A DNA stretch of 40,946 nucleotides from Desulfuromonas sp. TF (lineage in GTDB: Bacteria > Desulfobacterota > Desulfuromonadia > Desulfuromonadales > ATBO01), in the NCBI RefSeq assembly GCF_000472285.1, contig NZ_KI421422.1, positions 143,958 to 184,903 on the forward strand, written 5' to 3'. The translations under genes were made by a program, and so were the position numbers. Positions 1-40,946 of this stretch are shown piece after piece (the stretch's first letter is position 1; each line of letters starts with the position of its first letter). The notes under the pieces were generated by a model that made no database searches, was not told the origin of the DNA, and worked only from the letters and a program-made list of their open reading frames with translations.

Positions 1-621
1 CCAGCGTACGATATTGATCGGGGCCGGCGCATCGTTTTCGGCTCCGAGGGGTTTAGGGATATGCACATCTGCCAGGCCATCACAGCCTCCTGCGCCATCC
101 CGTATTTTTTCCGTCCCCATAAGGTGGATGGCCATTATTACCTGGATGGCTCCATCGGCCGGTTGGCTCACCTCGACATCGCCATCGAGCGGGGCGCCAA
201 ACTCATCGTTGTGATCAATCCGCGGGTGCCGATGGACAACGACCTGGAGCGTTTCTGCCTCCCTTCCCTCTCCTACGGCGAATGTTCCAGTATCGCCGAC
301 TTGGGAATCACTTTTGCCTGGGAGCAGGCCCAGCGGATCGAAAACAAAGAAAAGTTGGAACTGGCCCTCGCGATGTATCGACGGGAACACCCGGACGTCG
401 ACATTGTGCTCGTCGAGCCTGGACGGGAAGAATCCCTTCTTTTTTTTCAGAGCCCAATGAGCAGCGTGGCCCGAAACCACATCATGAATTACGGCTATAA
501 TCTCTCCCTGATCCAGTTTCAGGATCGCTATGACAGGCTCCGGGAGGTCTTCGCCCGTCACGGCATCCGGACTACCGCGGACCACCTGGCCGACCCTCCA
601 TCGGTGGAAGCCTCCGTATGA
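1..621 (+). CDS. Patatin-like phospholipase, C-terminal part (5' truncated)
   Basis: The reading frame is already open at base 1, so the gene starts outside the window; about 206 codons remain, ending at TGA 619-621. The visible part reads QAITASCAIPYFFRP, then YYLDGSIG, then LDIAIERGAKLIVVINP. This is the usual layout of the C-terminal half of a patatin domain, where the Asp of the DG motif pairs with a Ser in a GxSxG motif (here upstream and not visible). Family members are cytoplasmic or membrane-associated lipid acyl hydrolases; the substrate cannot be told from this fragment. The radical SAM gene follows after 31 bases on the same strand and may be co-transcribed. Family assignment is fairly sure; specific function is unknown. 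Confidence 0.8.
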   Translation, partial: PAYDIDRGRRIVFGSEGFRDMHICQAITASCAIPYFFRPHKVDGHYYLDGSIGRLAHLDIAIERGAKLIVVINPRVPMDNDLERFCLPSLSYGECSSIADLGITFAWEQAQRIENKEKLELALAMYRREHPDVDIVLVEPGREESLLFFQSPMSSVARNHIMNYGYNLSLIQFQDRYDRLREVFARHGIRTTADHLADPPSVEASV

Positions 622-652
622 GCCCTGTGCCTGAGCGAAAAAGAGGATCGTA

Positions 653-2518
653 GTGAACATCGCCCTGCCTACCCTGCACGTGCGCCGCTCCGTCCAGGCC
701 GTTCCCCTGGCGGCCGCCTGCCTGGCCGCCGCCCTGCCGGTGGATGCCCGCGAAGAGGTGCATCTGCTCGATCTCTTTCCCGACCAGAGCGACCAAGTCA
801 TGGCGGAGGAAATCCTCTCCCGCTGCCCCGAACTGGTGGCCTTCCCCGTCTATCTATGGAACCGGGAAAAGGTCCTTTCCCTGGCCCGGCGCCTCAAGCG
901 GGCGCAACCCTCGCTGTGGGTTGTGGCCGGCGGCCCGGAAGCTACGGCCGATGCCGAAAATCTCCTCCGGGAACAGGGGCTGGATGCCGTGATCAGGGGG
1001 GAGGGGGAAGAGACCTTCCTGGAAATGGTCCAGGACCTGGAAAGGGGCGAGGGGCTGAAGCCGTTGCCCGGTATCACCCTGCGCGGCCCGCAGGGCATCC
1101 TCTCCGGACCGGACCGGGAATCGGGAGCCGTCTTCGCCGCTCATTCTTCACCCTGGCTGACTGGAGTGCTGACGCCGCAGCCGGGTCAGGGAGTGCTCTG
1201 GGAAACCTCGCGCGGCTGCCCATTCGGATGCGACTTCTGCTTCGACGCCCGGGGCAGCCGAGGCGTCGGCCACCTGCCGCCGGAGAGACTGGAAGCCGAA
1301 CTCGATCTCTTTGTCCGCTGCGGCGTTTCCCAGGTGTGGGTCCTCGATTCCACCTTCAACTTTCCTCCCGAGCGGGGCAAGTCCCTGCTGCGGCTTCTGG
1401 CCGAAAAAGCTCCCCATATTCATTTTCACCTGGAGGCCAAGGCCGACTTCCTTGACCGGGAGACGGCCCGCCTCCTGGCGGGAATCTCCTGTTCCGTCCA
1501 GATCGGTCTGCAGTCGGTCCGCGCCGAAGTGCTGCGCAATATTCACCGATCCCTTGACCCAGGCGGGTTCAGGCAGAAAATGCACCTCCTCTCCGCGGAG
1601 GGTGTCATATTCGGACTGGACCTTATCTACGGCCTCCCCGGGGACGATTATTCCGGTTTCTGCGAAAGCCTGAACTTTGCCCTGGAATTCGCCCCCAACC
1701 AGATCGATCTCTTTCCCCTGGCCGTTCTCCCCGGCACAACACTCCACGGCAATCGCCTTAGGCATTCTCTCCGGGCACAGGAGGAGCCTCCCTATGTAAT
1801 CCTGGAGAGCGCCACTTGGAGTCCGGCCGATCTGGAGCGGAGTCGCCGGCTGGCTGCCGCCGCTGACATCTTCTACAATGCCGGCCGGGCAGTCGGCTTC
1901 TTCTCAGCCCTTCTGCGGTCTACGGGAAGGAATCCCGTATCGTTCCTGGAAGAGTTTGCCCTGTGGGCCCTTGGGGCGGGGGGCGTTGCGGAGGAGCATT
2001 TTCTGAACGCCGAAAGATGGGAGGCCGGTGAGGTCAACCGGCTGCAGGAAGCTTTCATCAGCCAGCTGTTTGAAAAAGAGGAGCGCCATGACCTTTTACC
2101 GGCCGCCATGGACCTGATCCGTTACCATTACCATTTTGCCGAAACATTGCTGGGCGAGGATACCGCTCCCGCTCCGCCGGAGCTGCTGCGCAACCGTATG
2201 GTATGGGATACGCCCTGGAGGATGGCTCCGACCGTCCGCATGGTGTCTTTTTCCTATGAGATTCTCGATTTTCTGGAGACGGGGGGGATTGACCTGGAGC
2301 AGTTTTCCTCGATGTTTCGGCCGGTGGGTTCGGTGGCTCTTTTTTTTCGTCGTGATTTCGAGGTTTTCTGCGAGTCGCTGGAAGAGGACTTTTTTAAATT
2401 GCTGCAAGGCAGCGACGGGAAAAGATCCCCGGGGGAGATCTTCGCCGGGAGCATATCCCGACGCGAAGGTGAGGAGATCGTCGAATTCGCCGTGGCCGAG
2501 GGGTTTTTGATTCCATAA
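653..2518 (+). CDS. B12-binding domain radical SAM protein (DUF4080-type)
   Basis: 621 residues from a GTG start, with GAGG a few bases upstream in AAGAGGATC. Residues about 1-140 form a cobalamin-binding-like Rossmann region (VVAGGPEATA, VIRGEGEETF). The radical SAM cluster motif CPFGCDFC has cysteines at residues 189, 193 and 196, preceded by ETSRG as in BchE-type enzymes. The rest of the SAM barrel follows (QIGLQS, DLIYGLPGD), then a roughly 250-residue C-terminal region resembling DUF4080. Such proteins bind a 4Fe-4S cluster and use cobalamin plus S-adenosylmethionine for methylation or rearrangement; no substrate can be assigned. No canonical DxHxxG cobalamin motif is evident, so B12 binding is inferred from the fold only. 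A hairpin terminator follows at 2570. Confidence 0.85.
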   Translation: MNIALPTLHVRRSVQAVPLAAACLAAALPVDAREEVHLLDLFPDQSDQVMAEEILSRCPELVAFPVYLWNREKVLSLARRLKRAQPSLWVVAGGPEATADAENLLREQGLDAVIRGEGEETFLEMVQDLERGEGLKPLPGITLRGPQGILSGPDRESGAVFAAHSSPWLTGVLTPQPGQGVLWETSRGCPFGCDFCFDARGSRGVGHLPPERLEAELDLFVRCGVSQVWVLDSTFNFPPERGKSLLRLLAEKAPHIHFHLEAKADFLDRETARLLAGISCSVQIGLQSVRAEVLRNIHRSLDPGGFRQKMHLLSAEGVIFGLDLIYGLPGDDYSGFCESLNFALEFAPNQIDLFPLAVLPGTTLHGNRLRHSLRAQEEPPYVILESATWSPADLERSRRLAAAADIFYNAGRAVGFFSALLRSTGRNPVSFLEEFALWALGAGGVAEEHFLNAERWEAGEVNRLQEAFISQLFEKEERHDLLPAAMDLIRYHYHFAETLLGEDTAPAPPELLRNRMVWDTPWRMAPTVRMVSFSYEILDFLETGGIDLEQFSSMFRPVGSVALFFRRDFEVFCESLEEDFFKLLQGSDGKRSPGEIFAGSISRREGEEIVEFAVAEGFLIP

Positions 2519-2569
2519 ATGCGCGATCAGAAATATTCTAATTCAAAGCTTGCCTGATATCTGAAACTT

Positions 2570-2603
2570 AAAAGCCCCCTTTAGATAGAAAAGAGGGCTT
2601 TTT
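2570..2603. terminator. Bidirectional rho-independent terminator
   Basis: An 8-bp stem (AAAAGCCC paired with GGGCTTTT) is followed by T-rich sequence on the plus strand and preceded by A-rich sequence. It separates the convergent radical SAM gene (plus) and thioredoxin-fold gene (minus) and can serve both. Confidence 0.75.
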
Positions 2604-2608
2604 AAGGT

Positions 2609-2884
2609 TCAGGCCACCTCCTGGATCCTTTTCCGATATCTCGGCCGTTCGGCCAGCAGGCCCAGGATTTCAGGAATTTCCGGTACTCTTCCGGAAACCC
2701 TTACGCTGTCGTCGATCATCAGCGCCGGGGAGACATAGACCCTGTTGTCGATCATTTTGCGGCGATCCCGATAGAGATGGACCTCGGCTTCGATTCCGAC
2801 CTGGTTCAGCGCCTCGCGAACATTTTCCAAGGTCCTTTCACACCGACGCCCGCTTTCCGGCTTGCACAAGATGTCTATGCGCAT
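2609..2884 (-). CDS. Small thioredoxin-fold protein
   Basis: 91 residues. The ATG at 2884 follows a strong GGAGGAGG site. The sequence resembles small redox-active disulfide or thioredoxin-like proteins: beta-strand MRIDILCKP, then a helix (TLENVREALNQVG), strand EAEVHLY, then VSPALMIDDSVRVSGRVP, which matches the cis-Pro region (TPALVIDG.V.VSGRVP) of that family. The usual CxxC is absent; the only N-terminal cysteines are C7 and C15 (CKPESGRRC, a Cx7C spacing). Classical dithiol exchange is therefore doubtful, and it may act through a single Cys or only bind a partner. It lies alone between two terminators (2570 and 3026). Confidence 0.7.
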   Translation of the reverse strand: MRIDILCKPESGRRCERTLENVREALNQVGIEAEVHLYRDRRKMIDNRVYVSPALMIDDSVRVSGRVPEIPEILGLLAERPRYRKRIQEVA

Positions 2885-3025
2885 GACCTCCTCCTTTCAC
2901 CTGAAGAGGGTAAAGGGGGGAACTCCCTTCTTTTTAAAAGATAACCTTTTCAGTCATTATAGCCGGTCCCACCGCAAAAACAACCTGATTTTTTTCTTCT
3001 CAAAAGATACTCAAGTGTTTTGAAA

Positions 3026-3057
3026 GGAAAGGCCGCCCAGAAACGGGCGGCCTTTCC
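3026..3057. terminator. Rho-independent terminator downstream of the MshEN-receiver gene
   Basis: A perfect 13-bp stem (GGAAAGGCCGCCC / GGGCGGCCTTTCC) with a 6-base loop lies 26 bases beyond the stop codon of the minus-strand gene ending at 3083. T-rich sequence follows in that direction. Confidence 0.8.
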
Positions 3058-3082
3058 GTCACCGAGGGAGACGCATTGCTTT

Positions 3083-3940
3083 CTATCCGGCTTCGGAAGG
3101 AACGCTGTCCCCATATACGATTCGGAGGGCGCGGCTGACCCGGGCGACCAGCCTGATAGGGTTGATCGGCTTGGCCACGAAATCGAAATAACCCAGATCA
3201 AGCAGCCTGGCCTCCTCCTCCGCCGCGGCGCGCGAGGAAAGAGCGATCACCGGAATACGGGCGGTTTTTGGATTGGCCTGCAGGGCGCGGAACATCTCAT
3301 ATCCGTCCATGCGCGGCATCACCGTGTCGGTAATGACCAAGTGAGGCGGCTGTCGGAAGGAGGTCTTGAGGCCCTCCGCTCCGTTGGCGGCTTCGAGCAG
3401 ATTGAATCCTTTTTTCTTCAGGGCCGCGGCTACAGCGCTGCGTACGATTTCCTGATCGTCCACCACGAGAATGGTCCACCAGTCGGTTTTCTCGCCTGTC
3501 GATTCCTCAGCACTGAAATAATGCTTGTTGACGGCCGATTGAATTTCGCTCGGCGTGGTCACGCAGGGGATAATCCGCATGCCTGTGCGAAAGGAGAGGT
3601 CGTCAAGCGTCGCCATATCCAGGGGATTGACCATGGCAAGGTAGAGAGAACGTTCATCCTTCTTGAGAGGGAAGATCAGAGCCTTGAGAGCTTTTTCGCC
3701 GTCGACCAGCTGGAGCAGCTCCTTGGGAAAGGCGTACTTGGCAAACTCGCGCACCTGCTTGATGCCGAACTGGCGCGAGAGCACGACGGCGATATCCTGC
3801 TCGGAGATGACTCCCATCTCTTCAAGGACCGCGCCCAGCCTTTTGCCGCTTCCCTTCTGCTGTCCCAGAGCCTGCTGGAGAACGTTCTCTTTGACAGCCC
3901 CGGCCTCTACCAGGATTTCGCCGAATCGCTTTCTTGCCAT
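3083..3940 (-). CDS. MshEN (GspE/PilB N-terminal) domain fused to a response-regulator receiver
   Basis: 285 residues, with AAGG upstream of the ATG at 3940. Residues 1 to about 150 read MARKRFGEILVEAGAVKE, then LGAVLEEMGVISEQDIAVVLS, FPLKKDERSLYLAMVNPLD and a strand-helix region. This is the MshEN/T2SSE N-terminal domain of PilB/GspE ATPases, known to bind cyclic di-GMP in some members. Residues about 157-275 are a CheY-like receiver with an acidic pair in ILVVDDQE, phospho-acceptor Asp205 in VITDTVMPRMDG, and the KP pair in FVAKPINP. No ATPase or output domain is present. It could act as a phospho- or c-di-GMP-responsive partner of a type IV pilus or secretion motor; that role is inferred. 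No partner kinase is adjacent. Confidence 0.85.
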   Translation of the reverse strand: MARKRFGEILVEAGAVKENVLQQALGQQKGSGKRLGAVLEEMGVISEQDIAVVLSRQFGIKQVREFAKYAFPKELLQLVDGEKALKALIFPLKKDERSLYLAMVNPLDMATLDDLSFRTGMRIIPCVTTPSEIQSAVNKHYFSAEESTGEKTDWWTILVVDDQEIVRSAVAAALKKKGFNLLEAANGAEGLKTSFRQPPHLVITDTVMPRMDGYEMFRALQANPKTARIPVIALSSRAAAEEEARLLDLGYFDFVAKPINPIRLVARVSRALRIVYGDSVPSEAG

Positions 3941-4044
3941 AGACGGACCTTTCCCTCTCCCCTCCCGTTTTAAGAATCTTATCTTTTGTAGGTTAAAAAG
4001 GGGCTAAAAACAAGGGAAAACAATATATTTGCCTCCTCCGGAGA

Positions 4045-6675
4045 TCATAGGCGCTCATCTTCGAGGGGATTGCGATGCACTATCGTGAGCCCACCCTCGC
4101 CGGCATCGATGGTCACGAGCGCCCCGTCATGGATGTCGCCGGCGATCAGTTCCCGGCCGAGTCTCGTCTCGAGCTGGTGCTGCAGGTAGCGCCTGAGGGG
4201 ACGGGCGCCATAAACGGGATCGTAGGCGGCTCTGGCGATGTAATCCCGGGCCGCGTCGGTCATCTCCAGGGTGATCCGCCGCGACTCCAGGCGACGGCGG
4301 AGTTCGGCCATCTGCAGATCGACAATCGTTCGGATCTCTTCGCGAGTCAGGGGCTTGAACAGGACGATGTCGTCAACCCGGTTGAGAAATTCAGGCCGGA
4401 AGTTGGTGCGGAGCTCCTGCATGACCGTTTTTCTCGCTCCTTCCCTGATCTGCCCGTCCTCCGTCACCCCGTCGAGGAGGAACTGCGATCCGATATTGCT
4501 GGTCATGATGATGACAGTGTTCTTGAAATCGACGGTGCGACCCTGGGCGTCCGTTACCCGGCCGTCGTCGAGGATCTGCAGCAGGACGTTGAAGACGTCG
4601 TGGTGCGCCTTTTCCATTTCATCGAAAAGAATGACGCTGTACGGCTTGCGCCGGACCGCCTCGGTCAGCTGGCCGCCCTCCTCGTAGCCGACGTAGCCGG
4701 GAGGGGCGCCGATGAGGCGGCTGACGTTGTGTCTCTCCATGTACTCGGACATGTCGATGCGCACCAAGTTCTCTTCGGAGTCGAAGAGCGCCTCGGCCAG
4801 GGTGCGGGCCAGCTCGGTCTTGCCGACTCCGGTCGGACCCAGAAAGATAAAGGAGCCGATAGGGCGCCGCGGATCCTTTATTCCGGCGCGGGCGCGGATC
4901 ACCGCATCCGCAACCAGCCCTACCGCCTCGTCCTGTCCGACCACCCGGCGGTGCAGGACCTGGTCGAGCTTCAACAGCTTCTCCCGCTCTCCCTCCACCA
5001 GACGGGTGACGGGGATGCCGGTCCACCGGGCGACAATCTCTGCGATCTCCTCTTCGGTGACCTCCTCGCGCAACAGGCGCGGTCCAGCCGTTTCGCCTCC
5101 GGCCCGGGCCTCCTTTTCCTTAAGCTCCCTCTCCAGTTGCGGCAGGCGGCCGTGCTTGAGTTCGGCGGCCCTGTTCAGGTCATAGTTGCGCTCGGCGACT
5201 TCGATCTCCTGCCGCACCTTTTCGATTTCCCCGCGCAGTCCCTGGACCTTTTTGATCGACTCTTTTTCAGCGTCCCACTGAGCCTTCAGGGTATCGGCCT
5301 GGTGCTTCTGCTCGGCCAGCTCCCTGCGCAGCGCCTCCAACCGCGCTTTGCTCGCCGGGTCCTTCTCCTTCTTAAGCGCCGCCTCCTCGATCTCCAGCTG
5401 CATGACCCGGCGGGTGACTTCGTCCAGTTCCTGGGGCATCGAATCGATTTCGGTGCGGATGGTGGCGCAGGCCTCGTCGACCAGGTCGATGGCCTTGTCC
5501 GGCAGGAACCGGTCGGAGATATAGCGATGGGAAAGAGTCGCCGCGGCCACCAGGGCGCCATCCTGAATTCGCACCCCGTGATGCACCTCGAAGCGCTCCT
5601 TGAGACCGCGCAGGATGCTCACCGTGTCCTCGACGTCCGGCTGCTCCACCAGCACCGGCTGGAACCGCCGCTCCAGAGCCGCGTCCTTCTCGATGTGCTT
5701 GCGGTATTCGTCCAGGGTGGTGGCGCCGATGCAGTGCAGCTCGCCGCGGGCGAGCATCGGCTTGAGCATGTTTCCGGCACCCATCGACCCTTCCGCCTTG
5801 CCGGCGCCGACGATGGTGTGCAGTTCGTCAATAAAGAGCAGGATGCGCCCGGCGCTTTCACGGATCTCGTTGAGCACCGCTTTGAGGCGCTCTTCAAATT
5901 CGCCGCGGTATTTGGCGCCGGCGATCAGCGATCCCATGTCGAGAGCATACACGGTCTTGTCCTTGAGCCCCTCCGGGACGTCGCCTCGAACGATGCGGTG
6001 CGCCAGCCCCTCGACGATGGCGGTCTTGCCCACCCCCGGCTCTCCGATCAGCACCGGGTTGTTCTTGGTCTTGCGGGAGAGGATGCGAATGACCCGGCGG
6101 ATTTCGGCGTCCCGGCCGATGACGGGGTCGAGCCTCCCCTTGCGGACCTCCTTGACCAGATCGCGCCCGTACTTCTCCAGAGCTTCGTAGGTGCCTTCGG
6201 GATCCGGGGACGTCACCCGCTGATGCCCGCGCACCGCCGTCAGGGCCTGGAGCAGGCGATCGCGGCCGATATTGAACAGTTTGAGAGTTTTGCCGGCGGC
6301 GGTCGCCACTCCCTCTTCAACCAGGGCGAGCAGCAGGTGCTCGACGCTAACGAAGTCGTCCTTGAGACGCGCGGCCTCCTCTTCGGCCTTGAGCAGCAGT
6401 TTATTGAATCGCTGGGTAACATAGATTTTCCCCGCCTCGACTCCGGGTCCCGAGACGCTCGGCCGTTTGTCGAGCTCCTCGCGAACGGCGCGGGTGAAGT
6501 CGTCCACCGGCACGTCCATCCTCTGCAGCAACCGGGGAATCAGCCCCCCTTCCTGTTCCAGAAGAGCCAGCAGCAGGTGCTCGCCGTCCACCTCGATATG
6601 TCCGCGCTTCAAAGCGATATTCTGCGCTCCCTGCAGGGCTTCCTGAGTTTTTATGGTCATTTTGTTGATGTCCAT
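4045..6675 (-). CDS. clpB: ClpB protein disaggregase
   Basis: 876 residues, slightly longer than the usual 857 or so. The start chosen is the ATG at 6675 ([14 protein letters not shown]), preceded by GGAAGG; the frame is open 32 codons further upstream but that sequence does not resemble ClpB. Domains in order: two Clp N repeats, AAA1 with Walker A GEPGVGKT and Walker [10 protein letters not shown], a long coiled-coil middle domain (rich in E, K, R and L), AAA2 with GPTGVGKT and VILFDEMEK, and the small C-terminal D2 domain. ClpB is a cytoplasmic hexameric ATPase that resolubilises aggregates with DnaK and small Hsps. Two Hsp20 genes lie just upstream on the same strand but behind a terminator, so expression is probably separate. 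I saw no CIRCE element or convincing sigma-32 promoter. Confidence 0.97.
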
Positions 6676-6774
6676 TGAACGTCCTTCCGGTGATACGCTA
6701 TTTTTTTTGAGCCAGGGTCTCAAAGGCAACAGATAAAAGTATAGCAGGTATAACAGCCCTATCGTCTTCATGTA

Positions 6775-6807
6775 AAAAGGCCGGGGGGATGTCCCGCCCG
6801 GCCTTTT
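6775..6807. terminator. Rho-independent terminator after the Hsp20 pair
   Basis: An 11-bp stem (AAAAGGCCGGG / CCCGGCCTTTT) lies about 10 bases beyond the stop of the minus-strand hsp20 gene. The A/T flanks make it potentially bidirectional. It separates the hsp20 genes from clpB. Confidence 0.8.
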
Positions 6808-6817
6808 ATCCCCGTCA

Positions 6818-7198
6818 TCAGTGGACGGAAACCTCGATGCGACGAGGTCGGGCGACGGCCGCCTTGGGGAGGGTGACGGTCAGCACCCCGTTCCTGAGTT
6901 CGGCTGCGATTTTTTCCAGATCCAGATTGTCGGGGAGCTGGAAGCGGCGGTAATAGCCGTTGGCGCCGAATTCGTGATAGAAGGCGTCATCACCGGTGTC
7001 CGCCGGTCCCTGGAGAGTGAGGATGCTGGCTTCGACACCGAGCTGGAGGTTTTCCTTCCCCATCCCCGGCAGATCGGCCACCAGAGTCACGGCTTCCTCC
7101 GTTTCGAAGATATCGACGGCCGGAGTAAGCCAGTCGCCGGAACGCTTCTCGACACTCAGCTCATTACCTTTCTTGAGGGCTATTTCCTTGTTTCCCAT
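6818..7198 (-). CDS. Hsp20/alpha-crystallin small heat shock protein (second of the pair)
   Basis: 126 residues. The ATG at 7198 ([10 protein letters not shown]) has AAGGAG upstream, which decides it against the longer open frame. The alpha-crystallin domain runs from about residue 30: [20 protein letters not shown], then a short strand-rich core ending in [12 protein letters not shown], the hallmark A-x-x-x-[N]-G-V-L motif. The C-terminus is [10 protein letters not shown], a basic tail with an I-x-V motif used for oligomerisation. Small Hsps hold unfolding proteins for later refolding by DnaK/ClpB. It lies 61 bases behind a second hsp20 gene on the same strand and is probably co-transcribed with it. 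Confidence 0.95.
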
Positions 7199-7259
7199 GG
7201 TTCGTCTCCTTATGTTGAGTTTTGTTGTCCAAATCAAATTATCCGTTCCTTCATCCTCT

Positions 7260-7697
7260 TCAGGCCGTCGTAACCTCAATGCGTTTCGGCCGCTCGCTCT
7301 CCGCCTTGGGAAGGGTGACGGTCAACAGTCCGTTCCGGAAGTCCGCCTTCACTTTGTCGATATCGATTTCGGCGGGGATGTCGATGGCGCGCAGGAACTT
7401 GCCCACGCTGCGCTCGCGGCGATGCCAGGTGGCGCCTTCGGCGCTGATGCCCCTGCGTTCGCCGGAGAGAGTCAGCGTCCCTTTGAGAACGGTCATCTCC
7501 AATTCCTTGGGGTCGATGCCGGGAAGGAGTGCCTGAACGTAGAAGTGTTCCTTGTCTTCCCGCAGCTTGATGCGGGGGAAACGCCCCAGAACGGGTGCCG
7601 CAGACATTTCGGGGCGGCCGAAGCCGAGACCGCGGAAAACATCATCCATTTCGCGGGTGAAATGCTCCATTTCTCTGAAAAGATCGAACCCTGTCAT
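7260..7697 (-). CDS. Hsp20/alpha-crystallin small heat shock protein (first of the pair)
   Basis: 145 residues. The ATG at 7697 (MTGFDLFREMEHFTREMDD) follows GAGGAGG; the upstream extension of the open frame has no such signal. An N-terminal amphipathic region (residues 1-45) is followed by the alpha-crystallin domain: FPRIKLREDKEHFYVQALLPG, LTLSGERR, then [23 protein letters not shown]. The two tandem Hsp20s are clearly diverged paralogues, which commonly form mixed oligomers. With clpB downstream this makes a compact aggregate-handling cluster. Promoter elements in 7700-7894 were not convincing. Confidence 0.95.
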   Translation of the reverse strand: MTGFDLFREMEHFTREMDDVFRGLGFGRPEMSAAPVLGRFPRIKLREDKEHFYVQALLPGIDPKELEMTVLKGTLTLSGERRGISAEGATWHRRERSVGKFLRAIDIPAEIDIDKVKADFRNGLLTVTLPKAESERPKRIEVTTA

Positions 7698-7894
7698 GAC
7701 TTGTCCTCCTCTGTTGGTGGGTTTATGCCGGGAAGCTGGTTCGCTTCCGCATTCGCCCATCAATAATTCAACGGTCATGCCAGAATTGTCGTGAATATAA
7801 CCTGCTGAATTTTAAGAGATTAAGAGAAGTCATACGAATAGACGAAGGGTTCTGCGACGTCGCATGTCCTGTCGCACAAGACGCTTGTGACGTC

Positions 7895-10315
7895 TTACGC
7901 CATAACGGAGTCAGGGCTTACCGGCAGCATGACGTAAAAGGTGCTTCCCTCCCCAAGGGTGCTTTCCACCCAGACCCGACCGCCGTGAAGATTGACGATT
8001 TCCCGCACCAGGGCCAGCCCCAGCCCGGTTCCGCCGAAGAGTCGACGGTCGGTGTTGTCGACCCGATAGAACCGGTCGAAGATCTTCTCCAGGGCAGCTG
8101 GCGGAATACCCACCCCCTGGTCCTTCACCCAGAGTGTGACGCCGTCCTCGTCGCGGCGGGCGCCAAGGACGATTTCTCCACCGGCCGGGGAATATTTGAC
8201 GGCATTGGAGACAAGGCAGGCCAGCATCTGCTGAAGCTGGTTGATGTCGCCTCGAACAGGTGGCAGGTTGCCGGGGATGTCGAGGATGATGCGATGGGTC
8301 GGCGAGGCCGTACCGAAAAGGGTGGCGGCTTCCTTCAGCAGCGGCCGCAGGCGAAGTGGCTTAAAGGTCAGTGGAGTCTGGCGGGCCCGGAGTCGCTGCA
8401 GGCTGAGGAAGGCATCGATCATTTCGTTGAGCTTTTCCGTCTGCTGATAGATCGTTCGCATGTAGACCTTCTGCTTGTCCGGCGGCACGTCATGTTCCAG
8501 CATGTATTCGGAGTAACCCATCACGGCGGTCAGGGGCGTTCGCATTTCATGGCTTACCGCCGAGATGATCTCGTCCTTGATCCGCTCCACCTCCTTGCGC
8601 TCTGTGATGTCGAAGGCAATCACCATCCGCACCAGGCGTCCGTCGGGCCAGGGTATTGCCCGATCGATGCACTGATACCATTGCCCTGTTCCGGTATTCT
8701 GGAATTCCCAGACGCAAGCCCCCTGTGGGACCCCGTCCTTGACCAGCTGGTCACAGGTGCACAGGGAACAGAGAACCTCCTGGTCGACCTGCAGAACCTT
8801 GTAGCACGGTTTTCCCCGCCAGTCCTCGCCAAAGACCGAAATTCCGTAGCGATTCAGGTAGATGAGTTCATGACATCCCATGTCGGACACGGAAACGACC
8901 GCATTGATCGAGTCAAAAATCGTACTGATCTGGGCGAATTGGGACTGAAGCGCCTCCCGTGTTCGTCGGCGCTCGGTTATGTCGTGAACCATGGAGAGAA
9001 TGCCGATGACATGGCCCGAGGGATCGCGCAGCGGCGTATTGTACCACTCGCAGATGAGGCGCTGGCCGTCCTTTCGAATATTCCCCCCTTCTTCATTGAC
9101 CACATCCCGCCCCTCCAGAAGGTTTTTCCAGATTTTATCGACTGCGGGGCGAATATCCGCCGGGACAATCAGATCATAGGCATGCTTCCCCTGGGCCTCG
9201 GCTGCCGACCATCCGAAAATCCTCTCGGCGGCGGGGTTCCACTCCACCACCCGCAGATCGGTGTCCCATACGATGTATCCTACGGGCATGCGCTGTACGT
9301 GAAAGCTCAGCCGCTGGTGAGCGTCACGCAGGTCATCGACCCTCTGTTCGAGCTCCTTCTCTTTCTCCCGGCGTCTTTCCACCTCCCTGCGCAGCTGCGC
9401 TGTTCTCCTTTTGACTGCAAGCCGCAGGTAGAGGATCCATATCAGCGACAATCCGCCAACCAAGAGGGTCCATTTGACGATGTCCCGGACCCGGATCCCG
9501 TGCTCATAGCGCACCGACAGCCACTTCTGCCGAATATCCCTGTGTTCCTGCGCAGTCATCGAGTCGAGGGCCTTGTCGATCAGGTCGGCCAGTTCGGACC
9601 AGTCCCTGCGCACCCCCATGGCGAGACGATCGCTTCCATAAGGAGTCGGCGCGGCGATCTTGAGATCGACCAGCCCCTTTTCCTCGATGAAATAGCTGCC
9701 GACCGCCAGGTTCCCCACGTAGGCATCGGCCTGTCCGGTCGAAACCGCCGTAAGAGCCTCTTCGCTATGGTCGTATTCGAGCAGGCGCACTCCAGGCAGG
9801 TCTCGCTTCAGCCACTCTTGCGTAATGTAATCCCGCTCCACCGCCACCACCAGTTCGGCAAGATCCATCAGCCCCGTGATCGTCGGTCCCTCTTCGGTGG
9901 TAAAAATGACCCAGGGAAAGCTCATGTAGTCCTGAGTGAATTCGAGAAATTCCTCCCTTTCGGAGGTCCTGGTGATAAGCAGAATCAGATCAATTGATCG
10001 CCCGGACCTGATTTCTTCCAGTGCCTCGGACCATGTCAGGTTTGGAACCGGTCGGAATTCGATTCCCAGACGCTGGGTAACGGCAACCAGGTAGTCATAG
10101 GCCATTCCATGGTAGCGGCCGTCGGAATAGTATTCAAAGGGGGGATTATGGGAGCCGATACGCACGCGAATGACGGGATGCTGCTCCAGCCAGTTCCTCT
10201 CGGCAGGAGTCAGGGACAACTCCGGTGTGGGTGGGGGAGTCTCGGCGGCGACGGGACCGACGAGGAACAGGAGGATTGATATGAAAACCAGAAAGATTGT
10301 TGCGAACCGCCTCAT
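7895..10315 (-). CDS. Hybrid sensor histidine kinase: periplasmic SBP_bac_3 sensor, two PAS domains, HisKA-HATPase
   Basis: About 806 residues. The ATG at 10315 is preferred; an in-frame GTG three codons upstream is possible. A signal segment (MRRFATIFLVFISILLFLVG) leads to a solute-binding-type periplasmic domain of about 240 residues (WLEQHPVIRVRIGSHNPPFE, typical of SBP family 3). A membrane helix follows (WTLLVGGLSLIWILYLRLAV), then a charged coiled coil. PAS1 reads GYIVWDTDLRVVEWNPAAE; PAS2 has a cysteine cluster (CYKV...LCSLCTC). The H-box is VSHEMRTPLTA with the phospho-His near residue 589. The ATPase has N box NAVKYSP, G1 DQGVGIPP and G2 GGTGLGLALV. There is no receiver domain. It probably senses an extracellular amino acid or similar ligand. 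The sigma-54 regulator upstream on the same strand lacks a receiver, so it is not an obvious cognate response regulator. Confidence 0.92.
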   Translation of the reverse strand: MRRFATIFLVFISILLFLVGPVAAETPPPTPELSLTPAERNWLEQHPVIRVRIGSHNPPFEYYSDGRYHGMAYDYLVAVTQRLGIEFRPVPNLTWSEALEEIRSGRSIDLILLITRTSEREEFLEFTQDYMSFPWVIFTTEEGPTITGLMDLAELVVAVERDYITQEWLKRDLPGVRLLEYDHSEEALTAVSTGQADAYVGNLAVGSYFIEEKGLVDLKIAAPTPYGSDRLAMGVRRDWSELADLIDKALDSMTAQEHRDIRQKWLSVRYEHGIRVRDIVKWTLLVGGLSLIWILYLRLAVKRRTAQLRREVERRREKEKELEQRVDDLRDAHQRLSFHVQRMPVGYIVWDTDLRVVEWNPAAERIFGWSAAEAQGKHAYDLIVPADIRPAVDKIWKNLLEGRDVVNEEGGNIRKDGQRLICEWYNTPLRDPSGHVIGILSMVHDITERRRTREALQSQFAQISTIFDSINAVVSVSDMGCHELIYLNRYGISVFGEDWRGKPCYKVLQVDQEVLCSLCTCDQLVKDGVPQGACVWEFQNTGTGQWYQCIDRAIPWPDGRLVRMVIAFDITERKEVERIKDEIISAVSHEMRTPLTAVMGYSEYMLEHDVPPDKQKVYMRTIYQQTEKLNEMIDAFLSLQRLRARQTPLTFKPLRLRPLLKEAATLFGTASPTHRIILDIPGNLPPVRGDINQLQQMLACLVSNAVKYSPAGGEIVLGARRDEDGVTLWVKDQGVGIPPAALEKIFDRFYRVDNTDRRLFGGTGLGLALVREIVNLHGGRVWVESTLGEGSTFYVMLPVSPDSVMA

Positions 10316-10368
10316 CGCCTTCACCTGGGGCAGATGGCTGAGAAGTTAACAAAAATATCCATCGCTAA

Positions 10369-10396
10369 AGCATAAGATATAGTGGCATGAAAGCAA
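10369..10396 (-). promoter_or_regulatory. Possible sigma-70 promoter for the histidine kinase gene
   Basis: On the minus strand, TTGCTT (10391-10396) and TATGCT (10369-10374) are separated by 16 bases, 54 bases before the kinase start. It is a moderate consensus match, and the surrounding 170-base gap is AT-rich relative to the genes. Confidence 0.35.
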
Positions 10397-10500
10397 ACCG
10401 AAGGACTCCGATTTATATCCAGTGACAGTCTCCGTACGACAACGGAATTGATGCAAAAACAACAAACAAAAGCTACTTTCTTAACGCGCAGAAGGAGGGA

Positions 10501-11955
10501 TTACCCCGATTCCAGATCTTCCCGCTTCAACCCCAGCTTATCGAGGTAACGGTAGAGGGTGGCTCGGTGCACTCCAAGAAGGCGGGCGGCGGCGGCCAGA
10601 TTGCCGTCGGCGGCACGATAGGCGTTTCGGATATCCCCTTTGTCCAAGTCGGCGGGTCGGGTGCTGCGTCGAGAAGCTTTCTCCGGCACCAGGTCGACCT
10701 CGATGAAGGGCGGGGTCATCGTCAGGAGGTGGCGCTCTGAATGGAGCGGCCAGGGGGGGGCGAGAGCAGAGGTCTTGCGGGCCATGGTGGTCTGGGGACC
10801 CCATTCTCCGGGGGAGAAGTCGCGCCGTTCGCGAATCCATTCACTGAAAGCCCGGGCGCCGATCACCTCGGCCTGGGTTTCGATATAGACCCGTTCGAGC
10901 ACGTTGCGCAGTTCGCGGATATTTCCGGGCCACAAGTAGGACTGCAACAGGGCGAGGGCCTCAGGAGTGAGCCGTTCGATCCGGCGGCCGTATTTGTGAT
11001 TGAGGCTGCCGAGAAAGTGTTCCACAAGCAGGGGGAGATCTTCCGTCCGTTCCCGCAGGGGAGGCAGGTGAATGCGAAGCACGCTCAGGCGATGATACAG
11101 GTCGGCCCGAAAGCGACCCTGCCCTACCGCCTGTTCGAGGGAGACATTGGTGGCACAGACCACCCGCACATCGACTTCTCGCTCCTGCTCGCCGCCGACC
11201 CGCTCGATCCGCTTCTCCTCCAGGACGCGCAGCAGCTTGGCCTGTGTGTGCAGGGGCATCTCACCGATCTCGTCGAGGAAAAGGGTGCCCCCATCCGCCC
11301 TTTCGAAGCGTCCGCGGTGGGTGCGCACCGCCCCTGTAAAGGCCCCTTTTTCATGGCCGAACAACTCACTCTCCAGCAGTTCGTCGGAAATAGCCGAGCA
11401 ATTGACCGCCACGAAGGGGCCGTGGGACCGGGGACTGCCCTGGTGGAGAGCCCGGGCCGTCAGCTCTTTGCCGGTTCCGGTTTCGCCGGTGATGACCACG
11501 GAGGCATCTGAGGGGGCGTAGCAGGCGATTTTCCGAAAAACCTCTCGAATCGCCGGAGAAGTTCCCCGCATGCCGTGAAGAGAAACGACGGGCGGGGTCT
11601 TCTCCCGAAAGGAAAAAACCACGATGCGCCCCCGGAAATCGTCGGTGAGCCCGCCGGGCGCAATTTCCGCCGTCAGTGCGATTCCTCCGGGAAAACCCAC
11701 CTGGATGTCGGTCAGAGCCTCATCCCTTTCCAGCACCTCACGGGCCAGCTCGGCAAGGGGGGGAATGGTTCCGGCAAAAACCCGGTCGATGTTTAATCCT
11801 CTCGCGTCGGCGGGGGTGGTTCCGGTCAGCCGGGCCAGCGCAGGAGAAATCGCCCGGATCAGCAGGCGCTCGACGGAACGAGCCTCCACTATCAAGTCGG
11901 GAGAAAGAGCCGGCAGGTTGGTTCCAGTGGTCTGAAGGGGTTTGTTCGAATCCAT
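10501..11955 (-). CDS. PAS-containing sigma-54-dependent transcriptional activator (Fis-type HTH)
   Basis: About 484 residues. The ATG at 11955 has GAGG three bases upstream; an ATG five codons earlier (11970) has no evident site. The N-terminal roughly 125 residues are PAS-like (AISPALARLTGTTPADARGL) and contain no phospho-acceptor receiver. The AAA+ domain follows with Walker A GETGTGKE, the sigma-54-contacting GAFTGA loop, Walker B GGTLFLDEIGE and the arginine-finger region. The C-terminus is a Fis-like helix-turn-helix (AAARLLGVHRATLYRYLDKL). Such proteins bind upstream enhancers and remodel sigma-54 RNA polymerase. Two sigma-54-type promoters lie in this window (21617 and 30825), but no link to this regulator can be shown. 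Confidence 0.93.
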   Translation of the reverse strand: MDSNKPLQTTGTNLPALSPDLIVEARSVERLLIRAISPALARLTGTTPADARGLNIDRVFAGTIPPLAELAREVLERDEALTDIQVGFPGGIALTAEIAPGGLTDDFRGRIVVFSFREKTPPVVSLHGMRGTSPAIREVFRKIACYAPSDASVVITGETGTGKELTARALHQGSPRSHGPFVAVNCSAISDELLESELFGHEKGAFTGAVRTHRGRFERADGGTLFLDEIGEMPLHTQAKLLRVLEEKRIERVGGEQEREVDVRVVCATNVSLEQAVGQGRFRADLYHRLSVLRIHLPPLRERTEDLPLLVEHFLGSLNHKYGRRIERLTPEALALLQSYLWPGNIRELRNVLERVYIETQAEVIGARAFSEWIRERRDFSPGEWGPQTTMARKTSALAPPWPLHSERHLLTMTPPFIEVDLVPEKASRRSTRPADLDKGDIRNAYRAADGNLAAAARLLGVHRATLYRYLDKLGLKREDLESG

Positions 11956-11992
11956 GGACCTCAACTTCATGAAAGAGGGCGAACCTGAATCA

Positions 11993-12020
11993 ATTTAACT
12001 CTTCAAAGAGCGAAGCGCAA
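11993..12020 (-). promoter_or_regulatory. Possible sigma-70 promoter for the sigma-54 activator gene
   Basis: On the minus strand, TTGCGC (12015-12020) and TTAAAT (11993-11998) are separated by 16 bases, placing a start of transcription about 30 bases before the likely start codon. Each hexamer matches consensus at about four of six positions. The rest of the 285-base divergent gap to 12240 shows no gene. Confidence 0.35.
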
Positions 12021-12240
12021 GATGTTGCGACGGCTTTTTCCCTGTAATTACGAGGCATAAACGAGGATGGAGCGCATCCGAAGATTCCTATCCTGAGGAT
12101 GATCTGACGGAAGGAACGGGTTCCGCCATTGCCCTTTTCCCATTCCATGTTTAAAATGATGGAGTAATTTTTTCCTGCGCTTTTCATCGCTTATGTGCAG
12201 CTAGCTTTAACGTTCATCGATCACCAGAAAGGGGACATGG

Positions 12241-13545
12241 GTGAAAAAAATCGGCATTCTCCTGCTGCTCGGCGCTCTGATTGTGGGCGGCGTCTTTTAT
12301 TTTCGCGACACCGAAGAACCCCGGCTCACCCTGAGCCCGGGCACGGAGGCGGTTTCTGCCAAACGCCCCCTGAGACTGCAGCTCGAAGATCCCGGCTCGG
12401 GCCTGAACAGCATCAAGGTCGTTGCCGTTCAGGGGGAAAAAGCTTTTCCAGTCTTCTCTGAAACCTTCGGATCCGAAACGCTTTTCCGGGAGACGGAATT
12501 CGGCCTGCAGGATGCGCCCCTGAAGGACGGCCCCTTTGAGCTGCGTGTTACCGCCACCGACCATTCCATCTATCATTTTGGCGCGGGGAATACCGCTGAA
12601 GAGACGTATATTCTCCAATTTGACTCAAGAGCTCCGATCCTTTCGGTCGTGAGCTCCGCCCATAACCTCAACCAGGGCGGCTCCGCACTGATCGTCTATA
12701 CCATCTCCGAGGAGGTCGACAGGACGGGGGTGATGGTTGGAGACTTCTTTTTTCCCGGCTATCTTCAGGAGTCGGGAAATTACGCCTGTTTTTTCGCTCT
12801 TCCTTACCATATGTCCCCCAAGCAGTTCGCTCCGGAGCTGATTGCCGAGGACAGAGCAGGCAACCAGCGCCGGACGGATTTTTACCATCACGCCAATCCA
12901 AGAAACTTTCCCTCGGGGAAAATCAATCTCGATGAGAGATTTCTTAAAATGCTTCAGCCGCGGTTCGAAGCTTTTTTCCCGGAAGCCGCCACGCCGCTGG
13001 AGCTCTTTTTGAAAGTCAACGGTGAACTGCGAAAGGAGAATGTCCGTGCCCTGCGCGATTTCGGAAAGCAGACTGCTTCCGGACCCCTCTGGCAGGGCGT
13101 TTTCCTGCGCCAGCCCAATGCCGCCCATCTGGGTGGATTTGCCGCCGCGCGTTCCTACTTTTATGAAGGGAAGAAGGTAGACGAACAGACCCACATGGGA
13201 GTCGACCTGGCTTCTATAGCCCTGGCGCCGATCCCGGCCGCAAATGCGGGCAAGGTTGTCCATGCCGACGATCTGGGGATCTATGGAAAGTGCGTCATCA
13301 TCGATCATGGAATGGGACTGCAGAGCCTTTATGGGCATTTGAGCCGCATTGACGTTGAGAAGGGCGAAACAGTCGCCAAGGGCCAGACCATAGGGAATTC
13401 CGGCGCGACCGGACTGGCAGGCGGCGATCACCTCCACTTCGAAATTATCCTTTCAGGGCTGTCGGTGAATCCGGTGGAGTGGTGGGATCCGGCCTGGCTG
13501 AAAAACAATGTGGGCGACAAGCTGTCACTCTCTGTCGCGAAATAA
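12241..13545 (+). CDS. Membrane-anchored M23 family metallopeptidase (LytM-type)
   Basis: 434 residues from a GTG start, with GAAAGGGG about 10 bases upstream. A hydrophobic N-terminal anchor (IGILLLLGALIVGGVFYF) is followed by roughly 270 residues of strand-rich periplasmic sequence. The C-terminal LytM domain has the zinc ligands THMGVDLA (H and D) and DHLHFEI (HxH), plus the HGMGLQSLYGHLS segment. M23 enzymes cut peptide cross-links in peptidoglycan, or act as degenerate activators of amidases. All expected zinc ligands are visible, so it is probably active. It is transcribed divergently from the sigma-54 activator. The next gene starts 156 bases downstream with its own promoter. Confidence 0.92.
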   Translation: MKKIGILLLLGALIVGGVFYFRDTEEPRLTLSPGTEAVSAKRPLRLQLEDPGSGLNSIKVVAVQGEKAFPVFSETFGSETLFRETEFGLQDAPLKDGPFELRVTATDHSIYHFGAGNTAEETYILQFDSRAPILSVVSSAHNLNQGGSALIVYTISEEVDRTGVMVGDFFFPGYLQESGNYACFFALPYHMSPKQFAPELIAEDRAGNQRRTDFYHHANPRNFPSGKINLDERFLKMLQPRFEAFFPEAATPLELFLKVNGELRKENVRALRDFGKQTASGPLWQGVFLRQPNAAHLGGFAAARSYFYEGKKVDEQTHMGVDLASIALAPIPAANAGKVVHADDLGIYGKCVIIDHGMGLQSLYGHLSRIDVEKGETVAKGQTIGNSGATGLAGGDHLHFEIILSGLSVNPVEWWDPAWLKNNVGDKLSLSVAK

Positions 13546-13615
13546 TAATGATTTTTACGTTTCATGTGTTATTCTCCCGAAGTATTTCTTCGATTATTTA
13601 CCTGTATATAGGCAT

Positions 13616-13644
13616 TTGACAGGTAGGTTTTTTGGGTAATACTT
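13616..13644 (+). promoter_or_regulatory. Sigma-70-type promoter of the ferritin-like gene
   Basis: A perfect -35 hexamer TTGACA (13616-13621) is followed 15-17 bases later by the -10-like stretch TAATACTT. The AT-rich leader ends in GGAGG before the ATG at 13702, some 55-60 bases downstream. Confidence 0.55.
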
Positions 13645-13701
13645 TAATCATCTATTCTAAAAGACCTGTACAGCGATTACACAGCAGAAGGAGGAATACA
13701 A

Positions 13702-14199
13702 ATGCCGCAGGAATTTAATATGCAGGAAGCACTCAAGCTAGCGGTTCAGACTGAAAAGAACGTGATGGACTTCTACAAGAAAGCGGCGGAGATCACCAAA
13801 AATCCCAAGGCGAAAAAGGTTTTCGAGATTCTTTCCAATGAAGAAAGGGAGCATGCCAGTCATTTCTTTCATCTGTATCGGGGAGGAGATCTGGGAACCT
13901 TTGAGGAATTCATAGCGTCGCCCCCCCATCCCGATTCCGCCATGCTCAGAGAACTGGAAAAGGCTCTTGACGAAAACGTTCACGAGCGCAAAGCCATGGA
14001 AATAGCCCTGCGGGAAGAGGAAGATCTGGCAAAGAATCTGACTATGACGTCATCTCACATCGTCGACCCTGGGGTTCGTGCCGTTTTCGAGCGAATGGTC
14101 AGGGAAACACGGGATCATTATGAAATCATCGAATCGGAATACGCCCATCTCATGGCCATGGTCCACGAGACGGACATTGACATCTTTGTTCGGGAATAA
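13702..14199 (+). CDS. Ferritin-like / rubrerythrin-type diiron protein
   Basis: 165 residues, with GGAGG seven bases before the ATG. The protein is almost all helical: QEALKLAVQTEKNVMDFYKKAAE, then ILSNEEREHASHFFHLYRGG, and later FERMVRETRDHYEIIESEYAHLM. The ExxH in the second helix and the ETRDHYEIIESE segment are what a ferritin-like four-helix diiron site looks like. There is no C-terminal rubredoxin domain, unlike the rubrerythrin at 31553. Members detoxify peroxide or bind iron; the exact reaction is not determinable. The small cytochrome gene starts 5 bases after this stop codon, so the two are probably translationally coupled. Confidence 0.88.
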   Translation: MPQEFNMQEALKLAVQTEKNVMDFYKKAAEITKNPKAKKVFEILSNEEREHASHFFHLYRGGDLGTFEEFIASPPHPDSAMLRELEKALDENVHERKAMEIALREEEDLAKNLTMTSSHIVDPGVRAVFERMVRETRDHYEIIESEYAHLMAMVHETDIDIFVRE

Positions 14200-14203
14200 C
14201 GCC

Positions 14204-14560
14204 TTGAGCCGACGGAACGCACTAGCGTTGTTTATCCTGGTTCTGACGGTCGCCGCACCGGCCGCCGCCCAGACCGAACGGGACAAGGACATTTTAGGGA
14301 CCTTCCGGGGCAATCCCATGAAGAGGCCGGCTGAGATGTCTACCGCCGCGGAGTTCGACGAGAGGTTGCGCGAATATCGGCACATCATCGAAACCCGTTG
14401 CGTTATCTGCCATACTTCGGACCGGATCGATAAGGCCATCGAAAACCGGCTGCCATTTGAATCGGTGGAAGAGATTCTGCTCAAGCGCAATGTCGTACTC
14501 ACCGAGCGGGAGAGGGAAGTGCTGGGCACGTTCTGGGGGACTCCGCTCAAGGAGAAATAA
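14204..14560 (+). CDS. Small periplasmic monoheme c-type cytochrome-like protein
   Basis: 118 residues from a TTG start. The open frame extends further upstream only by overlapping the ferritin-like gene, and this start begins a clean signal peptide (SRRNALALFILVLTVAAPAAAQ). The mature protein has one heme-attachment motif, CVICH, within IETRCVICHTSDRIDKA. A near-duplicate sequence brackets it: DILGTFRGNPMK near the mature N-terminus and EVLGTFWGTPLK at the C-terminus. No distal methionine ligand is obvious, since the segment after the heme motif is charged and helical. It sits directly behind the ferritin-like gene and a terminator follows, so the pair forms a unit. It may pass electrons in peroxide handling; that is inference. 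Confidence 0.75.
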   Translation: MSRRNALALFILVLTVAAPAAAQTERDKDILGTFRGNPMKRPAEMSTAAEFDERLREYRHIIETRCVICHTSDRIDKAIENRLPFESVEEILLKRNVVLTEREREVLGTFWGTPLKEK

Positions 14561-14587
14561 CAGGTAATCTAAATGCTCAACGCGGAT

Positions 14588-14612
14588 AGGGCCGGCTCTC
14601 GCAGCCGGCCCT
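14588..14612 (+). terminator. Rho-independent terminator after the cytochrome gene
   Basis: A 10-bp perfect GC-rich stem (AGGGCCGGCT / AGCCGGCCCT) with a 5-base loop, followed by TTCTTT, lies 27 bases after the cytochrome stop and just before radC. Confidence 0.8.
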
Positions 14613-14638
14613 TTCTTTACACGACGATGGAGGGGGAA

Positions 14639-15325
14639 ATGAGAACGATCAAAGATTGGCCCGAAGCTGAAAGGCCGCGGGAAAAACTTCTCGACAAGGG
14701 GCCGGAAGCTCTCAGCGATGCCGAGCTTCTGGCGCTGGTGCTGCGCACCGGAGACGCCTCCTCGCGGATGAGCGCCCTCGATCATGCCCGGCTCCTTCTG
14801 GGCCGCTTCGGCTCCCTGCGGGAGCTGGCCGCCGCGTCTGTCGCCGAACTGTGCGATCTCAAAGGGATCGGTCCGGCGAAGGCGGCCGAGCTGAAGGCGG
14901 TTTTTGAGCTGGCCCGCCGCTTCGGCACGGTCGCCCTGCGCCAGGGAGATCGCTACACCTGTTCCCAGGATGTCTTTCGGCACTTTCATGAACAATTGCG
15001 GGACCGCAAGAAGGAAGTCTTTCTGGCCCTTCTGCTCGACAGTAAAAACCGGGTGATCCGCCAGGTGCAGGTCTCGGAGGGGAGTCTGACCGCAAGCATC
15101 GTTCATCCACGGGAAGTCTTCGCCCCGGTGGTTCGGGAATCCGCCGCCGCCGTTCTTTTTGTCCATAATCACCCTTCCGGAGATCCCACTCCCAGCCGCG
15201 AGGACGTGGAGATCACCACCCGACTGCGCGAAGCGGGAGAACTCATGGGGGTGAGGGTTCTCGACCACATCATCATCGGCAGCGGCGATTACGTGAGTTT
15301 TGTCGATCGGGGATTGATGGGGTGA
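14639..15325 (+). CDS. radC: RadC family JAB-domain protein
   Basis: 228 residues. The ATG at 14639 (MRTIKDWPEAERPREKLL) has GGAGG at the right distance; the open frame extends upstream only through the terminator. An N-terminal helix-hairpin-helix region (LCDLKGIGPAKAAELKAVFEL) precedes the JAB/MPN domain with the metal motif HNHPSGDPTPSREDVEIT (HxH...D). Despite the name, RadC is not established as a repair enzyme; the family is linked to DNA uptake and processing. All expected ligands are present. It converges with the LCIB-like gene across a gap holding heptamer repeats. Confidence 0.93.
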   Translation: MRTIKDWPEAERPREKLLDKGPEALSDAELLALVLRTGDASSRMSALDHARLLLGRFGSLRELAAASVAELCDLKGIGPAKAAELKAVFELARRFGTVALRQGDRYTCSQDVFRHFHEQLRDRKKEVFLALLLDSKNRVIRQVQVSEGSLTASIVHPREVFAPVVRESAAAVLFVHNHPSGDPTPSREDVEITTRLREAGELMGVRVLDHIIIGSGDYVSFVDRGLMG

Positions 15326-15330
15326 AAAGG

Positions 15331-15423
15331 ACTCAGGTTTCAGGTATCAGGCTAACCAGGAGCATACGGCTCCAGATTCGAGGGTTTTGATCCAACCTGA
15401 AACGTGAAGCCTTGAACCTGAAG
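15331..15423. repeat. Inverted arms of 7-bp-period repeats
   Basis: Three heptads (ACTCAGG, TTTCAGG, TATCAGG) at 15331-15351 face four heptads on the opposite strand (CTTCAGG, TTCAAGG, CTTCACG, TTTCAGG) at 15396-15423. The arms could pair imperfectly. Related heptads occur at 19101 and 27656. Confidence 0.6.
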
Positions 15424-15427
15424 TCTT

Positions 15428-16489
15428 TTATTCCACCCCTGCGTATTCCAGAAAGCTCTGCTCCGGGCGCCAAACCGGCTGTTCATCAAGCAGTGCACGG
15501 ATCTCCGGCGGGCCGAAATAGCGCGCCTGCAGAGCCCGACCCTGCTCCATCCAGAAGCCGAACTGCGGGACGAAGGTGTTGCGGCGGATGGAGTGATCGA
15601 GGGTCAGGCCCGCTATCACCAGAATGTTGCGCTCGCCGCTGTCGAAAGAGTCTGTAAGATATGCGGCCAGGCGATGGAACTCACGCCAGGTATTGACATC
15701 GGCAAGGCGGCGGTGGGGCCTTTGAGAGGTGACGATATCCGGGAGAAAATCGAAGACTGAGGCCTCCAGAAGGGCCTTCGTGTCGAGACTCTCCAAGTCG
15801 AGCTGCTTGGAAAAGGAAAAAATATCCGGATCCAGCAACTCCCCGATGGACCGTGGCTCCGTTCCGAGATCGCTGAGCGCCTGCTCATGGCGGGCGATGA
15901 AATCCCTGTGCAGATGGTAGATCTTGCCGTGGCTGGAATCCCGCAGGGCTTCTCCATCGACAAGGCGCTGCCACCGCACGTGGATGCGCACAGTTGAGCC
16001 GAGAGGCTTTCTGAAGAGGTACTTGTAAGGAAGCTCGATCTTGAGACCACCGACCCCTCGAAAAAGAGTGATCAGGGAGGCGGCCCGGCGGTAAACCAGC
16101 AGGTATTCTTCAAGCATTCTGTACAGCATGCCGCAGCAGGGAGCCATTCTTCCGTGGACCCGCTCCACCGTTCCAACGCCGTCCTCTTCCCTGGCTCCCA
16201 GATGGCTTCCTCCCAGAATGACCAAGTCCCTTCCGTGATGTGATGCGGGCAGCAGGCGCGTCGGGTCCAGCAGGGCGCCGACCCTTCCCAGATTGAACAC
16301 GGGACAGTTGTAGACGTAGCCGAAAAGCGCCTTCTTGATCCCCTGGCTCTCGTCGGAACATTGCCATAGGGCCGGCAGGGTGCCGCCAAAACCGCCGTCA
16401 TCGGTCAGGGAACGCATCCTGCCGAAGAGGTCCATCAGTTCCATGGAGGGCTGGTCGAGGAGTTCCTCGGGGGGCGGAGCTATCGGCAT
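15428..16489 (-). CDS. LCIB/theta-carbonic-anhydrase-like protein (tentative)
   Basis: 353 residues. The ATG at 16489 has GAGGAG six bases upstream; an ATG two codons earlier directly abuts that site. I do not recognise the whole protein. One segment near residues 92-130, LVILGGSHLGAREEDGVG followed by TVERVHGRMAPCCGML, has the shape GxHxG...DG.xGxVxR...CCG. As I recall, this is typical of the LCIB/LCIC beta-carboxyanhydrases, in which a His and a Cys from these motifs bind zinc. A third ligand could be the Cys in VYNCPVFNLGR about 35 residues upstream. The remaining 220 residues are charged and helical with no known motif, and no signal peptide or membrane segment is seen. The enzyme call is an inference from pattern. 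Confidence 0.45.
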   Translation of the reverse strand: MPIAPPPEELLDQPSMELMDLFGRMRSLTDDGGFGGTLPALWQCSDESQGIKKALFGYVYNCPVFNLGRVGALLDPTRLLPASHHGRDLVILGGSHLGAREEDGVGTVERVHGRMAPCCGMLYRMLEEYLLVYRRAASLITLFRGVGGLKIELPYKYLFRKPLGSTVRIHVRWQRLVDGEALRDSSHGKIYHLHRDFIARHEQALSDLGTEPRSIGELLDPDIFSFSKQLDLESLDTKALLEASVFDFLPDIVTSQRPHRRLADVNTWREFHRLAAYLTDSFDSGERNILVIAGLTLDHSIRRNTFVPQFGFWMEQGRALQARYFGPPEIRALLDEQPVWRPEQSFLEYAGVE

Positions 16490-16638
16490 GGCCATCTCCT
16501 CGAAAACAGGTGAGCATCAACAGGAAGTGCAGCAAAAAGTATAACAATGTTTTATCATGTTGACCACTCGAAACCGTCGATTTTCCGATTGCTTCGCCTC
16601 GCTCTGCCATGGTAGCTTGAAAATTGAACAAACCGAGG

Positions 16639-16700
16639 GCCGGGATCTCTGCGAACCCGGCTCCTTTTTATTGAGCTTTGGGGGACGATCAGCCGTCCCC
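16639..16700 (+). promoter_or_regulatory. Two hairpins in the leader of the U32 peptidase gene
   Basis: A terminator-like hairpin (GCCGGG / CCCGGC, 11-base loop, then CTCCTTTTTA) at 16639-16669 is followed by a second hairpin (GGGGACG / CGTCCCC, 6-base loop) at 16681-16700. Both lie within 80 bases of the ATG at 16716. No plus-strand gene lies just upstream for the first hairpin to terminate, so it may end a short leader RNA or act as an attenuator. Confidence 0.4.
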
Positions 16701-16715
16701 GCCCCAGAGAATCAG

Positions 16716-19100
16716 ATGAATATCAAAAACGTCGAAAAACCCGAGCTTCTCTCTCCCGTCGGCAGCCTGGAGGCCTTTTTTGCCGCCATGGAATCAGGAG
16801 CCGACGCAGTCTATGCGGGCCTGAAGGATTTCTCCGCCCGCGCCAAGGCTAAAAATTTCACCCTCCAGGAGCTGGAGCGGATGACCGGGTATGCACATGC
16901 CAGACAGCGCAGGCTCTATGTCACCCTCAACACCCTGGTCAAGGAACGGGAGCTGCCGGCGCTGGTCGAAACCCTGTCGGCCCTGGAGGCTATGGCAGTG
17001 GACGGGATCATTCTCCAGGATCTGGCGGTATGGCGTCTCGCCCGCAGGAACTTCCCGGGTCTGGAACTGCACGCCTCCACCCAGATGACGGTTCACAATA
17101 CCGCCGGGGTCAGGATGCTCGAGCGGATGGGGTTCACCCGGGGGGTGCTTGCCCGCGAACTCAGCCTGGAAGAAATCTCCGCTATTCGACGCCAGACCAC
17201 CCTGGAGCTGGAGCACTTTATCCACGGGGCGCTGTGCTTCTCTTTTTCAGGGCAGTGCTACTTCTCCTCCTGGCTCGGCGGCAAAAGCGGCAATCGAGGC
17301 CGCTGTGCTCAGCCTTGCCGACGCCGCTACCGTTACCGCCAGCACGAGGGGTATTATTTTTCCACCAATGATCTCTCCGCCATCGAGCTGCTCCCCGAAC
17401 TGGCGGAGGCCGGAGTGGTGAGCTTCAAGATCGAGGGGCGGATGAAGAGCGCCGAATACGTGGCCAATGTAGTTTCGGCCTACCGCCGGGTCCTCGACGC
17501 CCCCCCTTCCCGCCGCCCGGAGGCGGTGAAGGAAGCCAAGGAACTGCTCAAGGCCTCTTTCGGACGCACCCCAACCAGGGGCTTTCTTCCCGGGAATGTT
17601 CCCACGGATATCGCCATCCCGTCCCTGAAAGGCTCGACCGGACGTTTTCTGGGAGAGATCGCCGCGGTGAAAGAGGGGGACATCTCCTTCAAGACACGGG
17701 ACCGCCTGCACGTGGGCGATCGGCTGCGCATTCAACCCAAGTCCGATCAGGCCGGCACCGCTTTCACCGTCAAGGAAATCCGTCAGGGGCGGAAGCCGGT
17801 AAAAAGAGTCGAATCCGGCGCATACGTCAGCGTCCCTTCCCCTTTCCGCGACATCTTCCGGGTGGGAGACGCCGTCTTCAAGGTTTCCTCGGACCAGGCA
17901 TTCACCATGAGCGAAGCCGCCTGCCGGCGGAAACTGGAGAAGGCCGCCGCCCCGCCCGCCCCGGTTCGCCTGGTCGTCGCCATGCCGGATAACGCCACCC
18001 TGTCAGTCCAGGGGGTAACCGGACACATCACGATAACCCGGGACTACCCCGTCGAAACTTTTTCGGCTACCGACCGCCCCCTGAGCTCCGACACCCTGAA
18101 GGGTGTGTTCGAAAGGACCGCCGGTGAGTCCTTCGTTCTCGAACAGCTGGAAGCCGGAAAGCTTCCCCCTCTGGTCATCCCGCCCAGTCGTCTCAAGGAG
18201 ATTCGCCGCGACTTCTACGGGATCCTCCGGCAGGCGGTGAACGACCGCGCCGCAGGCAGGCGCAGTGAACACCTGAAGAAGGCTCTGTCGGATCTGTTGC
18301 CGTCTGCGAAGCCTTCGGGGGAGACCCAAAGGATCGTGACGGTAGCCATCCGCGACATTCGCGACGTTCATATTCTCAACGACCCGTTCGTCGATTGCGT
18401 GCTCCTTCCCCTGACTGCCGGCAATGTACAAGGGCTCGGCCATGCGGGCAAACGCCTGTCCGGAAGGGAAAACCGGGTGATCTGGGACCTTCCCTTCATC
18501 CTCTTCGATTCCGAGTGGAGCGGGTACCGCGAGGCCGTCAGGTCGCTGGTAAAGCGCGGCCATCGAAATTTCCGCCTCAACAATCTGGGCCATTTCCACC
18601 TGTTCGAAGGGGTCGAGGGGGTGGAACTCAGCGCCGGCTACCGCCTTTTCTCCCTCAACAGTCAGGCCCTTCTCGCCTGGAAGGAGTTGGGAGCCGCGGA
18701 GGCGACTCTCTATATCGAAGACGACCGGGACAACCTGCGCCAGATCCTGCAGCGGGAGTGCGGCCTGCATCTTTCCCTGACGGTGTACGGCAACGTTCCT
18801 CTCATCACTTCCAGGATTCCGATTCGCGGGGTGCGGCCGGACACCCCGCTCCTCTCCGACCGCAACGATGCCTACAGGGTCAGTCAGCGCGCCGGCCTTA
18901 CCGTCCTTACCCCGGAGGTCGACTTCTCGCTCCTTGGGCGCCTTGGCGAAATCCAGGCCATGGGCTGCGGACGCTTCATCCTAGAGCTGAACCACCTCGG
19001 TCCGTTCTCCCCCGAGGGGAAAAGGGTGCTGGAGGCGCTGCGCAAGGGAAACGAGGTCCCGGGAACCTCGCCTTTCAATTTTGAAATGGGAATGGAATAA
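16716..19100 (+). CDS. Peptidase U32 family protein (RlhA-like, with DUF3656)
   Basis: 794 residues. The start is taken at ATG 16716 (MNIKNVEKPELLSPVGS), since U32 proteins begin with this PELLxPxGxxE motif; the open frame runs further up through two hairpins. The N-terminal barrel has ADAVYAGLKDFSARAKAKNF and LHASTQMTVHN. The U32 signature is HGALCFSFSGQCYFSS, then GNRGRCAQPCRRRY, with the cysteines thought to hold an Fe-S cluster. A DUF3656-like region fills the second half. E. coli RlhA of this type hydroxylates a 23S rRNA cytidine; others hydroxylate tRNA or are annotated as collagenases. RNA hydroxylation is more likely than proteolysis, by family knowledge only. Confidence 0.88.
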   Translation: MNIKNVEKPELLSPVGSLEAFFAAMESGADAVYAGLKDFSARAKAKNFTLQELERMTGYAHARQRRLYVTLNTLVKERELPALVETLSALEAMAVDGIILQDLAVWRLARRNFPGLELHASTQMTVHNTAGVRMLERMGFTRGVLARELSLEEISAIRRQTTLELEHFIHGALCFSFSGQCYFSSWLGGKSGNRGRCAQPCRRRYRYRQHEGYYFSTNDLSAIELLPELAEAGVVSFKIEGRMKSAEYVANVVSAYRRVLDAPPSRRPEAVKEAKELLKASFGRTPTRGFLPGNVPTDIAIPSLKGSTGRFLGEIAAVKEGDISFKTRDRLHVGDRLRIQPKSDQAGTAFTVKEIRQGRKPVKRVESGAYVSVPSPFRDIFRVGDAVFKVSSDQAFTMSEAACRRKLEKAAAPPAPVRLVVAMPDNATLSVQGVTGHITITRDYPVETFSATDRPLSSDTLKGVFERTAGESFVLEQLEAGKLPPLVIPPSRLKEIRRDFYGILRQAVNDRAAGRRSEHLKKALSDLLPSAKPSGETQRIVTVAIRDIRDVHILNDPFVDCVLLPLTAGNVQGLGHAGKRLSGRENRVIWDLPFILFDSEWSGYREAVRSLVKRGHRNFRLNNLGHFHLFEGVEGVELSAGYRLFSLNSQALLAWKELGAAEATLYIEDDRDNLRQILQRECGLHLSLTVYGNVPLITSRIPIRGVRPDTPLLSDRNDAYRVSQRAGLTVLTPEVDFSLLGRLGEIQAMGCGRFILELNHLGPFSPEGKRVLEALRKGNEVPGTSPFNFEMGME

Positions 19101-19133
19101 GGCGAGGTGAGGCGTGATGGGCGCGGGGTGACG
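19101..19133. repeat. 7-bp-period repeat (TCAC heptads on the minus strand)
   Basis: Read on the minus strand this gives CGTCACC, CCGCGCC, CATCACG, CCTCACC, TCGCC. It has the same NNTCACN spacing as the array at 27656, and lies between the U32 gene stop and the shared terminator. Confidence 0.5.
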
Positions 19134-19158
19134 AAAAAGGATAAAAAGATTGATCAAT

Positions 19159-19194
19159 AAAAGCAGGGCTCCGAAACAAGGAGCCCTGCTTTTT
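19159..19194. terminator. Strong bidirectional rho-independent terminator
   Basis: An 11-bp perfect stem (AGCAGGGCTCC / GGAGCCCTGCT), extended by A/T pairs, sits between the convergent U32 gene (plus) and DUF3014 gene (minus). Confidence 0.9.
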
Positions 19195-19206
19195 GCCTTC
19201 ATCGGT

Positions 19207-20004
19207 TCAGTTTCGGTCCGAGGCCGCGGTAAGCTCCCGCCGGTATCTACGAAGAATGGACTTTACGCGGGCGGCATTTTCCGGCCCCATCCGGATCAGG
19301 ATTTTGCGGCCGGCCGACAGGGACTCCAGTTCGGGATTGGCATACTGATAGGCAATTTTAGGCTGTGCAAGGCGGATGGGATGGGAGACCTCCGGCACGG
19401 CGAGCAGGTGATCGATCACCTCGACCAGACGGTCGTTGAAATAGCCGGACGGATAACCGAGTTCCCGGTAGGCCTCCTGGAACAGAGGATAAAAACGGAC
19501 ATAGACCGCCACGAGCCGGGCCGGTTCCACTGCCTCGGCCAGTTGGATGTAGGGTGCATATCGTCGGTAGTTCGCCGGGTCGATCTCAAGGTTCTGGTCT
19601 TTTCCAACCACCAGAAAATTACCCGGAACCGGCTTGGTCGGCATGTGAGTCGCGGGCAGGTTCCGGCGCGGCAGGTTGTCCACCATGACGACAAAGCGCC
19701 GAATGAAATTGTCCAGAACAAAAAATTTGTCGATCTCCCGTCCGGCAAAAAGCCTGGAGAGAGTATCCTCTATCCTCTCATCGCTTTCCCGGAGTTCCGG
19801 GAGCGGTTTTTCCGGATCGATCACCGGCGTCGCCGGCTCCGACTTCGGTGCGGCTCCTTCAATGGGATAAAGGATTCCCGGCGTATCCGGCGCTTCGGGA
19901 ATCGGGTAGGTCACCGGCACCTGAGGCTGACGAGCCACCCGAAAATAACCGATCAATCCGATGGCCAGGGCCAATACGACGAGGAGCAGGAAAGCTTTTT
20001 TCAT
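19207..20004 (-). CDS. DUF3014 family membrane-anchored protein
   Basis: 265 residues, with GGGGG about 10 bases before the ATG. A single N-terminal membrane anchor (AFLLLVVLALAIGLIGYF) leads to a proline-rich linker (residues about 30-65). The folded region contains PLPELRESDERIEDTLSRLF, FVLDNFIRRFVVMVDNLPR and YVRFYPLFQEAYRELGYP, which I recognise as DUF3014. The bulk probably lies in the periplasm. Function is unknown. The gene is transcribed alone toward the terminator at 19159 and diverges from the small GSU3473-type gene. Confidence 0.85.
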   Translation of the reverse strand: MKKAFLLLVVLALAIGLIGYFRVARQPQVPVTYPIPEAPDTPGILYPIEGAAPKSEPATPVIDPEKPLPELRESDERIEDTLSRLFAGREIDKFFVLDNFIRRFVVMVDNLPRRNLPATHMPTKPVPGNFLVVGKDQNLEIDPANYRRYAPYIQLAEAVEPARLVAVYVRFYPLFQEAYRELGYPSGYFNDRLVEVIDHLLAVPEVSHPIRLAQPKIAYQYANPELESLSAGRKILIRMGPENAARVKSILRRYRRELTAASDRN

Positions 20005-20155
20005 AGCGCGTATTCCCCCGTGATAGGTGTGGCGATGAAATCGGCAAGTTTCCAGAGTGTATTTGTTAAGTTACCGATTATTCTGCGATTCGTCAACCCG
20101 CAGGAGAGACTGAGTTGCAATTCGGATAAACTATGCTCAAGTTGACTCAAAAAGC

Positions 20156-20195
20156 GGACATCATAACAGGAGGAAGGACATCATAACAGGAGGAA
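20156..20195 (+). repeat. Tandem 20-bp duplication containing a Shine-Dalgarno sequence
   Basis: Two exact, adjacent 20-base copies beginning GGACATCATAAC and ending AGGAGGAA lie just before the ATG at 20202. Each carries an AGGAGG. Only the second is at working distance (8 bases) from a start codon. Confidence 0.9.
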
Positions 20196-20201
20196 CAATC
20201 A

Positions 20202-20405
20202 ATGTGGCCTATCCGAAAAAGACGCGTGGAAGTCATGTATCCAGACGGGGAAACCGATGCGATAAATCCTTATCTTCTCAATACGTATATCCAGATGGGG
20301 AAAATCGTCCGGTTCAAACGCGGTGGCGATTGGGTGCTCATCAGCGAAGGTCCGATCAGGGGCCAGGATGGGGGATCTCACGGTCGTGACCGGAGGAGAG
20401 CTTAG
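20202..20405 (+). CDS. GSU3473-type small protein
   Basis: 67 residues. The ATG at 20202 is preceded by AGGAGG in the second copy of a duplicated leader. The core VMYPDGETDAINPYLLNTYI, then KIVRFKRGGDWVLISEGPIRG, matches the small Geobacter-type proteins I know as the GSU3473 family (pattern: YxDGxxDxVxPxxLxxLI...GKIxxFxRxxGWVxVxxxPIRG). The C-terminus is basic (HGRDRRRA). A paralogue with the same layout lies at 34163. The protein is soluble with no membrane segment. Function is unknown. Confidence 0.8.
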   Translation: MWPIRKRRVEVMYPDGETDAINPYLLNTYIQMGKIVRFKRGGDWVLISEGPIRGQDGGSHGRDRRRA

Positions 20406-20414
20406 CTGTTGTCA

Positions 20415-20435
20415 AGAAAGCGTGCTCTGCTTTCT
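20415..20435. terminator. Possible weak terminator hairpin
   Basis: AGAAAGC pairs with GCTTTCT across a 7-base loop between the small plus-strand gene and the convergent DUF4112 gene. The T-tract is poor. Confidence 0.35.
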
Positions 20436-20489
20436 GCTCTTTGCGGAGGCCGTCCATGGCGCGATTCGACTCCTGTACGCGACGGGACA

Positions 20490-20969
20490 TCATCCATTTC
20501 CATTGATCTCCAACCATGCCCAGCGCATCAGCGCAAACCCCAACATTCCGACGAAAATCACGAATCCGACCAGCAAGAAAGCAAGCGACCACACGAACAA
20601 CCGGCTCGTGGCCACGGCCTTGCGCGGTCTCTCGAGGTAGGTCCCGAGCAGTTGCACGTTTCGCTGATTAGCTTTCCAGACCACATCGAACAGGTCCCCC
20701 AGGACGGGAACAGCGCCCAGAATAGCATCCAGGGCGATGTTGAAGGCCATTTTGAGGAGGACGGATTTCGGAGCGCCCAGTCGGGCTGCTTCCGAGAGAA
20801 TATAGCTCGACATGAGCGCTCCCAGCGTGTCGCCGATGCCGGGAAAAAGGCCGATCAGGGCATCGAGGCCGAAACGCGTTTCCAGGCCCGGTATGGGAAT
20901 GGAACTATCCAGGTACCAGGCTATGCGATCAAGACGCTGTTTCGCTCTTTCCCTCTCGCCGGGATTCAT
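20490..20969 (-). CDS. DUF4112 domain membrane protein
   Basis: 159 residues with GGAG upstream of the ATG at 20969. The sequence LDSSIPIPGLETRFGLDALIGLFPGIGDTLGA is characteristic of DUF4112, followed by AVPVLGDLFDVVWKANQRNVQLL. One strong membrane helix lies at the C-terminal end (LFVWSLAFLLVGFVIFVGMLGF). The glycine/proline-rich middle repeats (FPGIGD and VPVLGD) are semi-hydrophobic and may dip into the membrane. Function is unknown. The DUF2188 gene lies 85 bases upstream on the same strand and could share a transcript. Confidence 0.85.
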   Translation of the reverse strand: MNPGERERAKQRLDRIAWYLDSSIPIPGLETRFGLDALIGLFPGIGDTLGALMSSYILSEAARLGAPKSVLLKMAFNIALDAILGAVPVLGDLFDVVWKANQRNVQLLGTYLERPRKAVATSRLFVWSLAFLLVGFVIFVGMLGFALMRWAWLEINGNG

Positions 20970-21053
20970 CTCGGTCTCTCCGCATCCATGCCGTTCATTC
21001 CCCTCCCTCCTGTTCGGCGGAATGGAAAAGAGGAGTTTTGCCCGTCCGGTTCT

Positions 21054-21239
21054 TTACTGCCTTGTCGTCGTTCCATCCGGATTATGTATCACCAGGTCGG
21101 CTCGCAGGGTATCGCACATGGTTCGCCCAACCCGCAGCGCTTCCTCGCGGGTTGCGAAAAAGCCATCTTTTATTTTTTCGCCTTCAACCTTCAGGAGCCA
21201 GCCCTCCACTCCTCGGGGCATGATATGGACCGTAGCCAT
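21054..21239 (-). CDS. DUF2188 domain small protein
   Basis: 61 residues. The ATG at 21239 has GGAG seven bases away, while the overlapping GTG one codon earlier is too close. Its body reads VHIMPRGVEGWLLKVEGEK, then FFATREEALRVGRTMCDTL and LVIHNPDGTTTRQ, which fits DUF2188: a strand pair with a conserved Trp, an alpha helix, and a final HxxDG turn. No function is established for the domain. A 35-codon open frame lies 32 bases upstream on the same strand. Confidence 0.85.
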   Translation of the reverse strand: MATVHIMPRGVEGWLLKVEGEKIKDGFFATREEALRVGRTMCDTLRADLVIHNPDGTTTRQ

Positions 21240-21271
21240 CACCTTTCTCCTTTCCCCCTCTCATGCTGTAT

Positions 21272-21379
21272 TCACTGTATAGCCGAATCGAGACCTGTCA
21301 ATAAAGTGCGGCCCCAGGAAACTTGCTCCTCGCGCACCTGGATGTAATACAGGTCCTGATCTTCGTAAAAAAGAAACAT
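21272..21379 (-). CDS. Possible 35-residue peptide upstream of the DUF2188 gene
   Basis: A short open frame from the ATG at 21379 to TGA 21272-21274 encodes MFLFYEDQDLYYIQVREEQ and then VSWGRTLLTGLDSAIQ. An in-frame stop immediately precedes the ATG. The only ribosome-binding candidate is a weak GGTG. It is read toward the DUF2188 gene with a 32-base gap, so a small operon is possible. I recognise no family, and codon third positions are unremarkable. It may be chance. Confidence 0.25.
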   Translation of the reverse strand: MFLFYEDQDLYYIQVREEQVSWGRTLLTGLDSAIQ

Positions 21380-21434
21380 TCACCGGCAGGCAAAAGGGAT
21401 GATTGGATCTGCCGTATTTTTATCCATTAAAAGG

Positions 21435-21456
21435 AACTGCGATCTACAACGCAGTT
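21435..21456. promoter_or_regulatory. Inverted repeat upstream of a sigma-54-type promoter (possible enhancer site)
   Basis: AACTGCG-N8-CGCAGTT is a perfect 7-bp inverted repeat. It lies roughly 190-210 bases before the predicted transcription start of the TAXI-TRAP operon, a usual distance for a sigma-54 activator binding site. Apart from this site, the 35-codon frame and the sigma-54 promoter, I see nothing certain in the 460-base gap 21240-21700. Confidence 0.4.
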
Positions 21457-21616
21457 TGATCTATTTACAGATTTTAGCCGGCACCGGCCATTTTCAGCCT
21501 CTTTGGGCAACAATTGGCCACGACTATCAAGCCTCACAGGATTTTAATTCTCGTTATGTGCTTGATATTCCATTCATCTTTGGTTAAGTTAAATGCGTAT
21601 TAACGCCATTCCGTCT

Positions 21617-21631
21617 TGGCATCATCATTGC
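21617..21631 (+). promoter_or_regulatory. Sigma-54 (-24/-12) promoter of the TAXI-TRAP operon
   Basis: TGGCATCATCATTGC has the invariant GG and GC separated by exactly 10 bases, and TGGCA/TTGC in the consensus positions. Transcription would begin near 21643, leaving a leader of about 58 bases with AGGAGG before the ATG at 21701. TRAP transporters under sigma-54 control are known in other bacteria. Confidence 0.65.
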
Positions 21632-21700
21632 GATAGGTGCATGTTCCTGATTTAAAATGGCGTTTGAAATTTCACCCCCTAAAAAGAGGAGGAGTAGAAC

Positions 21701-22696
21701 ATGGGCAGAATGAAGAGTATCCTTTCCCTCGCAGGCTGTTTGGCCATCGCCGTCCTGCTGACTCTCCCCGGTACGGGTCTGGCGGCAAAATCCCGCCTCG
21801 CCTTCTCCGGCGGACCCGAAGGCGGCACCTTCCAGTATTTCTCCAACGGCATCTCCACGCTTCTGTCCAAGAATCTGCCGGACGTAGAAGTCTCCAACAT
21901 GGCCTCGGCCGGCTCCGTCGAGAATCTGCGGCGGGTCAACTCGGGTGACGCGGACTTCGGCATCACCTATTCGGGCGACCTCTTCCTCGCGCGCAACGGC
22001 AAGCTGCCGCAGGACGCGAAAAAATACGAAAACGTTCTGGGCATGGCTTACCTGTACGGCGCCCCTGCTCACCTGGTCGTCCTTGAAGCAAGCGGCATAA
22101 ACGATGTTGCCGGACTGGCCGGCAAGAAGGTTGCCGTCGGCGGAGCCGGTTCCGGAGCCGCGGCCTCGGCGGAACGTTACTTCAAGAAGCTCGGGGTCTG
22201 GGACAAGATGCAGCCCCAGTTCATCGGCTACAGCGAAGCCGTATCGGCCATGGGCGACAAGCTGATCGATGCCGTCTGGGTCTTTGCCGGCTTCCCCAAC
22301 GCCTCCGTCATCCAGGCCGCCGCCAGCAACAAAATCAAGGTCCTCGACACCGTCGAGGCGGGCCAGAAGGCGGGGTTCTTCGACGAATACCCCTTCTATA
22401 CCGAGGTCACCATTCCCGCCGGCACCTATAGCGGCGTGGACGCCCCGGTGAAGACTTTCCAGGACTCCGCCCTCTGGGTGACGGGAAAGCATGTCAAGCC
22501 GGAGGTCATCTCCGCGGCCCTGAAAGAGACCTTCTCACCCGAAGGGCTCGCCTACCTGGTCAAGGTCAAGAGCACCGCCAAGGCTATGTCCGTCGAAGGC
22601 GGCCTGAACGGCATCGTCACCCCCATTCATCCCGGGGCCGAGAAGTTCTGGACCGAAAAAGGCCTCACCATCAGCGAGCGGCAAAAAGCCCAGTGA
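21701..22696 (+). CDS. TAXI family TRAP transporter substrate-binding protein
   Basis: 331 residues with AGGAGG before the ATG. A signal peptide (residues 1 to about 28, ending GTGLAA) exports it to the periplasm. The mature start, SRLAFSGGPEGGTFQYFSNG, is the TAXI family hallmark (TGGxxGxYxxxG). SVENLRRVNSGDADFGITYSGD and LVVLEASGINDVAGLAGKKV follow, as in family members that bind small carboxylates or glutamate-like ligands. The ligand cannot be assigned. It leads an operon with a fused permease and a universal stress protein, behind a sigma-54-type promoter. A hairpin at 22728 between this gene and the permease may raise its expression over the permease. Confidence 0.93.
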   Translation: MGRMKSILSLAGCLAIAVLLTLPGTGLAAKSRLAFSGGPEGGTFQYFSNGISTLLSKNLPDVEVSNMASAGSVENLRRVNSGDADFGITYSGDLFLARNGKLPQDAKKYENVLGMAYLYGAPAHLVVLEASGINDVAGLAGKKVAVGGAGSGAAASAERYFKKLGVWDKMQPQFIGYSEAVSAMGDKLIDAVWVFAGFPNASVIQAAASNKIKVLDTVEAGQKAGFFDEYPFYTEVTIPAGTYSGVDAPVKTFQDSALWVTGKHVKPEVISAALKETFSPEGLAYLVKVKSTAKAMSVEGGLNGIVTPIHPGAEKFWTEKGLTISERQKAQ

Positions 22697-22727
22697 TGAA
22701 GCGGCAAATGATTTTTTGAAATACAGG

Positions 22728-22749
22728 AGCGGGGCCTTCCGGCCCCGCT
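22728..22749 (+). terminator. Intercistronic hairpin (partial terminator or mRNA stabiliser)
   Basis: A 9-bp perfect stem (AGCGGGGCC / GGCCCCGCT) with loop TTCC lies between the binding-protein stop and the permease start. The following sequence has only isolated Ts, so read-through is expected. Confidence 0.55.
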
Positions 22750-22799
22750 TCGTCTATCCCCTCATTACTATTTCATCAAAAACGGCGCAGGAAGGCAGT

Positions 22800-25235
22800 A
22801 TGGCTGAAGAACTCAACGACGAACTCAAGGAGCTCTCTCCCGAGGAGCAGGAAAAACTCAAGAAGCTGATGGAGAAGGACGCCAAATCCTTCCGCACTCC
22901 GACCGGTTTCTGGCACTGGGTCGTCGCCCTGCTGGGCGCCGGCATGGTCATCTTCTATTTCTATGCGGCCGGCCTGAAGGCTGTCGCCACCGAGTATCAT
23001 CGGGGGATCTACGTCTTTGCCACCTACGTCCTGGTCTTTCTCCTCTATCCGGCGGGAAAGACGCGGATCAGGCTGCTGCTTTCGCTGATCCTCGGAGCGA
23101 TGATTTCCTGCACGGCAGCCGTCCTGTTCTTCTTCGAGGACACCGCTTCCTTCCATGGCCAACTGACCGCTTTCGGCGAAGCCTGGAGCGAGAAGGGAAT
23201 GGCAGCCCTGGGGGCAGCCGGCGGTCTCTGGTGGGTGGCCTTCGGAACACTGGCAATAGCGGCGCTGCTGATGCCTGCCGATACCTGGTTGATGAAACGC
23301 CGGCCCCAGTGGCCGGTCCTCTCCGACGTCCTCTTCGCCCTGGCCTCGACTCTCGTCGTCTATTACTGGATCAGCCAGTTTGAGGCGCTCAACTACCGGG
23401 CCGGCGCCGAAAACGAGCTCGACGCCCTGGTCAGCATCGCCGGCGTCATCCTCTCCCTCGAGGTCTGCCGCAGGGTGCTCGGATGGGCGATGACCCTGAT
23501 CGGAGTCGGAATGCTCTGCTACGGCTATTTCGGCCCCCACTTCCCCGATATCATCGCCCATCGGGGCTTCGATATGGAGCGGCTGGCCACTTCCATCTAT
23601 CTCACCACCAATGGGGTGTTCGGAGTCATGGCCAGCGTTCTGGCCACCTACGTCATCCTCTTCATCTTCTTCGGCGCCTTCCTGCAGAAGTCGGGGGCCG
23701 GCAAGTTCTTCATCGACCTGCCTCTGGCGCTCGCCGGACGGACCACTGGCGGGCCGGCCAAGGTGGCGGTCATCGCCTCGGCCATTTTCGGCTCGGTTTC
23801 GGGCAGCGCCATCGCCAACACCGTCTCCACAGGCGCCTTCACCATCCCGCTGATGAAGCGGGCCGGCTTCAGGCCGCACGTGGCAGGCGCCATCGAGCCT
23901 GCGGCCTCTATCGGCGGCATGTTCCTGCCGCCGGTCATGGGGGCGGGGGGCTTTCTGATGGCGGAACTCACCGAGACCCCCTACGCTACCATCATGATGA
24001 TCTCGGTCTTTCCGGCCCTGCTCTACTTCTTCTCGGTCTTCTGCATGATCCATTTCGAAGCCAAGAAGATGGGGATCAAGGGTCTGACCGACGAGAACTT
24101 CCCCCGCTGGCAGCAGGTGCTCAAGCGCGACGGCTATTTCGCCCTGCCGCTGATCATCATCACCGTGCTGATGATCATGGGGCGTTCTCCCGGCTTCTCC
24201 GCCTTCTGGGCCACCCTCTCCTGCATCGGCATCAGCTGGTTCCGCCAGGAGACCCGCATGGGTCCTCGGGAGATCTGGGACGCCATCCAGGTCGGAGCCC
24301 GCAACACCCTGGTCATCGGCGCCACCGTCGGCGTCATCGGGATCATCGTCGGGATCATCTCCCTGACCGGCATCGGCCTGAAATTCTCCGACATCATCAT
24401 CTCGCTCGCCGCCGGCAACCTGCTGATGGCCCTGTTGCTGGTGGCCCTGGCCTCCCTGGTCCTCGGTATGGGGGTGCCGGTCACCGCCGCCTACCTGATC
24501 ACCGCCGTCCTTGCCGTGCCGCCCCTCGGCGACCTCGGCGTGCCGATTCTCGCCGCCCACATGATCGTCTACTGGCTGAGCCAGGACTCGAACATCACCC
24601 CTCCGGTCTGCGTCGCGGCCTACGCCGGAGCGGCCATCGCGGGATCCGACCCCTGGAAGACCGGCTGGACAAGCTTCAAGTACGCCAAGCTCCTGTACGT
24701 GATGCCGATCCTCTTCGCCTTCACCCCCTCCATCCTCTTCCAGGCGAAACCGATCATGGTCAACATGCCCGAGATCGAAAGCGAGATGCCTTTCGCCACG
24801 GTCCTCAAGGTCAACGTCAAGGAAGGAGATGTCTTCGCCGATGGCGACATCATCGCCACGGTCCTGATCGACGACAAGCCGTTAGAGGTCACGGCACAGA
24901 GAGACGGAACGGTCACGCAGGTCCTGATTCCCGCAGGCGGCATGGTCAACCCCGATGATGCCATTGTCCTCGGTGAGATCAAGGCGACCAAAACAAAGGT
25001 CGTCTCCTCCTTCGTTTCGGCCATCCTGGGCACCATCGCCTTCTCCTCGCTGACTATGCTCTACTGGATCCGGCGAACCACCATTCCCGAATGGCTGCTG
25101 CTTGCGGCCGCGACCGTCCTGCTTTACTGGCCGACCGTTGTTACCGATGTGGCCGGACTGGTGGTGGTGGCCCTGGTGTGGTTCATGCAAAAAACCAAGA
25201 ACAAGCGCGATGCCATGGTGGCAGTAACAGCCTGA
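22800..25235 (+). CDS. Fused TRAP transporter permease (4TM + 12TM) with an inserted lipoyl/biotinyl-like domain
   Basis: 811 residues. The ATG at 22800 has AGGAAGG at good distance. A charged cytoplasmic N-terminus (ELSPEEQEKLKKLMEKDA) precedes many membrane helices. The DctM-like core includes GAFLQKSGAGKFFIDLPLAL, FGSVSGSAIANTVSTG and LGMGVPVTAAYL. Residues about 653-728 are soluble and resemble a lipoyl/biotinyl domain: FATVLKVNVKEGDVFADGD, IIATVLIDDKPLEV, then QRDGTVTQVLIPAGGMV. Lys693 lies where the modified lysine sits in such domains. Two or three further helices end the protein. It would carry the TAXI ligand inward using an ion gradient. The insert is not part of TRAP permeases as I know them. 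The stress-protein gene follows after 16 bases. Confidence 0.9.
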   Translation: MAEELNDELKELSPEEQEKLKKLMEKDAKSFRTPTGFWHWVVALLGAGMVIFYFYAAGLKAVATEYHRGIYVFATYVLVFLLYPAGKTRIRLLLSLILGAMISCTAAVLFFFEDTASFHGQLTAFGEAWSEKGMAALGAAGGLWWVAFGTLAIAALLMPADTWLMKRRPQWPVLSDVLFALASTLVVYYWISQFEALNYRAGAENELDALVSIAGVILSLEVCRRVLGWAMTLIGVGMLCYGYFGPHFPDIIAHRGFDMERLATSIYLTTNGVFGVMASVLATYVILFIFFGAFLQKSGAGKFFIDLPLALAGRTTGGPAKVAVIASAIFGSVSGSAIANTVSTGAFTIPLMKRAGFRPHVAGAIEPAASIGGMFLPPVMGAGGFLMAELTETPYATIMMISVFPALLYFFSVFCMIHFEAKKMGIKGLTDENFPRWQQVLKRDGYFALPLIIITVLMIMGRSPGFSAFWATLSCIGISWFRQETRMGPREIWDAIQVGARNTLVIGATVGVIGIIVGIISLTGIGLKFSDIIISLAAGNLLMALLLVALASLVLGMGVPVTAAYLITAVLAVPPLGDLGVPILAAHMIVYWLSQDSNITPPVCVAAYAGAAIAGSDPWKTGWTSFKYAKLLYVMPILFAFTPSILFQAKPIMVNMPEIESEMPFATVLKVNVKEGDVFADGDIIATVLIDDKPLEVTAQRDGTVTQVLIPAGGMVNPDDAIVLGEIKATKTKVVSSFVSAILGTIAFSSLTMLYWIRRTTIPEWLLLAAATVLLYWPTVVTDVAGLVVVALVWFMQKTKNKRDAMVAVTA

Positions 25236-25251
25236 GAAGAGGAAGACAACC

Positions 25252-25704
25252 GTGCCAGTCAAAACGATTCGCAAAATTCTTTATGCCACGGACTACTCGG
25301 AGAGCTCCGTACCGGCCTGCGACTACGCTCTGACTCTGGCCGGCCTGGCCGGGGCCGAGGTGCACGTGCTGCATGTCATCGGCGAGTTCGCCGACCAGCG
25401 CAAGAGCCAGATCCAGCCCGAGGCGATGGCGCTTCTCGAACGGGAAGTCGAGTTGCAGGCGGTCAAGGAGATGAAAGACTTCTGTCGGGACAAGTTCGAC
25501 GAGAAGGTGCGTTTCCAGACCGAAGTGGTTATGGGAATCCCTTTCCAGGAGATTCTGAAGCGGGCCGAAAGCCTCCCGGCCGATCTGATCGTCATCGGCA
25601 CCCATGGCCGCACCGGCCTCGAACATGTCCTCGTCGGCAGCACTGCCGAGCGTCTGGTGCGCAGATCGACTATACCCGTCCTGACGGTGCGCTCGGAGGT
25701 CTAG
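25252..25704 (+). CDS. Universal stress protein (UspA family)
   Basis: 150 residues from a GTG start with GAGG about nine bases upstream, 16 bases after the TRAP permease stop. Begins with IRKILYATDYSESSVPACDYA and ends with the ATP-binding signature GTHGRTGLEHVLVGST from residue 116 (GxxGx9GS/T), so it is of the nucleotide-binding kind. In Halomonas the UspA-like TeaD is encoded with the TeaABC TRAP transporter and regulates it; the same arrangement here suggests an analogous role (inference). Its stop codon overlaps the convergent cyclase gene by four bases (CTAG). Confidence 0.93.
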   Translation: MPVKTIRKILYATDYSESSVPACDYALTLAGLAGAEVHVLHVIGEFADQRKSQIQPEAMALLEREVELQAVKEMKDFCRDKFDEKVRFQTEVVMGIPFQEILKRAESLPADLIVIGTHGRTGLEHVLVGSTAERLVRRSTIPVLTVRSEV

Positions 25705-26390
25705 CCTCGACGGTTTTCATCTTCGTCCGAGCACGAGGGCCTGCCAGGGTTCCCCGTGCGCTGCAAGAAAACCCGCGCCGGGGCGGCCTCGGCACCGGCG
25801 ATTTTAAGCGGCAGGCAGAAAAGCCGATAGCGGCCGGGAACAACCCTTGAGAGATCCAGTCCTTCGATGATCCACACTCCGGCGCCGAGCAGTACCCGGT
25901 GCACCTCGCCGGCCTCTTTTCCGTACCCGGATACGGAAAGATAATCTATTCCGACCGACCGCACGCCCGTTCCCGCCAGATATTCGGCCGCCTCCAGGCT
26001 CAGATGAACAAAATCCCTGATGAATCCTTTCTCCGCCCAGAGACGCGAATTGCGGGTCTTGAAAAGGACCCTCTCCCCCGCGGCAAGTCGCTCCTTCCGG
26101 AGGTGGGCGACTTCGATCCGCTCATCGGCGTCGATGGCGATCACCCGCACCGGTCCGGTCATCGCCTCGATCGGCATGGCGTCTATTCTCGCGCCGCCCG
26201 GGAGGAAGTGAAGAGGGGCATCGACGTGGGTGCCGGCATGCAGTCCGGTTTCGAGTCTCGAGAGGGTGACATCGTCCCCCGCCGCCATATCGAGCACCCG
26301 GTCGATTATCACCGGCGGATCTCCGGGCCAGGTCGCCATCTCTTCCGTGATCGGGACCGAAATGTCGATCCATTCAGCATCGTCGCTCAT
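25701..26390 (-). CDS. Cyclase family protein (kynurenine formamidase-like metal hydrolase)
   Basis: 229 residues. The start at ATG 26390 (MSDDAEWIDISVPITEEM) has AGG five bases upstream and matches the family N-terminus (DLTHPIxxxMPxWPGDP; here ITEEMATWPGDPP). The metal-binding motif is HAGTHVDAPLHF, with later family segments SVGIDYLSVSG and IIEGLDLS. Enzymes of this fold hydrolyse N-formylkynurenine, isatin or cyclic amides using two metal ions; the substrate is not evident. The roughly 25-residue C-terminal tail (FLQRTGNPGRPSCSDEDENR) is extra and charged. No tryptophan-degradation genes are adjacent. It converges on the stress-protein gene with a shared CTAG. Confidence 0.88.
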   Translation of the reverse strand: MSDDAEWIDISVPITEEMATWPGDPPVIIDRVLDMAAGDDVTLSRLETGLHAGTHVDAPLHFLPGGARIDAMPIEAMTGPVRVIAIDADERIEVAHLRKERLAAGERVLFKTRNSRLWAEKGFIRDFVHLSLEAAEYLAGTGVRSVGIDYLSVSGYGKEAGEVHRVLLGAGVWIIEGLDLSRVVPGRYRLFCLPLKIAGAEAAPARVFLQRTGNPGRPSCSDEDENRRG

Positions 26391-26632
26391 AAGTGCCTCG
26401 GGGGGGAAAGGTCCGGCTGCATGTCTGAAATATCCGCCGGTGTCGAGGTGAAAATGTAGCACATCATCCCTGCCGTTGTCAGTTAGCTATTCTCCGGATA
26501 TACGAGGGCATCAAGGATGGGAGATCCGGATATTCCGGAATCTGTCCCGAATTTCCTCCGCCGCGTTGATAGACGTTGTCATTTCCTGACCTGAGAGGTT
26601 ATAATCTGCTTCTCACATTTTCCGGAGGAAAC

Positions 26633-27631
26633 GTGACGCGCCCGATTATTCTGACCATGGGAGATCCTACCGGCATCGGTCCCGAAATCATCGTCAAGGC
26701 CCTGCTGCATGGAGACCTGGACAATCTGTCCCGTCCCCTGCTGGTGGCCGGCGATGCGGGTGTGCTGCAGCGGGCTGCCGCGGTTTTTCCGGCCGGAGCC
26801 GAGCTCCTGCCCGGCGAAGGCGGAGCCAGCCATCGGCTAAAGATCGGAGATCGCACTCTGGCCGTGAGGTCCCTCTCCAGCATCGCCGCAGAGCGTCTCG
26901 TCTACGGCAATCCCGATGCCTCCTGCGGTCGCGCCATGCTCGACTATATCGAGTGGGCCTGCGACCGGTGTCTGGCCGGCGATGCTTCGGCCATGGTTAC
27001 GGGGCCGATCAGCAAGAAGGCAATCCGGGCGGCAGGCTGCGATTTTCCGGGGCATACCGAGCTGCTGGCCCAGCGCTGCGGAGTGGAAAAGGTGGTGATG
27101 ATGCTTGCCGGGGAGCGGTTGAAGGTTTGCCTCGTCACCACCCATCTGCCCCTGGCCGAGGTGCCTAAGGTGCTCACAACGGCTGGAATTCTGGAGACGA
27201 TACGCATCACCGATGCCGCCTTTCGTCGGCACTTCCGATTGGTTCAGCCGCGTATTGCCGTTCTGTCTCTCAATCCCCATGCCGGAGAAGGGGGAATGTT
27301 CGGCGACGAGGAGGAGCGGATTATCCGCCCGGCGATTGCTGCCGCGCAGGCCGAGGGGATCGCCGCCACCGGGCCGCACAGTGCCGACACGCTTTTTCAC
27401 TTTGCCGTGCGGGGCTCCTGCGACGCGGTGGTCTGCATGTATCACGATCAGGGGCTGATTCCGCTGAAGCTGCTCTCCTTTGAGGATGGGGTAAATATTA
27501 CCCTGGGGCTCCCCATCGTCCGCACATCAGTCGACCACGGCACCGCCTACGATATCGCCGGCACCGGCCAAGCCAGCTGCACCAGCCTGGTTGCGGCGGT
27601 CAGGATGGCCGAGGAAATGGCAGAAACCTGA
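26633..27631 (+). CDS. pdxA: 4-hydroxythreonine-4-phosphate dehydrogenase
   Basis: 332 residues, against 329 in E. coli. The GTG at 26633 has GGAGG five bases upstream and starts [19 protein letters not shown], the conserved PdxA N-terminus. Metal-binding histidines are in [14 protein letters not shown], near [14 protein letters not shown], and in [14 protein letters not shown]. The [10 protein letters not shown] motif is also present. The enzyme oxidises 4-phosphohydroxy-L-threonine with NAD in pyridoxal phosphate synthesis (DXP-dependent route) in the cytoplasm. uvrA follows on the same strand after a 74-base gap holding a heptamer repeat. Confidence 0.97.
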
Positions 27632-27655
27632 CATCCGGTCGTTTGCCTTTGCTCC

Positions 27656-27697
27656 AGTCACGAGTCACTAATCACGAATCACGAATCACCCGTCACG
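27656..27697. repeat. Six tandem 7-bp repeats (NNTCACN)
   Basis: The units are AGTCACG, AGTCACT, AATCACG, AATCACG, AATCACC, CGTCACG, perfectly phased between pdxA and uvrA. They are related to the heptads at 15331-15423 and 19101-19133. Confidence 0.9.
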
Positions 27698-27705
27698 GTT
27701 TTTCA

Positions 27706-30576
27706 ATGTCCGACAAGATCATCATAAAAGGCGCCCGCGAACACAACCTCAAGAACCTCGATCTGGAGATCCCCCGCGAAAAGCTGGTGGTCATCACCGG
27801 CGTTTCCGGTTCGGGAAAGAGCACCCTTGCGTTCGACACCATCTATGCAGAGGGGCAGAGGCGTTATGTGGAGAGCCTTTCGGCCTATGCCCGCCAGTTC
27901 CTCGAGCAGATGGAAAAACCGGACGTGGAGAGCATCGAAGGGCTCTCGCCGGCCATCTCCATCGAACAGAAGACCACCTCCAAGAACCCCCGCTCGACGG
28001 TGGGGACGGTCACCGAGATCTACGACTACCTGCGTCTGCTCTTCGCCCGGGTCGGCCGTGTGCACTGCCATCAGTGCGGCAGGGAAATCGCCTCCCAGAC
28101 GGTGGAACAGATGGTCGACCGGATCATGGGGATGGCTGAGAAGACGCGCCTGCTGCTGCTCGCCCCTATCGTCCGAGGGCGCAAAGGAGAATACCGCAAG
28201 GAACTGAAACAGCTCCAGGCCGACGGTTTCGTCCGGGTGCGCATCGACGGCGAGATGATTGAGCTGGCCGAAGAGATCGCCCTGGACAAGAAGAGGAAAC
28301 ACACCATCGAGGTGGTGGTGGACCGGCTCGTGGTCAAGGAGGGGATTCAGGGGAGATTGGCCGATTCCCTGGAGACCGCCCTTCGTCTGGCCGACGGCAC
28401 AGTCCGGGTGGAAACAGTCGATTCTCCTGCCGGCGGTGCCGCAGCGCAGGCAGGGGCACCGCGCGCCTCGCGCCTGCCGGAACAATCCATCCTCTTCTCG
28501 GAAAAACACGCCTGCATCGAGTGCGGCATCTCCTATCCCGAGATCGCTCCTCGCCTATTCTCCTTCAACAATCCTCACGGGGCCTGCCCCGACTGCTCAG
28601 GGCTCGGCACCCGTATGTACTTTGACCCCGAGCAGGTGGTCCCCAACCCCGCCCTCTCCCCGCGCGAGGGAGCCGTTGCCCCTTGGGAGACCCGCACCGG
28701 GTTCTACTATCAGCAGCTGCTGGAGGCCCTCTCCGACCATTATGGCTTCGATATCAACACCCCCTTCCACGCCCTTTCCGAAAAGGTGCGCCGGATCCTT
28801 CTCCACGGCTCCGGGAAAGAAGAGGTGAAGTTCTGGTTCGACCAGGGGGGGAGGAGACACTTCTACAGCAAGCCTTTCGAGGGGGTGATTCCCAGTCTGG
28901 AGCGGCGCTATCGGGAGACCGATTCGGACGGGGTGCGGGAGAACCTGGAGCGTTACATGAACGTGATGCCCTGCCCCACCTGCGAGGGCGCGCGTCTGCG
29001 CCCGGAGGCGCTCTTTGTGCGGGTCGGAGAAAAAAACATCCGCGAGGTATGCGCCCTGTCCATCGTCGAGGCGGAGACCTTTTTCGCCGAGCTGCAGCTT
29101 TCGGGGAAGGAGGCGGAAATAGGGCGGCGCATCCTAAAGGAGATCCGCGAGCGACTCTCTTTCCTCTCCCATGTCGGCCTCGACTATCTGGCCCTCGATC
29201 GCTCCTCCGGCACGCTGTCCGGGGGGGAAGGGCAGCGGATCCGTCTGGCCACCCAGGTAGGTTCCTCCCTTGTAGGGGTTCTGTATATTCTTGACGAGCC
29301 TTCCATAGGGCTGCACCAGAGGGACAACCGGCGGCTTCTGGAAACCCTCAAGCGGCTGCGGAATCTTGGCAATACGGTGCTGGTGGTGGAGCATGACGAG
29401 GAAACCATTCTGGAGGCCGACCATGTCATCGACATGGGGCCGGGGGCAGGGATGCTCGGCGGCGAGATCGTCGCCCAGGGGACGCCCCGGCAGATCATGG
29501 AGCACCCGGAATCCCTCACCGGCCAGTACCTCTCCGGGTCGCTGACTATTCCCCTGCCGGCAGAGAGGCGCCGCGGCGAACGCTTTCTCGAGGTGCGCGG
29601 GGCGAAGGAGAACAATCTCAAAGGGATCGATGTGCAGATCCCTCTGGGAGTGATGACCTGCGTCACCGGCGTTTCCGGATCAGGGAAATCGACCCTGGTC
29701 ATCGACACCCTGTTCAAGGCCCTTGCCCAGCGCCTCTATCGTGCCAAAGAGAAGGCCGGCCAAGTCGACGACATCCTGGGGCTGGAGCACCTGGACAAGG
29801 TCATCGATATCGACCAGTCTCCCATCGGCCGCACCCCCCGTTCCAATCCCGCCACCTACACGGCGGTTTTTACCGACATCCGCGACCTTTTTGCCCATCT
29901 CCCCGAGGCCAAGGTGCGCGGCTACAAGCCGGGGCGCTTCTCTTTCAACGTCAAGGGGGGGCGTTGCGAAGCCTGCCAGGGAGACGGAATCCTCCGCATC
30001 GAGATGCACTTCCTCCCGGATGTCTTCGTCACCTGCGAGGTATGCCGGGGCGCCCGCTACAATCGGGAAACCCTTGAAGTGAAATACAAGGGGAAAAGCA
30101 TCGCCGAGGTGCTGGACATGACCGTCAACCAGGCCGCCCGCTTTCTGGAGAATATCCCGCGCATTCATGCCAAGCTGGAGACCCTGCGGGAAGTCGGACT
30201 CGGATACATCAAGCTGGGGCAGAGCGCCACCACCCTCTCCGGAGGCGAGGCGCAGAGGGTCAAGCTGGCCAAAGAACTGGCCAAGCGAGCCACCGGCAAG
30301 ACCATCTATATCCTGGATGAGCCGACCACGGGGCTCCACTTCGCCGATATCCGCAAGCTGCTCGACGTGCTGCACCGTCTGGTGGATACCGGCAACACGG
30401 TGGTGATCATAGAGCACAACCTCGACGTCATCAAAACGGCCGACCATGTCATCGATCTCGGCCCGGAGGGGGGAAGCCGCGGCGGCGAGGTGGTGGTCAG
30501 CGGCACGCCCGAGGAAGTATCACGCTCCTCCCTCTCTCATACCGGCCGTTATCTCCGCCCTTACCTCGATCTATGA
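27706..30576 (+). CDS. uvrA: Excinuclease ABC subunit A
   Basis: 956 residues, of normal length. The ATG at 27706 ([23 protein letters not shown]) is chosen by homology; no clear ribosome binding site precedes it because the heptamer repeat ends only 8 bases upstream. Two ABC modules are visible. The first has Walker [10 protein letters not shown] and signature [12 protein letters not shown]; the second has [10 protein letters not shown] and [12 protein letters not shown]. Zinc-binding Cys pairs lie in CIECGISY and CPDCSGLG, and in CEACQGDG and [10 protein letters not shown]. UvrA dimers find bulky DNA damage and load UvrB in nucleotide excision repair. It probably shares a transcript with pdxA, though the pathways are unrelated. 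Confidence 0.98.
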
Positions 30577-30824
30577 ATCCCATCCATTTTTTCAGCAATC
30601 GGAAGACGCGTTTGCACGGAATGGTGATTTTTTCACGGAACGGTCTCGCGAAACGACCGGATGCGATACGAGACCTCTGAGGTTCCATCCTTTTGAAAAA
30701 TCGCGACCAGTCAACAGCTTAGAATATTTGACCAAGTGATTCCGACCGTTTGACGCCGGTGTGGTCGTTTTTGCGACGGAGATGAGGTCGGCCGGACGGA
30801 TAGACTGCATTGGTCAGGTCGAGC
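30577..30824. other. Gap upstream of the PEGA gene with an inverted repeat
   Basis: No credible gene is seen. GGTCTCG (30642-30648) and CGAGACC (30669-30675) form a spaced 7-bp inverted repeat about 175-210 bases before the predicted sigma-54 transcription start, which would suit an activator site. Confidence 0.4.
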
Positions 30825-30839
30825 TGGCATGTGACTTGC
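30825..30839 (+). promoter_or_regulatory. Sigma-54 (-24/-12) promoter of the PEGA lipoprotein gene
   Basis: TGGCATGTGACTTGC followed by T differs from the consensus TGGCACGNNNNTTGCT at a single fixed position (T for C). GG and GC are exactly 10 bases apart. The predicted start near 30851 lies about 50 bases before the ATG at 30900. Confidence 0.75.
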
Positions 30840-30899
30840 TTGACTTGTCTCATCGTAAGCGCAAAAGACGGAATTTCTGCGACTCCGAAGGGATCGGTC

Positions 30900-31304
30900 A
30901 TGCTCAAATTGGTTGCCGCTGCACTGCTGACTTTTTTCACCAGCGCGTGCGCCCATCAGGCGGTGATTCTCTCAGACCCTCCCGGAGCTCGGGTGATGAT
31001 CGACGGCAAACTTGTGGGGGTGACCCCCTGTAACTTTGATTACAATAACAGTGCCGGTGAAGATTACGAGGTAACCGTCAGCAAGGAAGGATACGGAACC
31101 GTTCATCATGATATCGCGGCCGTTGAGGTGGACCGGGCAACCCGAAACAAGCTACTTACGGCCGGCCTCATAATCCCGGGAGGAAGCGCCCTCATGCTGG
31201 GAGCTCTTTTCACAAAAAAACTCAGGGATAATTACGAGTTCGTCCTGAAAAAATCATCGACTGTAACCGCCAGAGCGGAATCAGCTGGCGAAAAAACTTT
31301 CTGA
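30900..31304 (+). CDS. PEGA domain lipoprotein
   Basis: 134 residues. The ATG at 30900 has AAGGGA upstream; the frame is open 30 codons further but only this start gives a signal peptide. The lipoprotein signal MLKLVAAALLTFFTSAC ends in a lipobox-like TSAC, with lipidation expected at Cys17. The PEGA domain is VILSDPPGARVMIDGKLVG, then TPCNFDY and YEVTVSKEGY. A hydrophobic stretch near residues 95-113 (AGLIIPGGSALMLGALF) may be a second membrane contact. PEGA domains occur in envelope proteins of unclear function. The gene has its own sigma-54 promoter and terminator, so it is a single-gene unit. Confidence 0.85.
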   Translation: MLKLVAAALLTFFTSACAHQAVILSDPPGARVMIDGKLVGVTPCNFDYNNSAGEDYEVTVSKEGYGTVHHDIAAVEVDRATRNKLLTAGLIIPGGSALMLGALFTKKLRDNYEFVLKKSSTVTARAESAGEKTF

Positions 31305-31339
31305 GTTCTATTTAAGAGTTGTTATGCAGATAGAATACA

Positions 31340-31366
31340 AGCAGGCCGATGGGTCTGCTTTTTTTT
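31340..31366 (+). terminator. Rho-independent terminator after the PEGA gene
   Basis: An 8-bp stem (AGCAGGCC / GGTCTGCT, one G-U pair) with loop GATG is followed by eight Ts. Confidence 0.85.
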
Positions 31367-31452
31367 GTTTCAATTGTAGAAGGGCTGATTCTTTCCGCCG
31401 GTTCGCTGGGAAAGGTGTTGATGATCGATGGGGGAAGCCGGTTCTTTGGGGG

Positions 31453-31480
31453 TTGACACCAGAGGCGGACGCGGTACACT
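31453..31480 (+). promoter_or_regulatory. Sigma-70 promoter of the rubrerythrin gene
   Basis: TTGACA (31453-31458), a 16-base spacer and TACACT (31475-31480). Transcription would start near 31487, about 65 bases before the ATG at 31553. I see no clear operator. Confidence 0.65.
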
Positions 31481-31552
31481 AAGGTGCGTTCATTGTCGGC
31501 GGTTCCGGTTATCTATTTTGGCTTCTATTTTATAGTTTCAGGAGGAAAGTCC

Positions 31553-32062
31553 ATGTCAGATCTCAAGGGAAGCAAGACGGAAAATAATCTGAAAGAAGCG
31601 TTTGCCGGGGAGTCCCAGGCGAATCGAAAATATCTGGCCTTCGCCCAGATGGCCGACAAGGAAGGATTCACCCAGGTGGCTAAACTGTTCCGGGCGGCCG
31701 CGGAGGCAGAGACCATTCATGCCCACGCCCACCTGCGGGTGCTGGGCGGGATTTCTTCCACCGAGGAGAACCTCAAGGAAGCGATAAGCGGCGAGACTCA
31801 CGAATTTACTGCTATGTATCCGGAGATGATCAAGACGGCTGAAAACGAGGGCTTCAATGCCGCCTTGAAGACCTTCACCCTGGCCAATGCGGTGGAAAAA
31901 GTTCATGCCGATCTTTACCGTAAGGCCCTGGAGAATCTTGGCAAGTCCGATACTGTGGATTATTATGTCTGCCAGGCGTGCGGCCATACGCTCGAAGGAG
32001 AGCCGGACGGACCCTGCGAGGTTTGCGGAGCGGCAAAAAGCGCCTTCAAAAAGATGGACTGA
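31553..32062 (+). CDS. Rubrerythrin
   Basis: 169 residues with AGGAGG before the ATG at 31553. The diiron ferritin-like domain is residues 1-130: LKEAFAGESQANRKYLAFAQ, AEAETIHAHAHL, AISGETHEFTAMYPEM and ANAVEKVHADLY supply the expected Glu and His ligands. The C-terminal rubredoxin-like domain has two CxxC pairs, CQACGH and CEVCG. Rubrerythrin reduces hydrogen peroxide in the cytoplasm of anaerobes, taking electrons from rubredoxin or NADH-linked reductases. It is transcribed alone between a good promoter and a strong terminator. Confidence 0.96.
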   Translation: MSDLKGSKTENNLKEAFAGESQANRKYLAFAQMADKEGFTQVAKLFRAAAEAETIHAHAHLRVLGGISSTEENLKEAISGETHEFTAMYPEMIKTAENEGFNAALKTFTLANAVEKVHADLYRKALENLGKSDTVDYYVCQACGHTLEGEPDGPCEVCGAAKSAFKKMD

Positions 32063-32083
32063 AATACTCTCCCACGGACGCTC

Positions 32084-32111
32084 AAAGCCGGGCCCCTGGG
32101 CCCGGCTTTTT
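32084..32111 (+). terminator. Rho-independent terminator after rubrerythrin
   Basis: A 12-bp perfect stem (AAAGCCGGGCCC / GGGCCCGGCTTT) with a 2-base nominal loop, followed by Ts. Confidence 0.88.
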
Positions 32112-32191
32112 CTATTGGTGCGGATCTGTACCTCTGGCAAGGCGCGGGCTCGATGGCAGTATGAACCAATGATTCATCATGAGGTGTGACT

Positions 32192-32521
32192 ATGGAAAAA
32201 TGCCCGGTGTGCAAGGAATTGAAAAAGGGAAAGTACTGGTGCAGCGCCTGTAAAGCAGTCTTCGTTTGCCCCATCCAGGCTTGCGGCGCCGAGATCCGCA
32301 AACACGACGCCGCGGAGTGCCCTCGATGCGGGCTGTTGCTGGCTGACTATATCACCAACCGAAAGATGTATCGACAGTGTCCCAAATGTAAGAAGAAACA
32401 GGGACTTTCGGAGCCGCAATGCAAATATTGCAAGTACTGGTTCAGCTGTCCCACCTGCGGGCACAAGGTGCCTTCGACCAGCATGCTGACCTGCCCCCGC
32501 TGTGCCACCAGCCTGCGATGA
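32192..32521 (+). CDS. Zinc-ribbon protein with eight cysteine pairs
   Basis: 109 residues. The ATG at 32192 has GAGG at 7 bases; a GTG two codons earlier is too close to it. The protein is little more than metal-binding knuckles: CPVC, CSAC, CPIQAC, CPRC, CPKC, CKYC, CPTC and CPRC, 16 cysteines in all. That is enough for four zinc ribbons stacked as two double-zinc-ribbon units. No enzymatic motif or membrane segment is present. It may bind nucleic acid or protein; I cannot name the function. It lies between the rubrerythrin terminator and the cardiolipin synthase gene on the same strand. Confidence 0.8.
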   Translation: MEKCPVCKELKKGKYWCSACKAVFVCPIQACGAEIRKHDAAECPRCGLLLADYITNRKMYRQCPKCKKKQGLSEPQCKYCKYWFSCPTCGHKVPSTSMLTCPRCATSLR

Positions 32522-32624
32522 GTGAATAAGTAAAGCTTCTTCGTTTCACTTGGACTCCAGGCCTTTTTCAGATAGACTTCTCATGAGAGTGGCGCGGACC
32601 CGCGTCGCAGGAGGAGTCCCCCTT

Positions 32625-34064
32625 TTGATAGAATCGATTCTCAAGCTCCTGTTCTGGAGCGCCCTGGCGGCATTCTCCTTTTTTTCGGCCGGCCACGCCC
32701 TGCTGAATAAACGCGATCCCCGATCCGCTCTCGGATGGATCGTTCTCTGCCTGGCTTTTCCCGGCATCGGCGCGATGGTCTACTGGCTGCTGGGTGTGAA
32801 CCGCATCCGGACCCTGGCCCGCTACTGGCAGGCCAGCGGCCGGGGGATGCACGGTCCCGAGCCTGATCACTGCCTCTGGGTGGCGGATATGGCGGGCGAT
32901 TTGCCGTTTCGTTCCGAAAACTATGCCGCACTGCTGAGCCTAGCCGATGCCGTGACTCGGAGGCCCCTGCTCCAGGGAAACCGCATCACGCCCCTTCATA
33001 ACGGCGAGGAAGCGTATCCGGCCATGCTCGAGGCGATAGGCCGTGCCCGCTCCTTCGTCTATCTGTCCACGTATATTTTCGATACCGACACCACCGGCAG
33101 GCAGTTTGTCGACTCCCTGCGCGCGGCCGCCGCCCGGGGTGTGGACGTTCGTGTCCTTGTCGATGCCCTCGGCGAGAGGTATTCTTTCCCTCCGGCCCGC
33201 CGGCTGTTGCGGGGGAGCGGGGTCCGCGTCGCCCGCTTCCTTCCCCCGTCCTTCTCCGAGCGGGGCATTCACCTCAATCTGAGAAATCACCGGAAACTGT
33301 TGATCGTCGACGAACCAGCCGGCTTCACAGGCGGCATGAACATCGGCGACCGCCACCTGGCCGAAAGGAACAACCCCCGGCGAGTTGTGGATATCCACTT
33401 CCGGGTTGAGGGACCGGTGGTGAAACAGATGCAGGAGGCTTTTCTGGAGGACTGGCAGTTTACAACCGGGGAGGCGATTCCCGAAATGGGATATCCGGAA
33501 GGTATCGCTGAATCGAAGGCGTTCTGCCGCGGGATCAGTGCCGGACCCAATGAGGACTTCGAGAAGCTTACCTGGATCGTGATCGGCGCCCTGGACTGCG
33601 CCAGGCGTCACGTTCGAATCATGACCCCATATCTTATCCCCGACCGCGCACTCATCTCGGCCATTAACGCCGCTTCTCTCCGGGGGGTCACCGTGGAGAT
33701 CCTGCTGCCCGGTAAAAACAACCTGCCGTATGTCGCCTGGGCCACCCAGGCCTATCTCTGGGAGCTGCTCCGGTACGGGACCCTCATTTATTTTCAGCCG
33801 CCGCCCTTCATTCATAGCAAGTTCCTCCTGGTGGACGATCATTATTCCCTGATAGGTTCGGCCAATCTCGATCCGCGCAGCCTGCGTCTCAATTTCGAGT
33901 TCAACCTGGAGGTTTACGACCGGGAATTGAACGCGTCCCTGGCGCGGCATTTTGACGATCTGCGCCAGCAGGCGCGGGGAACGTCGCTGGAAGAAGTCGA
34001 TGGCCGATCGCTGCCGGTAAAGCTCCGGGACACTTCCGCGAAAATTTTCTCCCCTTACCTGTGA
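32625..34064 (+). CDS. cls: Cardiolipin synthase (phospholipase D family)
   Basis: About 479 residues from a TTG at 32625, chosen because AGGAGGAG lies 8 bases upstream. An in-frame ATG at 32583 lacks a binding site. Two N-terminal membrane helices are visible (LKLLFWSALAAFSFFSAGHAL and LGWIVLCLAFPGIGAMVYWLL). The two phospholipase D HKD motifs are HRKLLIVDEPAGFTGGMN and HSKFLLVDDHYSLIGSANLD. The length matches ClsA-type enzymes (about 480-490). It joins two phosphatidylglycerols to make cardiolipin and glycerol at the inner membrane. Transcription may continue from the zinc-ribbon gene 103 bases upstream. Confidence 0.94.
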   Translation: MIESILKLLFWSALAAFSFFSAGHALLNKRDPRSALGWIVLCLAFPGIGAMVYWLLGVNRIRTLARYWQASGRGMHGPEPDHCLWVADMAGDLPFRSENYAALLSLADAVTRRPLLQGNRITPLHNGEEAYPAMLEAIGRARSFVYLSTYIFDTDTTGRQFVDSLRAAAARGVDVRVLVDALGERYSFPPARRLLRGSGVRVARFLPPSFSERGIHLNLRNHRKLLIVDEPAGFTGGMNIGDRHLAERNNPRRVVDIHFRVEGPVVKQMQEAFLEDWQFTTGEAIPEMGYPEGIAESKAFCRGISAGPNEDFEKLTWIVIGALDCARRHVRIMTPYLIPDRALISAINAASLRGVTVEILLPGKNNLPYVAWATQAYLWELLRYGTLIYFQPPPFIHSKFLLVDDHYSLIGSANLDPRSLRLNFEFNLEVYDRELNASLARHFDDLRQQARGTSLEEVDGRSLPVKLRDTSAKIFSPYL

Positions 34065-34162
34065 ACACCGCGCGAGCGATATTCCAGGCCCGATGTGCGG
34101 TGGTTGCACGGATGAGTTCCTGGCGCAGAGGTAGTATTCCAAAACGAAGAGCTATCATCTCC

Positions 34163-34357
34163 TCAGTGCTTTAAGCGCCTTTCCTGCCCGGTATAGCCAT
34201 TTCCTTCGTCGTTCTCCCTCAACCGATCGCGGCTGACAACGACCCAGCCGCTGGAACGTCTGAAGGCAAATATCTCATCTGAGGAAAGCAGCCGATCAAG
34301 AAACCGGGGCGACACCAGGTGTGTTGACCCGTCCTTGTACATAACCTTAATCATCAT
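34163..34357 (-). CDS. GSU3473-type small protein
   Basis: 64 residues. The ATG at 34357 has GAGGAG six bases upstream, and the longer open frame above it is ignored. The body reads MMIKVMYKDGSTHLVSPRFL, DRLLSSDEIFAFRRSSGWVV and VSRDRLREND, ending YTGQERRLKH. The same family pattern is seen at 20202: YxDGSTxxVxPxxLDxLI, FxRxxGW. The YTGxERR tail is typical of these proteins as I know them. Function unknown. It lies between the convergent cardiolipin synthase gene and the terminator of the candidate selenoprotein gene. Confidence 0.8.
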   Translation of the reverse strand: MMIKVMYKDGSTHLVSPRFLDRLLSSDEIFAFRRSSGWVVVSRDRLRENDEGNGYTGQERRLKH

Positions 34358-34476
34358 GACGGGCTCCTCCGCGAAGGCCTCTGAAGTTTCCACTTCCATC
34401 ATAGCAGGGCGCGGAAAGTTGACAAAATAGATTGCCCCTGGTTTTTTGCTCCTGGGCGCGGTCATTCCTCCCAATG

Positions 34477-34506
34477 AAAAACCCGGCACTGCCATGCGAT
34501 GCCGGG
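34477..34506 (-). terminator. Rho-independent terminator of the candidate selenoprotein gene
   Basis: On the minus strand, CCCGGCA pairs with TGCCGGG across an 11-base loop and is followed by five Ts. It lies 37 bases beyond the TAG at 34543, and no other minus-strand gene ends here. Confidence 0.8.
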
Positions 34507-34542
34507 GAGGTTATTCTTCTCCAGGTTGGATGATTTAGACAA

Positions 34543-34707
34543 CTATTCCATGTTTTCGTCTGAATCTTCTTGAGCTGCGGGTTTTACCTTCCGAACCGGA
34601 AGGCTGCAGGTGTTGGAGAGTCAGGTGGATATCCCGAACCGGGGCAGGATCCATCGATTGAGTGCGTACCAGATTGCCACAATACCTAAAATACTGAGAA
34701 TTTCCAT
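34543..34707 (-). CDS. Candidate 54-residue membrane selenoprotein with in-frame TGA (or a 28-residue peptide)
   Basis: From the ATG at 34707, with AGGAGG seven bases upstream, 28 codons read MEILSILGIVAIWYALNRW and then ILPRFGIST. These form one membrane helix (residues 2-17) with basic flank residues Arg18 and Arg23. Codon 29 is TGA (34621-34623). The same frame then stays open for 25 codons, LSNTCSLPVRKVKPAAQ and EDSDENME, to TAG at 34543-34545. Codons after the TGA look normal, and Cys34 lies near residue 29. A hairpin (CCTTCC / GGAAGG, loop GGTTC) lies 18-34 bases after the TGA, where a bacterial SECIS element would be. A promoter and a terminator frame exactly this unit. Selenocysteine at 29 is an inference; simple termination at 28 residues is the alternative. 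No Sec machinery genes are in the window. Function unknown. Confidence 0.6.
34587..34603 (-). promoter_or_regulatory. Possible SECIS-like hairpin
   Basis: On the minus strand, CCTTCC-GGTTC-GGAAGG begins 18 bases after the in-frame TGA. A more distant CTGC/GCAG pairing (34606-34609 with 34575-34578) could extend it. The loop contains GGU, as bacterial SECIS apical loops often do; the bulged U of the E. coli element is not evident. Confidence 0.4.
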
Positions 34708-34732
34708 GAAGCACCTCCTATATAGTTCATTT

Positions 34733-34761
34733 AATATATATTGTTTAAAACCGAAACACAA
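34733..34761 (-). promoter_or_regulatory. Sigma-70-type promoter of the candidate selenoprotein gene
   Basis: On the minus strand, TTGTGT (34756-34761), a 17-base spacer and TATATT (34733-34738) sit in an AT-rich patch just after the BON gene stop, giving a leader of about 20 bases. Confidence 0.5.
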
Positions 34762-34772
34762 GCATTTCTATT

Positions 34773-35432
34773 TCAGGAAACCGTCAGTTCGTTGGTCACG
34801 TCGATTACGCCCGGCGTATACCAGCAATCCTTCTCGGCCGCGTCCTTTTCCGTCTGTGAGTCGACCCGACCGCGGAGAGTGACTTTCTTCCCATGAACAT
34901 CCAGGCGGAACTTGGCAGGACTCACCAGAACATCTTTTTCCAGAATGGTGATCAGGTTATCCTTCAGTTCCTCATCGCTGTCCTCTTCGGGAGGGTCGAC
35001 CACCAGCAGATTTCGAACCTCTGTGACTCCCGGCACCCACCAGCAGAGAACCTCGCAGAGCCGCGTGTACGCCAGGGCATGGACATGGCCCCTCAGGATG
35101 ACAACCCCTTCCGGGTCGGTTTCTATCTCGATATTACCCTCTTCAATGTTGCGTTCCTGAATAAAGGCGTGGCGAACGTGATCGGCAATCTGCAGATCAC
35201 CCATGGGACTGTCGGTCGTGACTCGAAGCTCATCTCTGACCGATTTCACTTCGGGCAGCTCTTGCGTCAATCTTACCGCCAACCGTTTGGCAGCCACAGT
35301 CGGGACCGTCCCTGTCAGGGTAACGTAGCCTCCTTCGCAGGAGATCTCCACAGTACCTGAATTCAGGTTGACTCTCTTGTCACGGGTCAGGGTTCCCTCA
35401 ATCTTCTGGATGATCTTTCGGTCCTCGCTCAT
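34773..35432 (-). CDS. Protein with three BON domains
   Basis: 219 residues with GGAGG before the ATG at 35432. Three BON modules follow one another: about residues 5-72 (GGYVTLTGTVPTVAAKRLAV), 80-148 (EGVVILRGHVHALAYTRLCE) and 155-219 (GKKVTLRGRVDSQTEKDAAE). Each has the GxVxLxG strand-turn and a following helix. No signal peptide or membrane segment is visible, unlike OsmY, so it may be cytoplasmic. BON domains are thought to bind phospholipids, which fits the nearby cardiolipin synthase, but no activity can be claimed. The candidate selenoprotein gene follows 66 bases downstream on the same strand. Confidence 0.85.
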   Translation of the reverse strand: MSEDRKIIQKIEGTLTRDKRVNLNSGTVEISCEGGYVTLTGTVPTVAAKRLAVRLTQELPEVKSVRDELRVTTDSPMGDLQIADHVRHAFIQERNIEEGNIEIETDPEGVVILRGHVHALAYTRLCEVLCWWVPGVTEVRNLLVVDPPEEDSDEELKDNLITILEKDVLVSPAKFRLDVHGKKVTLRGRVDSQTEKDAAEKDCWYTPGVIDVTNELTVS

Positions 35433-35566
35433 CTCTTTCCTCCGGACGGAATAAACACGCTCTGCTGATGGGGGAATCTACTCCCAGTTTAGCGCGCCCG
35501 GCGGCATTCTCAAGGAGTCGGAGAGGAGCGCCAGTAGGCGCGGATCCGCCGGGGCGGAAAGCATCG

Positions 35567-35598
35567 GATCGGAACAGTGCAGCAGAAGAGTTCCGATC
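35567..35598. other. Hairpin in the BON-TolC divergent gap
   Basis: A perfect 9-bp stem (GATCGGAAC / GTTCCGATC) with a 14-base loop is followed by TTTCTT on the plus strand. It might end a short RNA or act in the tolC leader. Nothing else is evident between 35433 and 35640. Confidence 0.35.
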
Positions 35599-35644
35599 TT
35601 TCTTGCCTCACCTGAAAGGTAAAGTATTTTTAAGAGAATAGGGG

Positions 35645-35673
35645 TAGACAAAATATGATTTGATATATATATA
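35645..35673 (+). promoter_or_regulatory. Possible sigma-70 promoter of the RND efflux operon
   Basis: TAGACA (35645-35650), a 17-base spacer and TATATA (35668-35673) lie in an AT-rich stretch about 30 bases before the start codon at 35704. Confidence 0.45.
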
Positions 35674-35703
35674 TTATTCTTACAATCATTTGGAGATCGT
35701 TAA

Positions 35704-37038
35704 ATGCATTGGCCGGTATTCATAACCTTATTATTCGTGTCCCTTCCCGCTTCCCTCCGAGGCGAAACCGTTAATCTAGATCAGGCACTGTATGGAGCGA
35801 TATCCCGCCGTCCGCTGGCGGTGGCGGCTAAGGGGGACGCGGCGGCCGCCCGCGCGGCCGCCGATGAGGCGAGGAGCCTTTATCTGCCGCGGGTGATGCT
35901 TTCGGAGACTTTCTCCTGGACCGATGAGCCGGCCGGCAGTCTGTTCATCGACCTCAACCAGGAGGACCTGGCGCTCAGCCAGGATGCCGACAGCTACAAC
36001 TTTCCTCCTTCGCGCCGGGATTTCGAAACCCGCGTTTCCGTCGAGCAGCCTTTGTTCAACCCGGACATCTCCTACGGGACCCGCCGGGCCGAGGAGGCCG
36101 CGCGCGCCGCTGATGCCGAAGCGGAATGGTCGACCCAGCAGGCGGCTTTTGCCGCCTTCCGATCCTACCTGGATCTGCAACGGGCCCATGCGGCCCTTAA
36201 ATCGTCCCGAAGTTCAGAAAGAGAAACGGCGGAGATGCTACGGCTCTCCGATGAACAATACCGGGCGGGCACCGGTCTCAAGGCGGATCAGCTGCGAGCC
36301 AAGGTCGCACTGACCGTAGCTCGGCGACGGGTTCGGGCCGCGGAGAATGACCTGGAACTTGCCAGGCGGTCGCTGGCATTGAACATGGGACGCGCGGGAG
36401 AGGCGGTGGATATCGCCGCCCCCTTGACTCCGGAGCTGTTTGCTGAAGAAGGCGGGCAGACGATGCTGCGGCGGAACGATCTTGCGGCCCTGGGTCACCG
36501 CAGCCGAGAAGCGGAACTCGCCGCGGAGCAGAGCCGGAACCGATATCTGCCGCGCGCGGACTTAGGCGCCTCTTATTCCCTGCATGATGCCGACGTCCCG
36601 TTCGGAACCGATGCGGGATCCTGGAAAGTCGGCGCCAGGCTGTCCTGGGAACTCTTCGACGGGGGCTCCCGCAAGCATGCCGTTGCCCGGTCGGATGCCG
36701 GAGAGCAGGCAACCCGGCAGCGGTGGCTGGAAGCGGCTCAACAGGCTCGGTTCAGGGTCGAGGAGGCGCGCCTGAGGGCCGAGGAAGCCAGGCTCAACCT
36801 GGAGGCGGCCCGACAGTCGGTGGCCGCGGGAGAAGAGAGCCGCAGCCAGATCGAACAGCGCTACCAGGCCGGCCTGGTTGATCTGACCGCCCTCCTTGCG
36901 GTTCAGGCGGCCCTGGACCGCAGCCGTTTCGACCTGACTGAGGCGACGACCGACCTGATCCTTTCTCTGGGCCGGATCCATTACGAGCAGGGAACATTGA
37001 TCGAAACCTTGCTTCCCGACATGGAGGTTCAGCCGTGA
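35704..37038 (+). CDS. TolC family outer-membrane efflux protein
   Basis: 444 residues, with GGAG eight bases before the ATG. The signal peptide is WPVFITLLFVSLPASLRG. Two internally related halves follow, each with long coiled-coil helices rich in Ala, Glu and Arg (RAEEAARAADAEAEWSTQQA; QARFRVEEARLRAEEARLNL) and beta segments such as YLPRADLGASYSLHD. This matches the two outer-membrane efflux repeats that trimerise into the TolC channel-tunnel. It is the first gene of a three-gene efflux operon; its stop overlaps the next start by four bases (GTGA). Confidence 0.92.
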   Translation: MHWPVFITLLFVSLPASLRGETVNLDQALYGAISRRPLAVAAKGDAAAARAAADEARSLYLPRVMLSETFSWTDEPAGSLFIDLNQEDLALSQDADSYNFPPSRRDFETRVSVEQPLFNPDISYGTRRAEEAARAADAEAEWSTQQAAFAAFRSYLDLQRAHAALKSSRSSERETAEMLRLSDEQYRAGTGLKADQLRAKVALTVARRRVRAAENDLELARRSLALNMGRAGEAVDIAAPLTPELFAEEGGQTMLRRNDLAALGHRSREAELAAEQSRNRYLPRADLGASYSLHDADVPFGTDAGSWKVGARLSWELFDGGSRKHAVARSDAGEQATRQRWLEAAQQARFRVEEARLRAEEARLNLEAARQSVAAGEESRSQIEQRYQAGLVDLTALLAVQAALDRSRFDLTEATTDLILSLGRIHYEQGTLIETLLPDMEVQP

Positions 37039-38135
37039 AACTACTGTTCCTGATACTATCTGTGGTCCTCGTTTTCTTCGGATGCGGACAGGAGGTTCCC
37101 CCCGGTCAGGTTTCCGTGGAGAGACCGCTCGTCTCCGGCATCGAAATCGGAGAGGTCTTTCGTAGGGAGCATTCCGCCGCCCGGGCACTTATCGGGACTG
37201 TCCAGCGACCTGACCGGATCACCCTGACGGCCCGGGTCGACGGCAGGGTCGGGCTGTTCGCAGTGCGTGAAGGCGAAACAGTGCGGTCCGGCGAGCTCCT
37301 TCTGATCCTGGAAGAAAACCTCTCCGCGGCGCGTCTGCAGGAAGCCGAGGCGGGGATGCAGCAGGCGCAAAGCAGAATCGCCGCCCTGCGGGTCCGGATG
37401 GAGCTGGCCGAGAAGACTTTCGAGCGCTATAGCCGTCTCCGGGAGGGGGAAGCGGTGACCCCCCACGAGATGGATCAGGTGCGATCCGAACTGGAGGGGG
37501 CCAGGCAGGAGCTGGCTGCCGCCGAAGCCGCCGGCCGCCAGGCCGCCGCCGGCAGAAGCGCGGCCCGGATCGGCGAAGGATACACCCGCATCACGGCCCC
37601 TTATGCGGCGATGGTGGTGCGCAAGGAGGTGAGGGAAGGGGCGACGGTGATGCCGGGCTCACCCCTGGTGACCCTCGACTCCCGGGAAAGCTGGCAGGTG
37701 ATCACCGAAGTGCCCGAATCTTCTCTCGACCGGATCCGGATCGGGGAAACTCTGCCGGTTGAGGTCCCGGCCGCGAATCTGGAGATTTCCGCAGAAGTGG
37801 TGGAGATTCTGCCCTCCGTGGATGTCCGAAACCGCTCCTTTCCTGTCAAGCTGAAGGTTCCGGAGCATCCGGCTCTCAGGTCGGGACAATACGCCCGGGT
37901 GATCACTTCCGGAGCGCCGGAGGTTCTGATTACGATTCCGGCCGCGGCAGTGGTGACCCGCGGCCAGCTCACCGGGGTGTATGTGGTTCAGAACGGCATC
38001 CTTCACTATCGCCAGGTCAAGACCGGCGAGAAGGTGGATGAACGCATCGAAATACTCTCTGGGCTCTCGGGGGAAGAGGCCATTGTGGTCCGCGGGGTCG
38101 AAAATGCCCGCCACGGGGCCAGGGTGGAGGGGTAG
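37035..38135 (+). CDS. RND efflux periplasmic adaptor (membrane fusion protein), lipoprotein
   Basis: 366 residues from a GTG that overlaps the tolC stop. The signal MKLLFLILSVVLVFFGCG has a lipobox-like FFGC with the lipidated Cys at 17. Domains: barrel-lipoyl half-motif (VDGRVGLFAVREGETVRSGE), a helical hairpin of about 90 residues, the second lipoyl half (ITAPYAAMVVRKEVREGATV), a beta-barrel, and a membrane-proximal domain (ITIPAAAVVTRGQLTGVYVV). It bridges the inner-membrane pump and the TolC-type channel. The RND pump gene starts one base after its stop codon. Confidence 0.94.
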   Translation: MKLLFLILSVVLVFFGCGQEVPPGQVSVERPLVSGIEIGEVFRREHSAARALIGTVQRPDRITLTARVDGRVGLFAVREGETVRSGELLLILEENLSAARLQEAEAGMQQAQSRIAALRVRMELAEKTFERYSRLREGEAVTPHEMDQVRSELEGARQELAAAEAAGRQAAAGRSAARIGEGYTRITAPYAAMVVRKEVREGATVMPGSPLVTLDSRESWQVITEVPESSLDRIRIGETLPVEVPAANLEISAEVVEILPSVDVRNRSFPVKLKVPEHPALRSGQYARVITSGAPEVLITIPAAAVVTRGQLTGVYVVQNGILHYRQVKTGEKVDERIEILSGLSGEEAIVVRGVENARHGARVEG

Positions 38136-38136
38136 C

Positions 38137-40946
38137 ATGGCCGGCGAAAAGCGCTCTTTCTCCAGCCGCATCGTCGATAAGTTCCTGGACGGCAACCTGT
38201 CGGTCATCCTGATCGCCCTCGCCTTCCTCGCCGGTTTCGTCGCCCTGACCCTCACCCCCCGGGAGGAGGAGCCCCAGATCGAGGTGCCGCTGGCGGATGT
38301 CTTCGTCCATGTGCCGGGCGCCGATGCCGAGGAGGTGGAGAAGCTGGTCGCTTCGCGCCTCGAGAAGCTCCTGTGGCAGGTGGAGGGGGTGGAGTACGTC
38401 TACTCCATGTCCAGGGCGGACATGGCCGTCGTCACGGTCCGGTTCCACGTCGGCGAGGAGTATATTCCTTCCCTCGTCAAGCTCCATGACAAGATCCGCT
38501 CCAACATCGACCAGGTGCCCTCCGGAGTCGCCGGCTGGGTGGTCAAGCCTGTTTCCGTCGATGACGTGCCCATCGTCAATCTGACCCTGTACTCTGAGAC
38601 CTTCTCCGATCATGACCTGCGGCGGGTGGGCGAAGAGGTGCGGGAGCGCCTCCAATCCGTGAAGGACACCAATGTCACCACCCTGATCGGCGGCCGTCCC
38701 CGTCAGATCAGGGTCGAGCTCCATCCGCAGGCGCTTTCGGCCCGATCGCTGGCGGTCCGGGATGTGGTGCGAGCTCTCGAAGGGGGCAATCTGGAGCTCC
38801 CCGCAGGAAGCTTCCAGCGGGCCAATACCGAGGTGCTGGTGCGGGGAGGCGCCTTTCTCCGCTCGGCCCGGGATGTCGGCCAACTTGTCGTGGGAGTCCA
38901 TGCGGGAGCGCCGGTTTTCCTGCGCGACGTGGCCGAGGTGAACGACGGCATGGCCGAGGCCGACAGCTACACCCGTCTGCGTTTCGGCCCCGCCGCAGAC
39001 TCCGGGGAGGGAAGCCGGGAGACGGAGTTTCAGGCGGTCAACATCGCCGTGGCCAAGAAGAAGGGGACCAATGCGGTCACGGTGGCCGAGGACGTCATCG
39101 AGCGGGTCATGGGAATGCGGGGAACGATCATCCCCGACGCCGTCCAGGTCCGCGTCACCCGCAATTACGGGGAGACCGCCGACCACAAAGTGAACGAACT
39201 GATGATGCACCTGACCGTGGCGGTGATCACGGTGCTGCTGCTCATCCTGTTTTCCCTGGGATGGCGGGAGGCGCTGATCGTCGCCGTGGCGATCCCCATC
39301 ATCTACTCCCTCACCCTGCTGGTCAATTACTGGTTCGGCTTCACTATCAACCGGGTGACCCTTTTCGCCCTGGTCCTTTCCCTGGGGCTGCTGGTCGACG
39401 ACCCCATCGTCGACGTGGAAAACATCTACCGGCATTTCAAGCTGCGCCGGGAGAAGCCCCGGGAAGCCGTGCTGACCGCGGTGGACGAAGTGCGCCCGCC
39501 GATCATCCTGGCGACGGCGGCAGTCATCATCTCCTTTTTGCCGATGATGTTCATCACCGGCATGATGGGCCCCTACATGATGCCGATGGCGGTGAACGTG
39601 CCGCTGACCATGGCCATGTCCCTGCTGGTGGCCTTCACCGTCACCCCCTGGATGACCTACCATGTCCTTAAGGGGGAATACGGAAAGCCGCAGGAAAAGG
39701 AAGAGGGGAAGACCCGGCTGCAGCGCCTTTACCGGAACCTCCTTCTGCTCTTTCTCGAATCGCGGAGGAAATCGTGGCTGCTCGTCGCCGCGGTGGTGGT
39801 TCTGCTGCTGGGCTCCATGCTGCTGCCCGTCCTCAACCTGGTTCCTTTGAAGATGCTCCCTTTCGACAACAAGAACGAGTTCCAGTTGGTGGTGGACATG
39901 CCGGAAGGGACCACTCTTGAGGAAACGGACGCGGCGGTCCGGGCCCTGGAAGATTACCTGTCAACGGTGAACGAAGTGACGGACTTCGAGTCCTACGTGG
40001 GCATGGCCAGCGCCATGGATTTCAACGGCATGGTGCGCCACTACTATCTTAGGGAAGGCCCCAACGCGGCAGACATCCGCATCAACCTGCTCCCCAAGGC
40101 CGAACGGAGCATGCGCAGCCACGAGATCACCCTGCGCCTGCGCGACGAGCTCACCCGCATCGCCGAAGCTCACGGCGCCAACCTCAAGATCGTCGAGTCG
40201 CCACCCGGTCCGCCGGTGATCGCCACCCTTGTCGGGGAGGTCTATGCGGAGCCGGGCGTTCCCTATGAGGATCAGGTCGCCGCCGCCGGAATCGTCCGGC
40301 AGCGCATGGAATCAGAGGACCGCGTGGTGGATGTCGACGACATGGTCGAGGCGCCCCAGGAGCGCTGGCATTTCATCCCGGAGAGGGAGAAGGCCGCCCT
40401 TTCAGGAATCACCGACAGCGATATCGCCCGGACCCTGGCGGTCGCCCTGGAGGGGCAAAAGGTCGGCGCCGTCCATATCCCTTCGGAACGCAATCCCCTG
40501 GATATCCTGGTTCGGCTGCCGCGTGCAGGCCGTTCCTCTCTGGAGGACCTGCAAGGTCTTTCAGTGCGGGGCGAAGCGGGCTCCGCGGTGCGGCTTTCGG
40601 AACTCGGAAGCTTCGAGCGCGAAACCTTGCCGCCGACCATTTACCATAAAAATCTGGAGCGGGTATCCTACGTGATGGGAGACGTTGCCGGAAAAAGCCC
40701 GGTCAACGCGATCCTCAATCTCTCCTCCCACTTCAAGGAGCACCCGCTGCCCACGGGCAATTCCGTCGTCTGGAGCGGAGAGGGGGAGTGGCAGATCACC
40801 ATCGACGTCTTCCGGGACCTGGGGATCGCCTTCGGGGCCGCCCTGGTGGGGATCTACATCCTGCTGGTGCCCTGGAGGGGCAAAAGGTCGGCGCCGTCCA
40901 TATCCCTTCGGAACGCAATCCCCTGGATATCCTGGTTCGGCTGCCG
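38137..40946 (+). CDS. RND family efflux permease (3' truncated at the window end)
   Basis: About 936 codons are open from the ATG at 38137; intact RND pumps have roughly 1020-1100. The first membrane helix is LSVILIALAFLAGFVALTL, followed by the porter domain (PQIEVPLADVFVHVPGADAE). The TM2-TM4 region contains LGLLVDDPIVDVENIYRHF, with the paired acidic residues that carry protons. It exports compounds from the periplasm or membrane using the proton gradient, together with the two upstream gene products; the substrate is unknown. The last 78 bases (40869-40946) duplicate 40444-40521 in another frame. The final 26 or so residues, from PWRGKRSAP on, are therefore probably not real. Confidence 0.92.
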   Translation, partial: MAGEKRSFSSRIVDKFLDGNLSVILIALAFLAGFVALTLTPREEEPQIEVPLADVFVHVPGADAEEVEKLVASRLEKLLWQVEGVEYVYSMSRADMAVVTVRFHVGEEYIPSLVKLHDKIRSNIDQVPSGVAGWVVKPVSVDDVPIVNLTLYSETFSDHDLRRVGEEVRERLQSVKDTNVTTLIGGRPRQIRVELHPQALSARSLAVRDVVRALEGGNLELPAGSFQRANTEVLVRGGAFLRSARDVGQLVVGVHAGAPVFLRDVAEVNDGMAEADSYTRLRFGPAADSGEGSRETEFQAVNIAVAKKKGTNAVTVAEDVIERVMGMRGTIIPDAVQVRVTRNYGETADHKVNELMMHLTVAVITVLLLILFSLGWREALIVAVAIPIIYSLTLLVNYWFGFTINRVTLFALVLSLGLLVDDPIVDVENIYRHFKLRREKPREAVLTAVDEVRPPIILATAAVIISFLPMMFITGMMGPYMMPMAVNVPLTMAMSLLVAFTVTPWMTYHVLKGEYGKPQEKEEGKTRLQRLYRNLLLLFLESRRKSWLLVAAVVVLLLGSMLLPVLNLVPLKMLPFDNKNEFQLVVDMPEGTTLEETDAAVRALEDYLSTVNEVTDFESYVGMASAMDFNGMVRHYYLREGPNAADIRINLLPKAERSMRSHEITLRLRDELTRIAEAHGANLKIVESPPGPPVIATLVGEVYAEPGVPYEDQVAAAGIVRQRMESEDRVVDVDDMVEAPQERWHFIPEREKAALSGITDSDIARTLAVALEGQKVGAVHIPSERNPLDILVRLPRAGRSSLEDLQGLSVRGEAGSAVRLSELGSFERETLPPTIYHKNLERVSYVMGDVAGKSPVNAILNLSSHFKEHPLPTGNSVVWSGEGEWQITIDVFRDLGIAFGAALVGIYILLVPWRGKRSAPSISLRNAIPWISWFGC
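40869..40946 (+). repeat. Terminal 78-bp exact copy of 40444-40521 (probable assembly artefact)
   Basis: The last 78 bases are identical to 40444-40521, offset by 425 bases and shifted in reading frame, starting inside the RND gene where conserved membrane sequence should continue. This is typical of a de Bruijn graph contig end, or else a 425-bp duplication. Confidence 0.85.

Follow-up and report, generated by a model that had tools for sequence, protein, structure and literature searches.

A probable new family of membrane-anchored bacterial selenoproteins of about 50 residues, identified in Desulfuromonas sp. TF

Bacteria insert selenocysteine (Sec, U) by means of SelB, tRNA-Sec, and a SECIS element that lies within the coding region, and searches for prokaryotic selenoproteins largely depend on Sec/Cys pairs. 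In the bacterial SECIS (bSECIS) model, as set out in the part of the source available to us, the loop distance is 16-37 nt for most elements, one G occupies the first two loop positions, and G or U often comes next (PMC13188914). The same 2026 census names 119 prokaryotic selenoprotein families; its Table 1 holds no entry that fits the gene described below by description or motif, although the table carries no sequences, so that comparison with its unnamed families was limited to the NCBIfam and Pfam libraries. Small or unassigned members of that census (TsoA, LULAxC, NF045695; hypothetical DG, DW, DF, GOS_B, and GOS_C) resemble the present family in their short Sec motifs and in having been found by computation, most of them with no function assigned. 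They differ from the present family, whose motif, GxxTU-x4-C, follows a membrane helix and which has no convincing match to an NCBIfam model. In Desulfuromonas soudanensis WTL, the columns of the published table appear to give 13 known selenoproteins and no new one; according to the same source, the tool employed may filter out selenoproteins that have no Cys homologs, which all known ones now seem to have (PMC12013277). No comparable protein appears among the selenoproteins listed in 2006 for three Geobacter species, in the sections available (PMC1794560), and a study that sought conserved in-frame stops predicted, in its accessible part, one new selenoprotein, a cytochrome (PMC1914089). We found no description of the family in the open-licence PMC literature searched.

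Here we describe a gene in a 40,946-nucleotide window (the whole stretch of DNA analyzed) of the Desulfuromonas sp. TF contig NZ_KI421422.1. A standard-code reading of the locus yields only a 28-residue ORF. Judged from comparative sequence data, the gene very probably represents a new bacterial selenoprotein family, a microprotein of about 50 residues that spans the membrane once, and we regard Sec insertion at codon 29 as close to certain.

The locus and its reading frame

On the minus strand, from 34707 to 34543, 28 codons with a hydrophobic stretch are followed by an in-frame TGA, 25 sense codons, and TAG (Table 1). This is the layout that a preliminary description had proposed, including the AGGAGG element and the ATG, and it is confirmed in the sequence. 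When the TGA is read as U, the 54-residue product consists of a hydrophobic helix, the segment WILPRFGIST-U-LSNTC, SLPVRK, and a charged tail.

Table 1 Positions of the features of the candidate selenoprotein locus in the window
Feature	Position	Strand	Evidence
Candidate selenoprotein gene of 54 codons, from ATG to TAG, with Sec (TGA) at codon 29	34543..34707	-	Sequence; conservation of frame and TGA
Ribosome-binding site AGGAGG	34714..34719	-	6 bases before ATG; sequence, similar sites precede many relatives
ATG start	34705-34707	-	Sequence
Codons 2-23, predicted single membrane helix	34639..34704	-	AlphaFold2 and hydrophobicity; K/R after the helix
In-frame TGA, codon 29, probably read as selenocysteine	34621..34623	-	Conserved TGA; TGT/TGC in two Acidobacteriota homologs
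Cys34 codon (TGC), proposed partner of Sec29 (U-x4-C)	34606..34608	-	Conserved Cys, TGC/TGT
Apical hairpin of the putative SECIS element	34587..34603	-	Inverted repeat, codon coupling, synonymous shuffles, ordinary TGA stops as control
LPVRK codons, in which the apical hairpin of the putative SECIS lies	34588-34602	-	Sequence
TAG stop	34543-34545	-	Sequence
Terminator-like stem with T run, downstream of TAG	34477..34506	-	Inverted repeat 34482-34488/34500-34506 and T run

The gene is flanked on one side by a 219-residue ORF at 34773-35432 (minus strand) and on the other by the terminator-like stem, which has an 11-nt loop and a minus-strand T run after it. The stem and T run of the rho-independent terminator suggested earlier are thus present in the sequence, but a terminator scan that allowed loops of 3-8 nt reported none. 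The earlier sigma-70 promoter candidate, TTGTGT-17-TATATT, did not hold up; we rejected it as no better than chance, its first hexamer agreeing with the consensus at three of six bases and the promoter scan leaving it unreported. A loose sigma-54-type promoter pattern occurs in 10 of the 107 upstream regions of distinct family members. Beyond the upstream gene, at 35704-38135 (plus strand), lie ORFs that, judged by eye, resemble a TolC-type outer membrane protein and a membrane-fusion protein; RND-type permeases are also found near the gene in some other loci.

Conservation of the TGA codon and co-occurrence with selenocysteine machinery

We searched 58 relative genomes (the source genome included) with the 54-residue product carrying C for U, and obtained a strong match (E 4e-10 or better) in 50. 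All 50 extracted genes have TGA at the Sec codon; with frame and TGA kept in 50 of the 58 genomes, the gene as a whole is, on this comparison, more than a chance reading frame. Final stops among these genes are TAA (25), TGA (14), and TAG (11), and since 14 of the 50 themselves end in TGA, the codon is not reassigned as such. Positions W19, P22, G25, U29, and C34 are invariant in a 46-member alignment. A scan of a genome collection, based on a peptide pattern lying upstream of the TGA, found 201 relatives; the best 80 were kept, and TGA is present in every one of these loci. The ranking should not favor TGA over Cys, because tblastn treats TGA as a stop. Record titles among the best 80 name Desulfuromonadales, Acidobacteria, Verrucomicrobia, and Planctomycetota. 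Isolates from which the scan recovered the gene include Desulfuromusa kysingii DSM 7343, Malonomonas rubra DSM 5091, and Geothermobacter hydrogeniphilus HR-1. The 50 relatives and 80 collection loci (130 loci, comprising 107 distinct members after removal of duplicates) never have TAA or TAG at the Sec codon. Homologs do not all end at residue 28, the outcome that the preliminary description had named as speaking against it; all 50 relatives and all 80 collection loci are conserved past the TGA.

Searches at the phylum level, with the alignment as query and matches accepted at E up to 0.001, gave matches in 171 of 395 sampled genomes of the source phylum, 57 of 247 Acidobacteriota genomes, 59 of 150 genomes of one Acidobacteriota order, and 3 of 240 Verrucomicrobiota genomes, among which the match in G1084 is weak with a TGA and that in G918 is short. 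With three matching genomes, Verrucomicrobiota was rejected as a reservoir of the family. TGA is present in every own-phylum match listed (down to E 1.6e-8). When the 22 weakest own-phylum matches were rechecked, TGA lay within the match in 16 and directly after it in five of the other six (L165, L166, L172, L173, and L175; the sixth is L180). The G918 match and a second match in G752 (E 8e-4) may be due to chance.

Several loci depart from the common pattern. Two in-frame TGA codons occur in L165, L166, and L172 (genomes G260, G323, and G343, of one genus), in PSUGAPVD... and, later, PTUDG-SCSIG, as if the putative Sec motif had been duplicated. Two TGA-bearing family matches are present in a single genome in G449 (L316 and L319) and likewise in G834 and G836. 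The member in L087, from a record labeled 'Chloroflexi', is nearly identical to that of L089, a Desulfuromonadaceae record. Given this likeness and the lack of a tRNA-Sec match in the L087 genome, the contig is probably misbinned.

Among the matches examined in all searches, only two homologs carry Cys at the Sec position, both in Acidobacteriota: L195 (genome G641), with TGT in place of TGA, LPAMGIGTCMSGAC, and L303 (genome G714), with TGC, LPRFGIPTCMSNSC. tRNA-Sec was not detected in G641 or G714. Matches to tRNA-Sec of at least 60 bits were found in 4 of 4, 16 of 19, and 48 of 55 TGA-bearing Acidobacteriota genomes, together 68 of 78 TGA carriers versus neither of the two Cys carriers (p about 0.02); Acidobacteriota that lack the gene also often have tRNA-Sec (18 of 24 and 11 of 20 in two samples). 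On the strength of these codons and their conservation, the TGA is shown to act as a sense codon here; it is almost invariant, with Cys codons in its place in two homologs. The family appears widespread and almost purely Sec-containing, and recurs in several bacterial phyla. With 171 of 395 own-phylum genomes matching and only two Cys members, it is a hard case for searches that rely on Sec/Cys pairs; if the reading is true, the selenoproteomes of many anaerobes are incomplete.

The source genome, whose possible lack of Sec machinery had been raised as a further ground for doubt, contains both tRNA-Sec (80.9 bits, C17:250738-250829) and selB (381.5 bits, C17:240904-242766). Taking as a marker either selB over its cut-off or tRNA-Sec of at least 66 bits, we found the gene in 49 of the 53 relatives with a marker versus one of the five without (p = 8e-4). 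G040 has the gene and neither selB nor tRNA-Sec was found in it, in a genome that is 87% complete. At the Rfam cut-off of 47 bits, tRNA-Sec matches occur in 51 of the 58 genomes; the G021 match (47.8 bits) was left uncounted, since scores in this range also turn up alongside genuine matches. In the 395 own-phylum genomes, the gene and selB occur together in 163, the gene only in 8, selB only in 190, and neither in 34 (p = 8e-4), and all eight genomes with the gene and no selB match have tRNA-Sec. The same holds for all 10 genomes of Acidobacteria, Verrucomicrobia, and Planctomycetota from which the collection scan drew members. Four relatives (G002, G016, G044, and G052) have selB and tRNA-Sec and gave no family match, the family having been lost or having diverged within the order. 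Because of these four, the gene, as far as genome content tells, is dispensable although frequent among Sec users.

The part after the TGA is conserved as protein. Cys34 (U+5) is present in 105 of the 107 distinct members, encoded by TGC in 60 and TGT in 45, and Ser at U+2 is present in 95, through several codons. At both residues, third codon positions vary more than first and second positions (entropy per codon position, 107 members). Retention of Cys34 through both of its codons argues for selection on the protein past the TGA. In a later set, pattern search recovered a member from 282 of 319 loci, 214 of them distinct. The pattern requires a TGA, so this set is uninformative on TGA conservation; it leaves out duplicates without TGA and loci that the pattern missed or that had diverged too far to fit it. 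Cys is found at U+5 in 193 of these 214 members and somewhere from U+4 to U+8 in 204. The pairing of Sec29 with Cys34 envisaged in the preliminary description is therefore conserved at the level of residues, and the two could form a bond.

A SECIS-type hairpin in the LPVRK/E codons

A perfect 7-bp hairpin (arms 34597-34603 and 34587-34593) begins at the 18th base past the TGA and, counted as a 6-bp stem, has the 5-nt loop GGUUC, which confirms as an inverted repeat the hairpin first noticed at that distance. Of 200 dinucleotide shuffles of the stretch 34560-34630, 198 fold less well than the actual sequence (z -2.85). The hairpin coincides with the motif LPVRK, whose spelling, CTT CCG GTT CGG AAG or similar, is self-folding.

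We examined codon coupling in the 54 of 107 members in which K, E, or D comes directly after LPxR. Where Leu is CTT, the codon after LPxR is a Lys codon in 30 of 30 cases; where it is CTC, that codon is one for Glu or Asp in 23 of 24 cases (Fisher p = 2.2e-14, an optimistic value given that the members are related). The third base of the Leu codon pairs with the first base of the Lys/Glu codon, and the change in the protein is thus matched by a silent substitution that preserves the pairing. This coupling shows that the hairpin is selected as RNA. A protein motif that overlaps a SECIS stem, and in which the choice of Leu codon follows the switch between Lys and Glu, offers a clear example of selection at two levels.

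Shuffling and control comparisons gave a similar picture. Against synonymous shuffles, the region U+4 to U+14 is unexpectedly stable: the mean z is -1.57, with z below 0 in 97% of 106 members, versus means of 0.02 and 0.31 in two control regions before the TGA. Hairpins of at least 5 bp are present in 185 of the 214 distinct members; 86.4% of the 213 testable members have one, versus 34.6% in synonymous shuffles, and the single-gene shuffle test has a median p of 0.08. The remaining 29 members have no hairpin of at least 5 bp in the place searched. At 681 ordinary TGA stops of long ORFs from the same loci, hairpins of at least 5 bp occur in 327 and of at least 6 bp in 156, versus 185 and 165 of the 214 members, and GU/GG loops occur in 36, versus 170 members. 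Hairpins at a similar position can also be formed by many members with other motifs there (e.g., VESR, EIGDR, or LPRDG).

These elements resemble the bacterial SECIS in lying within the coding region and in having loops that start with G followed by G or U. The loop is positioned 14-26 nt past the UGA, mostly 23-24 nt (214-member set), largely inside the range of 16-37 nt given in the available part of the bSECIS description (PMC13188914). They differ in that the conserved protein motif LPVRK/E itself forms the hairpin, and in the 29 of 214 members that have no stem of at least 5 bp there. By the codon coupling and the shuffle and stop-codon controls, the mRNA just past the TGA is shown to be under selection to form a bacterial SECIS-type hairpin. 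By analogy with known bacterial Sec decoding, SelB with Sec-tRNA would bind this hairpin and insert Sec at codon 29. The recoding of the TGA proposed in the preliminary description gains support from TGA conservation, codon coupling, the Sec/Cys pairs, and the presence of tRNA-Sec and selB.

Architecture, gene neighborhood, and possible function

The AlphaFold2 model (44 members) contains one helix at residues 2-23, with a mean pLDDT of 91 for residues 1-10 and 88 for residues 11-20. The overall mean pLDDT is 68.2; the tail past the helix is of low confidence and, as modeled, probably disordered. Charges are distributed asymmetrically, with means of 0.28 K/R and 0.87 D/E before the helix versus 1.95 K/R and 0.07 D/E after it, and K/R follows the hydrophobic helix in 213 of the 214 distinct members. 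Under the positive-inside rule, the N-terminus would lie outside and the tail in the cytoplasm; Sec29 and Cys34 would then sit within a flexible segment, on the inner membrane's cytoplasmic face. No relative was found among solved structures at E up to 0.1.

Comparison with family libraries gave little. The 54-residue protein of the source genome has no match in Pfam or NCBIfam. The best matches of the 46 aligned members (E 0.019 in NCBIfam, with 7 of 46 members matching; E 0.011 in Pfam, PF04602, 29 of 46 members) were taken as chance hydrophobic matches. For 44 broadly sampled members, the best NCBIfam match is the PP0621 family (NF041023; E = 0.01, two of 44 members); the likeness extends to this weak match of two members, but the match is insignificant and probably reflects a shared hydrophobic helix.

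We clustered the neighbors of 76 loci and then of 186 distinct loci, naming clusters from a reading of their sequences, and assigned Pfam names to 139 close same-strand neighbors (first 25 of 176 families listed). No dominant partner gene emerged from any of these three sets. The commonest cluster among the 186 distinct loci is of two-component type (41 loci, 31 of them from L031-L130), and neighbors change between clades. Thioredoxin family PF00085 accounts for 4 of the 139 close neighbors. In L187 and L197 (Acidobacteriota), a gene for a membrane protein with a GLNLFQSAF-NWCP motif, the selenoprotein gene, and a gene for a thioredoxin-motif protein lie in that order on one strand; we take the first of these to be DUF2892-like. 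A thioredoxin motif is also found downstream of the gene in L179 and L215, and L170 has a thioredoxin-like N-terminus past the gene region.

We give about even weight to a membrane-tethered redox role for the protein. In such a mechanism, the selenol of Sec29 would attack an oxidant or a disulfide at the membrane, Cys34 would resolve Sec29 by forming a selenenylsulfide with it, and the selenol would be regenerated by thioredoxin or a comparable reductase. In a few genomes a thioredoxin-motif gene lies immediately downstream, a hint to thioredoxin as electron donor. With PF00085 at only 4 of the 139 close neighbors, the redox partner is a guess, and thioredoxin in this role is a tentative suggestion that we consider possible but doubtful. 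If the reading is true, a function that seemingly needs selenium at the membrane becomes testable.

Two other roles would retain the Sec residue. The very small size of the protein and the differing neighbors between clades would suit a subunit, regulatory or structural, within some larger complex in the membrane, with Sec sensing redox state or selenium supply; no partner gene recurs consistently in the neighborhoods examined, and we consider a subunit role rather unlikely. Alternatively, Sec29 and Cys34 might bind a metal or metalloid ion (e.g., Hg, Cu, or Zn) at the membrane with no redox chemistry. The U-x4-C arrangement beside the membrane, the charged tail, and the MerR (3), ArsR (4), and AcrB-type (2) genes among the 139 close neighbors are consistent with this, but such neighbors are rare, the Cys is incompletely conserved even when U+4 to U+8 is allowed (204 of 214), and no known metal motif was recognized; we consider metal binding unlikely.

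Two further explanations dispense with Sec, and both are highly improbable. A 28-residue membrane peptide ending at the TGA is plausible as a product in itself, and untranslated regions can carry conserved regulatory hairpins, but the frame past the TGA is conserved as protein (both Cys34 codons; variable third positions at Ser U+2 and Cys U+5), and the codon, never TAA or TAG in 130 loci, is yet TGT or TGC in two genomes with no detected tRNA-Sec. DNA alone cannot show selenium, and near-cognate suppression could in principle read the TGA as Trp, Cys, or another residue, with the hairpin only promoting readthrough; against this stand the exclusive use of TGA and its replacement by Cys codons, hairpins whose distance and loops agree with the published SECIS model, the detection of tRNA-Sec in most of the carrier genomes tested, and the 14 of 50 genes that themselves end in TGA.

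For the selenoprotein reading, we propose SELENOS as the nearest working analog, with respect to a selenol/thiol redox centre at the cytoplasmic face. In the part of the source available, SELENOS has a cytoplasmic tail with Sec, a selenylsulfide, and a probable Trx-linked reductase function (PMC10650576). Eukaryotic SELENOK and SELENOS share with the present family a single transmembrane segment near the N-terminus and an unstructured tail, both predicted here, and differ in having Sec second or third from the C-terminus, as the accessible text describes (PMC10650576), whereas here it is residue 29 of 54, near the membrane. The 54 residues also contain no glycine-rich segment, and the family is bacterial, the likeness being drawn from architecture and not from sequence. 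Because neither the Sec position nor the glycine-rich segment fits, the protein is not a member of SELENOK/SELENOS. On balance, we lean slightly toward a broader picture in which the family ranks among the most widespread selenoproteins of its phylum and of some Acidobacteriota, overlooked owing to its length of ~50 residues and near-absence of Cys homologs; in which Sec is near-obligatory for its work and some members have two; and in which its architecture, a membrane-tethered, disordered selenol redox centre, makes it a bacterial counterpart of SELENOS and SELENOK.
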